Shown: piece by piece, positions 1-64,000 of the stretch
Layout: every line of letters begins with the position of its first letter
Numbering within the stretch: position 1 is the stretch's first letter
Assembly: GCF_902459745.1 (NCBI RefSeq)
Contig: NZ_CABPSJ010000003.1
Location: 124,001-188,000 of the forward strand
Reading direction: 5' to 3'
From: Pandoraea communis
GTDB taxonomy: Bacteria; Pseudomonadota; Gammaproteobacteria; Burkholderiales; Burkholderiaceae
Length of the DNA: 64,000 nt
Translations under genes and position numbers: made by a program
The notes under the pieces: generated by a model
What the model saw: the letters and a program-made list of their open reading frames with translations, nothing else
Told to the model about the DNA's origin: nothing
The model's database searches: none

Positions 1-479
1 TGGAGCCGCAGATCATTGCGTGGGCAGAGCAATTGACGCGCCGGCAGGACATCCTGTTTCTCGGCCGGGGGCTGCATTATCCGGTCGCAATGGAAGGGGC
101 GCTGAAGATGAAGGAGATTTCGTACATCCACGCGGAAGCGTATCCGGCGGGCGAACTCAAGCACGGACCGCTCGCGCTCGTGAGCGATGAAATGCCAGTG
201 GTGGCGGTGGCGCCGAACGACCGGTTGCTGGAGAAGCTGAAGTCGAACATGCACGAGGTCAGCGCGCGAAACGGCAAGCTCTACGTATTCGCCGACAGCG
301 ATTGCGGCTTGTCGCCCGGCGCAGATATCGACGTGATCCGGTTGAATGAACATTACGGTCTGCTGTCGCCCATTCTCCATACCATCCCGATGCAGTTGCT
401 GGCGTATCACGCCGCCGTTGCACGCGGCACGGATGTGGACAAGCCGAGAAATCTGGCGAAATCGGTCACGGTGGAATGA
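1..479 (+). CDS. glmS: Glutamine-fructose-6-phosphate aminotransferase (isomerizing), C-terminal part
   Basis: Gene cut by the left edge; about 158 residues of the usual ~605 are visible, reading in the frame whose codons start at base 3. This is the end of the second SIS (sugar isomerase) domain of the cytosolic enzyme that makes glucosamine-6-phosphate from fructose-6-phosphate and glutamine, the first step of UDP-GlcNAc synthesis for peptidoglycan and LPS. Visible family motifs are [27 protein letters not shown], the EKLKSN segment and the canonical C-terminus [15 protein letters not shown]. No frameshift is seen. The catalytic N-terminal glutaminase half lies outside the window. Identification is firm. 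Confidence 0.97.
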
Positions 480-619
480 CGTTTGTGACAGGTCTGGCGG
501 CCCGTATTAATCGCAGTTGTGGCATTTCCTTACGAGGCTGAGAATTGCACTCAACCCGACGCACTGTCGACGACAAGTGAACACGGGAGAACCGATAGAT
601 GACCTTCAAGGAGATTGAC

Positions 620-682
620 ATGGGCGACTTCGAAAACCCTCTCTTCGCGCTTCTCGATTACCTCATCCGCGTGGCGTTCTGA
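620..682 (+). CDS. Candidate 20-residue small protein
   Basis: The ATG at 620 is preceded by a textbook AAGGAG at 608-613 with 6-nt spacing, and the frame stops at 682. The product would start MGDFENPLFALLDY and end LIRVAF: acidic at the N-terminus, then amphipathic or hydrophobic. An in-frame ATG at 599 would add seven residues but has a poorer ribosome site. A strong hairpin terminator follows 28 bases later (711-737), so the unit looks like a self-contained short transcript. I recognise no family. It could also be a leader peptide or chance. The ribosome site and terminator are seen; translation is inferred. Confidence 0.4.
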   Translation: MGDFENPLFALLDYLIRVAF

Positions 683-710
683 GCAGTTCCCGGCTGCTCA
701 TGCTTTCAGG

Positions 711-745
711 CACCACGGCGCGTTTTTCGCCGTGGTGTTTCGTTT
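711..745 (+). terminator. Rho-independent terminator
   Basis: Perfect 10-bp inverted repeat CACCACGGCG / CGCCGTGGTG (711-720 and 728-737) around a 7-base loop, followed by TTTCGTTT. The T-rich side is on the plus strand, so it ends the short transcript carrying the 620-682 reading frame (or read-through from glmS). The 759-1517 gene converges on it from the other strand. Confidence 0.75.
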
Positions 746-758
746 GGCAAGGCCAAGG

Positions 759-1517
759 TTAATGCGCTTTCGCGGAGGCGCGTTGCCGTACCAGCAGCAA
801 GCTGGTCAGAATGAACGCCAGCAAGGCAAAGGAAGCCGAGTATCGGCTCAACGCAAGTCCGCCGGCACTAATGGGCTTATCCAGAAAATCACCGACAACG
901 GCGCCTAGCGGCCGGGTGAGGATGAATGCAGCCCAGAACAGAAAAACACGCGACGTTCTGGTCCAGAAATACGCGCCGACGAGACCCAGCAGAAGGGCGC
1001 CGAAGACGACCGCCGCGCCGGTATAGCCAAGCCCGGCCGTATCGGCAGTCCAGTCTCCCAGCGCTGTCCCCAGCGTCTGGGAGAACATGATCGTGACCCA
1101 ATAGAATGCTTCCGCCTTCGGCGAGTTGACCGTATCGATAGCCACCGAGCCCATCGTGCGGTGCCAGACCCACAGCGAACCGAGCAGCAATGCCAGCAGG
1201 ATCGACGTTCCACCCGCGTACCCAATGCCCAGTGAACGGTCGGCAAAGTCAGCCAGTGTCGTACCGACGGTCGTCGTGGCGATGATCGTTACCCAATACA
1301 ACGCGGGATGAAACGATTTCGCCCGGATTTGCGCCGTAACGGCAACGACGAAAATCAGGGCGAAGATGGCTGTGGCGACAAGGTATCCAAGATTCATCGA
1401 CATGGAAACGGCGTCGCCACCTGTTTCACCCAAGGTCGTGGCTGCAATCTTGACCACCCAGAACATGAGTGTGACCTCAGGCACCTTGCCTAGAGTCTTC
1501 TGAATATTGGCATTCAC
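759..1517 (-). CDS. COG4705-family integral membrane protein
   Basis: 252 residues with about eight predicted membrane spans. The protein is built from four related units, each carrying a T..G..(G)D-type motif: AATTLGETGGD, ATTTVGTTLAD, SQTLGTALGD and TRPLGAVVGD. That internal repetition is typical of the uncharacterised COG4705 family. No substrate is established. The start is a GTG at 1517; the ATG a few bases inside is out of frame. The promoter region carries an 11-bp inverted repeat (1520-1530 and 1573-1583). The gene stands alone, convergent with the small transcript to its left. Family assignment is good, function unknown. Confidence 0.85.
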   Translation of the reverse strand: MNANIQKTLGKVPEVTLMFWVVKIAATTLGETGGDAVSMSMNLGYLVATAIFALIFVVAVTAQIRAKSFHPALYWVTIIATTTVGTTLADFADRSLGIGYAGGTSILLALLLGSLWVWHRTMGSVAIDTVNSPKAEAFYWVTIMFSQTLGTALGDWTADTAGLGYTGAAVVFGALLLGLVGAYFWTRTSRVFLFWAAFILTRPLGAVVGDFLDKPISAGGLALSRYSASFALLAFILTSLLLVRQRASAKAH

Positions 1518-1519
1518 GG

Positions 1520-1583
1520 CTTAACCTATTGTGCAGACGCTCGTGCTTTTCCTGCGCTCGCGGCCGGTGATGAATAGGTTAAG
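1520..1583. promoter_or_regulatory. Inverted repeat in the promoter region of the COG4705 gene
   Basis: CTTAACCTATT at 1520-1530 and its exact complement AATAGGTTAAG at 1573-1583, with centres about 53 bp (roughly five helical turns) apart. The proximal arm lies almost on the GTG start at 1517. Two half-sites on the same helix face would suit a looping or dimeric repressor, or a transcript hairpin with a long loop. Only the repeat is seen; the role is inferred. Confidence 0.4.
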
Positions 1584-1695
1584 TTTCGCGTGTGATTCTT
1601 AGTTCACGCATAGTCCGACCGGCTGAATATCCGCCGGGCTCAGCGTGAGCGCCGAGGGACGCATGCGCAAAAGGGACGCTGCCCGAACGCGCGCC

Positions 1696-2049
1696 TCACT
1701 CTGCCGCCGACCAGACGGCGAGTTCGTAGCCGTCAGGGTCGGTGAAGTGAAAGCGGCGGCCGCCCGGGAACGAGAAGACGGGGAGGCTGATCCTGGCGCC
1801 CGCGGCTTCAACACGGCGTTGGGTTTGAGCGAGGTCGTCCGCATACAGGATGATCAGCGGACCGCCCGGTCGAGCTTCGCCGGGAGTGAATCCGCCAGTG
1901 AGCCGGCCGTCGCTGAACTCGGTGTAGGCCGGGCCGTAGTCGGTGAATGTCCAGCCAAAAACACTGCCGTAGAAGGCTTTGCTGCGGGCGATGTCGCTCA
2001 CGTTGAATTCGATATTGTCGATCTGACGGTCGAGACCTCGTGTGCTCAT
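1696..2049 (-). CDS. VOC-superfamily (glyoxalase/bleomycin-resistance-like) protein
   Basis: 117 residues, the usual length of a one-module pair (two beta-alpha-beta-beta-beta repeats) vicinal-oxygen-chelate protein. Recognisable elements are the N-terminal IDNIEFNVSDIARSKAFY segment, the GG..ILYADDL middle and the C-terminal FHFTDPDGYELAVW signature. Members bind metals or small ligands and include glyoxalases, dioxygenases and antibiotic-binding proteins; the substrate here cannot be told. It sits 20 bp downstream of the DUF3224 gene with a good AGGAGA ribosome site, so the two form an operon, probably controlled by the LexA-like box at 2520-2539. Confidence 0.88.
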   Translation of the reverse strand: MSTRGLDRQIDNIEFNVSDIARSKAFYGSVFGWTFTDYGPAYTEFSDGRLTGGFTPGEARPGGPLIILYADDLAQTQRRVEAAGARISLPVFSFPGGRRFHFTDPDGYELAVWSAAE

Positions 2050-2069
2050 GTCTGTCTCCTGGCGGGGGT

Positions 2070-2489
2070 TCAGTGGTGCGAGTCGTTGTGCCCTTCTGGC
2101 AGGGCATAGTCGAACGCATAGGAATGCTGGCCGTCGGTAATGGTGATGACCGGCGTCCCCGAAATTCCAGACAATGCGTCGGTACCGGAATCGGGAACAA
2201 CGCTGATGGACTGGACAGGCGCGCCGCGCATCATGGTCGCACTGTGCTGGAGCACGAAAGTGCCGCTGCGGCCTTGCAGCGCGCCACGCACCGTTTCCAT
2301 CGCCACGTAGCCGGCGGAACCCTGAGTGCTGCTGCGGAACGACAGCATTTCTCCCTGGCTTGTCGCCTGCAAGTCACCGTGATACGTCTTGTTCAACGAT
2401 AGACGGCCAAGCCCGGTGCTGTCGGCAACGGGGCTTAGCGGCTGCGGCTCAAGTTCAATGTCGAAGCACCCTTGGGCTGAGTAGTTCAC
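2070..2489 (-). CDS. DUF3224-domain protein
   Basis: 139 residues from a GTG start at 2489, with a GAGGA ribosome site about 8 bases upstream. The sequence fits the DUF3224 family of small beta-barrel proteins: ATSQGEML, GSAGYVAMETVRGALQGRSGTFVLQHS, a late D.G.H.Y.FDY segment, and a histidine-rich tail. No biochemical function is established, and no signal peptide is seen. First gene of a two-gene operon with the VOC protein. A 20-bp consensus LexA-type palindrome lies 31-50 bp upstream of the start, suggesting DNA-damage control. Confidence 0.82.
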   Translation of the reverse strand: MNYSAQGCFDIELEPQPLSPVADSTGLGRLSLNKTYHGDLQATSQGEMLSFRSSTQGSAGYVAMETVRGALQGRSGTFVLQHSATMMRGAPVQSISVVPDSGTDALSGISGTPVITITDGQHSYAFDYALPEGHNDSHH

Positions 2490-2517
2490 TTGCTTGGTCC
2501 TCGGTTGGAGTGTGCGA

Positions 2518-2541
2518 AATACTGTGTTTTTGTACAGTATT
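2518..2541. promoter_or_regulatory. LexA-like SOS box
   Basis: TACTGT at 2520-2525 and ACAGTA at 2534-2539, separated by 8 bases. This has the same arms and spacing as the classical CTGT-N8-ACAG LexA operator, extended to perfect 8-bp arms (AATACTGT / ACAGTATT). It lies 31-54 bp upstream of the GTG start of the DUF3224 gene, where it would overlap the promoter. The match is seen; LexA binding is inferred from the consensus, and another palindrome-binding repressor is possible. Confidence 0.6.
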
Positions 2542-2600
2542 CAGTGTACTCAAGCTTCGCCAATATGCAAGCGTTGGATGTCATTGCACCGCAAAACGAC

Positions 2601-2628
2601 GAAGCCCCGCACGAGGCGGGGCTTCTTT
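2601..2628 (-). terminator. Terminator of the MFS gene at 2651-4057
   Basis: Perfect 10-bp stem GAAGCCCCGC / GCGGGGCTTC (2601-2610 and 2616-2625) with a 5-base loop. It lies 25 bp past the stop of the leftward MFS gene. Leftward the stem is followed by GTCGTTTTG, and rightward by TTT, so it may work in both directions. Confidence 0.65.
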
Positions 2629-2650
2629 GCATAACGGCTTCGAGGTGTTC

Positions 2651-4057
2651 TCAGGCGCGTTGCGGCACCAATCGCAAGCCACTGGCAAGGCAGCCTGCGG
2701 CCGAGAATATCGCCCCCCACGCCAGCGCCCACGTGGAACCGTGCGTGCCCGCAAGACCCAGGGCCAGGGCGACGAGCGCCGCGCCCGTCGCCTGACCCAG
2801 CAGTCGCGACGTGCCCACCATGCCACTTGCCCCACCGCTGCGCTCAGGCGGAGCGCTGTGCATGAAGGCCTTCAGGTTCGGCGACTGGAAAAAGCCGAAG
2901 CCCAGACCGCACAACGCCATCCGCCAGCCGATATCCCATAGCGCGGCATGCTCGGGCATGACCGCGAGCAATGCCATACCGGCGCTTAGCATCGCCAGAC
3001 CGATCGCACCCAAGGCACCGGGCGGATAACGATCCGACAGGCGCCCGGCCAACGGCGCAATCGCGGCCACGAAGAACGGCCACGGCGTCATCAGAAAGCC
3101 TGTCTCGATGGGGCTGCGATGCAGCACGTTTTCGAAATAGAACGGCAACGACACGAGCCCCAGTCCCTGCGTTGCAAACGCACAGACGGCGGTGATCGTG
3201 GAGAGTGCGAACGCGGGCAGACGCAGCAGATCGACCGGCAGCATTGGCGCACGATGGTCGCGCTCGCGGCGAATGAGCGCCCATCCGAACACCAGCGCCC
3301 CGACGAAGCAGCCCAGCGTCAGATGCCAGTCGGCCTGTTGCGCGCTCTGACTCAACGCGAAGATCAGCAGCGAGAATGTCAACACGTTGAGCAGCGCGGC
3401 GATCATGTCGGGCTTATGTTCGCTGCGCGGCGTGTCTGGCAGGTTGCGGCGCGAGAACGCCAGCGCCAGCAGCGCCGTGGGCACGTTGATCAGGAACAGC
3501 CACGGCCAGCTTGCGAACGCGAGTACGAGCGACGCGATCGTCGGCCCGATGGCAAAGGAAATGCCGACGATGAGTGCGTTCAGCCCGACGCCGCGTCCGA
3601 GCTGATGGGCCGGATACAGGAAGCGGATGAGCGCGATATTCACACTCATTACCGCCGCAGCGCCCACGCCTTGCATGAGGCGAGCCGCCGCCAGAAAGCC
3701 GAGCGTTGGCGACAGTGCGCACAGCAGCGACGCAACGAGAAACACCGCCACGCCCCACATGAATACGCGCTTGTGGCCCATGCGCTCGCCCAGCGAGGCA
3801 AAGGGGAGCAGTGTCGCGACCATTGCCAGTTGATAGGCGTTCACGATCCAGACCGAAGCCGACGGCGTCGTGTTCAGATCGAGCGCCATTTGCGGCAGGG
3901 CCGTGTTGGCGATGGCGGTGTCGAGACTGGCCAGCGAGACGGCAAGCAAGACCGCCGTCATCGCGAGGCCGCGTCCGGTGGCTGGCGGCTCGTGCGATTG
4001 CACCCCGGCAGGGGCGCCAGCCGTGGGCGTATTGGCGGTCGGGGGCAGCGACGACAT
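2651..4057 (-). CDS. MFS drug-efflux-type transporter (DHA2/EmrB-QacA class)
   Basis: 468 residues, about 14 hydrophobic spans, inner membrane. After a ~30-residue hydrophilic N-terminus comes the DHA2 signature LDTAIANTALPQMA in span 1, then GERMGHKRVF in the first cytoplasmic loop and RLMQGVGAAAVMS (motif C-like region), which fit proton-coupled multidrug exporters. A second GRLSDRYPPG loop marks the repeated half. The start ATG is 6 bp past the stop of the DsbA-like gene, so the two are co-transcribed. The substrate is not predictable from sequence. Confidence 0.88.
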   Translation of the reverse strand: MSSLPPTANTPTAGAPAGVQSHEPPATGRGLAMTAVLLAVSLASLDTAIANTALPQMALDLNTTPSASVWIVNAYQLAMVATLLPFASLGERMGHKRVFMWGVAVFLVASLLCALSPTLGFLAAARLMQGVGAAAVMSVNIALIRFLYPAHQLGRGVGLNALIVGISFAIGPTIASLVLAFASWPWLFLINVPTALLALAFSRRNLPDTPRSEHKPDMIAALLNVLTFSLLIFALSQSAQQADWHLTLGCFVGALVFGWALIRRERDHRAPMLPVDLLRLPAFALSTITAVCAFATQGLGLVSLPFYFENVLHRSPIETGFLMTPWPFFVAAIAPLAGRLSDRYPPGALGAIGLAMLSAGMALLAVMPEHAALWDIGWRMALCGLGFGFFQSPNLKAFMHSAPPERSGGASGMVGTSRLLGQATGAALVALALGLAGTHGSTWALAWGAIFSAAGCLASGLRLVPQRA

Positions 4058-4063
4058 GACGGA

Positions 4064-4717
4064 TCAGCCCTCGGCCAGAATCTGACGGATGGCCTGTTCG
4101 AAAACTTCCGGTGGTTGGCCGCCGCTCACGAGATGGCGGTTATTGAAGATGACCGCAGGCACCGAGCGGATGCCGAGGTTCTGGTAATGACGCTCGAGCG
4201 CGCGTACCTGCTCGGCGTATTCGCCGGTGGAGAGAATCTCACGGGCTCGCGTCGCGTCGAGGCCGGCTTGCACCGCAGCGTCGACCAGCACTTCCGGATC
4301 GCTCGTGCGCTTGCCTTCAACGAAATAGGCGCGAAACAGGGCTTCCTTGAGCGCCAATTGCTTGTCGTGACCGACCGTCTGTGCCCAGTGCAGCAGGCGA
4401 TGCGCGTCGAACGTGTTGTAGGCGCGTGTGCGCAGATCCATACGCATCGGGAAACCTTCGGCGGCCGCACGTGCGCTGATGTTCGCCTGATTCTGTGCCA
4501 ACTGCTCCGGCGACAGACCATACTTGCGCGACATGTAATCGGCGAGCGGCACGCCTTCTGCCGGCATATCGGGATTGAGCTCGAAGGGGCTGAATTGCAG
4601 GTCGGCGTCAACCTCGTTGCCCAGGTGGCCGAGTGCCGTCTTCAGCGAGGCAAGGCCGATGGCGCACCAGGGGCAGGCGACATCTGAGACAAAATCGATC
4701 TTGAGTGTAGCGGGCAT
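4064..4717 (-). CDS. DsbA-family oxidoreductase (FrnE-like)
   Basis: About 217 residues. A thioredoxin-fold protein with the CPWC redox motif near the N-terminus (FVSDVACPWCAIG) and the cis-proline loop SVPAVIFN near the C-terminus, as in the FrnE/2-hydroxychromene-carboxylate isomerase-like branch. It lacks a signal peptide, so it is probably cytosolic, unlike true DsbA. The ATG at 4717 is chosen because it begins at the conserved MPATLKIDFVSD; the longer frame would start at a TTG at 4747. First gene of an operon with the MFS exporter. A 7-bp hairpin (4756-4774) lies just upstream. Confidence 0.88.
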   Translation of the reverse strand: MPATLKIDFVSDVACPWCAIGLASLKTALGHLGNEVDADLQFSPFELNPDMPAEGVPLADYMSRKYGLSPEQLAQNQANISARAAAEGFPMRMDLRTRAYNTFDAHRLLHWAQTVGHDKQLALKEALFRAYFVEGKRTSDPEVLVDAAVQAGLDATRAREILSTGEYAEQVRALERHYQNLGIRSVPAVIFNNRHLVSGGQPPEVFEQAIRQILAEG

Positions 4718-5021
4718 GATCTGACGGCGCTGTGGCGGCGCGGGCAATGAAAAACGCGTCGCCTTGCGCGACGCAACGCCGCAATCGTCGCATAATTCGG
4801 CAATTCTCGCCGGTCGCCACCGAGATTGCGCCGAAAGCCTTTATTCGTGCCGTGTTCGGGGCGCGTATGCCCGAGTGGCGATGACGAGCCGTTGTTTTGT
4901 TGTGTGAAATTATTGTTTCGCCTGATGAGGCTATTAGCATCGGGTAGCCAGGTGCCTGCTGCGATGCGATGTCGTGAGAAGCGATTTTCCGAGCGCCCCG
5001 ATCAATATCAAGGAGTCCGTC

Positions 5022-5534
5022 ATGCCGTCCGCCGCCGATCTCGTCAAGTCCCTGGGACTGCAGCCGCATCCGGAAGGAGGGCACTATCGTGAGACGTATC
5101 GCGCGTCGGGCACGATTGCGGCGCAGGCGCTACCGGAAGGGTTTTCGGGGCCGCGCAACATTTCCACTGCGATTCTCTACTTGCTCGAAGCCGATGATTT
5201 CTCCGCCTTCCACCGGATTCGCAGCGACGAGATCTGGCATTTCCATCTTGGCGGCACGCTCTGGATTCACGAGATCGACCCGGCGGGCAAGTTGACAACG
5301 ACACGTCTTGGCACCGATGTCGCGGGCGGTGAACGTCTTCAACACGTGGTTCCCGCAGGGCATTGGTTCGCTGCGCAGCCCGCGCCATCGACGAGCTACT
5401 CACTGGTCGGATGCACCGTCGCGCCGGGTTTCGCGTTCGAGGATTTCGAGATGGCCGATCCGGCGGCGCTCGCGGCGCACTGGCCGGCGCACCGTGCGCT
5501 GATCGAGCGGCTCGGCCGGCGCGCGCCTGCATGA
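5022..5534 (+). CDS. DUF985 cupin-superfamily protein
   Basis: 170 residues. The sequence starts with an LQPHPEGGHYRETYR segment and continues with STAILYLLE, FHRIRSDEIWHFHLGG and a late SYSLVGCTVAPGFAFEDFEMA, the full-length pattern of the DUF985 (PF06172) cupin family. The HRIRSDEIWHFH stretch is the likely cupin metal or ligand site. The ATG at 5022 is preferred over an in-frame one at 4974 because of the AAGGAG 6-8 bases upstream. Function in the family is unsettled; some members act as sugar epimerase-like proteins. It is followed 84 bp later by a flavin reductase gene on the same strand. Confidence 0.88.
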   Translation: MPSAADLVKSLGLQPHPEGGHYRETYRASGTIAAQALPEGFSGPRNISTAILYLLEADDFSAFHRIRSDEIWHFHLGGTLWIHEIDPAGKLTTTRLGTDVAGGERLQHVVPAGHWFAAQPAPSTSYSLVGCTVAPGFAFEDFEMADPAALAAHWPAHRALIERLGRRAPA

Positions 5535-5618
5535 TCGCGGCGCGGCGGTGGTCGAGCCACGCGAGACGCCCGAGTACGTTAGCATCACCGAAAATCCTTT
5601 CACTTTGTCTCTGCCCCC

Positions 5619-6239
5619 ATGTCCAACGACGTTCATTTCTACGACCCGGCCAAAGGCCACGGTCTGTCCCACGACCCGTTCAAGGCCATCGTTGCACCGC
5701 GTGTGATCGGTTGGATTTCCAGTCGCGATGCCACGGGCCGGACCAACCTGGCGCCATACAGCTTCTTCGGCGCGTTCGCGACATTCCCGCCGATCATCGG
5801 CTTTTGCAGCGAAGGCTTCAAGGACTCCATCGCGAACATCGAGGCCACGCGCGAATTCGTCTGGAATCTGACGAGCAAGTCGCTCGTCGCGCAGATGAAC
5901 CAGACGTCGGCCCCCGTGCCGCATGCGGTCGACGAATTCGAACTGGCTGGACTGACGAAGGCACCCGGCATCAACGTCGATGTGCCTCACGTCGCGGAGT
6001 CGCCCGCGTCGCTCGAGTGCAAATTGCTGCAGATCGTGCGCTTGCAGGATCTCGATGGCAGACCGATGGACAACTGGCTGGCGCTCGGGCAAGTGGTCGG
6101 CGTGCACATCCGCCGCGAGTACTTGCGAGAGGATGGCCTCTTCGATACGGCGAAGGCGCATCCCGTGATGCGTGCCGGTTATCTCGGTGACTATGCCGAG
6201 ATCGGGCCGATGTTCGATCTGCGCCGCCCGAAGGCCTGA
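5619..6239 (+). CDS. Flavin reductase-like / FMN-binding split-barrel protein
   Basis: 206 residues. The sequence resembles the flavin reductase-like FMN-binding domain: an early FKAIVAPRVIGWISSRDATGRTNLAPYSFFGAF segment (substrate and FMN loop), then REFVWNLTS, a central SPASLECKLLQIV and a C-terminal GYLGDYAEIGPMF. Such proteins supply reduced FMN or act as FMN-binding oxidoreductases in the cytosol. The partner enzyme is not evident nearby. Alone or loosely linked to the upstream DUF985 gene. A hairpin (6258-6283) just after the stop lacks a T-tract, so it is only a weak terminator candidate. Confidence 0.85.
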   Translation: MSNDVHFYDPAKGHGLSHDPFKAIVAPRVIGWISSRDATGRTNLAPYSFFGAFATFPPIIGFCSEGFKDSIANIEATREFVWNLTSKSLVAQMNQTSAPVPHAVDEFELAGLTKAPGINVDVPHVAESPASLECKLLQIVRLQDLDGRPMDNWLALGQVVGVHIRREYLREDGLFDTAKAHPVMRAGYLGDYAEIGPMFDLRRPKA

Positions 6240-6543
6240 GTGGCAGAAATCGTCTTAGCGTTGCCGTGCGGGCATGGCAACGCAGACACAATCGTCGACC
6301 GTCCGGTCGGACGAAGTGCTCGCAATCATTTGTAAAATTTGCTGCGATGCAAAACATTTTCGAGGCGCGTATGCTTGCCACCTTCATTGACGCCCTCGCG
6401 CCTGGCGTTCCCTCCCGAGGGCATTGATTTGCCTTGATTTGCGTGCGTCGCACACTGCGATGCGTGCGGGATTGGTTCGTCCATGGCTGCGTCCAAATGG
6501 TGCGTTTTCGCTGGATTTTTGTTGCACCACATCAGGCCCTCCA
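6240..6543. other. Intergenic stretch without a gene
   Basis: About 300 bases between the flavin reductase and the NuoM-like gene. It holds an 8-bp stem hairpin (GCGTTGCC / GGCAACGC, 6258-6283), a short palindrome CGTCCG-GT-CGGACG at 6300-6313 and an AT-richer patch around 6331-6358 with TAAAAT at 6333, where the promoter of the downstream gene may lie. No convincing reading frame was found. Confidence 0.4.
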
Positions 6544-8109
6544 ATGTTCCCCATCCTGTCCCTTCTCATCTGGCTTCCTATCGTCGCTGGCGCGCTCGTC
6601 ATGCTGCTGGGCCAGGATCGTCATCCCAACATCGTTCGATGGGTGTCACTCGCTGCTGCCGTGATGTCGGCGGTGCCCATTGTGCCGCTGGTGCATGGTT
6701 TTCGCACCAGCATGGCGAGCCTTCAATTCGTGGAGCGGTTTCGCTGGATCGAATCGTTCGATGCTTCATGGCACGTAGGCATCGATGGTATTTCCCTGTG
6801 GCTCGTGGCGTTGACCGGGGTGACGACCATCATCGTGGTGCTGGCGTCGTGGCGTGCCGTGACGACGCGCATGAGCTCGTACTTCGGCAGCTTTCTGGTG
6901 CTGTCGGGTCTGATGCAGGGCGTGTTCACCGCGCAGGACGGCATGTTGTTCTTCGTGTTCTTCGAGGCGACCCTGTTGCCGCTGTACTTGCTGATCGGCG
7001 TGTACGGACGCGCCAATCGCACGCATGCAGCCGTGAAGTTCTTCTTCTTCTCGCTGACCGGCTCGCTGATGATGCTGCTCTCGATGCTTTATCTGTACAT
7101 GCAGACGCAGAGCTTCGACATCGCGCGCTGGCAGACGCTGCATCTGCCGTTGGCGGTACAGGTGATGCTGTTCATCGGGTTTCTTGGGGCGTTCTCGGTC
7201 AAGGTGCCGATGTGGCCCGTGCATACGTGGCTGCCCGAGGTCCATCTCGATGGTCCGACGGGGGCGGCCGTCATGCTGGGGATGCTGAAGCTCGGCGGCT
7301 ATGGGCTGCTGCGATTCAACTTGCCGCTGTTGCCGGACGCGAGTCATTTCCTCGCACCGCTCATGGTGGTGTTGTCGCTGATCGCCGTGATTTACGCGAG
7401 TCTGGTCGCGCTGGTGCAAACGGATCTGCGCAAGCTGCTCGCCTATTCGGCCGTTGCGCACATGGGGTTGGTGACGCTTGGGTTGTTCCTCTTCTCGGAG
7501 ATGGGTACCGACGGCGCGGTGATGCAGATGATCTCGTATGGCATCGTCTCGGGCGCAATGCTGCTGTGTACGGGAATGTTGTATGACCGTACCGGCAGCG
7601 CATCGATCGACAGTTATGGCGGTGTGGCGGCAACGATGCCGCGTTTCGCTGCGTTCTCGATGCTGTTCTCTATGGCGAATGTCGGCATGCCGGGAACGTC
7701 GGGTTTCGTGGGCGAGTTTCTCGTGTTGATGGGCGCGATCAAGGTGAATTTCTGGATCGGTGCGTTGGCGTCGCTGACGTTGGTGTTGAGCGCGGCTTAT
7801 ACGCTGTGGATGTACAAGCGCGTGATTTTCGGACGCGTGGGAAATGCGCGCGTGGCGTCGCTCAAGGATGTGAGCCGTCGCGAGTTCGCGCTGCTCGGCG
7901 CGATGGCGGTGATGGTGCTCGGCATCGGCCTTGATCCGAAACCGCTCACGGATGGCATCGACGCTACCGCGATGCAGGTCGTGCAGGACATCGAAAACCA
8001 TCGCTTGCCGGCAGGCGATCCGGGCAGCAGCGAGATGGCGGGGCATCGGCATGGCGATGTCGCAGGGCACGCTGCGGCGACGGTGAAGGGCACACGGCCT
8101 GACGCGTGA
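6544..8109 (+). CDS. NADH-quinone oxidoreductase subunit M-type proton pump subunit (isolated paralog)
   Basis: About 521 residues, roughly 14 membrane spans, of the complex I NuoM/Mrp antiporter-like family. Functional residues of the pump are present: the glutamate of FFEATLLPLYLLIG (about E141), the lysine of FSVKVPMWPVHTWLPE (about K220), a lysine in GMLKLGGYGLLRF (about K249) and the late GFVGEFLVLMG glutamate. The start ATG at 6544 begins MFPILSLLIWLP, typical of NuoM; upstream in-frame ATGs encode unrelated residues. The C-terminus has a hydrophilic histidine-containing tail of about 40 residues. No other nuo genes are adjacent, so this is an orphan copy. It may work in a variant complex or as a standalone antiporter-like module. 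Confidence 0.87.
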   Translation: MFPILSLLIWLPIVAGALVMLLGQDRHPNIVRWVSLAAAVMSAVPIVPLVHGFRTSMASLQFVERFRWIESFDASWHVGIDGISLWLVALTGVTTIIVVLASWRAVTTRMSSYFGSFLVLSGLMQGVFTAQDGMLFFVFFEATLLPLYLLIGVYGRANRTHAAVKFFFFSLTGSLMMLLSMLYLYMQTQSFDIARWQTLHLPLAVQVMLFIGFLGAFSVKVPMWPVHTWLPEVHLDGPTGAAVMLGMLKLGGYGLLRFNLPLLPDASHFLAPLMVVLSLIAVIYASLVALVQTDLRKLLAYSAVAHMGLVTLGLFLFSEMGTDGAVMQMISYGIVSGAMLLCTGMLYDRTGSASIDSYGGVAATMPRFAAFSMLFSMANVGMPGTSGFVGEFLVLMGAIKVNFWIGALASLTLVLSAAYTLWMYKRVIFGRVGNARVASLKDVSRREFALLGAMAVMVLGIGLDPKPLTDGIDATAMQVVQDIENHRLPAGDPGSSEMAGHRHGDVAGHAAATVKGTRPDA

Positions 8110-8170
8110 CGGCGAATCGGCCGATGCGACGGCAGCGCTTACGCAACGTATGCTGCCCAAGCGACGATTC

Positions 8171-8797
8171 TCATCGCGGCGGGCGCTTGATGAATCTGAT
8201 TTTGTGTTGATTCAGCAACGTAAGCCAGTCCAATTGTGAGAGACCATAGATAAGGCCAAGCAGAACCAGTTGCGACCCGACAAAGTAAATGCCCGGATAA
8301 CCGCCAAGAGCATCGGCTTTTTCATCCAGTTTGGCCGACGCGAACTGTGCGAGGCTTGTCCATGCAAGGTAGCTCGTCGTTCGGCCAAGAAAGAATGCGA
8401 GTGCAATGGTCTTCAGGCCAAGTCCCGTCAGACCATACGCGATGAAAAGATAGTTCGACGGAAGCGGGCTGAACGCATATAGGAGAAAGACTGTCGCGGT
8501 CACGGTCTTCTTGCGTCCCAACCACGCCGCAGCCACGGCGATGTTCTGTCGGTCGATGTCGCGCATCAGCCGCCCGAGGATCAGCCAGTGAGAGCCCTTC
8601 GCGAGCACCACCCGGCCACCTGTCGCCGCCAGCGCGGCGACCACGGCCATGAGTACCGGATTGAGGTCAGGCTGCCGGAAGCCGATCCACGACAAGACCA
8701 TCCACGTCGGCGGCGCGAACGCGGGCACCACGTTGAGCACAAAGACCGTGCCGAAAAGCAAGATTAGCGTCATCGTGACCTGATCGTATGCGCCCAT
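8171..8797 (-). CDS. Integral membrane protein of unknown function (DedA/VTT-like appearance)
   Basis: 208 residues with five to six hydrophobic segments. An early VPAFAPPTWMVLSW segment and a mid-protein FSPLPSNYLFIAYGLTG loop recall the proline-containing re-entrant loops of DedA/VTT or small-exporter proteins, but the match is weak and I do not assign a family firmly. It starts 3 bp after the stop of the P-type ATPase gene, with the AGGTGA over that stop as its ribosome site, so it is translationally linked to the ATPase and probably works with it or under the same low-oxygen control. Confidence 0.6.
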   Translation of the reverse strand: MGAYDQVTMTLILLFGTVFVLNVVPAFAPPTWMVLSWIGFRQPDLNPVLMAVVAALAATGGRVVLAKGSHWLILGRLMRDIDRQNIAVAAAWLGRKKTVTATVFLLYAFSPLPSNYLFIAYGLTGLGLKTIALAFFLGRTTSYLAWTSLAQFASAKLDEKADALGGYPGIYFVGSQLVLLGLIYGLSQLDWLTLLNQHKIRFIKRPPR

Positions 8798-8800
8798 GCG

Positions 8801-11296
8801 TCACCTTGCGAGCAGCGCTGTCATGGAGAAGAGCCGCGCGAACATGGGGACAGTCATCAGTAGCGTCAGCGCCGCGCCGGTTGCCAGAAGCACCAGCCAG
8901 AGATAAGGGTTGCGCTGACCCGCGCCCGCAACAATGTGTCTGTGGTTCATCACGCGAACGGCGAAAATCAACGCGACATTGCCTAAGACGAGTGACAGAA
9001 AGCCGTAGGTGCGGGCAATGGTTGGATCCAGGCCGCGATAAACCAGCAGTGCATAGACACCGAGCACGGCAAGAGCAACGATGGCGCCAATCGCGAAGCA
9101 CTGGATCATTGCCTTGCCCGACAGCAACGCAATGCCGCCAGCCCGGGGCGGCCGGCGCATCAAGCCGTCGCGCTCCGGCTCATTTTCAAAGACGAGCGAA
9201 CATACGGGATTGATGATCAATTCCAGAAAGACAATGTGTACCGGCCCAAGAAGGGGGGGCCAGCCGAAGATGATCGGGATCATCACGGCGCTCACCATCG
9301 GCACGTGAACGGCGACCGTGTAGCTGATCGCCTGAACGAGGTTGTCGTAGATGCGACGACCCAGGCGGATCGCGGTGACGATTGGCGCGAAGTCGTCTCG
9401 CAGCAGAATCAGTGACGCAATCTCGCGTGCGGCCTCGGCACCGCGATTGCCCATCGCGATACCGATGTGAGCCGACTTGAGCGCAGGTGCATCGTTGACG
9501 CCGTCTCCCGTCATGGCGACCACGTCGCCGCGCGCTTTGAACGCTTCGACAAGCCTTAGCTTTTGTTCCGGCCGGATGCGCGCGAAGACACTGGTCGTGA
9601 GAAGCGCATTTTGAAGCGATGCATCGTCCATCGTGTTTAGCGCCTGACCGGTCAGCAGGTGCCGGGGGTCGATGCCGACCTCCGATGCAATCGCTCGTGC
9701 CGTGGACGGGTAATCCCCTGTGATCATCACGACCCGAATACCTGCTGCACGGCAATCGCCGATCGCTGCGGCCGCATCGGGGCGCACCGGGTCCATCAGA
9801 CCGACCAGTCCGACGAAACTGAAATCGAACGCGTGCGGGTCTGTGGGCCACGGTGAGCCGGGATGATTTGCCTTGGCCACACCAAGCACGCGCAGTCCGC
9901 TGGACGCCATGCGTTCGGCTTCGGCAAGGATGGCTTCGCTGCCGGCACCGTCGAGATGACAGAGCGTACAAACGGCTTCTGGTGCCCCTTTGCATGCGAT
10001 GGCGTGGTGCCCGCGCTCAGGTGCGTGCCATGCGTGCGCCATTGCGGGCAATGCCGACGATAGTTCGTATTCATGGACGAGCGTCCAATCGGTATGCAGG
10101 TGCTCCGCCGGGCGGAGAAATTGACGGCTTGTCTGGTGAAAGGCGCGTTCCATCGGATCGACGGGCTCAATCTCACTGGCGAGGACAAGGTATTCGAGCA
10201 GTTCCTTTAGTGACTCGTCGATTTGTGGTGTGTTCGCATCAATGATCTGTTTCCGCCCTCCGGCCCAAAGGACGCGAACGGACATCAGGTTCTGAGTAAG
10301 TGTGCCGGTTTTGTCGACGCACAATACCGTGGTCTGGCCGAGTGTTTCGATCGCATTCATGCGACGCGTCAGAACGCCGGCGGAGACAATGCGGCGTGCG
10401 CCCAACGCCATGAACACCGTCAGAATCACGGGAATTTCTTCCGGCAGGATTCCCATTGCCAGCGAGATGCCGGCCAGCACGCCGGGCAGCCAGCTATCGT
10501 AGCGCCATCGATAGAGCACGACCAATGCTGCGCACAGCAGTATCGCGAGCATGGCGAAACGCTTGACGAAAAGGCCCGTCTGAATTTGTAGCGGCGAGCG
10601 GCCTTCCTCGATGGTCGACAGCGACTTGCCTATCCGCCCAAGCGCCGTTTGCGCGCCTATCGCGCTCACCGTCATCCAAGCCTGACCCTGCACCACCATC
10701 GAACCGAAAATGAGTCGATTATCTTCACTGTCGATCGCGCTCTTTGCGACCGCCTCCGATTCCCCTGTCAGCAGTGACTCGTCAACGCACAGACCATGGA
10801 CTTCGACGACGACGCCGTCTGCGGGAATCCGTGCACCTTCGTCGACGAAAACCAGATCGCCCGGCACCAGTTCGGCAGCGGATATCAAACGCCGCTCACC
10901 ATCTCGCAGCACCTGTGCACGCGGTGCAGACATTTCGCGAAGCGACGCCAGAACGCGCGCCGTTCGATGACTCTGCACCGCCGTCAGGGCGACGATGGCG
11001 AGAACGAACCCAAGCAACAGGAAGGCTTCGGCCGCGTCGCCGATCACGAAATAGATCGCGCTCGCCGCGAGTAGCAGAATGAACATCGGCTCGCTCAGTA
11101 CGTCGCGAGCGGAATTCCACCAACTGTGGCCCTGCTGTGAATCGATGATGTTCTTGCCGAACTTGGCCCGCAGGCGCTCGACGTTTTCGCTAGAGAGACC
11201 TTGGCGAGCGGGGGCGCGAGGGCCCATGGCAACCGCCTCGCGCGCAGACATGTCGAGCGTGCCTGAATGCGGCTGAACGTCTGATGATTGAGGCAT
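8801..11296 (-). CDS. Cation-translocating P-type ATPase
   Basis: 831 residues, inner membrane. An N-terminal cation-ATPase domain (residues ~15-80) is followed by the actuator domain with LTGES (177-180 TGES), the membrane motif GILPEEIPVILTV (~283-295), the phosphorylation site DKTGTLTQN (D328), and a C-terminal TGDGVNDAPALKSAHIGIAMG hinge. PEEIP replaces the PEGLP of SERCA-like calcium pumps and marks a bacterial subgroup of P2-type ATPases whose ion is not settled. About ten spans are predicted. No strong ribosome site is seen at the ATG at 11296, and an in-frame ATG 15 codons inside is an alternative. First gene of a two-gene operon with the 8171-8797 membrane protein. An FNR-type palindrome lies 98-111 bp upstream. 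Confidence 0.9.
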   Translation of the reverse strand: MPQSSDVQPHSGTLDMSAREAVAMGPRAPARQGLSSENVERLRAKFGKNIIDSQQGHSWWNSARDVLSEPMFILLLAASAIYFVIGDAAEAFLLLGFVLAIVALTAVQSHRTARVLASLREMSAPRAQVLRDGERRLISAAELVPGDLVFVDEGARIPADGVVVEVHGLCVDESLLTGESEAVAKSAIDSEDNRLIFGSMVVQGQAWMTVSAIGAQTALGRIGKSLSTIEEGRSPLQIQTGLFVKRFAMLAILLCAALVVLYRWRYDSWLPGVLAGISLAMGILPEEIPVILTVFMALGARRIVSAGVLTRRMNAIETLGQTTVLCVDKTGTLTQNLMSVRVLWAGGRKQIIDANTPQIDESLKELLEYLVLASEIEPVDPMERAFHQTSRQFLRPAEHLHTDWTLVHEYELSSALPAMAHAWHAPERGHHAIACKGAPEAVCTLCHLDGAGSEAILAEAERMASSGLRVLGVAKANHPGSPWPTDPHAFDFSFVGLVGLMDPVRPDAAAAIGDCRAAGIRVVMITGDYPSTARAIASEVGIDPRHLLTGQALNTMDDASLQNALLTTSVFARIRPEQKLRLVEAFKARGDVVAMTGDGVNDAPALKSAHIGIAMGNRGAEAAREIASLILLRDDFAPIVTAIRLGRRIYDNLVQAISYTVAVHVPMVSAVMIPIIFGWPPLLGPVHIVFLELIINPVCSLVFENEPERDGLMRRPPRAGGIALLSGKAMIQCFAIGAIVALAVLGVYALLVYRGLDPTIARTYGFLSLVLGNVALIFAVRVMNHRHIVAGAGQRNPYLWLVLLATGAALTLLMTVPMFARLFSMTALLAR

Positions 11297-11678
11297 CTGC
11301 GTGGCGTCCGATCCGGAAGAAGATGCTCACGAATTCCGGTGTTGATGGCTGAGTGAACTCCATTCAGCATTACACCACGTTGCGCAGTACCTCTTGACAC
11401 GCGTCAAGGAAGCGCCGAAGGGAGCACATTTACAGTGTCGGGATTGAATGGACAGCGTGCCGAAAGGGCTCGGATCTCTGCCCGGAAGCGGGCACCGACA
11501 AAGCCGATAGGAGGGGGTATTCGTGCCGCGCAGCTACAACTCGGTCACAAGTCTTTGCCGATGACTGCGGATTGCGTGCGTGCGGGAAGGAAAGGGCGAT
11601 CGCGTTGCCCCGGCAAACTAAGTTTTTGCGGAGCGAAAGGAAAAGGGCCTGCATCTCTGCAAGCCCCTTGAATTCGTT
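11297..11678. other. Intergenic stretch without a gene
   Basis: About 380 bases between the P-type ATPase start and the tRNA-Lys 3' end. Apart from the FNR-like palindrome and a -10-like element for the leftward operon, I see no conserved frame or obvious RNA structure. Confidence 0.4.
11394..11407. promoter_or_regulatory. FNR/ANR-like palindrome upstream of the P-type ATPase
   Basis: TTGAC-ACGC-GTCAA (extended CTTGAC...GTCAAG, 11393-11408) has the 5-4-5 architecture of FNR/ANR boxes (TTGAT-N4-ATCAA), with one symmetrical base change in each arm. On the minus strand a TAATGC -10-like element (11368-11373) lies about where a class II FNR site at -41.5 would place it. This implies activation of the ATPase operon under low oxygen. 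The binding protein is inferred. Confidence 0.45.
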
Positions 11679-11754
11679 TGGTAGGCCGTGCGGGATTCGA
11701 ACCTGCGACCAACGGATTAAAAGTCCGCTGCTCTACCAGCTGAGCTAACGACCC
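11679..11754 (-). tRNA. tRNA-Lys (anticodon TTT)
   Basis: 76 nt on the minus strand, beginning GGGTCGTTAGCTCAG and ending GGTTCGAATCCC...CTACCA with an encoded CCA. The acceptor stem pairs GGGTCGT with ACGGCCT (one G-T and one T-G pair). The D-arm GCTCAGCTGGTAGAGC and the T-arm GGTTCGAATCC are canonical. The anticodon loop CTTTTAA puts TTT at 11719-11721 (plus coordinates), reading AAA/AAG lysine codons. No integrated element is seen at its 3' end. Confidence 0.98.
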
Positions 11755-11860
11755 AACGAAGAAAAAGATTATAGCGTCGCGGCCTTTTTACTGTCAATAC
11801 CCGTGCGGCGCAGATACGTCCGAATCGCGGGTATTTCCCGCATACGCGTGCGAATTTCCG

Positions 11861-12976
11861 TCAAACGCTGCGCTCGATGCGCCACATTTGGTACTTGAAT
11901 GCGCAGACGCCGCCCGCGAGAATCGCCATGATCGCGAGAAACGATCCCAGCGCCAGCGTCGATACGCCCGACAAGCCTTGGCCGACCGTGCAGCCCAACG
12001 CCGTCACACCCCCGAAGCCCATCAGCACCCCCCCTACCATGTGGTTTGCCGTGTCTTCAGTGCCCTGAAATCCTTCCCAGCGGAAATTACGCGACACCAG
12101 CGCGTAGACGAATGAGCCGGCGATGACGCCCAGCACGCTGGCGATGCCCAATGTAATGACATTGCTCGTGTCGCTCCACATCATCAACCAGTACAACGTG
12201 AACGCCAGCGGCGAGACGAACGACAGGGCTTCCATCTTCCCGGAGTTCGTGGCAACGAAGCTCTCCTCCAGCGTATTCGGATTCTCGGCAACATAACCGA
12301 TCTTGCCCGAGACATACCACAGCGCCACGATGATCGCTCCCACGACAAAACCGCCCAGCAGATTGTCGAATGTCCAGAATTCGCGTCGTGCAAGCGCCGC
12401 AATCACGAATGCACCGCCAATCACCAGCCCGAGAACGAGCTGCGCGCGGTGGACGTCTGCGCCGAACAGGCCACCCAGCAACGTGGGCAAATCCTGTGAC
12501 GTCGCGAACGTCGTCTGCACGCTGTCGATCGCCGCCACGCGCAGCACCGCGAACACGCCCTTGAGCGTCATGTAAGCCGACAAGCCGATCATCGTGAAGA
12601 CGAGCAGCGACTTCAGATTGCCGCCGCCGATGCGTACCAGCGTCTTGCTGCCGCAACCCGAAGCCAGCACCATGCCGAAGCCGAACAACCATCCGCCAAC
12701 GATATACGACAACCAGGTGAAGCGCGGTGTCGTGTAAATCGCTTTGACCGGATCGATGATGCCCTGCGACGCGAGGATGCCGGTGCCGATGGTCGCCACA
12801 CCGATGGCAAGCCACCACATGCGCATGCGATTCCAGTCACCGATGTTCACGATGTCGGAAAGGGCGCCCATCGTGCAGAAATGCGTGCGTTGGAGCACAG
12901 CACCAAACACGAAGGCCAGACCAAAGGTGAGCCACACAACAGTGTGGGACAGGGCGGTGAGATCGACGTCGGTCAT
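11861..12976 (-). CDS. YeeE/YedE (TsuA-like) sulfur-compound transporter
   Basis: About 371 residues, mostly membrane spans. Three conserved cysteine-containing motifs of the YeeE/YedE family are present: QRTHFCTMGALSD near the N-terminus, MVLASGCGSKTLVR in the middle and TALGCTVGQGLSG near the C-terminus. In TsuA these cysteines relay thiosulfate across the inner membrane, so import of thiosulfate or a related sulfur species is likely. The ATG at 12976 (MTDVDLTALSHTVVW) is chosen as it starts where the family does; a GTG at 13033 would add 19 atypical residues, and neither has a clear ribosome site. No TsuB/TusA-like small partner is adjacent. Confidence 0.87.
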   Translation of the reverse strand: MTDVDLTALSHTVVWLTFGLAFVFGAVLQRTHFCTMGALSDIVNIGDWNRMRMWWLAIGVATIGTGILASQGIIDPVKAIYTTPRFTWLSYIVGGWLFGFGMVLASGCGSKTLVRIGGGNLKSLLVFTMIGLSAYMTLKGVFAVLRVAAIDSVQTTFATSQDLPTLLGGLFGADVHRAQLVLGLVIGGAFVIAALARREFWTFDNLLGGFVVGAIIVALWYVSGKIGYVAENPNTLEESFVATNSGKMEALSFVSPLAFTLYWLMMWSDTSNVITLGIASVLGVIAGSFVYALVSRNFRWEGFQGTEDTANHMVGGVLMGFGGVTALGCTVGQGLSGVSTLALGSFLAIMAILAGGVCAFKYQMWRIERSV

Positions 12977-13308
12977 GAGGCGAGAAGGCGATAGCGGCCG
13001 TGCCCGGCCGTTCGATACATTGTCGCGAGCCACGGGGTGCGGCCGGCATTGTTGTCATCAGACGTGCTGCACAGTTCGTGCGCGAACACGTCGCGGGTGC
13101 GGTCGTCATGTGAGCCTGGCAGTGTTCTGCTGGTGCACACATCCCCTGAGACGCCGCGCCTCGAGCGCTTGGAAAGTCCGTATTCTACTTGAGGCAGCCC
13201 TCGCGCTTGCAAACCCCAAAAACGACAACGCCGCCCAAAGGCGGCGTCGTGCGTTTGACGAGTGTCCTCACACGGAAGGCAGGTTCGCGCAACCTCCCGA
13301 GGGGCGTC
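12977..13308. other. Intergenic stretch between YeeE/YedE and cpoB
   Basis: About 330 bases. It contains the terminator of the Tol-Pal operon (13217-13247) and, beyond it, the presumed promoter of the leftward YeeE/YedE gene. No small gene was recognised. Confidence 0.4.
13217..13247 (-). terminator. Terminator of the Tol-Pal operon
   Basis: Reading leftward: stem ACGCCGCC / GGCGGCGT (13228-13247) with a 4-base loop, followed by TGTCGTTTTTGG. The T-run corresponds to the A-run at 13218-13222. It lies about 60 bp past the cpoB stop, the last gene of the operon. Confidence 0.8.
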
Positions 13309-14052
13309 TTACTTCAGCTTGGCCACACGCTTCTTGGCCTCCGATGCCGATTCGCTGTCCGGGTACTTGGCCACCAAATCATGCAACGTCTTTTTCGCTG
13401 CCGCAATCTGCCCGGATTCCGCCTGGTTGCTGGCGATTGCCAGCATAGCCTCGGCAGCCTTCGGGCTCGTCGGGTACTTCGTCACGATCCCTTGCAGCGT
13501 CGCAGTCGAACCCTTCAGATCCTTGTTGGCGTACTGCGCATTGCCAAGCCAGAACTGTGCTTCGGGTTGATACGGGCTGCCAGGATACTTAGCCGAAAAG
13601 GTCCGGAAATCCGTTTGCGCACCCTTGTAGTCACCGTTGCGGAATTTCGTCAGCGCGGCGTCAAAGACATCTTTCTCGCCCGGTTGGACGGTGCCTGTCA
13701 CGCCGCCGACGGTCATCTGCTGCGGTTCGAATTTCTTCAGACGGCCATCGAGGTCGTTGTAGAAATCCTTTTGACTTTGTTGCAGGTTCGCAAGCTGGTT
13801 TTTCAGATCTTCGTTCTGACCGCGCTGGTCGGCCAGATCACGCTGCAACTGCTGGATCTGGTTGTTCAAATCCAGCACGTTGCGCGTGAGCCCCTCGATC
13901 CGCTGCTTGTCCGAATCCAGACGGCTGCGGATGTCGAGGATCGCTTTGCGCGCCTCGTCGTCGTCGAACAATCCGGCATGCGCGAGCGGACTCAGCACCG
14001 CAGTGCCGAGCATCCCCGCGCAGATCATGTTTTTAAGCAAACGAGACGTCAT
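13309..14052 (-). CDS. cpoB: Cell division coordinator CpoB (YbgF)
   Basis: 247 residues. A Sec signal peptide ending LAHA, then a coiled-coil segment rich in Q, L and D (about residues 35-100) and three C-terminal TPR-like repeats with the phrases FRTFSAKYPGSPYQPEAQFWLGNAQY, IVTKYPTSPKAAEAMLAIA and LVAKYPDSESASEAKKRV. CpoB is periplasmic and couples peptidoglycan synthesis by PBP1B with Tol-driven outer-membrane constriction. Last gene of the Tol-Pal operon, 10 bp after pal, followed by a strong terminator. Confidence 0.96.
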   Translation of the reverse strand: MTSRLLKNMICAGMLGTAVLSPLAHAGLFDDDEARKAILDIRSRLDSDKQRIEGLTRNVLDLNNQIQQLQRDLADQRGQNEDLKNQLANLQQSQKDFYNDLDGRLKKFEPQQMTVGGVTGTVQPGEKDVFDAALTKFRNGDYKGAQTDFRTFSAKYPGSPYQPEAQFWLGNAQYANKDLKGSTATLQGIVTKYPTSPKAAEAMLAIASNQAESGQIAAAKKTLHDLVAKYPDSESASEAKKRVAKLK

Positions 14053-14062
14053 GACGATTCAA

Positions 14063-14563
14063 TCAATAAGCCAGATCGGCGCGACGGTCCTGGGCCCAAC
14101 TAGCTTCGTCGGTACCCGTGGCCTTTTCCTTACCCAGCGAAACGGCTTCCATCTGGTTGGTGTTGGCACCCAGTGCCGACATGGCCTTCACCACGGCTTC
14201 GGCACGTTTCTGACCCAGGGCCAGGTTGTACTCGCTCGTGCCGCGCGGGTCGGTGTTGCCCTGAACCAGCACGTGACGTTGCGAGTACTTGTTCAGGAAG
14301 GCCGAGTGTGCCTGGAGCATCGGCGTGTACTGAGCATCGACGTTGTACTGGTCGAAGCCGAAGTACACGCTACGCTTGGCGAGCGGGCCGTTCGGGTTGT
14401 TCAGTTCGTCAGCCGATGCGTCGACGGGGGCGACAGCGCGGGCGTCGGTCGTGGTCTGACCCTTGTTGGCGTTAGCCTGGTCGTCGAGCTTCACGCCCGA
14501 CGAGCAAGCGGCCAGAGCGGCCAGCGAAGAGATGGCGAGGATGTTACGAAGCAGGGAACTCAT
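14063..14563 (-). CDS. pal: Peptidoglycan-associated lipoprotein Pal
   Basis: 166 residues. A lipoprotein signal peptide with lipobox LAAC (C20) and a linker are followed by an OmpA-C domain: VYFGFDQYNVDAQY, then VQGNTDPRGTSEYNLALGQKRAEAV with the diaminopimelate-binding D and R. Anchored in the outer membrane, it binds peptidoglycan and TolB as part of the Tol-Pal constriction machine. 30 bp after tolB and 10 bp before cpoB. Confidence 0.97.
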   Translation of the reverse strand: MSSLLRNILAISSLAALAACSSGVKLDDQANANKGQTTTDARAVAPVDASADELNNPNGPLAKRSVYFGFDQYNVDAQYTPMLQAHSAFLNKYSQRHVLVQGNTDPRGTSEYNLALGQKRAEAVVKAMSALGANTNQMEAVSLGKEKATGTDEASWAQDRRADLAY

Positions 14564-14593
14564 ATGAGCCTCCGATTGATGTTGCTGTTGATG

Positions 14594-15886
14594 TTATTGC
14601 ATGAAAGGGCCCCAGGAGGGTTCGCGAACTTCCCCTCCTCGGACCTGAAGAATCTGCCGGGTTTGCCCGTCCACCGAGACTGCTGCAAGAACCTTGCGGC
14701 CGCCAGACTGCGTTGCATAAAGAATGTACTTGCCGTTTGCGGCAAAACTCGGTGACTCGTCGTGGCTGGTGTCGGTCAGAGCCGTAACATCGCCAGTACT
14801 CATATCCTGCACGCACAGCTTGAATCCGCCGCCTTGACGCGCGATAAACGCGAGCAACTTGCCATCGGGACTGATTCGCGGGCTGACGTTGTAACTCCCC
14901 TTGAAGGTGACGCGCTGCGCTCCGCCTTCACCTTCGCCACCGGCCGGCATCTTGTAGATTTGCGGACCACCGCCACGATCGCTCGTGAAGTAGATCCATT
15001 TGCCGTCCGGGGAATACTGCGGTTCGGTGTCGATCGCGCCGCTGCGCGACAGACGCTTGAGGCCACCGCCATTGGCGTTGACCTGATAGATCTGCGTATT
15101 GCCGTCACGCGAAAGCGCCACGGCGAGCCTGCTGCCGTCCGGTGACCACGACGGTGCGGAGTTGTTGCCCTTCTCGTTGGCCAGCACGGCGCGGCGGCCC
15201 GTCGGCAGATCGTGGATGTACACGACCGGCTTGCGCTTCTCGAACGAAACGTACGCCACCTTGGTGCCGTCCGGCGACCATGCAGGCGAGATGATCGGCT
15301 CGCGGCTATTGAGCGCGACGCGCGCATCCTGACCGTCGGAATCCGAAATTTGCAACTGGTAGTTGCTGCCGCTATGCAGAACGTACGACAGACGCGTGGC
15401 GAACACACCGCGGTCGCCCAGCAGCTTCTGATAGATGTAGTCGGCAATCTTGTGTGCGGTCAGCCGGAGATTCGCCGCAGAAGAGGTGAGGGCCAGGCCG
15501 CCGAGCGGTTGACCGTTCACGGCGTCGTACAGACGGAAGCTGACCTGGAAGTTGCCGTTACCCGCCGGGGCGATCGTGCCGGAGACGAACGCGTTCGCGC
15601 CCTTGGCGCGCCACGTGCCGAGATCGACCGAATCGTCCACGCCAACGGTGGCGCCGCCCGTATCGATCTGGTTGAAGCGGCCGCTGTTGCTCAGGTCGGC
15701 CTTGATCACGGACACGATGTCCGTCGGCGCGACGCCTTTGAAGTTCGACACGGCGATCGGGTAGCGATTGGTACCGACGCCATTGATCTCGACGGTGAGC
15801 GGGGTCTGCGCATGGGCGATCGTGCACGCTGCGGTGAGCCAGGTGGCTACCAGCGCACGCCATGCATATTGACTGGAAATTCGCAT
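14594..15886 (-). CDS. tolB: Tol-Pal system periplasmic protein TolB
   Basis: 430 residues. An N-terminal signal peptide ending AHA|QTP, an alpha/beta N-domain (residues ~25-160), then a six-bladed beta-propeller with repeated [23 protein letters not shown] motifs. Periplasmic; cycles between Pal and TolA. Full length. 30 bp before pal; about 100 bp separate it from tolA, without an obvious promoter. Confidence 0.97.
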
Positions 15887-15988
15887 GCGTTAGATTAGTC
15901 AGTTACGCGTTGCAACGGCCATTTTTACCACATCCAGATGAAAATGGACTCGCATCGCTCGGTTTTCGTTCCCGTTTGACAACATTCC

Positions 15989-17032
15989 TCAGCCCTTTGG
16001 CCGGAGGTGAATGTCGAGCGTCGGGGGCGGAGCCTTACCGTCGACACCGCGCGGCAAGGGGTCTGATTTCTTGATGGCAGCCATGGCGGCGGCGTCCCAC
16101 GCGGGATTGCCGCTCGACTTCGTCAATTGCATCGACAGGATGCTGCCGTCCGGTGCAATACGTACGGCGACAATGGCTTGCGGGTTGCCCGTCGTATCGC
16201 CGGCATAGGCAATATTCGGCATGACCTTGGCACGCACACGTTCGGCATAGCCGGCCGCGCCGGTACCGCCGCCGCCGGCGCCCGTCCCACCCGCCTGTGT
16301 GCCGAGACCGTTGCCGTTGGCGCCTGGCGTGCCGTTAGCCATGCCGCGCAATGCTGCCAGTCGCTCGGAGCGCGCGGCATCGGCCGCCTTCTGCGCGGCT
16401 GCTTCCTTCGCGGCCTTGGCCTTGGCAGCCTTGTCTTCCGCAACCTTTTTCTCGGCGTCTGCCTTCTTCTGGGCATCGGCCTGTTGCTGCTGCTTCACCT
16501 GTTCGGCCTTCTTGGCGTCCTCTTCTTTCTGACGCTTCAACTCGTCGGCCTTCTTCTGATCGTTCAGCTTCTGCTGGCGTGCGGCGTCCTCTGCGGCCGC
16601 TTTCTTGCGGGCGAGTTCGGCGGCCGCCTGCTGCTCGGCGAGTTGCTTCTGCTTGAGGGCTTCCTGACGCGCCTTTTCCTGTTGCGCCTCGAGCAGACGC
16701 GCCTGCTCGGCGGCTTGCTGTTCCTGCTTGCGCTTCTTCTGCTGGAGGGCGATGTCGGCGTCTTCTGCCTGCGGCGTGGGCGCGGCGATGGCGGGCGGCG
16801 CGGGTGTCGGCGCAGGCGTCACCACCGGTGGTGTCGGCTCAACAACTTCAGAAGGCGTCCACAGTTCGGCTTCGGAGCCGGCTGGCGAGCTGTTCTGCCA
16901 GCGCATGCCGTAGAAGAGCAGCGCAAACAGCAACGCATGCATGAACAGCGCGAGGAGAAATGCCCGCCCCGTGCCGCGCTCATCCTTGCGCGGGCCAATG
17001 GGACGGTCGGAACGGGCTACAGTGCGGCTCAT
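15989..17032 (-). CDS. tolA: Tol-Pal system inner-membrane protein TolA
   Basis: 347 residues. One N-terminal span (FLLALFMHALLFALLFYGM), a proline-rich linker, then a long alanine/lysine/glutamine-rich helix (about residues 90-215) and a C-terminal TonB-like domain with YAERVRAKVMPNIAY, DGSILSMQLTKSSGNPAWDAAAMAAI and PLPRG. It spans the periplasm to pull on TolB/Pal using the TolQR motor. Its ATG overlaps the tolR stop by four bases (ATGA), indicating translational coupling. The protein's low complexity gives rise to long false frames on the other strand. Confidence 0.97.
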   Translation of the reverse strand: MSRTVARSDRPIGPRKDERGTGRAFLLALFMHALLFALLFYGMRWQNSSPAGSEAELWTPSEVVEPTPPVVTPAPTPAPPAIAAPTPQAEDADIALQQKKRKQEQQAAEQARLLEAQQEKARQEALKQKQLAEQQAAAELARKKAAAEDAARQQKLNDQKKADELKRQKEEDAKKAEQVKQQQQADAQKKADAEKKVAEDKAAKAKAAKEAAAQKAADAARSERLAALRGMANGTPGANGNGLGTQAGGTGAGGGGTGAAGYAERVRAKVMPNIAYAGDTTGNPQAIVAVRIAPDGSILSMQLTKSSGNPAWDAAAMAAIKKSDPLPRGVDGKAPPPTLDIHLRPKG

Positions 17033-17463
17033 TTCTGCTTGACGAGCAGGCCCACGCGCTTGACGCCCTGGGCCTTGAGATCGGACATCACATTCATGAC
17101 GATTTCATAGCGCACCGATTTATCGGCGGCAATGACGACCGGCTGATCCGGGTTCGCGGCCTGACGGCCTTGCAGGAAACCGGTCAGATCGCCCCCGCTC
17201 ATGCGCTGCTCGATGGTGTTCTCACCATCCTTGTAGCGCACCAGCATGCGGTTATCGGCTTCGATATTGACGACCACCGGCGGTGTTTGCTGCTGCGGGC
17301 TCGCGTTAGCCACGCTCGGCAAATTGACGATCGACGGCGCCACCAGCGGTGCGGCCACCATGAAGATGACGAGCAGCACCAGCATCACGTCGATGTACGG
17401 TACGACGTTGATGTCCGCCATGGCGCGACGGCCGCGGCGAGCGTTGCGCATAGAACCTGCCAT
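17029..17463 (-). CDS. tolR: Tol-Pal system protein TolR
   Basis: 144 residues of the ExbD/TolR family. One N-terminal span, in INVVPYIDVMLVLLVIFMVAAPLV, carries the essential membrane aspartate of the proton channel, followed by a periplasmic domain ending VGLLVKQK. With TolQ it forms the proton-driven motor for TolA. 21 bp after tolQ; its stop overlaps the tolA start. Confidence 0.97.
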   Translation of the reverse strand: MAGSMRNARRGRRAMADINVVPYIDVMLVLLVIFMVAAPLVAPSIVNLPSVANASPQQQTPPVVVNIEADNRMLVRYKDGENTIEQRMSGGDLTGFLQGRQAANPDQPVVIAADKSVRYEIVMNVMSDLKAQGVKRVGLLVKQK

Positions 17464-17484
17464 GTCTCGGCGCTCCCGGAGTGC

Positions 17485-18159
17485 TTAGTGAATCTGCCGT
17501 TGCAGGATGTTGGAGAACTCTTCGATGAAGCTTTCGAAGCGGATCGACAGCCGGTCGATGTCGGTGGCGAAGCGGTTATAGGCAACCACGGCAGGGATAG
17601 CGGCGAACAGACCGATGGCCGTGGCCACCAGCGCCTCCGCGATACCCGGCGCCACATTGGCGAGCGTCGCTTGTTGCACGTTCGACAGGCCGCGGAATGC
17701 GTTCATGATACCCCACACCGTACCGAACAGGCCGATGTACGGACTCACCGAGCCGACCGACGCGAGGAACGGCAGGTTGGCTTCGAGCGAGTCCATTTCA
17801 CGTTGATAGCAAGCACGCATGGCACGGCGCGCGCCGTCGAGAATGGCGTGCGGATCGTTCAGCCCCTTTTCGCTGGCCTTGATGTACTCGCGCATGCCCG
17901 ATTCGAAGATACGTTCGAGCGAACCCGTCTGATGGCGGTTGTTCAGCGCGCTTTGGTACAGCGCCTGAAGGTCACCGCCCGACCAGAAATCACGCTCGAA
18001 GCGCTCGGTTTGGGTGCGGGCGCGGCGAATCGCGAAGATCTTGCGGAAGATGTGCGTCCACGAGAGCAGCGAGAGCAGCAGCAGCAGGCCCATGACTGCC
18101 TGGGCGAGCACGCTGGCATGCATGACCAGCGAAATAATGGAAAGATCTTGATCGGGCAT
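17485..18159 (-). CDS. tolQ: Tol-Pal system protein TolQ
   Basis: 224 residues of the ExbB/TolQ/MotA family, with three spans. The conserved FLASVGSVSPYIGLFGTVWGIMNAF and IAEALVATAIGLFAAIPAVVAYN motifs are present, holding the threonine and glutamate residues of the proton path. The ATG at 18159 (MPDQDLSIISLVMHAS) is chosen: the frame is open much further upstream, but that part overlaps ybgC and is not TolQ-like. Second gene of the operon. Confidence 0.97.
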   Translation of the reverse strand: MPDQDLSIISLVMHASVLAQAVMGLLLLLSLLSWTHIFRKIFAIRRARTQTERFERDFWSGGDLQALYQSALNNRHQTGSLERIFESGMREYIKASEKGLNDPHAILDGARRAMRACYQREMDSLEANLPFLASVGSVSPYIGLFGTVWGIMNAFRGLSNVQQATLANVAPGIAEALVATAIGLFAAIPAVVAYNRFATDIDRLSIRFESFIEEFSNILQRQIH

Positions 18160-18203
18160 GGTGTGGTTATTGACTGGACTGACCGGAATTCTTGTCGTTG
18201 GCT

Positions 18204-18677
18204 TCAGGCGGCTGCCGGACGGGCAGGCTCCCCCGTTGCGGCGTTGACCGACTTGGCGGCCGATTGCATGACGAGGCGCACTTGTGCTGGGATTTTTCCT
18301 GGGCGCAGGGTGTGCGCTGCCACGCAGCCGATTTTGATGCTTCCGCGCGCCAACAGTTCGCTGCGGCCGTCGGGTGCGGTGCGCCAGGCTTCCTGTTCGA
18401 AATCGACGGAGGCGCCGCCAATGCGCTCGATACGGCTTTTGATGGTGAGGAGATCGTCTAGCCGCGCGGGGCTCAGATAGTCGACGGCCGTCGAGCGCAC
18501 GATGAAAATCATCCCGGTGCTGCGGGCCAGTTCGAGTTGCTCGATGCCGAGCGAACGGAGCCACTCGGTACGGGCCCGTTCAAAGAATTTTAAGTAGTTG
18601 GCGTAGAAGACGACGCCCCCGGCGTCCGTGTCCTCGTAGTAAACGCGAATTGACCAACTGGTATCAAAATCAGCCAT
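18204..18677 (-). CDS. ybgC: Tol-Pal-associated acyl-CoA thioesterase YbgC
   Basis: About 157 residues. A 4-hydroxybenzoyl-CoA thioesterase-type hotdog protein with YYEDTDAGGVVFYANYLKFFERARTEWLR, the signature containing the catalytic aspartate. It hydrolyses acyl-CoA or acyl-ACP and associates with phospholipid synthesis at the membrane. First gene of the Tol-Pal operon, 44 bp before tolQ. The ATG at 18677 (MADFDTSWSIRVYYED) is taken as start; ATGs three and ten codons upstream are possible. The C-terminus carries an alanine/proline-rich tail. Confidence 0.93.
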   Translation of the reverse strand: MADFDTSWSIRVYYEDTDAGGVVFYANYLKFFERARTEWLRSLGIEQLELARSTGMIFIVRSTAVDYLSPARLDDLLTIKSRIERIGGASVDFEQEAWRTAPDGRSELLARGSIKIGCVAAHTLRPGKIPAQVRLVMQSAAKSVNAATGEPARPAAA

Positions 18678-18864
18678 GCCGCGCATTGTATCGGAACCGG
18701 GCCGCAACGCCAGTCACGGAAACAGAATTTTTCAAACCGGGACGGTGACGTGAAGTTTACGGATGATTAGGCGACGGGCTGCGGCGCACCAAACTGGGGC
18801 GAAATTGCGCGAATGCCCCGTGTGGCGGGGGATCGCGCTGGCGCCTGAGCGCAGCCCGTCTCTA

Positions 18865-18870
18865 TATAAT
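18865..18870 (+). promoter_or_regulatory. Candidate -10 element for the 18979 gene
   Basis: Exact TATAAT within CTCTATATAATG, about 110 bases before the TTG start of the dehydrogenase gene. No good -35 hexamer is seen at 17 bp, so the promoter may be activator-dependent or this may be chance. Confidence 0.35.
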
Positions 18871-18978
18871 GATGGCTCGCAAGCCCCCTGAATTTCCGAC
18901 AGGGCCGTCGTATGCGCACGTCGGCATCGCGCCCCGTTTGAGCCCTTTCTTAGCGAATCAACCTGCGAGGCCCTCGAA

Positions 18979-19890
18979 TTGACTTCCCCCTCATCGCAAG
19001 CATCTTCCCTTCGCGTCGCGTTTCTCGGTCTGGGCGTGATGGGTTATCCCATGGCCGGTCACCTGCAACGTGCGGGTCATCAGGTCACGGTCTATAACCG
19101 CACCGCTGCCAAGGCGCAGCAATGGGCGAAGGAATATGGCGGCGCAACCGCCGCCACGCCGGCTGACGCGGTGCGCGACGCCGATATCGTTGCCGCCTGC
19201 GTGGGCAACGACGACGACCTGCGCAGCATCGTGCTCGGCGAGCATGGCGCCTTCGCCGGCATGAAGGCGGACGCTGTTTTCGTCGACCATACGACAGCGT
19301 CGGCCGATGTGGCTCGCGAACTTTACGCGGTCGCTCGCGAGAAGGGCCTGCACTTTGTCGACGCCCCCGTGTCGGGCGGCGAAGCCGGCGCCAAGAACGG
19401 TGTACTCACGATCATGTGCGGGGGCGACGCCCCGGCGTTCGACCGGGTGGCCGCCACGCTCGGCGCCTACGGTCGCGCCGTCACCCGTATCGGCGAGGCC
19501 GGCGCCGGGCAACTGGCCAAGATGGTCAATCAGATCTGTATTGCCGGGCTCGTGCAGGGGTTGTCCGAGGCGGTCAACTTCGGCGAGCGCGCCGGTCTGG
19601 ACATGCCGCTCGTGCTCGACGTTATCAACAAGGGTGCAGCCGCGAGCTGGCAAATGGACAATCGCGGTCAGACCATGATCGACGGCAAGTTCGATTTCGG
19701 TTTCGCCGTGGACTGGATGCGCAAGGACCTGGGGCTGTGTCTGGCCGAAGGGCAGCGCAACGGCGTGTCGCTGCCGGTCACGGCGCTTGTCGACCAGTTT
19801 TACGGCGACGTACAGGCGCTCGGCGGTTCGCGCTGGGATACGTCCAGCCTGATTCATCGCTTGCGCGTGCTGTCCGGCAAGAAGGCCTGA
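18979..19890 (+). CDS. NAD(P)-dependent beta-hydroxyacid dehydrogenase (3-hydroxyisobutyrate dehydrogenase family)
   Basis: 303 residues. An N-terminal Rossmann fold with FLGLGVMGYPMAGHL (GxGxMGxPMA, nucleotide binding), the family substrate motif FVDAPVSGGEAGAKNGVLTIMCGG, the catalytic lysine region GAGQLAKMVNQI and the C-terminal FDFGFAVDWMRKDLGL helix. Enzymes of this family oxidise 3-hydroxyisobutyrate, tartronate semialdehyde or similar substrates; the exact one cannot be fixed. The start is a TTG at 18979 with GAGG about 8 bases upstream; no ATG is available near the conserved N-terminus. The IclR regulator 300 bp downstream on the same strand may control it. Confidence 0.9.
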   Translation: MTSPSSQASSLRVAFLGLGVMGYPMAGHLQRAGHQVTVYNRTAAKAQQWAKEYGGATAATPADAVRDADIVAACVGNDDDLRSIVLGEHGAFAGMKADAVFVDHTTASADVARELYAVAREKGLHFVDAPVSGGEAGAKNGVLTIMCGGDAPAFDRVAATLGAYGRAVTRIGEAGAGQLAKMVNQICIAGLVQGLSEAVNFGERAGLDMPLVLDVINKGAAASWQMDNRGQTMIDGKFDFGFAVDWMRKDLGLCLAEGQRNGVSLPVTALVDQFYGDVQALGGSRWDTSSLIHRLRVLSGKKA

Positions 19891-20197
19891 GGCGCTTTGG
19901 CAGCATGAGCGTCACGGTGGCGGCAGGATGCCCGGCGGCACGCCGCGCTGTCGCCGTCCACCGCCGTCAGGTGGCAGGTATCAGGTATTTGGAATATCTC
20001 CGGGTTTGTCTCCAATCGTCAGCGGGTGCCGATTGGCACTAGAATGCGGAAAACGGGACGTCGCGGCGCGACGGTACGGCGGCGTGGGGGCTTGGGAGCG
20101 GGCTTGCGCGGTGGCGTGTCGACGTTGGGCAGAAGGGAGACCGCCGCGAGCGATAACGATCTAGAACACAACTCGAACCCGGGATCCAGATACCGAC
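19891..20197. other. Intergenic stretch upstream of the IclR gene
   Basis: About 307 bases without a gene. A short palindrome GTGCC-GATT-GGCAC at 20026-20039 could be an operator for the IclR protein; nothing else was recognised. Confidence 0.35.
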
Positions 20198-20956
20198 ATG
20201 AGCAATCAGTCGAACGCTGCGGCCGTCCGCGCATTTCGCATTCTCGAAATTCTCAGTGCCTCGGGCACGCCCATGACATTGGCGGAGATTGTTGCCGCCA
20301 TCGGTCTGCCCAAGCAGACTGTGCACCGCATTCTCAAACAACTCGAAGCCGCCTGGCTGGTCACGCGTGAGGCTGGCAGCCGGCATTACGAGCCGTCGTC
20401 GCGGGTGCGGGCGATGGCCGTCAATGCGCTGATGCACGTGGGCCCGGCGGCCGCGCGTCATGCCATTCTTCAGCAACTGGTCGACAAGCTGGGCGAGACC
20501 TGCAATCTGTCGATGCTCTCGGGCGACGACCTCGTCTATCTCGATCGTGTGGAGACCGAATGGTCGCGCCAACTCAAGCTCTCGCCCGGTTCGCGCGTGC
20601 CGCTGCACTGCACGGCGAGCGGCAAGCTGCTGCTGGCGTTTCTGCCGCGCGCGCGTCGTGAGAAGTTGATCGCACATCTGCCGTTGCGCCCGCGTGCGGA
20701 GAACACCATCACCGATCTCGAAGACCTGCGCGAAGAGTTGACGGAAACGCGCAAGCGCCGCGTGGGCACCAATAACGAAGAGCATGTGCCGGGCATGATC
20801 GCGGTGGCCGTGCCGGTGATGCTCGACCGCAATCGTGCGTGTGCCGCTATCGCGGTGCAGGCGAGTGCGCAGCATTGCACACTCGACAAGCTCATGACGT
20901 TCCTGCCCGACCTCGAGGCTGCGGCCGAGACGATGGCGGCGACGTTCAACGAATGA
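20198..20956 (+). CDS. IclR-family transcriptional regulator
   Basis: 252 residues. An N-terminal winged helix-turn-helix (AAVRAFRILEILSASGTPMTLAEIVAAIGLPKQTVHRILKQLEAAWLV) and a C-terminal IclR effector domain with GETCNLSMLSGDDLVYLDRVE, the LHCTASGKLLLAFLP motif and a late AVAVPVML segment. Cytosolic DNA-binding protein, likely sensing a small organic acid. Its target is not proven; the hydroxyacid dehydrogenase upstream is a candidate. Convergent with the SRPBCC gene. Confidence 0.93.
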   Translation: MSNQSNAAAVRAFRILEILSASGTPMTLAEIVAAIGLPKQTVHRILKQLEAAWLVTREAGSRHYEPSSRVRAMAVNALMHVGPAAARHAILQQLVDKLGETCNLSMLSGDDLVYLDRVETEWSRQLKLSPGSRVPLHCTASGKLLLAFLPRARREKLIAHLPLRPRAENTITDLEDLREELTETRKRRVGTNNEEHVPGMIAVAVPVMLDRNRACAAIAVQASAQHCTLDKLMTFLPDLEAAAETMAATFNE

Positions 20957-21030
20957 GGCGCGAATAGCGCCCGAGTCGGGAGCGTTATCGCCGCGCCACT
21001 TCACATGCCGTCGCTATCCTCTCTATCCCC

Positions 21031-21618
21031 TCACCGCGCCGGAACGGCACTCGCAACGGCGTCTGGCATCGATGCGGTGGCAGGAACGGCCGGGGCGAGC
21101 GTCGCGAAGATCTGCTCGAGTTGCTTTGCACCTTGTGCAGACTCTGCCCGCATGCGCGGCCCGATGAAGATGGGATCGAGAATCAGGAAAAGCAGATTCG
21201 GCGTGCGATAGATGAAGTCGCGCTCGAAGCGGGTGCCGGTGCCGTCCGGCGTGAGCCTGTAGCGGACTTCGCCCGACGGACGCCGGTTGACCTCGCCTTC
21301 GATGCGCCATTCGAGCGGCGGATTCGCGCCGGCGACTTTCCAGTGAATGATCCCGTGCCGGCCTGCGAGCCGGAATTCTTCGGCCACTTCCTCTCCCACC
21401 TTGAGCGGATGGTCGGTCGCCCCTTGCACGGTGATCGACGCCGGATGCCACTTGGGCCAATGGCTCGGCGTGGTGGCGTAGTCGTAGACGACCTGCGGCG
21501 GCGCGCTCAGCGTGACGGTATTCACCACGTGTGTCTGGCGCTCGAAGGGGAGGGGGAGCAGCGAGAGCAGGGCGAGCAGAGCCACGGCGCCGAGGACGAA
21601 CAGGAAGGCTCGCTTCAT
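21031..21618 (-). CDS. SRPBCC (polyketide cyclase/START-like) protein, membrane-anchored
   Basis: About 195 residues. One N-terminal span (MKRAFLFVLGAVALLALLSLL), then an SRPBCC-like fold with VVNTVTLSAPPQVVYDYATTPSHWPKWHPASI and DGTGTRFERDFIYRTPN. Proteins of this fold bind hydrophobic ligands; no ligand is evident. The ATG at 21618 is chosen because it leaves a 10-bp gap to the upstream ACT-domain gene and starts a clean signal anchor; a longer frame from 21660 would overlap that gene. Probably co-transcribed with the ACT gene. Confidence 0.78.
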   Translation of the reverse strand: MKRAFLFVLGAVALLALLSLLPLPFERQTHVVNTVTLSAPPQVVYDYATTPSHWPKWHPASITVQGATDHPLKVGEEVAEEFRLAGRHGIIHWKVAGANPPLEWRIEGEVNRRPSGEVRYRLTPDGTGTRFERDFIYRTPNLLFLILDPIFIGPRMRAESAQGAKQLEQIFATLAPAVPATASMPDAVASAVPAR

Positions 21619-21628
21619 CGGCGCGCGC

Positions 21629-22159
21629 TCAGGCACCGGCAGGCGAATCGAGTTCGACATCGACCATCAGATCGTCGGCAAGGCTTTCCAGCGTCTCGCG
21701 CAGCGATTCCGTACTGACACTCGCCGGCACACGAAGTCGGGCCGTCGCGCGAAACAGCGTGCCGCCCGACATCGACCCCTCGACGCATTCCGTCGCAAGT
21801 TCGTCAATGCTGATGCCACGCGAGAAGAGCACGTGCGAGATTTCCTTGACGATGCCGGGATGATCCTGCCCGACCAGATCGAGCTGAAGCGTACGGGCGG
21901 CCGGATCGGTGGCGGCGCTTTGCGCGCGCGTCACGGTAATACGCAGCCCGTGCGTTTCCAGCGCGTGCAGGGTTTGCGTGAGCGCGTCGGCATTCTCGTC
22001 GGGGACTTGCAAATGAATGATGCCGGCAAACTGGCCGGCAAGATTGGCGAGGCGGCTCTCCAGCCAGTTGGCTCCGGAGGCGCTTGCGCGATCGGCGATC
22101 GCATTGACCAGCCCCGGACGATCCGGGCCGATCACGTTGAGAATCAGGGACGTCGTCAT
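21629..22159 (-). CDS. Two-ACT-domain protein (GcvR-like)
   Basis: About 176 residues with two ACT domains: the first begins SLILNVIGPDRPGLVNAIADRA, the second LQLDLVGQDHPGIVKEISHVLFSRGI. This arrangement matches the glycine-cleavage regulator GcvR and related amino-acid-sensing proteins, which act by protein contact instead of DNA binding. The ATG at 22159 has GGAG six bases upstream, better than the ATG at 22171. First gene of a short operon with the SRPBCC protein. No gcv genes lie nearby, so the GcvR role is only by family. Confidence 0.85.
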   Translation of the reverse strand: MTTSLILNVIGPDRPGLVNAIADRASASGANWLESRLANLAGQFAGIIHLQVPDENADALTQTLHALETHGLRITVTRAQSAATDPAARTLQLDLVGQDHPGIVKEISHVLFSRGISIDELATECVEGSMSGGTLFRATARLRVPASVSTESLRETLESLADDLMVDVELDSPAGA

Positions 22160-22311
22160 CACAGGCTCCATCGAAACTGAGGGGCAAGAGGCGGCGCAGA
22201 CCGCGCGCTTGCTCCGGCGGGGCCGTTGCGCGCAGCAGGCTCAAGTGTAGTGCAATTGCAGGGGGTGCCGCTATGGCGCGCCTTTGCGGCAATGCAGATT
22301 TCGGCGCCGGC

Positions 22312-22974
22312 TCACGGACGGTCCGCCGCCATGGCGAGCAACGCGATCACGGTGGCGTCGTCGGTTGGCACGAAATCGCTGTACGCCACGCTCACTGCGT
22401 AGAAGGGCTGCGGCGTTTCCAGACAAACGACAGCGTCTGCGAACGAGGAGAGCCGGGCAATAGCGTCGCGCGCACCGACCGGCGCACAGGCAATGAGAGG
22501 CGTCGCGCCGAGGCGGCGCATCGCCCGCAATGCCGCGATCATCGTTGCGCCGGTCGCAATGCCGTCGTCGACGACCACGACCGGCCGGCCTTGCACATGT
22601 GGCGCACCGCGTCCCGGCGTATACGCCTGACGCCGTTGCTGGATAAGTGCTCGCTGACGTGCCGTTTCATGCGAGAGATACGTGCCGGTGGCACCGATCG
22701 ATAGCGCGTGATCGGCGAGGAAGATGCCGCCGAACTCGTCGACCGCGCCCACGGCTAGCTCGGCTTGATGCGGCGCACGCAATTTGTGGGAGAGCAGCAC
22801 GTCGAGCGTGCCGTTCAGTTGGCGGGCGATGGGCAGTGCGACCGGTACGCCGCCGCGTGGAATGGCCAGCACCAGCGGCGGCGCGCAGCGTGCGATCAGT
22901 TCGTGTGAGGCGAGCACGTCGGCCAGCGCGTTACCTGCGGCGGCACGATCGAGAAACGAGGCAACGGCGGGCAT
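22312..22974 (-). CDS. Phosphoribosyltransferase-domain protein
   Basis: 220 residues. A type I phosphoribosyltransferase fold with the PRPP-binding loop VVVVDDGIATGATM, an early LAIPRGGVPVALPIA segment and SHKLRAPHQAELAVGAVDEFGG. It belongs to the group of stand-alone PRTase-like proteins often annotated as predicted phosphoribosyltransferases; the base acceptor is unknown. Monocistronic; nearest neighbours on the same strand are 115 bp or more away. Confidence 0.88.
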   Translation of the reverse strand: MPAVASFLDRAAAGNALADVLASHELIARCAPPLVLAIPRGGVPVALPIARQLNGTLDVLLSHKLRAPHQAELAVGAVDEFGGIFLADHALSIGATGTYLSHETARQRALIQQRRQAYTPGRGAPHVQGRPVVVVDDGIATGATMIAALRAMRRLGATPLIACAPVGARDAIARLSSFADAVVCLETPQPFYAVSVAYSDFVPTDDATVIALLAMAADRP

Positions 22975-23090
22975 GGTGCAAGGGCGGGGGTGAACCCCGC
23001 AGAGGGCATCGGTACCGCCATCCTAACGCCGAGCCCTGATGCCCGTTTTTGCTAATCCACGCGTACGTCGCATTAGTTGTGTGCGGTGGC

Positions 23091-23843
23091 TCAACGGGCA
23101 AGCAATTCGGGCACGGTGCCGACGAGTAGCGTCACACCGGAGCACGCGAGCAGTGCGAGCACCATACGCCGGAAGGTGTGATCGGAGAGGAATCGATAGG
23201 CCCACGCGCCGGCGAGCGTTGGCAGGATCATCGACGGCACGGCAATCGTGAACATGTGCAACGTCTGGGCCGTAATGACACCATGCACCGCGTAGAGGGT
23301 GATGGTGAGCGTGTGCATGACGATGAAGAAGATCTGCATGACGGCGCGCTGCATGTCTTTGTCCCAGCCGCGCAGCGTGCACCATAGGGTCGGCACTACG
23401 CCGACGAGTCCGCCAATGCCGCCCATCACGCCGCCGATGAAACCGACCACGCCGTCCGCCTTACGCCCGCCGTGCCGGATACGAGGCAGGTGTGCGGCGA
23501 GTAGCAGGATCGAGCAATAGATCACGAGTACCGCGCCGATGCCTGCCCGGAACCACACCGGATCGAGATAGCGAAGCATCCACACCCCGACCGGCACACC
23601 GATCAGGCCGCACAGTACGAATGGGGCGAGGCGATCGAGTGGCACGGCCCGTCGGACGGCGCGCAACCCCAGCAGTTGGCCGATGAGAGAACAAAATGCG
23701 GCGAGCGGGCCCGCCAGCGTGGGCGGCAGTGACCACGCCCAGAAGGACAGTGCGACCAGACTGAATGCAAAGCCGGACAAGCCTTGCACGAAACCGGCGA
23801 CGCAGGCACCGACAATGAGGGGAAGCAACGGATCGGCAGTCAT
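23091..23843 (-). CDS. TauE/SafE-family permease (sulfite exporter-like)
   Basis: 250 residues, about eight spans in two repeated halves. The family pattern GACVAGFVQGLSGFAFSLVAL near the N-terminus and FIGGVMGGIGGLVGVVPTLWCTL in the second half is present. Members export sulfite, sulfoacetate or other small organic anions. No sulfur-metabolism gene is adjacent, so the substrate is open. Confidence 0.87.
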   Translation of the reverse strand: MTADPLLPLIVGACVAGFVQGLSGFAFSLVALSFWAWSLPPTLAGPLAAFCSLIGQLLGLRAVRRAVPLDRLAPFVLCGLIGVPVGVWMLRYLDPVWFRAGIGAVLVIYCSILLLAAHLPRIRHGGRKADGVVGFIGGVMGGIGGLVGVVPTLWCTLRGWDKDMQRAVMQIFFIVMHTLTITLYAVHGVITAQTLHMFTIAVPSMILPTLAGAWAYRFLSDHTFRRMVLALLACSGVTLLVGTVPELLAR

Positions 23844-24076
23844 GAATCGGGCGGCGTAGCGGTGTCGTGGCGCGCCAGCGCATCAGACGCCGCCGTGGAG
23901 ATGCTCGGAGGACTTTCGGCGGCGCTCACCGCTAGCCGTTGCGGGCAGTCTCGGGTTTATCGTTATCAGCGGCCATTATGCGGCGATCTTGCCGATTCAC
24001 GAAATTCATCAAATGGCTGGCAGCGGCCTTGCACAGCCTTTCGCGATCCCAGACACCCTTACGCCCCTTACGCCCC

Positions 24077-24784
24077 TCATGCCCCCGAACGGATGCCGCA
24101 GCGTTGCCATGCGGCAACGAACGCCGTGCCGACTGCGATGCCGAGTGCTGCGCCCGCGAGCACGTCGCTCGTCCAGTGATAGGCGGCAGCGATCTGGCCG
24201 AAGCTCGTCAGGGCAACAGCGATGGCGCACGGCCAGCGCAGCGCACGGTGCCTCAGTGAGAGCACCGTGGCGAACGCGAGCATAACGCTCAGGTGGCCCG
24301 ACGGGAACGACGCGTACGCCGCGCCGTCGCCACCGAAGAGATGAAACTCGAAAACGCCGTCGCGCAGATACGACGGATTCTCGTGAATCCACGTGGCCGG
24401 CCAAGTGCGCCCGAACGCGAACTTCAAGCCCTGCTTGAGCACACTGCTCACCCCCACCGCGCCTGCCGAGAGCCACAGCGTGACGGCCCATGCGGGCAAT
24501 TGCCGGCACCAGACGAACACCGCGCCAACGATCGCGAACGTCGGCCAGGCGAGAACGAACAGCGGCGAGGGCAACTCCGCGACATGCTGAATCCAACGCG
24601 TGCCCTGCGTGTGCACATGTGCGAAGTCCACCACCGGCCGGTCGATCCACACGATGGCGACCAGCGCCAGCAGGAGACAACCCGCGGCGCTCAGCCATGC
24701 GGTGCGCAGGCAAGGACGCGAAGTCAGGGCAGCGCCCGAGGCCGGTGACAACGCCGGAGGGGCGTTAGAAGTCGGTTCGTTCAT
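24077..24784 (-). CDS. PAP2-family membrane phosphatase
   Basis: About 235 residues, roughly five to six spans. Parts of the PAP2 signature are visible: KQGLKFAFGRTWP (KxxxxxxRP-like first motif), YASFPSGHLSVML (PSGH) and AAYHWTSDVLAG (last motif with the catalytic histidine and aspartate). Such enzymes dephosphorylate undecaprenyl pyrophosphate or lipid phosphates at the periplasmic face. The ATG at 24784 (MNEPTSNAPPAL) is preferred over an in-frame ATG 59 codons upstream that encodes an atypical leader. Confidence 0.88.
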   Translation of the reverse strand: MNEPTSNAPPALSPASGAALTSRPCLRTAWLSAAGCLLLALVAIVWIDRPVVDFAHVHTQGTRWIQHVAELPSPLFVLAWPTFAIVGAVFVWCRQLPAWAVTLWLSAGAVGVSSVLKQGLKFAFGRTWPATWIHENPSYLRDGVFEFHLFGGDGAAYASFPSGHLSVMLAFATVLSLRHRALRWPCAIAVALTSFGQIAAAYHWTSDVLAGAALGIAVGTAFVAAWQRCGIRSGA

Positions 24785-25252
24785 AACGTGGGTTGAATTG
24801 AACAAAAAATGAGCATCGGCGCGCGAGGCAACCGCCACATGGTAGTGGCTATCGGCGGCGCAACCTCGAACGCCCCATTTCGGACTGCATGCCGCGTTGA
24901 ATGTTGCCAGACATAGCGATGGGCGCGCGCGCATCTGCCAACGCAGGCAGGTAAGACACAACGTCAGACACTGCGCCGCCGTCGTGGCGATTTGATGACG
25001 GTCAGAGCGTACGCGTTGCGCTCATGACATGCTTGCGCGGCGAGGAAGCGAAAGATTCTTTGCGATGCGAGGGGGCAACGTCCTACAATCGTCCCCTACG
25101 TGAATGTCGTGCCGCGCTTCGAGGCGTGGCAGCCGGGCCGTTGAGCCGGCAGCAGGATTTCCGTGAACACAGACGTCGAATGGCGTCACAGCAGTTTCGG
25201 ATGGTGTAGTTCGCTTGGCAAAACAAAATCAATATCACATGCGGGGGCAGTA
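24785..25252. other. Intergenic stretch without a gene
   Basis: About 470 bases between divergent genes (PAP2 leftward, Mrr-like protein rightward). A TACAAT at 25084-25089 could be a -10 element for the rightward gene. Short frames here have no ribosome sites or recognisable sequence. Confidence 0.35.
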
Positions 25253-26875
25253 GTGACTCGGGGATTCGAAAGCATCATCGATCGTCTGGCGCGTGAGTTC
25301 TGGCACGCCGCGCACACGCGTGAGCAGCAGCACGCCCAAATGCAGGCACGCTCGCTGGCGGAAGTCCGTGCCGTAGATCAGGCGCAGCGTGCATTGGAAG
25401 ACGCGCCAACGGCCGACGCCGCCGCTCGCGAGCGCCTGCAACTGGCGTGGCGGCAGGCCGAAGCGGCGGCGCAAGGCGCAAGGGCCAAGCTGGAAGTCGG
25501 GCGGCTCGAACGTTTGCTCGCCGATGGCCTCACGCGCGATCTGCGGATCCCGCCGGCCGATCTGCGCGCACGTAACACGCCGCCCGTGCTCGATACCCGG
25601 CACCTCCCGAAGATCCTGGCCAAACCTGAATGGGAAACCTTCGCGCCCGAAAAGCCGGGCCGGCTTGCGCTGGCCGTGCCGGGTGCTTCGGGACGTTACG
25701 AGCAGGCCGTCACGAAGGCGCGCAGTGAATTCGTACATGCGGAGCGCGAGTACGAGGCGTCGAAAATCCGTCGCACGCAAGGCTCGATGATTCTCCAGAT
25801 CGCGCAGCAGAAGGCAACGGAAGCTGCGCGTGCCGACAGCGCCCGTCACAACGCGGCCGTGGCTGAATTCGAAGGGGCGCTGTTGCGCGGCGAAGCGGCG
25901 GCCGTCACCGGCTATGCGCGCATCGTGCTCAGCCGCAGCCCGTATCCGGAAGCGTTTATGCAGACGCTCGCGGCGCATTACGTTGAAAACCACAAGCTGC
26001 TGGCCATCGGTTACGACGTGCCGACGCTCGACGCCGTCGTGCCCGTCGCGCTCGAATACCACTACAACGCTGCGGAAAATCTCGTGCAAGGTGTGCCTGC
26101 GGAGCAGGCGCTGCGTGCGCGCGTCTATGCCGACGCGTTGCGCCAGATCGTGCTTCGTTCGCTACACGAACTGTTCTCGGCCGACCCGCTGCGTCACGTG
26201 AATGCCGTCGTATTCAACGTCTACGCCAGCAACGGCGACGCACGCGTGTGCCTGGCGAGCGTGCATGTGGCGCGCGCCGACTTCGCGGCGCTCGCCCTCG
26301 CGGAGGGCGATCCGGCGACGCATCTGGCGGCGCTGGGGGCTCGCATTTCCGCGCGGCCCGAGATGTTGGAGGCGGTGGCGCCGGTGGCGGGTGTCGACAT
26401 GACGCAGGTCGTCACGGATGCCGATGTTGCCGTTGACCGCCGTTTCAATCTGATGATGCTCTCCGACAAGGACTTCACGCAGGTGATGTTCCACTTGCTG
26501 CGCTCGCACGGTTTCGAAGGGCCGCCGCTGCTGCCGGGTGAGGCGCCGGGCATGCTGATGTGCCGCGCGTGGGACCCGCATCCGATTTTCGGCGGTGACG
26601 TTGTCGTGCACATCTACCGCGAGATGGACCGTGGTGCGCGCCTCGAAATGGCTGCCGCCCGTGCCATGCTCACGGAGATGCAGCAAATTGGCGCGGCGCG
26701 CGGCATGTTGATCACCACCGGGGAGTTCGAAGACGGTGTCGAGGAGTTTGCACGGGATCGTCGCATCGAACTGCTCGCCGGGCATCACCTGGTCTTCCTG
26801 CTCAAGGAGAACGCAGGCGTGGATGCGAGTGTGGTGGTGCCGGAGGTGCTTGATCCCGCCGCAACGTTGTTCTGA
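25253..26875 (+). CDS. Large protein with degenerate Mrr-like C-terminal domain
   Basis: 540 residues from a GTG at 25253 (GGGGG 5 bases upstream); a GTG at 25163 would add 30 residues. Residues ~1-230 are rich in alanine, glutamate and arginine and probably coiled-coil, interrupted by a proline-rich linker; the middle is a helical domain of unknown type. The last ~110 residues read like an Mrr restriction-endonuclease fold: FTQVMFHLLRSHGFEGPP, then a two-strand hairpin, then GAARGMLITTGEFEDGVEEFA and IELLAGHHLVFLL. The catalytic signature (GxD...QxK) is not seen: the equivalents read GMLM and VVHIYRE. So it is probably a non-catalytic derivative. No methylase or defence gene is adjacent. Confidence 0.6.
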   Translation: MTRGFESIIDRLAREFWHAAHTREQQHAQMQARSLAEVRAVDQAQRALEDAPTADAAARERLQLAWRQAEAAAQGARAKLEVGRLERLLADGLTRDLRIPPADLRARNTPPVLDTRHLPKILAKPEWETFAPEKPGRLALAVPGASGRYEQAVTKARSEFVHAEREYEASKIRRTQGSMILQIAQQKATEAARADSARHNAAVAEFEGALLRGEAAAVTGYARIVLSRSPYPEAFMQTLAAHYVENHKLLAIGYDVPTLDAVVPVALEYHYNAAENLVQGVPAEQALRARVYADALRQIVLRSLHELFSADPLRHVNAVVFNVYASNGDARVCLASVHVARADFAALALAEGDPATHLAALGARISARPEMLEAVAPVAGVDMTQVVTDADVAVDRRFNLMMLSDKDFTQVMFHLLRSHGFEGPPLLPGEAPGMLMCRAWDPHPIFGGDVVVHIYREMDRGARLEMAAARAMLTEMQQIGAARGMLITTGEFEDGVEEFARDRRIELLAGHHLVFLLKENAGVDASVVVPEVLDPAATLF

Positions 26876-26921
26876 CGTTTTTTCACGCCGGCGGCGATTC
26901 ATCGCCCCGGTGTGGGCGTCC

Positions 26922-26930
26922 TGCTATAGT
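26922..26930 (+). promoter_or_regulatory. Candidate extended -10 promoter for the DUF2501 gene
   Basis: TGCTATAGT matches an extended -10 (TGn-TATAAT with one mismatch), 42 bases before the ATG at 26972. No clear -35 is present, as is usual for extended -10 promoters. Confidence 0.4.
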
Positions 26931-26971
26931 GAGCCGACCTGACCCACGTCATTCGCATTACGGAGGATCGT

Positions 26972-27481
26972 ATGTCACGACACATGGCAAGTTCGGTTGG
27001 TGCAGGTTGGAGGCTGTCCAGAGTTGGGGTGGTGGGCGCAAGCGTTGCACTGGCACTGGTTTTGGGCACACCGATGCAGGCGCAGGCGCAACTCGACCTG
27101 CTCAAGAACGCCGTGGGCGGAAGCTCGGGCGGTGGCGACACTGGCGGTCTGGCAGGCAGTCTCGGCGGGCTTGGCTCGATCGGTTCGCTGACGTCCGGCA
27201 GCGTGGGTAATGCGACGGGCGTGTTGCAGTTCTGCATCAAGAACAACTATCTCAGTGGCGCGAATCTGAACTCGGCGACCAACGTCAAAGACAAACTTCT
27301 CGGCAAGATCGGCGCCCAGTCGGGGGCGCCGGCTGCCAGCCCCGGCTATCTCGACGGGGCCAAAGGGTTGCTGTCCTCTCCGGATGGCAAGACGGTCGAC
27401 CTGAACGGCGGTGGACTCAAGGAACAATTGACGCGCCAGGTCTGCGACAAGATTCTCGATCAGGCGAAGTCCTTCCTCTGA
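26972..27481 (+). CDS. DUF2501-family secreted protein (YjjA-like)
   Basis: 169 residues. A signal peptide ending near MQAQAQA|QLD, a glycine/serine-rich linker (GGSSGGGDTGGLAGSLGG), then the conserved domain with FCIKNNYLSG, KDKLLGKIG, GYLDGAKGLLSSPDGKTVDL and a final VCDKILDQAKSFL. Two cysteines in the mature part could form a disulfide. Family function is unknown; E. coli YjjA is a periplasmic protein of this kind. Monocistronic with its own extended -10 candidate. Confidence 0.85.
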   Translation: MSRHMASSVGAGWRLSRVGVVGASVALALVLGTPMQAQAQLDLLKNAVGGSSGGGDTGGLAGSLGGLGSIGSLTSGSVGNATGVLQFCIKNNYLSGANLNSATNVKDKLLGKIGAQSGAPAASPGYLDGAKGLLSSPDGKTVDLNGGGLKEQLTRQVCDKILDQAKSFL

Positions 27482-27653
27482 CCCTGTCTTCCAGAGCGCA
27501 TCGGCGGGCTGCATTGCCTGCCAGTGCTCAGGACGGGGGACGCTGACGGGCATCCGGATGGCACCAAAAAAATTCCGCACATTGGGTCTTTGCCGAGGGC
27601 CATGCGGGGAGATACGCTGGTCAATCCCCGCCGCTTTTTGTTTGGAGCCATCG

Positions 27654-28298
27654 ATGTATCTGCCCGCCCCATTTGCCGAGTCTCGTCTGGATGTTCTGCA
27701 CGATCTCATTCGCATGCATCCGCTCGGTTTGCTCGTGAGCGCCGGTGCACAGGGACTGGTCGCCGACCCGATTCCTTTCCTGGTGTATCCCGGCGAGGGC
27801 GAATTCGGCACGTTGCGGGCGCATCTGGCGCGGGCCAATCCACATGGTCGGGCGCTGCAAGGTGTCGACGATTGCCTGATCGCGTTCACGGGGCCGCAGG
27901 GGTATATCACGCCGTCCTGGTATGCCGCCAAGGCAGAGCACGGCAAGGTGGCGCCGACGTGGAACTACGCCGCCGTGCATGCATGGGGCAAGCCGCGCGT
28001 GATCGACGACGCGGCATGGTTGCTACGTTTCGTGGGCGATCTCACACAATCGCAGGAGCAGGCGCGTACCGCGCCGTGGGCGGTCGAAGACGCGCCCGCC
28101 GACTTCGTCGACGGCCTGCTGCGGGCCGTCGTTGGCGTGGAAATTCCGATTCGCCGCATCGAAGGCAAATTCAAGATGTCGCAGAATCGCCCGATGCCCG
28201 ACCGTGTCGGTGTGGTGGAAGGACTGCGTGCCGAAGGACCGATGAACGAGCCGCTGGCCGCGCTCATCGCTCAGCGGGGCGATGTGCCCGGCGCCTGA
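27654..28298 (+). CDS. PaiB-like FMN-binding negative transcriptional regulator family protein
   Basis: 214 residues. The sequence matches the FMN_bind_2/PaiB family: MYLPAPFAE start, HPLGLLVSAGAQGLVADPIPFLVY, LRAHLARANPH, the central GYITPSWYAAKAEHGKVAPTWNYAAVHAWG and the late KFKMSQNRP. The ATG at 27654 has GGAG six bases upstream and starts exactly where the family does. Members bind FMN; a direct DNA-binding role is documented only for Bacillus PaiB, so the name is by homology. Confidence 0.92.
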   Translation: MYLPAPFAESRLDVLHDLIRMHPLGLLVSAGAQGLVADPIPFLVYPGEGEFGTLRAHLARANPHGRALQGVDDCLIAFTGPQGYITPSWYAAKAEHGKVAPTWNYAAVHAWGKPRVIDDAAWLLRFVGDLTQSQEQARTAPWAVEDAPADFVDGLLRAVVGVEIPIRRIEGKFKMSQNRPMPDRVGVVEGLRAEGPMNEPLAALIAQRGDVPGA

Positions 28299-28424
28299 GG
28301 CCCAAATCTTCCGAGGGCGGCTATCGCTGGGGGCCGTAACGAATCGAAACAATTCAGCAGGGCGGGGGCGGGTTATACCGTGGTGTCCCCGCATACAATG
28401 CGGCTACCCAACTCGGATGCTGCA

Positions 28425-28583
28425 ATGAAGACGCTGCTCCTCATGCTCGCGCTGGTGATTTGCCTGCTCTTTCTCGAGCAGGCATGGTTGCCGGCCGCGC
28501 AAGCGGACGAGTGCGATAACCTCGGCCCCGCCCAGACCCTGCAATGCGCCGCCTATGGCGCGGCGAACGTCGTCCCCGAATAG
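28425..28583 (+). CDS. Small secreted protein, 52 residues
   Basis: A 28-residue Sec signal peptide (MKTLLLMLALVICLLFLEQ..., cleavage after AAQA) followed by a mature part of only about 24 residues (DECDNLGPAQTLQCAAYG..., two cysteines that could form a disulfide). The frame is open 15 codons upstream, but the ATG at 28425 starts the signal peptide. It sits 52 bp before the secreted nuclease gene on the same strand, possibly in one transcript. No family recognised; an inhibitor or lipoprotein-like accessory role is speculation. Confidence 0.6.
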   Translation: MKTLLLMLALVICLLFLEQAWLPAAQADECDNLGPAQTLQCAAYGAANVVPE

Positions 28584-28634
28584 GCGATCATCCGCTACAA
28601 TCGCACCCCCTGAAGTCTTACCCTAAGTCGTGCG

Positions 28635-29567
28635 ATGAAGCAGTTTCGATGGACGGTCACCGCAGTGCGCGCAAGCCGCTTGCGCGCGATGACCGGGCAG
28701 TTGGCAGTGTCCTTTGCCTCTCTGATATTCCTTTCTTCCGTAGTTGCCTTCACGGCATTGCCGGGCGATGCGTTCGCAGCCGCCACGGCGTGTGGCGACC
28801 ATTACTGGGCCGGAACGGCACCCGACATTACCAATGCCTCGATGACGCGCGATGCGCGCGAGGTGTGCTTCGGTGCGTTCGGCGTCATGCACTCGGGGGT
28901 GACGCGTACGCCGCTGTGGTCGGCCGAGCGTCTCACACGCGCCGGCTTGAGCGACGCGCGCCAGATCTCGCGCGTCAACAATTTCCACGCCGAGTCGCGG
29001 CTTCCTCCGGATGAGCGGGCTGAGCTGCGCGATTATGTGCGCTCGGGGTACGACCGGGGGCACATGGCGCCATCGGCCGATATGCCGGACGCGCAAGCGC
29101 AATCCGAGAGCTTTTCGCTGGCGAACATGGTGCCGCAGAATAGCGAGAACAACCGCTATCTGTGGGCGGGCATCGAGTCGAGCGTGCGCAAACTTGCGCA
29201 GGATCGCGGGGAGTTGTTCGTTCTCACCGGCCCGCTTTTCAAGGGCAAGACGATTACGCAGGTCGGCGATCGGGTGATGGTGCCTACGCAGCTCTACAAG
29301 GTGGTCTACGACCCCAAGCGCAAGCAGGCGGGCGCCTATCTTGTCGCGAACGAAGCCACGGGCGACTATTCGGTTGTGAGCGTGGCAGAACTCGAGACGC
29401 TGGCCGGTATCGACTTTTTCCCTGGCATGCCGGCGGACGTGAAACGCACGGCGATGCGTCTGCCCGCACCCAAGGCAGCGGGCGGCAAGCGCAAACGTGA
29501 TCCCGAGGTGCCGTCGTATCGCGAGGTGCAGACGGTGCTCGACTTCTTGCGTACGATCATCCGCTAA
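28635..29567 (+). CDS. Secreted DNA/RNA non-specific endonuclease (NUC1/Serratia type)
   Basis: 310 residues. An N-terminal signal region with a hydrophobic core (LAVSFASLIFLSSVVAFTAL) ending near AFA|AAT, then the beta-beta-alpha-metal nuclease domain. The signature YDRGHMAPSADM holds the catalytic histidine of the DRGH motif; MVPQNSENNRYLWAGIE supplies the metal-binding asparagine. FVLTGPLFKG and VPTQLYKVVYD complete the family pattern. It is exported to the periplasm or beyond, where it would degrade nucleic acid for nutrition. The lysine/arginine-rich C-terminus may bind DNA. Confidence 0.93.
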   Translation: MKQFRWTVTAVRASRLRAMTGQLAVSFASLIFLSSVVAFTALPGDAFAAATACGDHYWAGTAPDITNASMTRDAREVCFGAFGVMHSGVTRTPLWSAERLTRAGLSDARQISRVNNFHAESRLPPDERAELRDYVRSGYDRGHMAPSADMPDAQAQSESFSLANMVPQNSENNRYLWAGIESSVRKLAQDRGELFVLTGPLFKGKTITQVGDRVMVPTQLYKVVYDPKRKQAGAYLVANEATGDYSVVSVAELETLAGIDFFPGMPADVKRTAMRLPAPKAAGGKRKRDPEVPSYREVQTVLDFLRTIIR

Positions 29568-29666
29568 GCACGGCGCAACGCCTTTGGCGTTGCCTGGTCG
29601 ATGAGGGGCATGGCCTCGTCGACCGATCTCAACCGACCGATTTCCTCTCGATTCAGGAGCCTCCCG

Positions 29667-29948
29667 ATGTCCGCCTCGTCTTCTGCCAGCGCGAAGTTTG
29701 CCCCGTTTGCCAACGACGCCGATGCGCTCACGCTCGGTGAACTGAACGTCGAGAACCATACGGATCACGTCGCCATCTTTGGCAACCTGGAGATTCGTCG
29801 CGATGCCGAGGGGCTGCGTCAGGCGCAGGCGCTCAAAGCGGTGCTCGACGCTGTGGTCGCGGCGCTTTCCAGCGCAGACCTTCCGGCGACCACGGAAACG
29901 TCGGGTGGCACGACTGCGCGACAGGTGAAAAATCCGTTCGAGTCGTGA
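29667..29948 (+). CDS. Conserved-looking hypothetical protein, 93 residues
   Basis: The ATG at 29667 (MSASSSASAKFAPFAND) is preceded by AGGAG at about 9 bases; an earlier in-frame ATG at 29601 has no ribosome site. The sequence has a hydrophilic N-terminus, then VENHTDHVAIFGNLEIRRDAEGLRQAQALKAVLDAVVAALS, a strand followed by a long amphipathic helix, and a polar C-terminus. No signal peptide and no family I can name. Codon usage and ribosome site support a real gene. Confidence 0.7.
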   Translation: MSASSSASAKFAPFANDADALTLGELNVENHTDHVAIFGNLEIRRDAEGLRQAQALKAVLDAVVAALSSADLPATTETSGGTTARQVKNPFES

Positions 29949-30435
29949 TATTGGCGGGCCAGGGAGGCACCATGCCCCCCCCCGGATTTACCCCAGCTTT
30001 GTGGTTTATTCGAAGAATCGATGGTGCACTGCACTACGGCGTAGGCGTCCCGCTCCTCCCATGCCCTCTCCGTCCCGGTAGCCCGGCCTACCGCAGACAT
30101 CACTCCTGCCGCACGACGGCATACGCCGCACCCGGAAAATTTCCCAATTCCACGGTCCATGCGGGTTGCGCGACAACTTGTCGCACCTGCGACATTCTGT
30201 CGCATTGACATGCCTCGCCATAAATCTCGAATCACGTCACGGTGACGGTATTCCCGGTCGTCTTATTCGGTCTCGAAATCTATCCGAAGCAGGTGTTTGG
30301 CTTGCGGCGACGCAGCACGGACGAGGGGTTTACGGCTGCCGGACAAAGCGCATACTAGCCCTGCGTCTCGTCGATTCCGATAGCGTGAATCGATGACCGG
30401 CAAGGCTACGAACACTAAACAACGCGAGGTAACTT
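29949..30435. other. Gene-poor stretch upstream of the first small membrane protein
   Basis: About 490 bases. A C9 homopolymer lies at 29985-29993, immediately after an ATG with a good ribosome site (open for 75 codons, but with no protein-like character). An alternating TGTCGC half-site array lies at 30170-30204 and a CGTCAC-G-GTGACG palindrome at 30235-30247. The density of symmetric sites suggests a regulated promoter for the 30436 gene. Confidence 0.45.
30170..30204. promoter_or_regulatory. Array of four TGTCGC half-sites in alternating orientation
   Basis: GCGACAA-C-TTGTCGC (30170-30184) overlaps TGTCGCA-CC-TGCGACA (30179-30194), and a further TGTCGCA follows at 30198-30204. Four half-sites in 35 bp make two perfect overlapping palindromes plus one extra arm. 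This looks like an operator for a dimeric regulator binding cooperatively, or a transcript with competing hairpins. It lies about 230 bp upstream of the ATG at 30436. Confidence 0.45.
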
Positions 30436-30621
30436 ATGCACATCCGTTGGAAAAAAGTGTATTCGAGTGGTTGGGGAACGATTCATCACGATGCACCCCG
30501 TTCCCATCGCAGCGCCACTGAGCGCGAGCAACTCTTTCAACGCCTGTTGGCAATCGCGATCGCCTGTAGCGTCGGCGGTTTCGTGCTTTTGTCCGTAGGT
30601 GCGGCCTTCCTGGGACGCTAA
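30436..30621 (+). CDS. Small single-span membrane protein A (MxIRWxKxYS family)
   Basis: 61 residues. An N-terminal motif MHIRWKKVYSSGWG, a basic/polar middle (HHDAPRSHRSATEREQLFQR) and one C-terminal hydrophobic segment (LLAIAIACSVGGFVLLSVGAAFLG). Good ribosome site GAGG seven bases upstream. It shares the M-x-IRW-x-K-x-YS-x-G-x-G start and the polar-then-span layout with the 31179-31346 product, so the two are paralogs. No known family recognised. A GC-rich hairpin (30646-30672) follows. Confidence 0.7.
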   Translation: MHIRWKKVYSSGWGTIHHDAPRSHRSATEREQLFQRLLAIAIACSVGGFVLLSVGAAFLGR

Positions 30622-31178
30622 AGTCACAGATCTTCCTTTTCGTGCGCGGCACCGCCTTCGGCGGACTGCCGCGCCGCGTTGCTCTGGACGACGCATTTCT
30701 CGATTTTCACGCGAAAAGTCCGCTCCCGTCCTTCCTGATGGTGCCGGGGGCTATGGCGCTTTCCTCCCGCCATTTCAATCACCTGCTTTGAACGAACGTC
30801 CGCTCTGTTTTGAAATGTCTTGTTACAAAGATGTTGTATTTCAAAAAAAGGCTGGCACGGCCAAATTCCGGCAATTCTCTGCAATTTCCCGTTAAAGATA
30901 TGGCGAGAGATACGATAAAGCGCGCAATGCGCGTTGATATCCATCGTCGATAACGTGGTCTCCCGTGGTGCTATGGCTGCATTCTGCAAGTTCACGCTAT
31001 TGCGTTTATGAAAGAATAGTGCGATCTTGAAATGGAGGTGCTGTGTCGGAATTTTGGGTAGTCCGCCTGTCGGAATTTGCCCGGATTTATCCGAATTGTC
31101 TTGCGCCTCAAAACTTTCGATAAAGAAGAAAAGAACAACAATAGTGCGGGCTGGTTTGATTGATTTGTGAGGTGCGCC
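30622..31178. other. AT-richer gene-free stretch between the two small-protein genes
   Basis: About 557 bases. A strong hairpin with an 11-bp stem and 2-base bulge (GCGGCACCGCC / GGCGG-AC-TGCCGC, 30646-30672) lacks a T-tract. Further on, an exact 11-bp direct repeat TGTCGGAATTT occurs at 31044-31054 and 31068-31078 (24-bp period), followed by a related CCGGATTTATCCG element near 31080-31094. Base composition from about 30810 to 31170 is clearly more AT-rich than the rest of the window. I see no gene here; a long regulated leader or promoter for the 31179 gene is likely. Confidence 0.45.
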
Positions 31179-31346
31179 ATGGAAATTCGCTGGGAAAAGT
31201 TGTACTCGGGCGGATTGGGTCGTTTTTACGACACTTCGGAATCGAGCCGCCGTCGGGCACGGCGTGCACAGTTGGCATGGTTTGGCGTGGTCATCTCCGT
31301 TGGCGTCGCCATCGGGGCCATCGCCATCGCATGGCGCTGGATCTGA
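31179..31346 (+). CDS. Small single-span membrane protein B (MxIRWxKxYS family)
   Basis: 55 residues, with GAGGTG six bases before the ATG. N-terminal MEIRWEKLYSGGLG, then an arginine-rich stretch (ESSRRRARRAQ) and one hydrophobic segment (FGVVISVGVAIGAIAIAW). Paralog of the 30436-30621 product. Its stop codon overlaps the ATG of the following secreted-protein gene (TGATG), so the two are translationally coupled. Function unknown; the positive-inside charge pattern predicts N-in, C-out. Confidence 0.72.
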   Translation: MEIRWEKLYSGGLGRFYDTSESSRRRARRAQLAWFGVVISVGVAIGAIAIAWRWI

Positions 31347-31699
31347 TGCTCGTCACTGCGCGGCGCTTGGGGATCACAGGAATGCTGGTACTGCTTGCCG
31401 TCGCGGTGAGTGCGCCGGTTCGCGCTCAGGCACCGCCGATGCCAACGGAGCCGCTCGACATGGCGGGAAAGCCATGCGGGGCGCTGCGTGCCCTGCCGGC
31501 TGACGTTACGCACTATCGCTACGAAGTGGCGAACCGGTGCGAACGTCCCATCGTGTTCTTCTGGCGTTGCAATGGCACTGACACAGAGCATTCTCTGGAC
31601 GTCGCCGGCAAAGTGACGCAGTCCGCCACATGCATGAAGGAGACGGCTGCGGCCGGAGAGATCGTATTCCGCTTCGATCCGCCGGGCACGGGCAACTGA
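31346..31699 (+). CDS. Secreted hypothetical protein, 117 residues
   Basis: Signal peptide MLVTARRLGITGMLVLLAVAVSAPVRA, cleaved before QAPP. The mature part is about 90 residues with four cysteines (in KPCGALRAL, ANRCERPIV, FFWRCNGTD and SATCMKE) that could pair into two disulfides, and a beta-rich pattern. No family recognised. The ATG at 31346 overlaps the stop of the small membrane protein upstream; an ATG at 31331 would give five more residues inside that gene. The coupling suggests the two proteins act together at the cell envelope. Confidence 0.68.
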   Translation: MLVTARRLGITGMLVLLAVAVSAPVRAQAPPMPTEPLDMAGKPCGALRALPADVTHYRYEVANRCERPIVFFWRCNGTDTEHSLDVAGKVTQSATCMKETAAAGEIVFRFDPPGTGN

Positions 31700-31947
31700 A
31701 CGCCGGTTCGCTATCCTTGCTTCGCCCCCTTGCAAGGCGCATGGCCCGCGCCGCCGTTTCCCCGGCTGACGCGGCCGGGTAGATGCCCTGCATCCGGCTG
31801 GCCGGTCGCCATCGCTGGCGGGAATGGCTATCATGACGTCATATGGCCCGCTGGCGTCTCCGGCGGTGCCCGTGACGGATCTGCGCGAGCGCTGCGACCC
31901 GATCTGTCGCGATCACGTCAACCGGTACACCCCCCAAGGACTCCCCC

Positions 31948-33408
31948 ATGACCGACACCGTCACCCCGACCCAGCCGTCGCTCGACACGGCGGCATTGCG
32001 TGAATTCGTCGAACGCAAATGGAATGACGAAATTCTGCATGCACTGACCGACTACATCGCGGTACCCGCCAAAAGCCCCGGTTTCGATGCCGATTGGGCA
32101 CGCAACGGCTACATCGATCGCGTAGTGCGCGACGCCGCCCAATGGGCGGAACGTCAACCGGTCAAGGGACTGCGGCTCGAAGTGATTCGTCTGGAAGGCC
32201 GCACACCGGTAATCTTTTTCGAAGCGCCGGCCACGCGCTCGGGCAGCACCGAGACGATCGTGCTCTACGGTCACCTCGACAAGCAGCCCGAGTTCGATGG
32301 ATGGCGCAAGGACCTCGGCCCGTGGACGCCCAAGTTCGAAGACGGCAAGCTCTATGGCCGTGGCGGCGCGGACGATGGCTACGCGATCTACTCGAGCGTG
32401 ACGGCGCTCGCCGCTCTCGATGCGCAAGGGGTGGAGCGCCCGCGTTGCGTGGGTCTCATCGAGACGTGCGAAGAGTCGGGCAGCTACGATCTGCTGCCGT
32501 ATGTCGACGCACTGCGTGAGCGTCTGGGCCGTGTCGGTCTGGTCGTCTGCCTCGATTCGGGGGCGGGCAACTATGACCAGTTGTGGCTGACGACATCGCT
32601 GCGCGGCCTGATCTCGGGCAGCCTCGAAGTCCAGGTGCTCGACGAAGGTATTCACTCGGGCGGCTATGGCGGGATTGCGCCGTCGAGCTTTCGCATCATG
32701 CGTCAGTTGTTCGAGCGTCTTGAGGACGCCGGCACCGGCAACGTGCTGCCGCAGGGCTTCCATGCGCCGATTCCGCTACAGCGTCTGAAAGAGGCGGAAG
32801 CCACCGCACATATTCTTGGTGACGACGTCTGGAAGAAGGTGCCGTGGGCCTGCGGTCAGGACGGCCTGTCGGTGTTGCCGACCACGACCGATCCGAAGGA
32901 AGCGCTGCTCAATTCGACGTGGCGTCCGTCGCTGTCGGTGACGGGGGCTGCCGGTCTGCCCGCGCTGGCCGATGCGGGTAACGTGCTGCGCCCGCGCACG
33001 GCGTTCAAACTGTCGCTGCGTCTGCCGCCGCTCGTTGACGCTGCCAAGGCCGTGGCCGAACTCAAGTCGTTGCTCGAACTCGATCCGCCGTACAACGCGA
33101 AGGTGACCTTCAAGTCCGACGCCGGCGCGGCCTCGGGCTGGAACGCTCCCGACGTAGCCCCCTGGCTCACGTCGGCGCTGAATACGGCATCGCAACGGCA
33201 CTACGGCGAGGATGTCGCATACATCGGGCAGGGCGGCACGATCCCGCTGATGAACACGCTGCAAGCCGGTTTTCCGACGGCGCAGTTCATGGTGTGCGGC
33301 GTACTCGGTCCGAAGTCGAACGCTCACGGCCCGAACGAGTTTCTGCACGTGCCCTACGCGAAGAAGCTGACCGCTGCGGTGGCCGAGGTGATCGCATTGG
33401 CGCCTTGA
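31948..33408 (+). CDS. M20-family metallopeptidase (dipeptidase-like)
   Basis: 486 residues. The di-zinc site of the M20 family is visible: VLYGHLDKQPE (H109, D111), YGRGGADDGYAIYS (D142) and IETCEESGSYDLL (E175/E176 with the catalytic glutamate), plus a late GGTIPLMNTL and a HGPNEFLHV histidine near the C-terminus. It most resembles cytosolic dipeptidases of the CNDP/M20A kind, with a dimerisation lid in the middle. A strong terminator follows at 33457-33489. Not part of the leftward catabolic operon, with which it converges. Confidence 0.92.
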   Translation: MTDTVTPTQPSLDTAALREFVERKWNDEILHALTDYIAVPAKSPGFDADWARNGYIDRVVRDAAQWAERQPVKGLRLEVIRLEGRTPVIFFEAPATRSGSTETIVLYGHLDKQPEFDGWRKDLGPWTPKFEDGKLYGRGGADDGYAIYSSVTALAALDAQGVERPRCVGLIETCEESGSYDLLPYVDALRERLGRVGLVVCLDSGAGNYDQLWLTTSLRGLISGSLEVQVLDEGIHSGGYGGIAPSSFRIMRQLFERLEDAGTGNVLPQGFHAPIPLQRLKEAEATAHILGDDVWKKVPWACGQDGLSVLPTTTDPKEALLNSTWRPSLSVTGAAGLPALADAGNVLRPRTAFKLSLRLPPLVDAAKAVAELKSLLELDPPYNAKVTFKSDAGAASGWNAPDVAPWLTSALNTASQRHYGEDVAYIGQGGTIPLMNTLQAGFPTAQFMVCGVLGPKSNAHGPNEFLHVPYAKKLTAAVAEVIALAP

Positions 33409-33456
33409 GCGAGGTCAGGCGATGGGCGCGAAAGGCGCCGTCGCGACGAAAGACCC

Positions 33457-33489
33457 ATCGGGCCGCCTGAGTGCGGCCCGATTTGTTTT
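33457..33489 (+). terminator. Terminator of the M20 dipeptidase gene
   Basis: Perfect 10-bp stem ATCGGGCCGC / GCGGCCCGAT (33457-33466 and 33473-33482), 6-base loop, then TTGTTTT. The opposite operon ends just beyond it at 33511. Confidence 0.85.
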
Positions 33490-33510
33490 GGCTGTGTGGG
33501 CAGGACGGGG

Positions 33511-34773
33511 TCAGAGCCGATGCGTGGCGGCGTCCAGCACCTGCACGCCGCGCATGAAGTCATCGAGATCCATGCTTTCCAGCGGATTGTGTGAGCCATT
33601 GGCGTTACGTACGAATACCATGCCGCTCGGAATGCCTGCGTTGGCGAAGATGGCGGCGTCGTGTCCGGCGCCACTCGGCACCCGTTCCTGAGGAAGATCG
33701 AACGTGCGGCAGACGTCGACCAGCAACGACGACACGTGCGCATCCATGATTGCCGGGGGCGACGAGAGTCGCCGGTCGAACACGAACTGCACGCCGCGAT
33801 CGCGTTCGATGGCGCGGCACTCCGTGCGCATCAACTCGTAGAAGACATCGAGCGTATCGGTGCTCTGGCTGCGCACTTCCAGACTGAAATCCACCTTGCC
33901 CGGAATGCGCGAGATGGCATGCTCGGCGGGATCGGTGCCGACGATACCGGTGGTTACCACCAGATCGATGCCACGCTCGAGCAGGGCGCGCCAATGCTCG
34001 TCGAGACGCGTGATGAGATCGGCCACCGCGAACATGGCGTCGTGACGCAACCAGCGCGGCACGGCCCCCGAGTGACCCGCCTCGCCCACACACGACACGC
34101 GATTGTGGCGAACATTGCCGCGAATGCCGGGCACGATGGCCACGGGCAGGTTGCGCGCGACCATCACCGGACCCTGTTCGATGTGCAGCTCCAGCCACGC
34201 TTTGGCTCGCGAGGCGTCGAACAGCATAGCCCCGTCGCGAATCGCGTCGACGTCGGCGCCGGCCTGCGCCATGCAGGCCGCGAGCGAGCGGCCATGCGTG
34301 CGATGGGGCATGGCCAGATCGGCGTCGTTCAGTTTGCCGAACAGCGCACTCGATCCCATGTATGCACGGCCGAACCACGCGCTTTCTTCGCCACGCAGTG
34401 CGAGCACGCGTACCGGTGTGGCGGGATGACGCTGGCTGCGCCGCTGTTCGACCAGGCACAGCAGACCGGCCACGATGCCGGCGAGACCGTCGTAGTTGCC
34501 GCCTTGCGGTACGGAGTCCAGATGCGAGCCGATCCATGTAGCGGGGGCGTTGCTGGCGTCACCGATATCGTCGGGCAGCGTGAAGATCAGGTTGGCGGCG
34601 CGGTCGCGCGTGACGGCCAGTCCCTGATGTCCGGCCCATTCCGTCAGATACGAGGCTGCGGCATTCTCGCCTTCGCCGTAGCTGTCGCGGGTAATGCCGA
34701 CGCCATCGTCGCCAAGACGGCGCAGGTCGGTGAAGAGTTGCTCGGCCAGCGGGGCCAGCGCGTTCAGTTCCAT
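33511..34773 (-). CDS. Zn-dependent M20 amidohydrolase (N-carbamoyl-amino-acid hydrolase/allantoate amidohydrolase type)
   Basis: 420 residues of the amidase/hydantoinase-carbamoylase branch of M20. Metal and catalytic residues: WIGSHLDSVPQGGNYDG (H84, D95), ALRGEESAWFGRAYMG (E129/E130), WLELHIEQGP (H197) and GAGHDAAIFANAGIP near the C-terminus. These enzymes hydrolyse N-carbamoyl groups (ureidosuccinate, N-carbamoyl-beta-alanine, allantoate). Last gene of the leftward operon with the dihydroorotate dehydrogenase-like pair. That context favours a carbamoyl-aspartate-type substrate, but this is inference. 60 bp separate it from the dehydrogenase gene. Confidence 0.9.
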   Translation of the reverse strand: MELNALAPLAEQLFTDLRRLGDDGVGITRDSYGEGENAAASYLTEWAGHQGLAVTRDRAANLIFTLPDDIGDASNAPATWIGSHLDSVPQGGNYDGLAGIVAGLLCLVEQRRSQRHPATPVRVLALRGEESAWFGRAYMGSSALFGKLNDADLAMPHRTHGRSLAACMAQAGADVDAIRDGAMLFDASRAKAWLELHIEQGPVMVARNLPVAIVPGIRGNVRHNRVSCVGEAGHSGAVPRWLRHDAMFAVADLITRLDEHWRALLERGIDLVVTTGIVGTDPAEHAISRIPGKVDFSLEVRSQSTDTLDVFYELMRTECRAIERDRGVQFVFDRRLSSPPAIMDAHVSSLLVDVCRTFDLPQERVPSGAGHDAAIFANAGIPSGMVFVRNANGSHNPLESMDLDDFMRGVQVLDAATHRL

Positions 34774-34833
34774 GAGTGTGCTTCTTTTCGCGTGAGGCTT
34801 TGCGAGGGTTGCGTGTAACGTGTGACGGCGTGC

Positions 34834-35784
34834 TCAGCCGGATTGCTGTGCAAAGCGCAGCCAACGGTCGGTCAGTTGGGCGTCGAGGGCGACGGCGCCG
34901 GTGAGCGTCGCGACGTGATCGATGGCCTGTGCGTCGCAGTACGCCGCGAGTCCGTCGATGATGTGTCCCATCACGGCCGGATCGCGGAACGACGCCGTGC
35001 CGACCTGCACGGCCGACGCGCCCGCGAGCATGAATTCCACGGCGTCGTCTGCCGTTTCGATACCGCCGCAGCCGATGATCGGAATGCGCACCGCACGATG
35101 GCATTGATGCACGAGCCGAATGGCGAGTGGCTTGATCGCCGGTCCGGACAGACCGCCCATCACGTTGCCGAGCTTGGGCTTGCGCGTGCGCACGTCGATC
35201 GCCATGCCGAGCACGGTGTTGCCCATGACGATGGCGTCGGCACCGGCGTCTTCCGCTGCTTTGGCAATCAGCGCGATCTGACCGGCGTTGGGTGTGAGCT
35301 TGACCCACAGCGGGTGCGAGGTGCGCCGGCGAATGGCGCTCACGGCCTTGTATGTGGTCTCGGGCAGCATGGCGAAGGCCATGCCGTCCGCTTCGAGGTT
35401 CGGGCAGGAGATGTTCGCTTCGATGGCCGCGACTTCCGGCAGCGAGAGCGTCTCGCAGGCTTGCCCGAAAGACTCCGCCGTATCGGCAGACACCGACACC
35501 ACCACGGGCGTATCGAAACGTGTATAGGCGGGCAGAACATCGCGCCGGTAGGTGTCGAGGCCCTTGCTCGGAATGCCGATGGAGTTGAGCATGCCGCTGG
35601 CGGTCTCGGCCACGCGCGGCGTCGGATTGCCCGCACGCGTGGCAGGCGAGACGCTCTTGACGACAAGCGCGCCGAGCCGGGTCAGGTCCAGCGCTTCGGC
35701 ATATTCGACCGCGAAGCAACCGGAGGCCGGCATGACCGGATTGCGCAAGGTGAGCGATCCGATGCGTACGGAAAGATCAGCCAA
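34834..35784 (-). CDS. Dihydroorotate dehydrogenase-like flavoprotein, class 1B type
   Basis: 316 residues, FMN TIM-barrel. Family motifs: RNPVMPASGCFAVEY, KSVSPATRAGNPTPRVAET, MLNSIGIPSKGL, EANISCPN with the class 1 catalytic cysteine, VKLTPNAGQI, VMGGLSGPAIKPLA and IIGCGGIETADDAVEFMLAGASAVQVGTA. The class 1B assignment rests on the adjacent PyrK-like gene. The start is a TTG at 35784 with GGAGG six bases upstream, overlapping the PyrK-like stop by 8 bp; an ATG seven codons upstream (35805) is the alternative. Betaproteobacteria normally make pyrimidines with the membrane class 2 enzyme, so this NAD-linked type probably serves catabolism. Confidence 0.88.
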   Translation of the reverse strand: MADLSVRIGSLTLRNPVMPASGCFAVEYAEALDLTRLGALVVKSVSPATRAGNPTPRVAETASGMLNSIGIPSKGLDTYRRDVLPAYTRFDTPVVVSVSADTAESFGQACETLSLPEVAAIEANISCPNLEADGMAFAMLPETTYKAVSAIRRRTSHPLWVKLTPNAGQIALIAKAAEDAGADAIVMGNTVLGMAIDVRTRKPKLGNVMGGLSGPAIKPLAIRLVHQCHRAVRIPIIGCGGIETADDAVEFMLAGASAVQVGTASFRDPAVMGHIIDGLAAYCDAQAIDHVATLTGAVALDAQLTDRWLRFAQQSG

Positions 35785-36709
35785 AGTCCACCTCCCCGAC
35801 GACATCTCGAATCGGAAACACAGGGCCTTCGCGGCACACGCGCAGGAATTGCTTGTCGCCATCGCGATCGAACAGGCGCACGCAGGACAGGCAAACGCCC
35901 ATGCCGCACGCCATGCGTTGCTCCATCGCCACCTCGGCGGTGATGTGCGGGTGTGCGTGCAGCACACGCTGGAGCAGCATCAACAGACGATGCGAGCCGC
36001 AGGTGTAGACGGCGTCGTGCGGTGTGGCGTCGAGCAGGGCGCGTATGCGCGGCGCCAATGCCTCGACGGCCGACGAGCCGTCGGTGTCGAACACGCAATG
36101 CACGTCGGCCAGTGCGCGGGCCTGCGGCGAGCGCAGGAATTCGTCGCGCATCAGATCGGCCTCGCTGCGGGCCGACATGACGACCGTCAACTTCAGCCCG
36201 GCCGCCGCCGCGCGCTGCACGAGCGGCGCCATTGTCGCGAGCCCCACGCCGCGCGCCACCAGCATCACGCGCTGCCACTGCTCAGGCTGCGTGTTGAGCG
36301 TGAAGGTGTTGCCCAGCGGGCCGACGATATCGAGCGTTGCCCCTTCCGGCAGGGTGGCCAGCGCACGTGTGCCAACGCCCGTCACGTTGTAGAGAAATTC
36401 AATGGTGTCCGGCTCGGGGCCGGTGCCGTACACGCTCATGGGGCGCAGCAGGAAGGGCGCGTCGCTGTCGGTGACCGGGCACTTCAATTGGTAGAACTGG
36501 CCGGGCTGCGTCGTGAGGGCGACGGGCGCATCTGCCTGCAGACGCAGATAGCGGTAACGCGCATTGACGGCGCGATGCGCGAGCACGCGGCAACGATGCG
36601 TCGCAACCGTAGGGGTGGGGCATGTCGCCTCTTGCGCGGCATGTGTGTCCGGGGGCACCGGCGCCCATGGGCGGGTGACGTCGGCACACGTCAGAGTGGC
36701 AACTGACAT
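35777..36709 (-). CDS. PyrK-like FAD/[2Fe-2S] electron-transfer subunit
   Basis: About 310 residues. A ~55-residue N-terminal extension of unknown role precedes a ferredoxin-reductase FAD domain (YRYLRLQADAP, PGQFYQLKCP, FLLRPMSVYG), an NAD-binding domain (GLATMAPLVQRAAA, YTCGSHRLL) and a C-terminal [2Fe-2S] motif Cx4Cx2Cx15C starting CGMGVCLSC. PyrK passes electrons between NAD(H) and the FMN of class 1B dihydroorotate dehydrogenase. The ATG at 36709 has GGAG close upstream. Its stop overlaps the start of the partner gene, consistent with a stoichiometric heteromer. Confidence 0.9.
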   Translation of the reverse strand: MSVATLTCADVTRPWAPVPPDTHAAQEATCPTPTVATHRCRVLAHRAVNARYRYLRLQADAPVALTTQPGQFYQLKCPVTDSDAPFLLRPMSVYGTGPEPDTIEFLYNVTGVGTRALATLPEGATLDIVGPLGNTFTLNTQPEQWQRVMLVARGVGLATMAPLVQRAAAAGLKLTVVMSARSEADLMRDEFLRSPQARALADVHCVFDTDGSSAVEALAPRIRALLDATPHDAVYTCGSHRLLMLLQRVLHAHPHITAEVAMEQRMACGMGVCLSCVRLFDRDGDKQFLRVCREGPVFPIRDVVGEVDFG

Positions 36710-36787
36710 GGGGGCTCCGAATAAATGGGGGCGGGCGTTGTGAGGCGACGCGACGACGTCGTAACGTCGCACGCGTCGTGTCTCCCG

Positions 36788-38050
36788 TTACTCGAGTTCA
36801 ACGCCTTTGAGTTCGGGGATCAGGAAACGCGTCGCGAACATGTCGAGCACGTAAAGACTCGCGAGCAGCGCGATGGCGATCTGGAACGAGTAGCGGGCAG
36901 CGAGTGCACCGACGACGACAGGCCCCAACCCGCCGATGGCGCGTCCGATGTTCCACAGCACGTTCTGCGCGGTGGCGCGTGCAGCGGTGGGGTAGGCCTC
37001 GGACATGAGCGTGCCGTAGCCGCCGACCATGCCGTTGACGAACATGCCCATCAAGGCACCGGCGAAGAGCATCACCATCGGGTCGGTCAACTGGGCGTAG
37101 ACGAGCACCATGACCACGGCCCCCGCCTGATACAGCAGGAACGTGGGGCGGCGTCCGATACGGTCGGCCAGTTGCCCGAACGCCCAGACGCCGATCATCA
37201 TGCCGATCACGGTGACTGCAGTCCAAATGCCAGACTTCGTGAGCGAGAAGCCGAGCTTCTGCGAGAGGAACGTCGGCAGCCAGATCATGATGCCGTAGTA
37301 GCCGAAGTTCTGGACCGAGCAAAGAATCACGATGCCCAGGCTCACCCGGGTGGTGCGGGCGTCCTTCACGAGCAGACGGAAGGCGTTGCTGCCCTGACCT
37401 GACTTCGCAGGCTTGCCGGTGCGTCGCACGAAGACTTCGGGCTCGTGCAGCTTGTTACGCAGCACCCACGCGACGAGTGCCGGCAGCACCCCCACGAGGA
37501 ACATGCCGCGCCAGCCGATATGCATCAGCAACAGCGGTGTGAGCAGTGCCGCGGCGAGTACGCCCGTCTGCCAGCCCAGCGCGACGTAAGACGAGACGCG
37601 TGCGCGTTTGGCCGCAGGCCACGCTTCGGCGGCCAGCGCCATGCCGATGCCGAATTCGCCGCCGAGTCCGATGCCCGCAATCGTGCGATACACGAGCAAG
37701 TCCCAGAAGCCCTGCGCAAATGCGCACAGCCCGGTGAAGACGGCGAACAGCAGGATCGTCCACGTGAGCATACGCACACGGCCGTAGCGATCCGAGAGCG
37801 CACCGAACAGAATGCCGCCCGCGACGGCGCCGATCAGTGTCCACGTCACGAGTGCACCGGCCTGGCCCGGCGAGAGTTGCAGCCCAACCGTAATGGCCGG
37901 GAGCATGAAGCCGAGGATCAGCAGATCGAAACCGTCCATCGCATAGCCGATGGCAGAGCCCGCAAGCGCTTTCCATGCGTAAGGGGTAACGATGTCGTCG
38001 GACGTGGCGCCTGGGCGTTGGGCACTCGGTGTGTTCAGGTTGGCTTCCAT
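36788..38050 (-). CDS. MFS transporter (aromatic/organic acid:H+ symporter-like)
   Basis: About 420 residues, twelve spans. Visible: SAIGYAMDGFDLLILGFMLPAI (the DGFD motif of acid symporters), FGALSDRYGRVRM in loop 2-3, YRTIAGIGLGGEFGIGMALAAE, and the second-half GQLADRIGRRP. It probably imports an organic acid such as orotate or a related substrate for the downstream enzymes. The ATG at 38050 has AGGAA about 8 bases upstream. First gene of the operon; a 16-bp palindrome lies 72-87 bp upstream, where it would fall between -35- and -10-like sequences. Confidence 0.9.
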   Translation of the reverse strand: MEANLNTPSAQRPGATSDDIVTPYAWKALAGSAIGYAMDGFDLLILGFMLPAITVGLQLSPGQAGALVTWTLIGAVAGGILFGALSDRYGRVRMLTWTILLFAVFTGLCAFAQGFWDLLVYRTIAGIGLGGEFGIGMALAAEAWPAAKRARVSSYVALGWQTGVLAAALLTPLLLMHIGWRGMFLVGVLPALVAWVLRNKLHEPEVFVRRTGKPAKSGQGSNAFRLLVKDARTTRVSLGIVILCSVQNFGYYGIMIWLPTFLSQKLGFSLTKSGIWTAVTVIGMMIGVWAFGQLADRIGRRPTFLLYQAGAVVMVLVYAQLTDPMVMLFAGALMGMFVNGMVGGYGTLMSEAYPTAARATAQNVLWNIGRAIGGLGPVVVGALAARYSFQIAIALLASLYVLDMFATRFLIPELKGVELE

Positions 38051-38121
38051 GATCGGTTCCTGTGGGACGGTGAATCGACGCAGCGGGGTTAAACACCGCA
38101 CCGCGCGGTTTTCGTCAAATT

Positions 38122-38137
38122 GTCTAAATTTTTAGAC
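38122..38137. promoter_or_regulatory. Operator-like palindrome, copy 1
   Basis: GTCTAAA-TT-TTTAGAC, perfect 7-bp arms, upstream of the leftward MFS gene. On the minus strand a TTGATC just before it could be a -35 element, so a bound protein would block the promoter. Same motif as at 38556-38571 and 39911-39926. Confidence 0.65.
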
Positions 38138-38217
38138 GATCAAGTGAAAAAAATACCGCCGGGGAGATGCGAGCCAAGCGTCGTCCATCGTCACGCATCG
38201 TCATCATGCGTTATGCG

Positions 38218-38541
38218 TTATGCGTAGACCTCGGTCGTCAACTGTGCGGCGAAGCCGTTCAGCGTGGCGAGGAAGGTGGCATCGGAGGTGGCCGCTGCAT
38301 CGCGCAACATCGTGGCATGGGCTTTGGTGCGGGCGAGAAATGCCTGAAACGTCTCGCCGTTGGCGGCAATGCCCGACTGGCGTTCCGCGAACGTTTGTGC
38401 GGCCTGCGCGAGCAACAGCAACGCAGCGGATTCCCGCGTGGCCGTGCGCGACGCATTGAGACAACGTGCAGCAAAATCCTCGATGTCGGACAGACCGACC
38501 GTGTCGCGTTGTAACCAGACGCATGCAAGCTGCAGATCCAT
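38218..38541 (-). CDS. Orphan helical protein, about 107 residues
   Basis: Starts MDLQLACVWLQRDTVGLSDIEDFAARCLNASRTATRES and continues with alanine-rich amphipathic helices to a LTTEVYA end. No signal peptide, no family recognised. Start choice: the ATG at 38541 has GGAG six to seven bases upstream; ATGs at 38544 and 38553 are in frame, and the last lies only two bases from a perfect 16-bp palindrome, so the transcript may be nearly leaderless. Its promoter carries the same palindrome as the MFS operon and the porin, so it is probably a co-regulated accessory of that system. Confidence 0.65.
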   Translation of the reverse strand: MDLQLACVWLQRDTVGLSDIEDFAARCLNASRTATRESAALLLLAQAAQTFAERQSGIAANGETFQAFLARTKAHATMLRDAAATSDATFLATLNGFAAQLTTEVYA

Positions 38542-38555
38542 CATGCTCTCCATCT

Positions 38556-38571
38556 GTCTAAATATTTAGAC
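38556..38571. promoter_or_regulatory. Operator-like palindrome, copy 2
   Basis: GTCTAAATATTTAGAC, a perfect 16-bp palindrome 15-30 bp upstream of the ATG at 38541. It must overlap the promoter or the very start of the transcript of the 38218-38541 gene. Confidence 0.65.
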
Positions 38572-38714
38572 TAAACGAACCCGGCAGGGCAGGCAAGACG
38601 AAAATAATCGGGTCAAACCCTGATATCGAGACGCCATGCGACGGCAGCCATTGCTGATGAGCATTGCGTGCCGTCGCGTGCCTCGGGAAGGCTGGCGGTA
38701 TCGCCAGCCCTCAC

Positions 38715-39764
38715 TCAGAACTTCATGCGCAGGCCGGCGCCGTAGGTCTGTCCGGTCGACATGTCGCTCATGTGGTCGTACTTGTATGCGGCGTAGATGT
38801 CCGTGCGCTTGGACAGCGGGTAGTCGTAGCCGAGGGCCCATGTGGTGCGGCGCTGGTTGTCGCCCGAACCGTTCGAACCGGTATAGGCCACCGATGCGAG
38901 CACGCTGCCGCGGCCGAGCGGGACCGATGCGCCCAACTGACCCGTATTCGCGTGGAAGTTGCCGCTTGCGGCCTGACTTGCTACGAGCATGTACTGGGCG
39001 AAGACCTTCACCACGGCGAAGTCATACGAGAGGCCGAGTTGTGCCGTGTTCTGGTTGGTCAGCCCGGCGACGCCCGGCAACTGCGTGCCGAAGTCCCCCG
39101 GTGTCGCGCTGAAATTCACGTACTGATAGTTCGCGGCCGCGGCGAACGGGCCATTGGCGTAGGTGACGGACGCCGCCCATTTCTTCGCGCTATGGTCGGT
39201 CGCGCTGTTGCCGGTGGCGTAAAGCAACGTGCCCGCCAGCCCGGCGTAAGTCGGCGACGTGTACGCCACGGCGTTATTCCACGCCGAGTCGCCCACCACG
39301 CCCTGTGTCCCCAGACCCTTGTAGGTGTGGAAGATCATCGGCGAGAAGGTGTACGAGTTATTGAACGGGTTGAACTGGATCGTCGCCAGATAAAGCGGCG
39401 TCGTGATGCGGCCGAGGCGCAAGGTGCCGAGTCCGTTGGACAGGCCGACATACGCGTTGCGCGAGAAGAAGCTGTCGCCGGCGAAGCGGCCGTAGGTTCC
39501 GTTGTTCGGCTGGAAGTAGCTCTCGAGCACGAACAGCGCGCTGTTGCCGCCACCCAGGTCTTCGGTGCCGGCCAGGCCCCAATACGACGTGGTCATACCG
39601 CCGCCTTGCTGCACGACGGCAGCGTTGCCGCCCGGGTTCTTCACCGAGCCGACATAAGCGTCTGCCAGGCCGTAGAAGCTCACGCTCGATTGGGCGTGGG
39701 CCGTGGTTGCGAGCGTTGCGGCGCTCAGTGCGGCGGCACCAGCCACCTTGTGCCAGGTCTTCAT
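38715..39764 (-). CDS. Gram-negative porin (OmpC-like, betaproteobacterial family)
   Basis: About 349 residues. A signal peptide MKTWHKVAGAAALSAATLATTAHA, then the typical porin start QSSVSFYGLADAYVG and alternating beta-strands: SYWGLAGTEDLGGGNSALFVLES, FFSRNAYVGLSNGLGTLRLGR (loop 3 region), and the C-terminal YAAYKYDHMSD...GAGLRMKF ending in phenylalanine for BAM recognition. Trimeric outer-membrane diffusion channel. The start is one of two adjacent ATGs (39764 or 39767) after AGAGGA. Its upstream region holds palindrome copy 3, suggesting that substrate-specific uptake is regulated with the MFS operon. Confidence 0.94.
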   Translation of the reverse strand: MKTWHKVAGAAALSAATLATTAHAQSSVSFYGLADAYVGSVKNPGGNAAVVQQGGGMTTSYWGLAGTEDLGGGNSALFVLESYFQPNNGTYGRFAGDSFFSRNAYVGLSNGLGTLRLGRITTPLYLATIQFNPFNNSYTFSPMIFHTYKGLGTQGVVGDSAWNNAVAYTSPTYAGLAGTLLYATGNSATDHSAKKWAASVTYANGPFAAAANYQYVNFSATPGDFGTQLPGVAGLTNQNTAQLGLSYDFAVVKVFAQYMLVASQAASGNFHANTGQLGASVPLGRGSVLASVAYTGSNGSGDNQRRTTWALGYDYPLSKRTDIYAAYKYDHMSDMSTGQTYGAGLRMKF

Positions 39765-40110
39765 CATTTCCTCTTTGTTGTATAAATTTCTGGACGGCGC
39801 GCAGGCTATCACTGCCGGCGCGTGCGGTCACCCCCCAAACCACGGCAAACCTGCTCCCGGTGCAGGGCATTCCCACGCAATGGGGTATCCGTGTTCGGGA
39901 TCGTGCAGATGTCTAAAAAAATAGACAACAGGAAAAATATTCGCCGGGCGAATGTGGGGTGTTTGCGACAGTGCACCCAACGGGGCGGGGTGAGTAGGGA
40001 CTGTCATGGCGCGGCATCGGGACGTGCGGGCGACCGGTATAATCCCCGCACTGCAATGCGGGTGCGGCGCGATTGGCCGGGCCGGGCATTGGCATCCGAC
40101 AGGGGGCGAT
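39765..40110. other. Divergent promoter region between porin and XRE regulator
   Basis: About 346 bases without a gene, containing palindrome copy 3 (39911-39926) and an AT-rich patch just after it (39927-39945). Both the leftward porin and the rightward regulator must be transcribed from here. Confidence 0.45.
39911..39926. promoter_or_regulatory. Operator-like palindrome, copy 3 (imperfect)
   Basis: GTCTAAAAAAATAGAC: same 16-bp length and outer arms GTCTA/TAGAC as copies 1 and 2, with a degenerate centre. It lies in the divergent region between the porin and the XRE regulator, 147 bp upstream of the porin ATG and 185 bp upstream of the regulator start. Confidence 0.6.
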
Positions 40111-41025
40111 TTGAATCGAGCTGCGACGACATCCCGGGCGCCGAGGGGCGCGCGTTTCAATTTCCGAGCCATTGGCGAGCGCTTGCGCGCCTACCGGCTG
40201 GCGGCGGAATTACGTAGCGAGGATGTGGCGGAGCGCCTCGATATCTCACGCGCGGCCATCTATAAGCTTGAGCGCGGCGAGATCGTCAAGATCGATACGC
40301 TTGAGCGGCTCGCGGCACTGCTGGGGGTGTCGCTCGCCAATTTGCTGGGCGTGGAAGTCGAATATCACGACTCGGCGGTGAGCTATTTCGAGCGGATGCG
40401 CCAGTTGGAGAGCCGCTCCGAGCGTATCGTCGCGCACTTCGACCCGATTTCGTTTCTGCTGACCTCGGAAGACTATGACGTGTGGCTGCGTCACATGCTC
40501 GACGAGAGCATTCCCCCCACGCTCGCCGACCGCCATTGGGCGAACACGATCGATCGCGTGCTGGGCATCTTGCAGGATCGCAAGTCGAGTTTCTCGCGTC
40601 AGCGGCTGGCGGTGACCAGCCTCATCGGGTTGCGCCAGATCGAGCAGTTCCTGCATCACGGACTCGTCGGGCGGCTGGGACTGCCGCCGGGCGTGCAGCT
40701 CGAGCGGAAGATGGCGGCACGTCGCGAGGTCGCGCGCATTGTCGAGTTCCTCGAGGCCGACACGACGGGCGTGCAGATCGGCATCGTGAGTGACAACATG
40801 CCGAACGAGACGTTCCAGATCTTCGAAGCGCAGGGCGAAGCCTATGTCGCTGTCTCGCCGTTCCGTCTGGGCGAGCTACCCAACTTACGTACTGGTATTG
40901 CCACGATCACGACCTCGCCTGACGGGGTGGGCATGTATCGCGCCATGATCGATCGCCTGTGGGCCGATTCGGCCAAGGGGAGGGAAGGCGCGGCCCTTTT
41001 GGGGCAACTGCTCGCACGTTTCTGA
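40111..41025 (+). CDS. XRE-family transcriptional regulator
   Basis: 304 residues. An N-terminal helix-turn-helix (RAIGERLRAYRLAAELRSEDVAERLDISRAAIYKLERGEIVKIDTLERLAALLGV) and a ~230-residue C-terminal part without a recognised domain, with RQIEQFLHHGLVGRLG, EFLEADTTGVQIGIVSDNMPNETFQIFEAQG and AYVAVSPFRLGELPNLRTGIATITT, which looks like a ligand-sensing fold. The start is a TTG at 40111 after AGGGGGC. It lies next to the porin/MFS/enzyme cluster and is the obvious candidate to bind the three GTCTAAA palindromes; this is inferred from position. Confidence 0.85.
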   Translation: MNRAATTSRAPRGARFNFRAIGERLRAYRLAAELRSEDVAERLDISRAAIYKLERGEIVKIDTLERLAALLGVSLANLLGVEVEYHDSAVSYFERMRQLESRSERIVAHFDPISFLLTSEDYDVWLRHMLDESIPPTLADRHWANTIDRVLGILQDRKSSFSRQRLAVTSLIGLRQIEQFLHHGLVGRLGLPPGVQLERKMAARREVARIVEFLEADTTGVQIGIVSDNMPNETFQIFEAQGEAYVAVSPFRLGELPNLRTGIATITTSPDGVGMYRAMIDRLWADSAKGREGAALLGQLLARF

Positions 41026-41155
41026 TGGCGGTGGGAAACGGATGCGCTGGTGCCACAAAGCGAAGCCATTCGACATTATCGATATCCCCGCACGGCGAAT
41101 CCATTTAGTCTCCACGCGCCTGAAGACCATCCGGTCTGTTTATCTGGAGACGATC

Positions 41156-42706
41156 ATGGGAACAATTTCCGCAGCATCGAGCCATTCGCCGGTGCAAATC
41201 CTTTCCGCTAACTGGTCGAAGCCGCCTGAAGACGGGAACAGCTTCGGCTCTGACTTTCAGCGACTGGGGTCGGTCGCCACCTCCGCGCTTGCGCCAACCG
41301 GCAAGTCCTGGCAGACGTATCCCGCACGGCAGAGAAGTGATCTGGAGAAGTGTGGCATTCCGCTTGGCACTTGGTGCGGTGAGCGCGATCGGGATGTGCT
41401 TCATGCCAAGCGCCTGCAAGCCCACCCGCTGATGCCCAGGTTCGTCGGTGAAGCACTTGAGCGCTGGCGCTCCACCTATCTCGACGGTATTGGCAAGGAC
41501 GTGAGCTTCGAGCGCGATCGCGCGTCGTCCATGCAATCGGTGCGCTACGGCATTCCGCCTGTCGCCAAGCCGTTTGTTCGCGCATTCGACGTGGCACGGG
41601 TACGTGCCCAACTCGAGGAGATTACGCCACTGAACAACGAGATCCGTCAGTTGAATATGACGGTGCAATCGTTGCCGGAGGGAGAAACGAAGCGGATCGC
41701 GCGGGGAAATCTCGTTGACCTCGCTTCGCTCCGGGATGCCATGCTGGACCTGACCCTGGGGGCGCACGAACGCAAGCGCGACGAACTCAAGGCGGAAATC
41801 AGAGTACTGATCGCGCTCAACGACATGGCGCGCGAAGCCGAGAGAGAAATGACCAACGGCGGTGCCGACGTGCCATTGCGACTTTCCGTGCGCGATGGCA
41901 ACTGGGTGCTCAAACCTGCGGCTTCGACGTCCTGGTTCGCCAAGAACAAGACGCGTGCCGCCAACGACGCGGCACGGTTGGCGTTGCTGCTTGGCTATCC
42001 GGCAGATCAGCCGGTCTCGCTCAAGATGATTCGGGACCGAGGGTTCGGGGTGCACGAGTATTCGTCGGTGCTCAATCACGCCAAGGAAGGGGGGCGCGGG
42101 GCAGGGCGTTCGTGGCTTGCGGCCAGAGCGTTGGATATCGATGCGTGGAAGACCGAGGGCAGCACCGTGATGGACGATGCCATGCGCCCCCAGGAGAGCC
42201 GCAGACTTAGCGTCACGTCGTTGCCGGAGTCCGACGACAGTCGGTCCGATCCCGGCCTGTCCGGCGACGGACTATTCGACGAGCATCACTATGCGGTGCT
42301 GCCTCTGCGCACCGGCGAGCGCCAGGAACCTGGCGACACGCCCACGCCAGTGCGTGGCGAGCATCACAACGAGGGACTTCATCGGCACGCCGGTGCGCGA
42401 AGCGCGCTTGGCAATACACCCGTGCCCGTGCACGACGACACACTGCTTGACGAGGGTTTCGACGGCGTGCCGCATTTCGCCGGCCCGGACGGTAGCGAAT
42501 ACGCACTCGTGAGGCGCGCTGAAACGTCGCCGGGGAGCGTGAGACGGTCGCTGACGTCTGGCGCGGCGCGCTTTGCGCAGATGCTCAACGTGGCGCGTTC
42601 GCTTGACCCGCAGGCTTCGGAGGAACTGACGCCCCCATTGCTGCGGCGCTTGCCGGCGTCATCGCCACCGCACCTGCCGTTGTCGTTGCCGCCTATCCTT
42701 GAGTAA
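41156..42706 (+). CDS. Unrecognised 516-residue protein
   Basis: The ATG at 41156 has GGAG six bases upstream; the frame continues open for 38 codons before it, but these look non-coding. The first ~30 residues are serine/glycine-rich and non-hydrophobic (no Sec signal), residues ~100-300 are mostly helical and charged, and the last ~200 are disordered, rich in S, P, G and H, with loosely repeated GDTPTPV / GNTPVPV and DEHH / DEGF phrases. It ends in a proline-rich tail (LPASSPPHLPLSLPP). No family recognised. A modular, disordered protein without Sec signal could be a type III or VI secreted effector, but no secretion genes are nearby. Followed by its own strong terminator; monocistronic. 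Confidence 0.7.
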   Translation: MGTISAASSHSPVQILSANWSKPPEDGNSFGSDFQRLGSVATSALAPTGKSWQTYPARQRSDLEKCGIPLGTWCGERDRDVLHAKRLQAHPLMPRFVGEALERWRSTYLDGIGKDVSFERDRASSMQSVRYGIPPVAKPFVRAFDVARVRAQLEEITPLNNEIRQLNMTVQSLPEGETKRIARGNLVDLASLRDAMLDLTLGAHERKRDELKAEIRVLIALNDMAREAEREMTNGGADVPLRLSVRDGNWVLKPAASTSWFAKNKTRAANDAARLALLLGYPADQPVSLKMIRDRGFGVHEYSSVLNHAKEGGRGAGRSWLAARALDIDAWKTEGSTVMDDAMRPQESRRLSVTSLPESDDSRSDPGLSGDGLFDEHHYAVLPLRTGERQEPGDTPTPVRGEHHNEGLHRHAGARSALGNTPVPVHDDTLLDEGFDGVPHFAGPDGSEYALVRRAETSPGSVRRSLTSGAARFAQMLNVARSLDPQASEELTPPLLRRLPASSPPHLPLSLPPILE

Positions 42707-43093
42707 TTCACCACAATCACTGCATTAAGCACCAAGGCCGCTGCCGGAATACGGAGCGGCCTTTTTCGTGCTTGAAGGCGTCTCCGCCTGCGATCGCAGG
42801 CTTCTCATCCCGCGGGAGAAAGCGACTCCGAAATTTCGCTCGCCGAAACGCTTCGTGCGCGCGTAACTAATAAATATTTTAATTATTTGCAAGTCTTTCC
42901 AATCAATATGTTGCGAGATTTTTGCAACGACCCCTTGCTTTGCTATGTAGGGAACTTGTAAGTAGAATTGCCGCGTTAAATTGCGCTACGCGAGGTGAAT
43001 GGCCTGTCAGGTTTTCTTCGCGCATGGCGAGCCACTATCGCTTGACTGTCATGCGTGATTCGTCCCGTCCCCCACACAAAAACGGAGAACTCC
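42707..43093. other. Intergenic stretch before the gluconate-dehydrogenase-type operon
   Basis: About 387 bases holding the terminator of the 41156-42706 gene and an AT-rich block (about 42863-42920, TAATAAATATTTTAATTATTTG) that probably includes the promoter of the dehydrogenase operon. No gene seen. Confidence 0.45.
42734..42766 (+). terminator. Terminator of the 41156-42706 gene
   Basis: 9-bp stem AAGGCCGCT / AGCGGCCTT (42734-42742 and 42755-42763) whose 12-base loop can add a CCG/CGG pair, followed by TTTTTC. Lies about 28 bases after the stop. Confidence 0.88.
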
Positions 43094-43816
43094 ATGTCAC
43101 AGGACAAGGAACCGCGCCGGCGCTTTCTGCGCCAGGTGCTGGCGATCGTGCCTGCTACGACGCTTGCCACCGGTGCGACGCTTACGCAGTCCGCCTGTAG
43201 CAGCGACAAGTCTGCTACCCCCGCTGCTTCGACCACGCCTTACGAGCCCAAGTACTTCACTGCCGACGAATGGCGTTTCGTGAATGCTGCCGTCGACCGT
43301 CTGATTCCTGCCGACGATCTCGGCCCGGGCGCGCTGCAAGCCGATGTGCCGCAGTTCATCGACCGTCAGATGGAAACGCCCTTCGGGCACGGCAAGCTCT
43401 GGTACATGCAAGGGCCGTTTCATACCGATCAGCCGCCCGAGATGGGTTACCAGTTGAGCCTCGTGCCGCGCGATATCTATCGTCACGGCATCGCGGCTTG
43501 CGATGCGTACTGCAAGAAGCAGTACAACAAGGTCTTCGCCGACCTCGATCACGCCACGCAGGAAACTGTGCTGGGCGATCTGGAGAAAGCGAAGATCGCG
43601 TTCGATAGCGTGCCCGCGCGCACGTTCTTCTCTTATTTGCTGGCCAACACGAAGGAAGGTTTCCTCTCGGACCCCATCCACGGCGGCAACAAGGACATGG
43701 TCGGCTGGAAGCTGGTGGGCTTTCCCGGCGCTCGTGCCGACTTCATGGACTGGGTGGACCAGCCCAACGTCAAATACCCGTACGGGCCCGTATCGATTTC
43801 CGGAAAGCGGGGCTAA
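43094..43816 (+). CDS. Gluconate 2-dehydrogenase-type small (gamma) subunit
   Basis: 240 residues. A twin-arginine signal (EPRRRFLRQVLAIVPATTLATGATLTQSACS) exports the folded complex; then the subunit-3 family domain with YEPKYFTADEWRFVNAAVDRLIPADDLGPGAL, FIDRQMETPFG and a C-terminal GGNKDMVGWKLVGFPGARADFMDWV. The subunit stabilises the periplasmic flavoprotein. The ATG at 43094 has GGAG about 7 bases upstream. It starts a three-gene operon, 3 bp before the flavoprotein gene. Confidence 0.93.
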   Translation: MSQDKEPRRRFLRQVLAIVPATTLATGATLTQSACSSDKSATPAASTTPYEPKYFTADEWRFVNAAVDRLIPADDLGPGALQADVPQFIDRQMETPFGHGKLWYMQGPFHTDQPPEMGYQLSLVPRDIYRHGIAACDAYCKKQYNKVFADLDHATQETVLGDLEKAKIAFDSVPARTFFSYLLANTKEGFLSDPIHGGNKDMVGWKLVGFPGARADFMDWVDQPNVKYPYGPVSISGKRG

Positions 43817-43819
43817 TTC

Positions 43820-45595
43820 ATGGCAATCAAGAAAGATAAGGTCGACGCCGTCATCGTGGGCTTCGGCTGGACCGGGGCGATCCTCGGCCAGGAACTCACC
43901 GATGCAGGGCTCAACGTCGTGGCGCTCGAGCGCGGCGCCATGCGCGACACGCCGACCGACGCCCAGTACCCGAAGGTCATCGACGAACTCGAATACTCGG
44001 TGCGCGGCAAGCTTTTTCAGGAACTGGCGCGCGAGACCGTCACGATTCGTCACACGCCGGACGACCTCGCAGTGCCTTATCGCCAGAACGGCTCGTTCTT
44101 GCTGGGCAATGGCGTGGGCGGTGCGGGGTTCCACTGGAACGGCATGCACTATCGCATTCTTCCGGAAGAACTGAAGCTGCGCAGCCATTATGAAGAACGC
44201 TACGGCAAGAAGTTCATCCCCGAGGGCATGACGATTCAGGACTTCGGCGTGAGCTACGAAGAACTGGAGCCGCACTTCGATTTCGCTGAGAAAGTGTTCG
44301 GCACGTCGGGCAAGGCGGGCAACCTGAACGGCAAGATCGTGCCGGGCGGCAATCCGCGTGAGGGCGCGCGCTCGAGCGAGTTTCCCACGCCGGCGTTGCC
44401 GAATACTTACGGCGCGACACTTTTCGAAAAGGCCGCCCGCGAAGTGGGCTTCAATCCGTATCCGGCACCTGCCGCGAACACGTCCGAGCCGTATACGAAT
44501 CCGTACGGAGTGCGTCTCGGACCGTGCAACTTCTGCGGCTTCTGCGAGAACTACGGCTGCTACATGTATTCGAAAGCGTCGCCGCAGACGACCATCCTGC
44601 CGGTGCTGCTCAAGAAGACCAATTTCGAGTTGCGCACGAATGCGTATGTCGTGAAGGTCAATCTCGACAGCGACGGCAAGAAGGCGACGGGGGTGACGTA
44701 TATCGACGCGCAAGGCCGCGAAGTCGAGCAACCTGCCGATCTCGTCATCATGGCCGCGTACCAGATGCACAACGTGCGCTTGCTGCTGCTCTCGGGCATT
44801 GGCAAACCGTACGATCCGAAGACGGGCGAGGGTGTCGTCGGCAAGAACTACGCGTACCAGATGAACGGCGCGGTGAACGTGCTGTTGCCCAAGGGCACGC
44901 AGTTGAACCCGTTCGTCGGTACGGGCGCAGGCGGCGTGTCGATGGACGACTTGAACGGTGACCAGTTCGACCACGGACCGCTGGGCTTCATCGGTGGCGC
45001 GAGTATTCGTCACGTGCGCTATGGCGGACGTCCGATCAAGATGACCCCGACCGTGCCGGGCACGCCGTCGTGGGGCAGCAAGTGGAAGGCGGGCATTACC
45101 GACGCGTATCAACGTTACATGACCATCGGCATTTCCGGCTCGGTCATGTCGTATCGCGACGCCTGCCTCGATCTCGATCCGACGTACAAGGACGCCTATG
45201 GCGTGCCGCTGCTGCGCATGACGTTCGACTGGCATGACAACGAATACGCCATGCTGGGCTACATGGGCGACCGGATGGAAGAGGTCGGCCGCGCGATGAA
45301 TCCGGAGAAGGTGTTCCGTGCGATTCGCAAGAAGGGCACCCATTACGACACGCGGATCTACCAGAGCACGCATACGACCGGGGGCGCCATCATGGGCACG
45401 AATCCGTCGAACAGCGTGGTCAACAAGTACCTGCAGAGCTGGGACGTGTCCAATGTGTTCGTGATGGGCGCATCGGCCTTCCCGCAGAACATGGGTTACA
45501 ACCCTACGGGCGTGGTGGCGGCGCTGGCGTACTGGTCTGCGAAGGCGATTCGCGAACAGTACCTCAAGAACGCCGGCCCGCTGGTGCAGGCTTGA
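43820..45595 (+). CDS. GMC-family flavoprotein, gluconate 2-dehydrogenase-type large subunit
   Basis: 591 residues. An N-terminal FAD site DAVIVGFGWTGAILGQELTDAG (GxGxxG-like), LGNGVGGAGFHWNGMHYR, a cysteine-rich GPCNFCGFCENYGCYMYSK insert that may hold an iron-sulfur cluster as in FAD-glucose/gluconate dehydrogenases, and the C-terminal GMC region with STHTTGGAIMG and NMGYNPTGVVAALAY (catalytic H/N region). It oxidises a sugar acid, polyol or related alcohol in the periplasm and passes electrons to the cytochrome. The exact substrate (gluconate, 2-ketogluconate, sorbitol) cannot be fixed. Confidence 0.93.
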   Translation: MAIKKDKVDAVIVGFGWTGAILGQELTDAGLNVVALERGAMRDTPTDAQYPKVIDELEYSVRGKLFQELARETVTIRHTPDDLAVPYRQNGSFLLGNGVGGAGFHWNGMHYRILPEELKLRSHYEERYGKKFIPEGMTIQDFGVSYEELEPHFDFAEKVFGTSGKAGNLNGKIVPGGNPREGARSSEFPTPALPNTYGATLFEKAAREVGFNPYPAPAANTSEPYTNPYGVRLGPCNFCGFCENYGCYMYSKASPQTTILPVLLKKTNFELRTNAYVVKVNLDSDGKKATGVTYIDAQGREVEQPADLVIMAAYQMHNVRLLLLSGIGKPYDPKTGEGVVGKNYAYQMNGAVNVLLPKGTQLNPFVGTGAGGVSMDDLNGDQFDHGPLGFIGGASIRHVRYGGRPIKMTPTVPGTPSWGSKWKAGITDAYQRYMTIGISGSVMSYRDACLDLDPTYKDAYGVPLLRMTFDWHDNEYAMLGYMGDRMEEVGRAMNPEKVFRAIRKKGTHYDTRIYQSTHTTGGAIMGTNPSNSVVNKYLQSWDVSNVFVMGASAFPQNMGYNPTGVVAALAYWSAKAIREQYLKNAGPLVQA

Positions 45596-45606
45596 GGAGC
45601 GCAAAC

Positions 45607-47007
45607 ATGATCCGCAAAACGATGATGAAACGCTCCGTTGGTGCGCTCACGGCCGGTGCCTTGGCACTCGTGGCCGTTGCCGTGTGGGCGCAGACTGCGA
45701 CGGCACCCTCCGGGGCAGCCGTCTCGCCGGTGCCCACGCCCGCAGTGCCTGCCACGACGGTGCAAGGCGGCGCTCAGACACCCGCCGCTAACGATCCGCA
45801 AGCGCAGCTCGTGAAGCGGGGCGAGTACCTCGCCCGCGCCGCCGATTGCGCTGCGTGTCACACGGCGCCCAAGGGCAAGCCGTTTGCCGGCGGTCTGCCG
45901 ATTGCCTCGCCTATCGGCACGATCTACTCGACGAATATCACGCCGGACAAGGACACCGGCATCGGCAGTTACAGCCTCGAAGACTTCGACAAGGCGGTGC
46001 GTCACGGCGTCGCCAAGAATGGCTCGACGCTGTACCCGGCCATGCCGTACACGTCGTACGCGAAGGTGCGTCCGGCCGATGTGAAGGCGTTGTATGCCTA
46101 CTTCATAAACGGCGTGCAGCCGGTTGCGCAAGCGAACAAGTCGACCGATATTCCGTGGCCGATGTCGATGCGCTGGCCGCTGTCGATCTGGCGCAAGATG
46201 TTCGCGCCGGCGGTCGTGGCCGACGTCGCGTCGACCGATAACGATCCGATCTCGCGCGGTCGCTATCTGGTCGAAGGGCTGGGCCATTGCAGCGCATGCC
46301 ATACGCCGCGCGGCGTCGCCTTGCAGGAGAAGGCGCTGACGGACGACAGCACGGCGTTCCTCTCGGGCGGCGTGGTCGACAACTTCCTCGCGAAGAACTT
46401 GCGTGGCGATGTCACCGACGGTCTGGGCAACTGGAGCGAAGGCGATATCACGGCGTTCCTGAAGGGCGGACGTAATGATCATTCCGCGGCCTTCGGCGGT
46501 ATGTCGGACGTGGTGCAACACAGCACTCAGTACATGAACGACGACGATCTCACCGCCGTTGCCAAGTACCTGAAGACACTGAAGCCGGTCGATCCGAACG
46601 CCAAGGCGCTCGCCTACGACGACACTGTGGCCAAGGCGTTGCGTACGGGCTCCGACAAGAGCAATGGCGCGCTCACGTTCCTCGACAACTGTGCGGCATG
46701 CCACCGCAGCACGGGCAAAGGCTACACGCAAACGTTCCCGACGCTCGCGCTCAGTTCGACGGTGAATACGGCAGATCCGACTTCGCTCATCCATATCGTG
46801 TTGCGCGGTGCGGAAATGCCGTGGACGAAGACGGCGCCGACGCATTACGCGATGCCGGGCTTCGACGATCGTCTGACCGATCAGGATGTGGCCGACGTGT
46901 TGACGTTCGTGCGCTCCAGTTGGGGCAACAAGGCGCCGGCGGTGACGAGTGCACAGGTGGCCAAGGTGCGCAAGGACGTTGGCGCGGCACCGCAGCCGCT
47001 GCGCTAA
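45607..47007 (+). CDS. Tri-haem cytochrome c subunit of the gluconate-dehydrogenase-type complex
   Basis: 466 residues. A signal peptide ending VAVWAQ, a proline/alanine linker, then three c-type haem motifs: CAACH, CSACH and CAACH in three cytochrome c domains. This is the membrane-bound electron-transfer subunit that hands electrons from the flavoprotein to quinone or oxidase. The ATG at 45607 has GGAG seven bases upstream; an earlier in-frame ATG at 45592 overlaps the previous stop. Unlike some homologs no C-terminal anchor helix is obvious. Last gene of the operon, followed by a terminator. Confidence 0.95.
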   Translation: MIRKTMMKRSVGALTAGALALVAVAVWAQTATAPSGAAVSPVPTPAVPATTVQGGAQTPAANDPQAQLVKRGEYLARAADCAACHTAPKGKPFAGGLPIASPIGTIYSTNITPDKDTGIGSYSLEDFDKAVRHGVAKNGSTLYPAMPYTSYAKVRPADVKALYAYFINGVQPVAQANKSTDIPWPMSMRWPLSIWRKMFAPAVVADVASTDNDPISRGRYLVEGLGHCSACHTPRGVALQEKALTDDSTAFLSGGVVDNFLAKNLRGDVTDGLGNWSEGDITAFLKGGRNDHSAAFGGMSDVVQHSTQYMNDDDLTAVAKYLKTLKPVDPNAKALAYDDTVAKALRTGSDKSNGALTFLDNCAACHRSTGKGYTQTFPTLALSSTVNTADPTSLIHIVLRGAEMPWTKTAPTHYAMPGFDDRLTDQDVADVLTFVRSSWGNKAPAVTSAQVAKVRKDVGAAPQPLR

Positions 47008-47070
47008 CCGCCGTGGCGTTTCGCGCGCGACCGGGCATACCGGCGCGAGCGCTTCGCCCGGGGTGAAATG

Positions 47071-47105
47071 AAGCCCCGCCGGGCAGTTCTGCCGGCGGGG
47101 CTTTT
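47071..47105 (+). terminator. Terminator of the gluconate-dehydrogenase-type operon
   Basis: 12-bp stem AAGCCCCGCCGG / CCGGCGGGGCTT (47071-47082 and 47092-47103) followed by TT. Lies about 64 bp after the cytochrome gene stop and before the next gene's start. Confidence 0.88.
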
Positions 47106-47139
47106 CAATGTCCGCGATCTGCCGGCGCGAACGGTATCG

Positions 47140-47628
47140 ATGCAAAGGGGGGGGGACGCATTGCCATTCATTCTTCTGGCGCTCGTCGTGCTGGCGGGCA
47201 TCGTGTACGGCGCGGCGCGGTTATACGCTGCCGTTTCGCTCAGGTTCGGCACGCTGGCGGCCGTGGCGACGATTGCCGGGTGCGTGCTGATCGCCGTGTG
47301 GCTCGCGAGGGATGCGGTGCGGCGCTATCGCGCCGTGCATGGCGTGCGGCGAGACGGCAAGCGGCTAGTCGGTGTCGTAGGCGAGTGGGGCGAACTCACG
47401 CTCGACGCCGATCGCAAGATGGGCACGATTCGCGTGAACGGTCACGAGACGCGATTTGTGTTTTCGGATGTCTCGTCGGCGCATCCGGTCAGCGAGGGCG
47501 GGCGTTGGTGGCTCGTGCTTGAACTCGCCCACAACGCGCAGGCGAATTGGCGTGTGCCGATGCCCGGCCGCTCGCTGGCGCAACGCTGGACGAAGATATT
47601 CCGTCTGGCGAGCGCGCATCGTCTATAA
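47140..47628 (+). CDS. Membrane protein of unknown function, N-terminal spans and soluble C-terminus
   Basis: 162 residues from the ATG at 47140, or 155 from a TTG at 47161. Two spans (FILLALVVLAGIVYGAARLYAAV and AAVATIAGCVLIAVWLA), then a ~95-residue soluble part (VVGEWGELTLDADRKMGTIRVNGHETRFVFSD, RWWLVLELAHNAQANWRVPM). No family recognised. The start is uncertain: the ATG at 47140 is followed by a G9 run (47147-47155) within its first codons, while the TTG at 47161 has this G-run as a ribosome site about 5 bases upstream. If the ATG is used, slippage in G9 would switch the gene on or off. Confidence 0.65.
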   Translation: MQRGGDALPFILLALVVLAGIVYGAARLYAAVSLRFGTLAAVATIAGCVLIAVWLARDAVRRYRAVHGVRRDGKRLVGVVGEWGELTLDADRKMGTIRVNGHETRFVFSDVSSAHPVSEGGRWWLVLELAHNAQANWRVPMPGRSLAQRWTKIFRLASAHRL

Positions 47629-47656
47629 GTCGGCAGGCCCTCAGACTCTCACACAC

Positions 47657-48946
47657 TCACGCACTGGCCGTTAGCGGCTGCCGGACCGGCGGCGCTGCGC
47701 GTTCGTCGTTGATCGGGAAGTGCAGGGCGGCTGCCACGGCACCCAGGATCGCCGTCGCGGCCCAGATCAGATTGTAGGAGCCGGTAACGTCGAGCACGTA
47801 GCCACCCAGCCACGCACCGAGGAACGAGCCGACCTGATGGCTCATGAAGCACAGGCCGAAGAGCGTTCCCAAATGCTGTGTGCCGAAGACTTTCGCCACC
47901 AGACCGCTGGTGAGCGGTACGGTGCCGAGCCACGTCAACCCCATGATAGCGGCGAAGATCACCACGCTCGTGTCGGATTTCGGCAGCAGGAAGAAGAGTG
48001 CGATGGCCGCCCCGCGAATCAGGTACAGCCAGCCAAGGACGTGATGCTGACGATACCGTCCGCCAAGCCAGCCGCATGCCCAGCTTCCCGCCATATTGAA
48101 CAGACCGATCAGCGCGAGCGCAGTGGCGCCCAGGCCGGCGGGCATGTGGCACATCACCAGATAGCCGGGCAGGTGGGTGGCGATGAAGGCCAATTGAAAG
48201 CCGCAGGTGAAGAAGCCGAGCGTCAGCAACTGATAGCCGCGATGGCTGCGCGCCCGACGGAGCACTTCGCGTAGCGAGACGTGTTCGCCGTCGTTGCCCG
48301 ACGCGGGGGAGGCGGCCTTGCCGGCGGTTCCCTGTGCGGCCGCATTGCCGCGCCGCTGCAGCGTCATGAAGAGGCCGAGCGGGGCGGCACAGCACAGGAT
48401 CAGTGCGAGGGCGAAGAGCGACGTCGACACGCCGTAGGTCTGACGCAGGCCTTGCGCGATAGGCACCAGCGCGACCTGTCCGAGCGAGCCTCCGGCGCTC
48501 ACGAGCCCCATCGCCATCGTGCGTTTCTCCGGCGTGACGGCGCGGCTGACGGCGGGCAGCACCACACCGAACGTCGTACAACTGATGCCGAGTCCGACGA
48601 GCACGCCGAGTCCGATGACAAGCCACATTCCGGACGGCGCCAGTGCCGCCATCGCCAGCCCTCCGGCGAACGCAAACGCGCCGAAAGCAACGACGGGGGC
48701 CGGGCCGTGACGGTCGGCCATCGCGCCGGCAAACGGCTGTGCGAATCCCCATACGAGGTTGTGCAGTGCGATGGCGAAGGCCACGAGGGTGACGGGCACG
48801 CCGCGATCGTACGAGAACGGATTGATGAACAGACCGAACGTCTGCCGGGTGCCCATTGCGGCACTCAGGACGAGTGCCCCGGCAACGATGATCAGGGTGA
48901 CGCGGTTTTGCAGCGAGGGCGCCGCCGAAGTCGAGGGTTTTTGCAT
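47657..48946 (-). CDS. MFS transporter (oxalate/formate antiporter-like or MCT-like)
   Basis: About 429 residues, twelve spans. Visible: SAAMGTRQTFGLFINPFSYDRGVP (start typical of monocarboxylate/OxlT-type MFS), FAGAMADRHGPAPVVAFG in loop 2-3, PEKRTMAMGLVSAGGSLGQ, and GLTWLGTVPLTSGLVAKVFGTQHLGTLFG in the second half. Probably imports or exchanges a small carboxylate; substrate not predictable. The ATG at 48946 follows GGAGGA by about 9 bases. It lies downstream of the LysR gene on the same strand, 83 bp from its stop, and may be linked to it. Confidence 0.88.
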   Translation of the reverse strand: MQKPSTSAAPSLQNRVTLIIVAGALVLSAAMGTRQTFGLFINPFSYDRGVPVTLVAFAIALHNLVWGFAQPFAGAMADRHGPAPVVAFGAFAFAGGLAMAALAPSGMWLVIGLGVLVGLGISCTTFGVVLPAVSRAVTPEKRTMAMGLVSAGGSLGQVALVPIAQGLRQTYGVSTSLFALALILCCAAPLGLFMTLQRRGNAAAQGTAGKAASPASGNDGEHVSLREVLRRARSHRGYQLLTLGFFTCGFQLAFIATHLPGYLVMCHMPAGLGATALALIGLFNMAGSWACGWLGGRYRQHHVLGWLYLIRGAAIALFFLLPKSDTSVVIFAAIMGLTWLGTVPLTSGLVAKVFGTQHLGTLFGLCFMSHQVGSFLGAWLGGYVLDVTGSYNLIWAATAILGAVAAALHFPINDERAAPPVRQPLTASA

Positions 48947-49029
48947 GATGGTGAGTCCTCCTCGCGGAAGTCTGGCAACGACATGCCCTTCTGGCAAACG
49001 AGTTGTGCGTTACGGCGAGTGAATTCTAT

Positions 49030-49923
49030 TCACCCGAAGGGGCGGGCCTGTTCGATAACCCAGTCGCGGAACGCCACGCACTCGGGGTGCGATTCGATGT
49101 CTTGCGCGCAGATCAGCCAGTAGGCCCCCTGCGCAGGCGTCGTGATGTCGTGTGTCGGTACGAGGGTACCGCTCGCGAGATAGTCGTCGACCAGCGGGCG
49201 GCGTCCGATGACCACACCAAGGCCGGTCATTGCCGCGTCGAAGGCCATTTGAATGCTGTCGAAACTCAGGCCGCCCTGGGCATCGAAATCATCGATGCCT
49301 GCGCCTTCGATCCAGCCTTGCCAGTCTTCACTGGCGCTGGTCACGTGAATTCGTGTGACGGCGCGCAGGTCGAGCTTGCCGTCGGCATCGGCATGGTTCG
49401 CACGATACGCCGGACTACAGACGGGAACGAGTCGTTGGCCGAACAGCCGGTGCCAGGCGTCGCTCGCGACCGGTGCACGCGACAGGCGGATGGCGAAGTC
49501 GAAGCCGTCGGCCGGGAAGCCCACCTGTCGCTGAGACGAGTCCATCGTGATGTCGACGTTCGGCATGCGCTGCAAGAACGTGCTCAGGCGAGGGAGGAGC
49601 CAGCGCGAGGCGAGGGTTGGGGCACAGGAAATGGCGATGGCGCGCGAGGCATCCGGCGTGGGCAGACGTCGCGTGCCGGTGAGCAGCAACGAGAACGCTT
49701 CGGTCACGTAGGCGAGATAGTCGACGCCTTCCGGAGTGAGCGAGAGACCTTGCGGCGAGCGGATAAACAGGGCGACGCCAAGCGTCTGCTCCAGCCCGAC
49801 GATGCCGTGGCTGACGGCGCTCGGCGTGAGATGCAGTTCGGCGGCAGCGCGTTTGAAGCTCTGGTGGCGCCCGGCGGCTTCGAACAGGCGAAGGGCGGAT
49901 AGCGGTGGCAGGCGGGGCGGCAT
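49030..49923 (-). CDS. LysR-family transcriptional regulator (GcvA-like)
   Basis: About 297 residues. A winged helix-turn-helix (LPPLSALRLFEAAGRHQSFKRAAAELHLTPSAVSHGIVGLEQTLGVALFIRSPQGLSLT) and a periplasmic-binding-like effector domain (AISCAPTLASRWLLPRLSTFLQRMP, GFDFAIRLS). The ATG at 49923 (MPPRLPPLSAL) starts where GcvA-type regulators do; the open frame continues 125 codons upstream without LysR homology. Divergent from the LysE gene across a 300-bp region, so the exporter gene is the likely target. Confidence 0.93.
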   Translation of the reverse strand: MPPRLPPLSALRLFEAAGRHQSFKRAAAELHLTPSAVSHGIVGLEQTLGVALFIRSPQGLSLTPEGVDYLAYVTEAFSLLLTGTRRLPTPDASRAIAISCAPTLASRWLLPRLSTFLQRMPNVDITMDSSQRQVGFPADGFDFAIRLSRAPVASDAWHRLFGQRLVPVCSPAYRANHADADGKLDLRAVTRIHVTSASEDWQGWIEGAGIDDFDAQGGLSFDSIQMAFDAAMTGLGVVIGRRPLVDDYLASGTLVPTHDITTPAQGAYWLICAQDIESHPECVAFRDWVIEQARPFG

Positions 49924-50224
49924 CGGATAAGGTGTCGAGCGGTCGGTGAGCGGGGGCAAGCGCGCCGGTATCGATGGCTTTGTTCGGATGGCGTCGATTT
50001 TCGCACGACGCCGGGCGTTGTGTGTCGGCGGTGCGTCGATGGGGCCGGGTGGCTGGGCCGGCGGGATGGCGACTGTCACGGTTGGCGGCCGGTACAGGCC
50101 TGTCCGGATTTGGCGAACTGTATCGGGATTCGGGCAGCGCGCGTGCCTATCCTGTGGCTCCGCGAGTCCCAAGGTGACTGCATGAGGCGGCGCCGGCGCG
50201 GGGGGGGGCTTCAGACTTTCGAAC
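49924..50224. other. Divergent promoter region between LysR and LysE genes
   Basis: 301 bases without a gene. A G9 homopolymer at 50200-50208 lies 16-24 bases before the LysE ATG, close to where a ribosome site would be. No clear LysR box (T-N11-A with dyad) was recognised by eye. Confidence 0.4.
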
Positions 50225-50824
50225 ATGACGACCGAACAATTGCTGGCCTTCTGTGCTTTCGCTGTCATCACGCTGGTGACGCCGGGTCCGAACAACATGA
50301 TGATCCTCGCTTCGGGGCTGAACTACGGCTTCGCGCGCACCTTGCCGCATCTGGCAGGCATCGCCTTCGGTTTCGCGCTGATGGTGTTTCTGACGGGCAC
50401 GGGCCTGCATTCGATCTTCGTGCGCTTCCCCGTGATTCACACGGTGCTGAAGTACGCCGGGGCGGCATATTTGCTGTGGCTTGCATGGCATTTGGCGCGC
50501 TCGGGGCCGATTGACGGTGAGCGTCGTGAGCGCGAGCGTCCCATGGGGTTTCTCGGCGCAGCGGCGTTCCAGTGGGTGAATCCGAAGGCGTGGGTGATGG
50601 CTGTGGGTGCGATCAGCACCTATCTTCCCAAGGCGTCGCATTTGCCCGACGTGATGGTGCTCACGCTGATCTATGGTGTGCTCTGTGCGCCGTGCATTGG
50701 TCTGTGGGCGGGATTCGGCGTTGCGATGCGACGGGTGCTCACCGATGCGCGCTCGGTACGGATCTTTAATGGGTTTGCCGCAGCAATGCTGGTGGCGTCG
50801 CTGTATCCGATTCTGATCGAGTGA
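50225..50824 (+). CDS. LysE/RhtB-family amino-acid exporter
   Basis: 199 residues, about six spans. The family start QLLAFCAFAVITLVTPGPNNMMILASGLNYGFARTLPHLAGIAFG with the TPGPNN motif is clear, as are AAYLLWLAWHL and FQWVNPKAWVMAVGAISTY. Exports amino acids or their homologs across the inner membrane. Divergent from a LysR-type regulator, the usual pairing. No classical Shine-Dalgarno is seen; a G9 run at 50200-50208 sits rather far upstream. Confidence 0.93.
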   Translation: MTTEQLLAFCAFAVITLVTPGPNNMMILASGLNYGFARTLPHLAGIAFGFALMVFLTGTGLHSIFVRFPVIHTVLKYAGAAYLLWLAWHLARSGPIDGERRERERPMGFLGAAAFQWVNPKAWVMAVGAISTYLPKASHLPDVMVLTLIYGVLCAPCIGLWAGFGVAMRRVLTDARSVRIFNGFAAAMLVASLYPILIE

Positions 50825-50935
50825 TGACACGAAGCGTCTGACGACGTGCCGGGAAGTGATGCGCAGGAGCGAAGAGATTCCATCGTTATACTGACGGCTT
50901 CTACGAATCTCTCCCGCCAAACGTGAGGTATCGCC

Positions 50936-52015
50936 ATGCCCCGGATGTTCGTCAAGACACTGCCTTGTCTCGTCGCTGCCGCGACACTCGCTTTCTCCCC
51001 GCTCTCGTCGTTGGCCTGCACCCGGGTGGTATATCTCGGTGCAAACGACGACGTCGTCACGGCACGTTCGATGGACTGGAGGCTCGACGTCGCCACCAAT
51101 CTCTACGTGTTGCCGCGAGGCATTGCGCGTTCGGGAGAATCCGGGCCGAACTCGCTTCGCTGGACAGCGAAATATGGCAGTGTGGTCGCCACGGGTTATG
51201 ACGTATCGACGACGGATGGCGTCAACGAGAAGGGGTTGTCTGCGCAGTTGCTGTGGCTGGTGGAGTCGCAATATCCGAAGTTCGACAGGGGCGCGAAACC
51301 GGGGCTGACGATCGCAGCCTGGGCGCAATACGTGCTGGACAACTTTGCGACAGTCGCCGAAGCGGTGACCGCGCTCGAGAAAGAACCGTTCACGATCGTG
51401 ACGGACAACGTGCCGGGTGAGAACCGGCTCGCGACCCTGCACCTGTCGATGTCGGACAAATCGGGTGACAGCGCCATCGTCGAGTACATCAATGGCCGGC
51501 AGGTGATTCACCACGGCCGTCAGTATCAGGTGATGACGAATTCGCCGACGTTCGACGAGCAACTCGCATTGAACACGTACTGGAAGCAGATCGGGGGCAC
51601 GACGTTCCTTCCGGGGACGAATCGCTCGTCGGATCGATTTGCGCGGGCGTCGTTCTACATCAATGCGATTCCGAAAAATGAAGACCCGGTCGAGGCGCTG
51701 GCGAGCGTGTTCAGTGTGATTCGCAATGTGTCGGTGCCGTACGGGATCACGACGCCGGGCGAGCCGAATATCTCGTCGACGCGCTGGCGCACGGTGGTCG
51801 ATCACAAGCGCATGCTCTATTTCTTCGAGTCGGCGCTCACGCCGAATACGTTCTGGGTGGATCTGAACAAGGTGGATTTTGCGGCAGGCGCACCGGTGAA
51901 GCGGCTCGATCTCGGTAAGGATCAACGCAATACGTTTAAAGGCGAGGTGTCGGGTGAGTTCAAGGTGGCACCACCGTTCCCATTTTTGGGGGCGAATACC
52001 GGCAAGGGGAGTTGA
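50936..52015 (+). CDS. Secreted linear-amide C-N hydrolase (choloylglycine hydrolase/penicillin V acylase family)
   Basis: 359 residues. A signal peptide ending SSLA places Cys28 at the mature N-terminus (CTRVVYLGANDDVVTARSMDWR), the Ntn-nucleophile of the family; D, N and R residues downstream (the D in SMDWR, TNSPTFDEQL, NRSSDRFARA) match the conserved catalytic set. Gram-negative homologs act in the periplasm on bile-salt or penicillin V amides, or on acyl-homoserine lactones. Good GAGG before the ATG. A terminator follows at 52024-52048. Confidence 0.92.
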   Translation: MPRMFVKTLPCLVAAATLAFSPLSSLACTRVVYLGANDDVVTARSMDWRLDVATNLYVLPRGIARSGESGPNSLRWTAKYGSVVATGYDVSTTDGVNEKGLSAQLLWLVESQYPKFDRGAKPGLTIAAWAQYVLDNFATVAEAVTALEKEPFTIVTDNVPGENRLATLHLSMSDKSGDSAIVEYINGRQVIHHGRQYQVMTNSPTFDEQLALNTYWKQIGGTTFLPGTNRSSDRFARASFYINAIPKNEDPVEALASVFSVIRNVSVPYGITTPGEPNISSTRWRTVVDHKRMLYFFESALTPNTFWVDLNKVDFAAGAPVKRLDLGKDQRNTFKGEVSGEFKVAPPFPFLGANTGKGS

Positions 52016-52023
52016 TAAAGGAA

Positions 52024-52048
52024 AACGGGCCCGAGGGGCCCGTTCTTT
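52024..52048 (+). terminator. Terminator of the amide hydrolase gene
   Basis: 9-bp stem AACGGGCCC / GGGCCCGTT (52024-52032 and 52036-52044), 3-base loop, then CTTT. Short T-tract, but the stem is strong. The diguanylate cyclase gene converges from the right. Confidence 0.75.
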
Positions 52049-52122
52049 CCCGTAGGAGACGCGACTAGGCGCGCGCAGACTTCGTACGAGCTTGCAGATC
52101 TCGCAAGAGGCTTAGACTTCGC

Positions 52123-53712
52123 TCAATTGACTGCGAGCAATATGTCCGACTTGGCGTTGGGCGCCATTTGATTTGGACGGGAAGAGATGACACAGTTACG
52201 CCCGGCCGACTTGGCTGCATAGAGGTACTCGTCGGCGCGGCTCAAGCAATCTTGGGTGGTTTCCATGCCAAGCGCATCGCCCGAATGTACGTAAGCACCA
52301 ATGCTGACGGTGACGCGGCCATGACGGCTGAATGCATGAGGCTCACCTTTTGCCTCAATCGCGCCGCGAATCTTCTCGGCCATCCGCAAGGTACCTGCTT
52401 GATCGGTGCTTGGCAGCACCACGCAAAACTCCTCCCCACCATAGCGACCAGCGATGTCGCCCGGACGTCGAACGTTGTCCAGGATGCAGCGCGAAATCAT
52501 TCGGAGCGCGACATCGCCAGCAGCGTGGCCATAATGGTCGTTATATTGCTTGAACTCATCAACATCGATCATCAGGACGCCAAGTGGCTGTTGAGTTCGA
52601 TTCGCCCGTCGCCATTCGGAATCGAAGGCCGCATCAAACGCGCGGCGCGTCGCCAGGCCAGTCAGTCCATCTGTATTGGCAAGCGTCTCAAGCTGCCGCT
52701 CCATCTCGAACCGCTTGCGCAACTGCTCGGCAAAGAAGACAGAAGCCGCCAGCAACAGTACGTTCAGGGTTGCGACAATTGAACCGATCACCATCGCGCG
52801 ATATCTCCAATTCCGGTAGATATCTTGAGTGGGCAATCCCACCGTCACCGCCAGTGGGTAGCCTTCGATCCGGCGCGACGTCAGCAACCGTTCAACGCCA
52901 TCGCGCTTGGACGTTGCCACAACAGTGAGTATTTTTGCGTTTTCCGCAAATACGGGGCTGGGCTCGGTCGGCACAATTCGCGAATCGCTTGACCAACTGG
53001 CATAGAGGGTGCCATCCAGACCCGATAGTGCGATTGTGCCTGCAGTCCCAACGTTGACACCTTCAAACAGGTGTGTGTAATAGCTGACGCGCAGTGTGCC
53101 GACCACGATGCCGGAAAATTTTCCATCCACGTCGTTCAGGCGGCGACTCAAACCTACCGTCAATCCTTCACCCCCAACGCGCGGTACGAATGGTTTGCTG
53201 ACGAAGAGACCAACATCCTTGGCAGTCTTTTGCGCGGCGAAATAGTCGCGGTCTCCGACAAATACGGAGCGTGGCGGTACCGCGCGGGAATCGGCGAAAA
53301 CATTTCCCTGCGCATTCGCTACGAGCAGCGAACCTAAGTCACGTGCGGCGCTCGATCGGTCAAACAAGACCAGTTGACGGATCTCCGGTGAAAGCGCCAT
53401 CACGTGGGGGTTGTGAACCGCATCAACGACCGCCTGCAGCGACAGGTCATAAGTCTCTATGTTGCGGGCAATATCCCGCTCCAGAATCAACGTGATGTTC
53501 TCGGAGAACTCCTGCGCGCGCAGCATGGCATCGGAACGCATTTCATACAGTAATGCCGCTGTCAGGATTGAGATGACGCCGGCGAGAGATGCAGTGCCAG
53601 CGATGAACAACGATGGGCGTGATGCTAGGGCAATGGCAATACGACGAACAAACATACACAGAAGCACAACCAGAAGAGTTTTTGTCTGAGATGCGGTGTC
53701 TGCAACCACCAT
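52123..53712 (-). CDS. Membrane-bound diguanylate cyclase
   Basis: 529 residues. Two spans (residues ~32-56 and ~305-328) flank a periplasmic dCache-like sensor (QEFSENITLILERDIARNIETYDL, VFVGDRDYFAAQKTAKDVGLFVSKPFVPR, GKFSGIVVGTLRVSYY), followed by a cytosolic GGDEF domain with the intact GGEEF active site (425-429) and the RPGD inhibitory site (416-419) five residues before it. It makes c-di-GMP in response to an external small molecule. The ATG at 53712 has AAGGA six bases upstream; the open frame further upstream runs into the ssrA terminator and ssrA itself, so it is not coding. Confidence 0.93.
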   Translation of the reverse strand: MVVADTASQTKTLLVVLLCMFVRRIAIALASRPSLFIAGTASLAGVISILTAALLYEMRSDAMLRAQEFSENITLILERDIARNIETYDLSLQAVVDAVHNPHVMALSPEIRQLVLFDRSSAARDLGSLLVANAQGNVFADSRAVPPRSVFVGDRDYFAAQKTAKDVGLFVSKPFVPRVGGEGLTVGLSRRLNDVDGKFSGIVVGTLRVSYYTHLFEGVNVGTAGTIALSGLDGTLYASWSSDSRIVPTEPSPVFAENAKILTVVATSKRDGVERLLTSRRIEGYPLAVTVGLPTQDIYRNWRYRAMVIGSIVATLNVLLLAASVFFAEQLRKRFEMERQLETLANTDGLTGLATRRAFDAAFDSEWRRANRTQQPLGVLMIDVDEFKQYNDHYGHAAGDVALRMISRCILDNVRRPGDIAGRYGGEEFCVVLPSTDQAGTLRMAEKIRGAIEAKGEPHAFSRHGRVTVSIGAYVHSGDALGMETTQDCLSRADEYLYAAKSAGRNCVISSRPNQMAPNAKSDILLAVN

Positions 53713-53831
53713 CTGCAGTCCTTGCGCTGTGCGAATTTTACGTGACTTCTTGCTGGTATAAGTCAGTTCCCTGTATGAATGAAGTCGCTTGTCGTCACCG
53801 GAAAAGCGCGAATGGGAAGAGTCGTGGGAGG

Positions 53832-53866
53832 AAAAAAACCCCGAAGAGGCTTGCTCTATCGGGGTT
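53832..53866 (-). terminator. Terminator of ssrA
   Basis: Reading leftward: AACCCCGA / TCGGGGTT stem (53837-53844 and 53859-53866) with a 14-base loop, then TTTTT. It lies about 36 nt past the tmRNA 3' end. Confidence 0.85.
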
Positions 53867-53901
53867 TTGAGGAAGACTGAGACAGTCTTCGGAAGTGTTG
53901 T

Positions 53902-54259
53902 TGGTGGAGCCGGCGGGGATCGAACCCGCGTCCGCAAGTACTCTACGACCAGTTCTACATACTTAGTTCAGTCATTTGATTTAACCGTTTTGTCGCGGAC
54001 GAACACGCTACGCAACGGCGATCCATTTAATTTTCGGCCCCGGCGCCATGGCACCACCGGAGATTATCTGACGTAAATGACCTCGCGAGGTATTGCTACC
54101 CTGGCCCGTCAGCGAGCCAGTGCGAGGAAGGCGCCCTTAGGCAGCCAGTGCGTACGAGTTATCGTTAGCAGTTACTAATTTCCCATTGATTAACGAGGTG
54201 ACGGGTCCTCGGTATGCCCTGAATCGCTTCGCTACCCACGTCGAAACCATGTCGGCCCC
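53902..54259 (-). ncRNA. ssrA: tmRNA (transfer-messenger RNA)
   Basis: 358 nt on the minus strand. 5' end GGGGCCGACATGGTTTCGAC and 3' end GGTTCGATCCCCGCCGGCTCCACCA form the tRNA-Ala-like acceptor (GGGGCCG with CGGCTCC) with encoded CCA. The tag frame (54137-54169) is GCT AAC GAT AAC TCG TAC GCA CTG GCT GCC TAA, giving ANDNSYALAA after the charged alanine, with the LAA degron for ClpXP. With SmpB it rescues stalled ribosomes. It is a standard one-piece type, not permuted. A terminator follows. No integrated element is attached to its 3' end. Confidence 0.97.
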
Positions 54260-54288
54260 AGTGGTATGTTAATTATGACACAAATGGC

Positions 54289-57200
54289 TCACTTCAGTGC
54301 GAAGTCCACCCGCGTGGTCGCTCCCTTATCCTTGATGCCGTCGGCATTGAGCTTCGGCGCCACCACGAACATGCGGTCCGACGCAATCTTGCCGTCCAGC
54401 CACGACCTCACTCGCTGTGCCCGCCGTTCCGCCAACGCCCGCAGATCGTCGTCGCTCACCTTGACGTTCGTCTCCAGCAGCTTCTCCATCTCGTCGTCCG
54501 GCAACGATTTGGCAAACCCGATCATGTTGCGCGGCTTGGCAAAGTCGGCCGCCTTGTACGCTGCCGTCAAATACTTGCTGCGTTCCTCCGGACTCACCGT
54601 CACGCTTTCGACGTCGATACTCTCGCCCTTGCCGACCATCGACTTGACCTTCTGCGCCTTGATCGCGCGCTCTACCGCCACGCTGCGCAGACCGTCGGTG
54701 TCCTTCGCCGGATCGACACGACCCACGATATCCAGCTTGAGCGCGGTGCGATCCGTCAGCGCCTTCACAAGCGTCTCGAGGCGTTTCTCGTCGTCCGCTG
54801 TCAAACGTGCGCTGCCCGGCGCGAACTCGACGTAGCCCAATTCCTGATCGCCGCCGCCAAATGCCGACGCCAGCAAACTGAACGGTGCCGTCACCGCCTT
54901 GACAATCAGGTTCACGAACGCCCGGAAAATCACACCGCCAAGGCTGAACTGCGGATCGTCGAGCGAGCCGGAAATCGGGATATTCACATCGATTTCGCCT
55001 CGCGAATTCTTCAGCAGCGAGACCGCCAGCCGCACCGGCAAATTCGTGGCCGTCGGACTTTCCACCCGATCACCGAACGTCAGTTGGTCAATGAAGATGT
55101 GGTTGTTCGCCGTGAGCTTCGCCTGATCGAGCAAGTAGTGCACGTCGACCGTGAGCTTGCCCTTTTCGATGGGGTAGCCCGCGTACTTCGTGGAATACGG
55201 CGTGAGATTGGTCAGTTCGATACCGTCGGCCTTGGCCCCCAGATCCACGAACGCCATCGGCGCGAGCGGATTGATCTTGCCGTTGATGTCGATCGGTGCA
55301 TTGCGATTGACCTTGCCTTGCAGCGCCACCTCCGCGGGCTCGGTCGTCGCCGTGCCGAACGCACCGATGTGCCCGCCAATATCCGTCAGGTTGGCCGTGT
55401 AGTTCGGCTTGACGAAGTTGTCGGTGAAGTTGATGTTCCCGCCTTGCAGCGTGATACGTCCGATGCGGACATCCGCAGGCAGTGCCTTGCCGGCACCGTA
55501 GCCGGGCCCGCGCTGTACCGTTGTTTCGCCCGCTTTCTGCTCCTTCTTCTCGGGTTCTGTCGGTTGCCCCGCTTCCACCGCCGACGCGGCCGCGTCGAGC
55601 GGCGGCTTGGCCGGCGTGCCGCCAAGCGGAACGCCTTCATTGGCGCGCGTGAGCGAACGAGGTGCGGTCTCCTTGTTGCCGACCACGTCCGCCAGGTTCA
55701 GGCGCCCATTGGCGTTGATGATCAAACGCGCGTAGAAGCGCGACAACGCTATGCTGCCCAACTGCACGTTGGGCTTGCCGCTGCCCACCGCCAGATTGAT
55801 CTGCTGCACCGACAACGCGTTCCAGCGCATGAAGTCGTCCGCTGTCACCTTGTCGAGCAAACGGACGTTGCCGAGCGTTGCATCGCCGCGATACGTTGCC
55901 TGCGGGGTGTCGCCTTTCATGGCGAAGGTGGCGCGTCCGTTGCTGGAGAGCAGGGCGCTGGCAATGCTCGCGTTCAGTTGATCGCTCATATAGGAGTCGA
56001 ACGCTGCCAGATCGAGTTGCTGCGTCTTGATCTGGAGATCGCCTGCGAGCGGTTGCGGTGTGATGTTGCCGGAGGCGTTCAGCGAACCCTTCTTGTTGAG
56101 CGTGCCGTTGACTTCGAGCTGTAACGGTTTGCTCATGTCCTGCGATGCGCCTTGTACCTTCACGTTCAGCGGCGCGAATTTCGCATTGATCGGACGGCCT
56201 TTGACGTCGCGGTCTTCGAAGCCGATGCTCGCGTTCTCGAGCGCCACCTTCCCGACCTTCCATTGCCAACCACCAGCGCTCGCCTGCGACCCCGAGGCGC
56301 CCGTGGCCGTCCGGCGGCCGCGCTCCGTGCCGACACGCGCGTTCGCGCCCTGGCTGTTACCTGAGGTGGCCTTCGGCTGACCGTCCCCGGTCAGTGCGAG
56401 CAGGTTGATCTTGCCGTCCTTTTCGCGTCGTGCCGACACGTCCAGTCCGGTGACGGTCACCTCGTCGACGACGGCTTGGCGTGCCCCCAGATCGAAGCGC
56501 GAGAGCTTCGCTTCCGCCTTGGCGAGCTTGAGCGGTGCATCGCCCTTTTGGCCGGTGAGCCACTCGACCTTCTCCAGCGTGGCCGTGGCCGGCGAGATCT
56601 GCACGTTCGGCTGCTTGTCGGGCGCAAAGGCCGCATTGAACTTGGCCTGTGCGCCAACCGAGCCGCTCTTCAGATTGCCGGCGAGCGCGCCTTGCGCCAA
56701 GGGCAGCAACGGTGCGAGGGCGATCGACTGCGCGTCGAGTTCACCACTCGCGTTGTACGCATTCAGACTGAACTGGCCGTGCGCCTTGACCGACCCGCCG
56801 CTCTGGATGCCGAGCGAGGCGTCATACGTCGCGGGGTCCTTGCCGAGCGTCGAGAACTGCTTCACGTCGATCTGGATGTTCTCCAGCGACACGCTGGCCG
56901 GTTTTGCCCCACGTTCATCGGTGAAGCGCAGCTTGCTGTCCACGAGCGAGATGTCGCCGATGAGCAGATCGAGCGGTGCGGGCTGAGCGGCGGCCTGCGC
57001 TTTCGTTTGCTCGGCTTCGGCTGCCGAGGCGGGCGTTGCGGGGCGCGCCGTCTGCTGAGCGGGAACCTGCGGTGCGCTCTTGGCCGCCTCGCTGCCCTTC
57101 GGCGACGCCGCAGCCTGATTGACCGCCCTGCCTACTGCCTTGATCACCGTGCGCTGCGGCAGCAACGCCTTCTCGACGTTGATCGACCCGCCTTTTTCCA

Positions 57201-58272
57201 TCGTGACCTGCTGATCGAGGCCGTCGATCCGAACGCTGTCGAAGTGATAGACGTTATTGAGCGGCTCCACCTTGCCCAGCTTCACGTCGATCTGTTTGAC
57301 CGCGATGAGCGGTGAGCCGTCCGGTTCGACGACCTTGGCATCGGAGAGCCCCGCCGTGCCCGTGAGCAGAACGTGATTGCCATCCTTGTCACGCGTAAAG
57401 CGCAGCTTGAGATCGGTGCTGACGGCGCCGCTCTTGATCTGTGCGGGTACGCTGACCGGCGAATAACCGAGGTACTTGGGCACGTCGAACCGATCGAGCT
57501 TGATATCGATCGTCGATTCCATCGAATTGGCGAACGGCTTGGTCTGCCCCGAAATATGCAGCGGCGAGCCGTCGATGGACGCTTGCAGCAGCGGCTGCAC
57601 GAAGATATCGGTGTCGGCCGGCAGATTCGCGATGAACGGCACACCGACCTGCAAATTGTCGATGACGTGCTTCTCGTTCTGCACGGTGTCGTCGAAGCGG
57701 ATCGTGCCGTTCTTGATCTGGACGTTGTTCAGTGCAAAGCGCGCGGGTTTGGACGGCTCGGGCGAGGGCGGCCCGGACGTCGCGCGATCGACGATGTCCG
57801 AGAAGTTGAAGCGTTGCGGCGCAGTGCGCACGATGTTGACGACCGGCGTGTCGACGTAAAGCTCGTCGATGACCGGCGCGAAGCGGAACAACGACCCCCA
57901 CGAGGCGTTCACGCGCAGCATGCCAACATCCACGAATGGCTGCCCCGGTGTCTTGTCGCCAATATGCACCTGATGCAGATCGAGGCGCAGCGTGTAGGGA
58001 TTGAAGCTGACATCGCCCACGCTCACCGGCCGTTCCAGATAGGCCGAGAGTTTGTCGATGGCGTAATGCTTGAGGACGGCCGGCACCGTGAAATAGCCGA
58101 CGACACCGAACACGGCGATGACCCCGGCGGCCCACAGGCCGGTCTTGCGCGCGCGCCGGCGCACATCAGGGTTGCGTCCAAGTGCGCTTGCGCGCGCAAT
58201 GCGTTGTTGCAGGCGGGTGCCGCCTGCGGATGATTCAGAAGAGGGTTTGCGATCGTTCGCTTGCTCGGCCAT
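54289..58272 (-). CDS. DUF748/AsmA-like giant envelope protein
   Basis: 1327 residues. A cytosolic basic N-terminus and one span (GLWAAGVIAVFGVVGYFTVPAVL), then a very long periplasmic part of AsmA/DUF748-type beta-groove repeats (RLDLHQVHIGDK..., NNVQIKNGTIRFDDTVQNEKH, FYARLIINANGRLNLADV, GGNINFTDNFVKPNYTANLTDIGGHIGAFG), interrupted by alanine/proline/glutamine-rich linkers, and a C-terminal OmpA-like module (YVEFAPGSARLTADDEKRLETLVKAL, IVGRVDPAKDTDGLRSVAVERA). AsmA-family members carry phospholipids between membranes. The ATG at 58272 has GGGAGA upstream; 14 more residues from 58314 are possible. It starts 30 bp beyond the tmRNA 5' end; transcription continues toward ssrA, so some ssrA may be made by read-through. 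Confidence 0.88.
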   Translation of the reverse strand: MAEQANDRKPSSESSAGGTRLQQRIARASALGRNPDVRRRARKTGLWAAGVIAVFGVVGYFTVPAVLKHYAIDKLSAYLERPVSVGDVSFNPYTLRLDLHQVHIGDKTPGQPFVDVGMLRVNASWGSLFRFAPVIDELYVDTPVVNIVRTAPQRFNFSDIVDRATSGPPSPEPSKPARFALNNVQIKNGTIRFDDTVQNEKHVIDNLQVGVPFIANLPADTDIFVQPLLQASIDGSPLHISGQTKPFANSMESTIDIKLDRFDVPKYLGYSPVSVPAQIKSGAVSTDLKLRFTRDKDGNHVLLTGTAGLSDAKVVEPDGSPLIAVKQIDVKLGKVEPLNNVYHFDSVRIDGLDQQVTMEKGGSINVEKALLPQRTVIKAVGRAVNQAAASPKGSEAAKSAPQVPAQQTARPATPASAAEAEQTKAQAAAQPAPLDLLIGDISLVDSKLRFTDERGAKPASVSLENIQIDVKQFSTLGKDPATYDASLGIQSGGSVKAHGQFSLNAYNASGELDAQSIALAPLLPLAQGALAGNLKSGSVGAQAKFNAAFAPDKQPNVQISPATATLEKVEWLTGQKGDAPLKLAKAEAKLSRFDLGARQAVVDEVTVTGLDVSARREKDGKINLLALTGDGQPKATSGNSQGANARVGTERGRRTATGASGSQASAGGWQWKVGKVALENASIGFEDRDVKGRPINAKFAPLNVKVQGASQDMSKPLQLEVNGTLNKKGSLNASGNITPQPLAGDLQIKTQQLDLAAFDSYMSDQLNASIASALLSSNGRATFAMKGDTPQATYRGDATLGNVRLLDKVTADDFMRWNALSVQQINLAVGSGKPNVQLGSIALSRFYARLIINANGRLNLADVVGNKETAPRSLTRANEGVPLGGTPAKPPLDAAASAVEAGQPTEPEKKEQKAGETTVQRGPGYGAGKALPADVRIGRITLQGGNINFTDNFVKPNYTANLTDIGGHIGAFGTATTEPAEVALQGKVNRNAPIDINGKINPLAPMAFVDLGAKADGIELTNLTPYSTKYAGYPIEKGKLTVDVHYLLDQAKLTANNHIFIDQLTFGDRVESPTATNLPVRLAVSLLKNSRGEIDVNIPISGSLDDPQFSLGGVIFRAFVNLIVKAVTAPFSLLASAFGGGDQELGYVEFAPGSARLTADDEKRLETLVKALTDRTALKLDIVGRVDPAKDTDGLRSVAVERAIKAQKVKSMVGKGESIDVESVTVSPEERSKYLTAAYKAADFAKPRNMIGFAKSLPDDEMEKLLETNVKVSDDDLRALAERRAQRVRSWLDGKIASDRMFVVAPKLNADGIKDKGATTRVDFALK

Positions 58273-58389
58273 GCGGTCTCCCGTAAGTCGCCAGTGAAGC
58301 ACGCGCCGCGCCACTGTTGCGCGGCGGGACAGACCCGGGACCGGCCGCTGCTGCGGCGGCCCTGTCCCGGCAGGTGATGACGTGGCCGT

Positions 58390-59124
58390 TCAGGCCGGCG
58401 GCATCACCAGCGGGGCGATCGCACCCGCGCGTTCGACGACGGCGTCGGCCTGCCATTGGGCAGGCGCCAGCGAGTCGCCGCAATAGCCGTAAGCGGCTGC
58501 GACGGTGGCCATCCCCGCCGCTTTGCCCGCCTGAATGTCACGCAGGTCGTCGCCGACATACACAACCTGGGCAGGTGAGACACCGATGCACTCGGCGGCA
58601 TACAGCAACGGAGCCGGGTGTGGCTTGCTATGCGGCGTTGTGTCACCCGACACAACGCACGCGGCACCGTCGGCGAGCCCGAGCAGCCGCACGAGCGGAT
58701 TCGTCAGACGCGCGGCCTTGTTGGTGACGATGCCCCACGGGACGGCGCGCTCTGCCAAGGCGGCAAGCAGCGCGGGAATCCCATCGAAAAGTTCACTCTC
58801 TACGCACAAGGCAGCTTCGTAATTGGCGAGAAATGCATCGCGCAGCGAAGGGAACGCGGCGTCGTCGGGGCCAACGCCGAACGCGCTGCCGATCAGCCCG
58901 CGCGCGCCGTGCGAGGCCTGCAAACGCAACGTCTCGTAGGCGCCCGGTGGCAGGCCGCGGTCGGTGCGCACCTTGTTGACCGCTGCAACGAGATCGGGGG
59001 CCGTGTCGGCCAGCGTGCCGTCCAGGTCGAACAGAACGGCACGCACGTTGCCGTTGAGCAGACGCAATGCGGTACCGGTGGAATAGGTGGGCACTCGGGC
59101 GGGGGGCTCGAACATATCAGGCAT
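58390..59124 (-). CDS. gph: Phosphoglycolate phosphatase (HAD family)
   Basis: 244 residues. A HAD hydrolase with motif [18 protein letters not shown] (catalytic D), motif II VTNKAAR (T), a motif III lysine in [17 protein letters not shown] and motif [20 protein letters not shown]. It removes 2-phosphoglycolate formed by DNA repair or Rubisco side-reaction; the assignment rests on sequence and on the ubiG-gph pair common in this group. Its ATG overlaps the ubiG stop by eight bases, indicating coupling. Confidence 0.9.
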
Positions 59125-59812
59125 CGCGCGTGCACGCGATCATGTAATTGACGTCGGTGTCGCGATTGATCGCGTAACGCTTGCTCAGCGGGTTGTACGT
59201 CATGCCGCGCAGGTCGCGTACCGTCAGGCCGCTTGCGCGGGCAAACGACGCGAGTTCCGACGGGCGGATGAACTTGGCGTAATCGTGGGTGCCGCGCGGC
59301 AGCATACGCAGCACGTACTCGGCGCCGACCACGGCCAGCAACCAGGCTTTCGGGTTGCGGTTGAGCGTCGAGAAGAAGACGTGGCCGCCCGGTTTGACGA
59401 GCGTTGCGCAGGCCGCTACCACCGACGCTGGCGACGGCACGTGTTCGAGCATTTCCATGCACGTCACCACGTCGTACGTCCCCGCGTCGCGGGCGGCAAG
59501 CGCCTCGGCGGAAATTTCCTCGTAATCGATGGAGAGGCCGGCTTCCAGACTGTGCAGATCCGCCACGCCGAGCGCCTTCTTCGACAGGTCGATCCCTTTG
59601 ACTCGTGCGCCCTGGCGGGCCATCGACTCGGAGAGGATGCCGCCACCGCAACCAATATCCAGTACGCGCTTGCCTTGCAACGGCACATGTTGCTCGATCC
59701 AGTCGAGGCGCAGCGGGTTGATCTCGTGCAGCGGCTTGAATTCGCTGTGCGGATCCCACCAACGGTGGGCTAGTTCACTGAATTTATTGAGTTCTTGCGG
59801 ATCGGCGTTCAT
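59117..59812 (-). CDS. ubiG: Ubiquinone biosynthesis O-methyltransferase UbiG
   Basis: 231 residues. Start [39 protein letters not shown] is the family signature (ELAHRWWD...F.PLH.INP.R..WI); then SAM motif [33 protein letters not shown], and [38 protein letters not shown]. It performs both O-methylations in ubiquinone synthesis. The ATG at 59812 is taken as start; the frame is open far upstream without homology. Its stop overlaps gph. Confidence 0.97.
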
Positions 59813-60259
59813 CACTTGCTCATGGACATTGACGGCTGACGACAGGCAGGATGCAGCGCGGCAGCGCGTGCCGGTGTACCGGGGCTGACCGGCGGGGCCG
59901 TCGAGATGGGGCAAGTATAACGAAGTGAGCGTACCCATGTCCAAAGCGCGAGGCGTGGCGCGGGCCGGCAGCCAATGCGTCGTCCGTGCGGTGCCGGTAA
60001 AACGAGCGTTTGAAACTAGGAGTGATTCGCTCGGCCGTCTACATGGCGCGAGCATGTCCGCCCGCTGTCCGTCGCGTGGCAAAGCCTTGTATAGGCAGGG
60101 AAAATGCCAACTGCGAGCCCTGCACAGATGCGACACACTCGGGGGCACATCCCGCCATGTGGCCAGGATGACATCGTGTTTGTCGCAGCGCCTGACGGCA
60201 CCGGACGTCGCGGCGGCAAGCCTCCGGCCATTCTGGATCGGACTCCCCAGGGAGGCGCC
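59813..60259. other. Divergent intergenic stretch between ubiG and the RND efflux operon
   Basis: 447 bases. I see no gene, repeat or terminator that I can support; promoters for both directions must be here. A TATAGG at 60091-60096 is a possible -10 for the rightward operon. Confidence 0.35.
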
Positions 60260-61522
60260 ATGACACAACCCACGGCGCAAGACAATTCCGGCCCCGTGCC
60301 CGACCGCCCGCGCCGGCCTGACTTGTTGCATCGCTGGCGCTGGCTCGCACTCGTCGCGTTGGTCGTCGTTGCGCTGCTGATCTGGCGTTGGGCCACGCAT
60401 CGCGCACCGCCGCCTGTTGCAGCTCCTTCTCCCGTCGCCGTTGTTTCGCGCGTTGTCGTGTCTGCGGATCTGCCGCGTTACGTCGCGGGAATCGGCACCG
60501 TGCAGGCGACGACGTCCGTCACCGTGCGCGCGCGCGTCGACGGCCAGATTGAGCGGATAGCGTTCTCGGAAGGGCGGGATGTGAAGGCGGGCGATGTGCT
60601 CGTGCAAATCGACGCAAGGCCGTACCGGGCGCAACTCGAACAGGTTCGTGCCACGAAGGCGCGCGACGTCGCACAACTCGTCAATGCGCGCCTCGATTTG
60701 AAGCGCTACCAGACGCTGGCGGCGCAAGGTGCGTCGTCACAGCAGCAAGCGGATACGCAGGCCGCGCTCGTCAAACAACTCGAAGCGGCCGTGCAGACCG
60801 ATCAGGCGCAAATCGACTTCGCTTCGGTGCAACTCGATTACACGACGATCCGCTCGCCCATCGACGGACGGACCGGGGTGCGGTTGATCGATGTCGGTAA
60901 CATCGTGCATGCGGCCGACGCGAGCGGCATTGTCATCGTCAATCAGATCGATCCGATTACGGTGCTGTTCACCTTGCCCGAGGATGCCGTCGGCGCCGTG
61001 AACGCCGCAGTGCAAGCGGCGGGCAATGCCGGACTGGTGGTCGACGCTTACGCGAGAAATGGCGGTGAGCGTCTGGCCTCCGGCAAACTCACGCTCATCA
61101 ACAATCAGATCGACAACGCGAGCGGCACCGTGCAGCTCAAGGCGACGTTCGCCAACGCCAGCCATCGGCTGTGGCCAGGCCAGTATGTCAACGCGAGGCT
61201 GACGCTGGGGGTGATAGCCCAGGCGATTGCGCTCGACGCGTCGGTCGTGCAGAGCGGCCCTGCCGGGACCTTCGTCTACGTGGTGGACGCGCAGGGCCGA
61301 GCGGCGGTTCAACCCGTGAAGGTCGGTGTCACGCAGGGTACGCAGGCCATCATCGAGAGCGGCCTGACAACGGGCGCGCGCGTGGTCGTCGACGGACAGC
61401 TCAAGCTGCGTCCGGGCACGCCGGTTACGGAGGTGCGCAACGCGTCGGGGGGCGGGGCGATGCCGCAACCGGCCGCACCCGACGGCCGCCCGGTCGGGGC
61501 GTCAGGTCCAACGGGCCGCTAG
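60260..61522 (+). CDS. mdtA: RND efflux periplasmic adaptor (MdtA-like)
   Basis: 420 residues. One N-terminal membrane segment ([19 protein letters not shown]), then the HlyD/MFP fold: lipoyl half [34 protein letters not shown], coiled-coil hairpin ([46 protein letters not shown]), lipoyl second half [25 protein letters not shown], beta-barrel and membrane-proximal domain, and a proline/glycine tail. The ATG at 60260 has GGGAGG 4-5 bases upstream. Links the RND pump to an outer-membrane channel. 27 bp before the pump gene. Confidence 0.93.
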
Positions 61523-61549
61523 CGCGCGCCGGCCTCCGCACCCTCGCCC

Positions 61550-64000
61550 ATGTCCCTATCCGCCACGTTCATCAAACGGCCCATCGGCACTTCGCTGCTC
61601 GCGGCCGCGCTATTTCTGGTCGGTGTCGCGGCCTGGCCGTTGCTGCCGGTCGCACCGCTGCCGCAGGTCGATTTCCCGACGATTCAGGTGTCTGTCACCC
61701 TGCCGGGCGCGGACCCATCAACGATGGCGTCGAACGTGGCCACGCCGCTCGAGCGACAATTCTCGCTCATTGCGGGACTCACGCAGATGACGTCGACAAG
61801 TGCGCTGGGCACCACGTCGATCACGTTGCAGTTCGACTTGAATCGCAATATCGATGCGGCGGCTGTCGATGTACAGGCGGCCATCAATGCGGCGGGCGGA
61901 CAGTTGCCGAGCAACCTGCCGAACCCTCCGACGTACCGCAAGATCAATCCGGCCGACTCGCCGATTCTGATCATGTCCGTCAAGTCGGACACGTTGCCGC
62001 TCACCGCCGTCAACGATTACGCGGACAACGTGCTTGCGCAACAAATCTCGCAGATCGATGGCGTTGGCCTGGTCAACATCGGGGGTGTCCAGAAACCTGC
62101 CATTCGCATTCAACTGGACCCGGACAAGGTGGCCGCGCTCGGGCTCGATCTGGAGAGTGTGCGAGGCGCGCTGGTCAGCGCCACAGTCAATGCGCCGAAG
62201 GGAAGTTTCGACGGACCGCGCCAGAGCGTGACGGTCTATGACAACGGCCAACTGCTTGACCCCGTGCTCTGGAACGACGTGATCGTCGCCTATCGCGGTG
62301 GTGCGCCGGTGCGCGTCCGCGATCTGGGACGGGCGGTCGCCGGGCCGGAAAATGCGCGCTTCGCGGGATGGGCGTTCCGCGGGGCCGCGATGCCGCAAAG
62401 CGAGACGCTCAAGAGCGGGCGCTCGGTGTTTCTGGCGGTGACCAAGCAACCGGGGGCCAACGTCATTGCCACGGTCGAGCGCATCAAGGCGGCACTGCCG
62501 CGCTTGCAGGCATCGATACCGCCTGCCGTCGAGGTGAATATTCTGACCGACAGAACGCAGACGATCCGGGCGTCGGTCGAGGACGTTGAGTTCACGCTGG
62601 TGTTGACCGGCGTGCTGGTGGTGCTGGTGATCTTCCTGTTCCTGCGTAATCTGTCGGCTACGCTGATTCCGGCGGTGACGGTGCCGCTCGCCATGATGGG
62701 AACGGCGGCCGTGATGTACTTGATTGGGTTCAGCCTCGACAATTTGTCGCTCATGGCGCTCACGATCTCTGTGGGCTTCGTCGTCGACGACGCCATCGTG
62801 ATGCTCGAGAACATCTATCGTCACGTGGAAGACGGGATGCCGCCGTTGGAGGCGGCCTATCGCGGGGCGGCCGAGATCGGCTTCACCATCGTGTCGATCT
62901 CGGTGTCGCTGGTCGCCGTTTTCATTCCTCTGTTGCTGATGGGCGGCATCGTTGGGCGGCTCTTCCGGGAATTCGCCATTACGGTGACGCTCACGATCGC
63001 CATCTCGGTGATCGTGTCGCTGACGCTCACGCCGATGCTGTGCTCACGATTTCTGCGCCATACGCCGCCCGAACGGCACGGCCGCCTGTATCGCTGGTTC
63101 GAAGCCGGCTTCGACCATATGCAGAGCGGCTATCGACGCGGCTTGCAGGGGGTGCTGGCGCATCAGTTCGCAACGCTGCTGGTGTTCCTGGCGACGCTCG
63201 CCCTGACGGCCGTGCTCTATATCGTGATTCCGAAAGGGTTCTTCCCGCAGCAAGACACGGGGTTCGTATTCGGTTTCGCGGAATCCGCCCAAGATACGTC
63301 GTTCACGTTGATGAGTGAGCGCGTGATTCGTGTCGCCGACGTGGTGCGTCAAGACCCCGATGTCCTGAGCTTTGTCGCGAGCACCGGCAACACCACCGCC
63401 AATACCGCCAACTTCTATATCAACCTCAAACCGAAGGCGGCCGGACGCACGCTGTCTGCGGATCAGGTTATTGCGCGATTACGGCCCAGGCTCGCGCAGC
63501 TCGAAGGCATCAACCTATTCTTGCAGGCCGGACAGGACATCAACGTGGGCGGCCGCCTTGCTCGTACGCAGTACCAGTACACGCTGACCGATGCGGACAT
63601 CAACGAACTCAATCGCTGGGCGCCGCTGCTGCTCGAACGGCTGCGCCGGTTACCGCAACTCACGGATCTCGCGACCGACCAACAGAGCAACGCCGCCACA
63701 GTGACACTGACCATCGATCGTGACCGGGCGTCGAGCTTCGGCATCTCGCCGGCGCTTATCGAGGCTACGCTGTACGACGCGATCGGACAGCGACAGATCG
63801 CGCAGTACTTCACGCAGATCAACAGCTACCACGTTGTCATGGAGGTCACGCCGGCGTTGCAGGCCGATCCGGCGTTGCTCGATAAGCTCTATCTGATGTC
63901 GCCGACGACGGGTAATCGTGTGCCGCTCTCTACGTTTGTCCGCGTTGATCGTAGCAAGACCAACTACCTGCTCATCAGCCACCAGAGCCAGTTTCCGGCG
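61550..64000 (+). CDS. RND multidrug efflux permease (MdtB/MdtC-type), N-terminal part
   Basis: 817 codons visible, cut by the right edge; the full length should be about 1030. Start MSLSATFIKRPIGTSLLAAAL, LPVAPLPQVDFPTIQVSV, TPLERQFSLIAGL, NAAGGQLPSNLPNPPTYRKINPADSP, SQIDGVGLVNIGG and the transmembrane relay GFVVDDAIVMLENIYRH (two aspartates) are typical of the MdtB/C subgroup. The ...LPVAPLPQVDF and YRKINPAD phrases lean to MdtC. One oddity: about 13 extra residues (around AFRGAAMPQSETL) after the DLGRAV strand compared with E. coli MdtB/C. A second permease gene would be expected beyond the edge. Confidence 0.93.
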   Translation, partial: MSLSATFIKRPIGTSLLAAALFLVGVAAWPLLPVAPLPQVDFPTIQVSVTLPGADPSTMASNVATPLERQFSLIAGLTQMTSTSALGTTSITLQFDLNRNIDAAAVDVQAAINAAGGQLPSNLPNPPTYRKINPADSPILIMSVKSDTLPLTAVNDYADNVLAQQISQIDGVGLVNIGGVQKPAIRIQLDPDKVAALGLDLESVRGALVSATVNAPKGSFDGPRQSVTVYDNGQLLDPVLWNDVIVAYRGGAPVRVRDLGRAVAGPENARFAGWAFRGAAMPQSETLKSGRSVFLAVTKQPGANVIATVERIKAALPRLQASIPPAVEVNILTDRTQTIRASVEDVEFTLVLTGVLVVLVIFLFLRNLSATLIPAVTVPLAMMGTAAVMYLIGFSLDNLSLMALTISVGFVVDDAIVMLENIYRHVEDGMPPLEAAYRGAAEIGFTIVSISVSLVAVFIPLLLMGGIVGRLFREFAITVTLTIAISVIVSLTLTPMLCSRFLRHTPPERHGRLYRWFEAGFDHMQSGYRRGLQGVLAHQFATLLVFLATLALTAVLYIVIPKGFFPQQDTGFVFGFAESAQDTSFTLMSERVIRVADVVRQDPDVLSFVASTGNTTANTANFYINLKPKAAGRTLSADQVIARLRPRLAQLEGINLFLQAGQDINVGGRLARTQYQYTLTDADINELNRWAPLLLERLRRLPQLTDLATDQQSNAATVTLTIDRDRASSFGISPALIEATLYDAIGQRQIAQYFTQINSYHVVMEVTPALQADPALLDKLYLMSPTTGNRVPLSTFVRVDRSKTNYLLISHQSQFPA

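Follow-up and report, generated by a model that had tools for sequence, protein, structure and literature searches.

A nearly genome-unique 16-bp palindrome marks a local regulon beside an XRE-family regulator in Pandoraea communis, most likely for orotate uptake and degradation

Copies of a 16-bp palindrome lie upstream of neighboring transcription units in Pandoraea communis, beside a gene for an XRE-family regulator, and raise the question of whether they define a regulon, which protein recognizes them and what the genes are for. We analyzed a 64,000-nucleotide stretch of DNA (the window), its host genome and related loci. Our main reading, to which we assign a probability of roughly 0.8, is that the palindromes are operators of an XRE repressor, that a phospholipase D (PLD)-like domain of this protein is the inducer sensor, and that the regulon degrades orotate, a pyrimidine acid. 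The genes are:

33511..34773, minus strand: M20 hydantoinase/carbamoylase-family amidohydrolase, proposed N-carbamoyl-L-aspartate hydrolase (ureidosuccinase)
34834..35784, minus strand: class 1B dihydroorotate dehydrogenase-like subunit PyrD/PyrDB, proposed NADH-dependent orotate reductase
35777..36709, minus strand: PyrK-like NAD/FAD/Fe-S subunit
36788..38050, minus strand: MFS acid:H+ symporter, proposed orotate transporter
38218..38541, minus strand: orf107, 107-residue helical protein, partner gene of these clusters
38715..39767, minus strand: outer-membrane porin
40111..41025, plus strand: XRE-family regulator, proposed repressor, with a helix-turn-helix (HTH) at about residues 18-78 and a PLD-like C-terminal part without an HKD motif

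A mismatch scan of the window confirmed the three palindromes reported in the initial annotation and added a weak fourth site:

38122..38137: candidate operator O1, GTCTAAATTTTTAGAC, 0 mismatches to GTCTAAANNTTTAGAC, ahead of the MFS-PyrK-PyrD-carbamoylase operon, 71 bp 5' of the MFS start codon
38556..38571: candidate operator O2, GTCTAAATATTTAGAC, 0 mismatches, a perfect 16-bp palindrome ending 14 bp before the start codon of the 107-residue gene
39911..39926: candidate operator O3, GTCTAAAAAAATAGAC, 2 mismatches, fits GTCT-W8-AGAC, in the intergenic stretch between the porin and XRE genes, on the porin side
39780..39795: weak fourth site O4, GTATAAATTTCTGGAC, 3 mismatches, 12 bp before the porin ATG and directly ahead of the ribosome site

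The statement that the 64 kb hold no further copy stands at up to two mismatches but left O4 unlisted; at up to three mismatches four sites matched in the window, whereas 100 shuffles averaged 0.27 matches and never exceeded 2. The gene assignments around the sites were right apart from small corrections to the placement of O3 and to the start of the PyrD-like gene, best read as the TTG at 35784. Across the whole 5.7 Mb genome GTCT-W8-AGAC occurs in three places, all of them those already reported, and its reversed control in none; scattered copies are absent. When up to two mismatches were allowed, four places were returned (O1, O2, O3 and one on another contig) versus three for the reversed control, indicating that the loose search alone discriminates poorly.

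The palindrome also keeps company with the regulator and the cluster in other genomes. Among 150 genomes of the family, the exact palindrome was found 20 times in 14 genomes (reversed control, 0), and 19 of these copies fall in this cluster; the 13 genomes concerned all carry the XRE regulator. The twentieth is a stray within a long ORF of G054, a genome without the regulator; this copy aside, the palindrome is absent from family genomes lacking regulator or cluster. In 11 of 15 same-genus genomes the regulator, PyrK, orf107 and the palindrome occur together, while one has the regulator without the others, three have none, and no palindrome is present in these four. Alignment revealed the sites as conserved islands in spacers of otherwise variable sequence. 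O2 is invariant at 16/16 positions in 15 Pandoraea sequences; O1 is conserved, not invariant, in 15 aligned spacers; O3 is conserved; and O4 is partly conserved, occurring within three mismatches in 9/10 same-genus clusters (L035-L044, missing in L043).

Beyond the genus, O2 has a counterpart at the equivalent position in Burkholderia and Paraburkholderia loci (L069, L071, L072, L074, L079). In a set of named loci, partly from the same genomes as the family set, RTCT-H-W6-D-AGAY precedes MFS, XRE, orf107 or Rieske genes in 14/17 loci from Pandoraea and 26/48 others (shuffle control for the 48: mean 0.005, most 1, 200 shuffles). The expectation that regulator-bearing syntenic clusters keep the palindrome held within Pandoraea, where it was lost from 0/14 clusters, and in part elsewhere, where 22/48 loci lack the RTCT form; 14 of these 22 show a 16-bp form that has diverged further, a pattern drawn after the sites were seen and without shuffle control, and eight have none. 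Relatives of the site thus adjoin orthologous clusters in other genera, not in every one, and drift from GTCTA-N6-TAGAC to GTATC-N6-GATAC with the 16-bp spacing retained. A Pseudomonas putida plasmid cluster contains four operator-like sites, all within cluster spacers; Klebsiella and Variovorax plasmid clusters scanned at three mismatches gave none. Near-uniqueness, co-occurrence with cluster and regulator, spacer conservation and recurrence in other genera together demonstrate that the palindrome set marks a real local regulon. As first proposed, it is small, nearly unique in its genome and located beside an XRE-family regulator, and syntenic clusters in other species and genera retain it.

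Judged from sequence, the XRE protein is very probably the regulator of this set. Its HTH scores 47.5 bits against HTH_31 (cut-off 27) and 44.2 bits against HTH_3 (cut-off 23). Another factor might instead bind the palindromes, or they might act as RNA hairpins, leaving the XRE gene a bystander; the regulator does persist without cluster or site in 3/17 named Pandoraea loci, and without the cluster in 15/15 Orbaceae loci. This persistence suggests that the protein may have another role where the cluster is missing. However, the sites accompany the XRE gene and cluster and, with one stray exception, are absent without the cluster; no other regulator gene was recognized in the window cluster; and the core of O3 departs from pairing, which DNA half-sites would tolerate better than a hairpin. 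We consider a bystander role very unlikely.

The C-terminal part of the regulator, about 230 residues that had been called unplaceable, is a PLD-like fold without the HKD motif according to structural modeling. The AlphaFold2 model (mean pLDDT 84.7) returned PLD-like matches in Foldseek, four of them at E<=0.001 and TrmBL2 among these, with low TM-scores of 0.31-0.40 by query length. The catalytic HxKxxxxD motif is present in 0/50 aligned relatives of the regulator, whereas S249, P250, F251 and N258 are found in 50/50 and R252 in 49/50. The archaeal transcription factor TrmB has a PLD-like sensor, and TrmB/TrmBL2 likewise fuse a DNA-binding domain to a PLD-like domain. The protein described here differs in being bacterial, in its N-terminal XRE-type HTH in place of the TrmB winged helix, and in its likely ligand, orotate rather than sugars. 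The winged-helix model PF01978 is absent from the window regulator's 10 matches at E<=10 and appears in 6/50 relatives (best E 0.041). Certain actinobacterial XRE regulators combine an XRE HTH with a C-terminal DUF5753. Weak similarity to DUF5753 (PF19054) occurs in 15/50 relatives at E<=10 (best E 1.4e-4); in contrast to those regulators, the window protein lists no DUF5753 among its matches at E<=10 and belongs to another phylum and genomic setting.

Whether the regulator would repress or activate depends on how the sites lie relative to the promoters:

38568..38596, minus strand: proposed orf107 promoter TTGCCT-17-TAGTCT, read by eye, -10 overlapping O2, largely conserved in 15 sequences
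39900..39928, minus strand: proposed porin promoter TTGTCT-17-CACGAT, read by eye, O3 overlapping its -35 and spacer
40038..40043, plus strand: TATAAT conserved in the Pandoraea spacer alignment, likely -10 of the XRE gene

We favor repression because of these overlaps of O2 and O3. A consensus scanner run over 36700-40200 found no sigma-70 promoter, including the two read by eye, and the position of O1 is open to an activator. On the other hand, O2 lies so near its start codon, overlapping the conserved TTGCC-17-TAGTCT, that little room is left for activation. In a somewhat unlikely variant of the same regulon, the XRE protein would activate, or an intermediate (dihydroorotate or N-carbamoyl-aspartate) would replace orotate as the inducer. 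Control of the XRE gene itself is not evident, since O3 is about 110 bp from its likely promoter.

The window PyrD scores 362.3 bits against PRK07259 (cut-off 269) and also exceeds the TIGR01037 cut-off. Like Lactococcus lactis DHODB (1ep1), it is a class 1B PyrD with a PyrK-like partner and the catalytic NISCPN (NSIG and VKLTPN versus NAIG and VKLSPN elsewhere in the alignment), but it sits in a catabolic setting, and the genome has a second, quinone-type PyrD for biosynthesis. PyrK exceeds the Pfam cut-off for DHODB_Fe-S_bind, with cysteines 268, 273, 276 and 292, and matches the PyrK equivalog models below their cut-offs. The porin is above cut-off for Porin_4. The transporter matches MFS_1, and its best NCBIfam model is the aromatic acid/H+ symporter 2A0115 (347.8 bits, under the cut-off of 418.55). 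The amidohydrolase scores 261.1 bits against TIGR01879 (cut-off 204) and contains the HLD, EE, LHIEQG, SHNP and EVR motifs. It shares the M20 family and motifs along the alignment with the N-carbamoyl-L-amino acid hydrolase 3n5f, its best solved relative, and the allantoate amidohydrolase AllC (1z2l), from which its predicted substrate, N-carbamoyl-L-aspartate, sets it apart.

The same regulon could in principle serve the reductive uracil/thymine pathway; PyrD/PyrK would then be a dihydropyrimidine dehydrogenase, and the M20 enzyme would hydrolyze N-carbamoyl-beta-alanine. Solved relatives of the M20 enzyme do include beta-alanine synthases, and PreA matches the window PyrD weakly, at 132 bits. 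This PyrD nevertheless scores far higher as a dihydroorotate dehydrogenase, and a genome-wide search for PreA gave nothing above the cut-off of 335 bits, its match of 130.6 bits being the cluster PyrD itself. The closest solved M20 relative is an L-amino-acid carbamoylase, and dihydroorotase, orotate phosphoribosyltransferase and aspartase genes lie in the clusters of relatives. On these comparisons we regard this pathway as very improbable.

Gene content in relatives points to the substrate. Across 48 loci outside Pandoraea and Orbaceae we found carbamoylase in 42, PyrK in 37, PyrD in 37, PyrE in 34, MFS in 32, PyrC in 16, AspA in 16 and malic enzyme in 6. In L049 and L050, the two loci tested for them, PyrC and AspA both score above their NCBIfam cut-offs; the L050 malic enzyme is under the cut-off of its longer model, and PyrE is over cut-off in 3/5 tested loci and under in 2/5. 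The dihydroorotase, orotate phosphoribosyltransferase, aspartase and malic enzyme of relatives suggest the route orotate to dihydroorotate to N-carbamoyl-aspartate to aspartate, and on this gene content the regulon, whose substrate the initial annotation did not name, most likely lets bacteria take up and degrade orotate. The linkage of PyrE could also signify salvage of external orotate to UMP, but PyrE occurs in 0/17 Pandoraea loci, such a pathway would lose its intermediates to the carbamoylase, aspartase and malic enzyme, and PyrD and PyrC are encoded elsewhere in the genome anyway; salvage is thus highly unlikely. The window cluster lacks pyrC, aspA and pyrE, the host genome has no AspA over cut-off, and its single dihydroorotase gene is on another contig. 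The proposal of a self-contained uptake-and-degradation unit therefore holds for uptake plus degradation but not for self-containment, as ring opening must come from that off-contig gene.

In the orotate reading, the XRE protein would bind the three palindromes and repress the porin, orf107 and MFS-pyrK-pyrD-carbamoylase units until an inducer, presumably orotate (or dihydroorotate), occupied the catalytically dead PLD-like sensor domain. Orotate would enter through the porin and then the MFS symporter, and PyrD/PyrK with NADH would reduce it to dihydroorotate. Dihydroorotase, housekeeping in the host genome and encoded in the cluster in relatives, would open the ring, and the M20 carbamoylase would convert N-carbamoyl-aspartate to aspartate, CO2 and ammonia. 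In species possessing them, aspartase and malic enzyme would pass the carbon to central metabolism.

The remaining gene, orf107, drew no hit at E<=0.01 from either Pfam or NCBIfam. Its AlphaFold2 model comprises five helices (pLDDT 84.6), and it is a remote relative of orf108. It occurs in 17/150 genomes of the bacterial family, and the unnamed helical protein family to which it belongs is represented in 14/14 Pandoraea clusters and in 39/48 other loci.

The chemistry of orotate breakdown has been known for decades; early reports describe aerobic degraders, and Clostridium (Zymobacterium) oroticum reportedly ferments orotate. Those systems share an NAD-linked class 1B orotate reductase, dihydroorotase, ureidosuccinase and aspartate with the present one, which differs as a genetically defined, regulated and partly plasmid-borne proteobacterial cluster with a transporter, porin, regulator of its own and unnamed small protein. 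A literature search confined to search listings returned no gene-level account of orotate degradation in proteobacteria and no such gene set. These results offer a complete, testable gene list, an operator whose drift is traceable across genera, a regulator whose sensor fold awaits a solved structure, and a small protein family that is new.

On Klebsiella plasmids the module adjoins lacY and lacZ. One source gives 20-100 mg/L orotic acid in cow's milk (PMC8614319), and the lac-linked copies suggest milk, where orotate and lactose co-occur, as the niche; only 9/49 Klebsiella plasmid rows with the module have a milk or mastitis origin. A broader proposal, at slightly below even odds, is that this is an undescribed, mobile orotate-utilization system controlled by an orotate repressor pairing an XRE HTH with a dead PLD pocket marked by S249, P250, F251, R252 and N258, that orf107/orf108 form a new family on which uptake, carbamoylase function or induction depends, and that capture beside lacYZ in Klebsiella was an adaptation to milk. 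In three annotated plasmid records the dihydroorotate dehydrogenase genes carry pyrimidine-biosynthesis GO terms, as does pyrC in two, so that a catabolic role is easily missed.

All three positions that the initial annotation gave for the 16-bp palindrome, O1 (38122-38137), O2 (38556-38571) and O3 (39911-39926), proved correct when checked against the window sequence. Scanning the window with up to three mismatches returned four matches, compared to a shuffle mean of 0.27; the fourth, weaker site (39780-39795) lies directly 5' of the porin ribosome site and is partially conserved. At up to two mismatches across the 5.7 Mb genome, the three window sites were recovered, and one more was found on another contig. 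As the reversed control pattern also occurs at three places in the genome at this threshold, this search discriminates poorly. The pattern GTCT-W8-AGAC occurs in the 5.7 Mb at exactly three sites, all in the window cluster, and its reversed control at none.

Searching the 150 genomes of the family set with the XRE protein identified 17 in which a match of 53% identity or more covers nearly the full length. The exact palindrome was present in 14 of the 150, comprising 13 of the 17 regulator-bearing genomes and one of the 133 others, while the reversed control palindrome was found in none of the 150. Nineteen of the 20 exact sites in this set are inside the cluster; the stray twentieth falls within a long ORF of genome G054. 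Four regulator-bearing genomes do not have the exact palindrome: G031 and G097 have no cluster, G034 has a site with one mismatch, and G138 has sites with two to three mismatches. Among the 15 same-genus genomes, 11 carry the regulator, PyrK, orf107 and a site; one has the regulator with neither PyrK nor orf107, three have none of these, and the palindrome is absent from all four. At the G097 locus (L046:8432-9992) the regulator has a DASS-family symporter ORF nearby, and a three-mismatch site lies just 5' of that ORF.

Across 15 aligned Pandoraea spacers the palindromes stand out as conserved islands amid variable sequence, and O2 is invariant at 16 of 16 positions. Beside O2 we read by eye a conserved TTGCC..-17-TAGTCT, the -10 of which overlaps the palindrome, and O3 overlaps a TTGTCT-17-CACGAT, also read by eye. 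A consensus promoter scanner reported no promoter in this region. The overlap of these putative promoters with O2 and O3 favours repression as the mode of action of the XRE regulator. Such regulatory logic, with a local regulator, few operators and catabolic genes, is of an ordinary kind. Searches of the open-licence literature, one on DUF5753 and PLD-like sensors among them, listed no description of the XRE sensor architecture. One further ORF was listed beside the regulator gene:

41042-42706: 554-residue ORF, just after the regulator

For relatives, a named-genome scan with the XRE alignment was used, from which the best 80 of 182 were kept (17 Pandoraea, 15 Orbaceae and 48 other loci); some of these lie on short contigs, and some share assemblies with the 150-genome set (e.g. 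locus L054 and genome G117), such that counts from the two are not independent. XRE relatives in Pandoraea loci L054-L068 are 92-99% identical to the window protein. The cluster is found in 14 of the 17 Pandoraea loci among these best 80 of 182; in P. cepalis, P. eparura and P. terrae the regulator is kept, and cluster and site are absent. GTCT-W8-AGAC lies in the upstream spacers of 14 of 17 Pandoraea loci, 12 of the 48 other loci and none of the 15 Orbaceae loci (best 80 of 182). A relaxed form, RTCT-H-W6-D-AGAY, which was picked after sites had been seen, occurs in 26 of the 48 other loci (best 80 of 182), whereas 200 shuffles gave a mean of 0.005 and at most 1. Many of the scanned loci are close kin, so their site counts lack independence. 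Among the 22 other loci without the RTCT form, 14 have a more divergent 16-bp form, for example GTATC-N6-GATAC 5' of the MFS gene, and eight have none (no shuffle control; best 80 of 182). Four sites occur in the cluster of a Pseudomonas putida plasmid; three are of the mixed form GTCTA-N6-(T/G)ATAC and look like intermediates. A Klebsiella plasmid carries GTATCTATTTTGATAC in its MFS-PyrK spacer, and the Pandoraea form at three mismatches is absent from the Klebsiella and Variovorax plasmid clusters.

In Gilliamella and Orbus (L112, L117-L124, L126, L127, L129-L131 and L133) a 49-52% identical XRE regulator occurs with none of the searched cluster genes, 25-105 bp 5' of one conserved gene in all 15 loci (84-100% identity to the L112 copy). 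We read this gene, from its sequence, as a probable aroA; no RTCT-type site lies 5' of the regulator in any of the 15. In Burkholderia and Paraburkholderia loci (L069, L071, L072 and L079) and at L048:12922, the cluster is flanked by genes for a Rieske oxygenase and a DASS/CitMHS-type transporter and by a SLOG-family gene. The Rieske gene in these loci has three-mismatch operator-like sites 95-96 bp upstream, and the flanking genes may form another branch of the regulon.

The window operon encodes an MFS transporter, a PyrK-like protein, a class 1B PyrD-like protein and an M20 carbamoylase. The catalytic NISCPN is retained in window PyrD, where NSIG and VKLTPN stand in place of the NAIG and VKLSPN found in lactococcal DHODB. 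The carbamoylase retains motifs that supply residues of the metal and carboxylate sites in its solved relatives. Two relatives' loci (L049 and L050) add dihydroorotase and aspartase over cut-off; 3' of these in L050, an ORF aligns with the N-terminal region of a longer malic-enzyme model, at a score under the cut-off. Orotate phosphoribosyltransferase scored over cut-off in three of five loci tested. Across the 48 other loci (best 80 of 182), the linked genes were carbamoylase (42), PyrK (37), PyrD (37), PyrE (34), MFS (32), orf108 (30), PyrC (16), AspA (16), orf107 (9) and malic enzyme (6). ORFs in the GC-rich relatives' loci were called by codon-position GC, which is still wrong in places; length-only calling gave implausible frames. 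From this gene content in the window and in relatives' clusters, orotate would be converted to dihydroorotate, N-carbamoyl-aspartate, aspartate, fumarate, malate and finally pyruvate. The source genome has one PyrC, outside the cluster, and no aspartase or PreA over cut-off; its quinone-type PyrD can serve biosynthesis. Searches of the open-licence literature listed no account of orotate catabolic genes or of such a gene set.

Loci L177-L179 have PyrK/PyrD pairs of a second type, at 43-54% identity, in other gene settings, with no XRE regulator or site nearby within the fetched stretches. An M20 dipeptidase gene (31948-33408) was rejected as a regulon member, having no site 5' in the window and being retained in loci L045, L067 and L068, all without the cluster. 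A similar gene adjoins the cluster in 14 of 14 cluster-bearing named Pandoraea loci and is retained in two of three without it.

The product of orf107 had no match in Pfam or NCBIfam. Its predicted structure is a five-helix bundle, and a fold search with this model gave no informative match. Seventeen of the 150 family genomes carry orf107, 14 with the cluster and three others. In two of these (G015 and G052) it lies 5' of an MFS gene that shares 69-71% identity with the window MFS, with a three-mismatch form of the palindrome 15-17 bp 5' of orf107; in G095 it comes after a carbamoylase homolog. In Cupriavidus, Pigmentiphaga, Variovorax and others, orf108 is a remote homolog (hhalign probability 81.5, E 1.2e-5, 100 columns). 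All 14 Pandoraea clusters and 39 of the 48 other loci (best 80 of 182) have one or the other gene.

Relatives of XRE and PyrK were found in 73 and 72 plasmid records, respectively, 53 of them Klebsiella in each case. Klebsiella pneumoniae pBckp091-1, from milk (L183, 3052-16046), encodes MFS, PyrK, PyrD, a Zn hydrolase, pyrC, XRE and orf108; a hypothetical gene 5' of MFS looks like a porin candidate, and lacY and lacZ lie 1.4 kb beyond orf108. At least 80% of the 13-kb MFS-to-lacZ segment is found in one place in at least 49 plasmid records. Among the 49 matches listed, the sources are milk or mastitis (9), human (27), other or environmental (6) and unstated (7). PMC8614319 gives orotic acid as part of ruminant milk non-protein nitrogen, at 20-100 mg/L in cows. 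The Klebsiella cluster plasmids may therefore have a milk niche, a suggestion that does not extend to Pandoraea.
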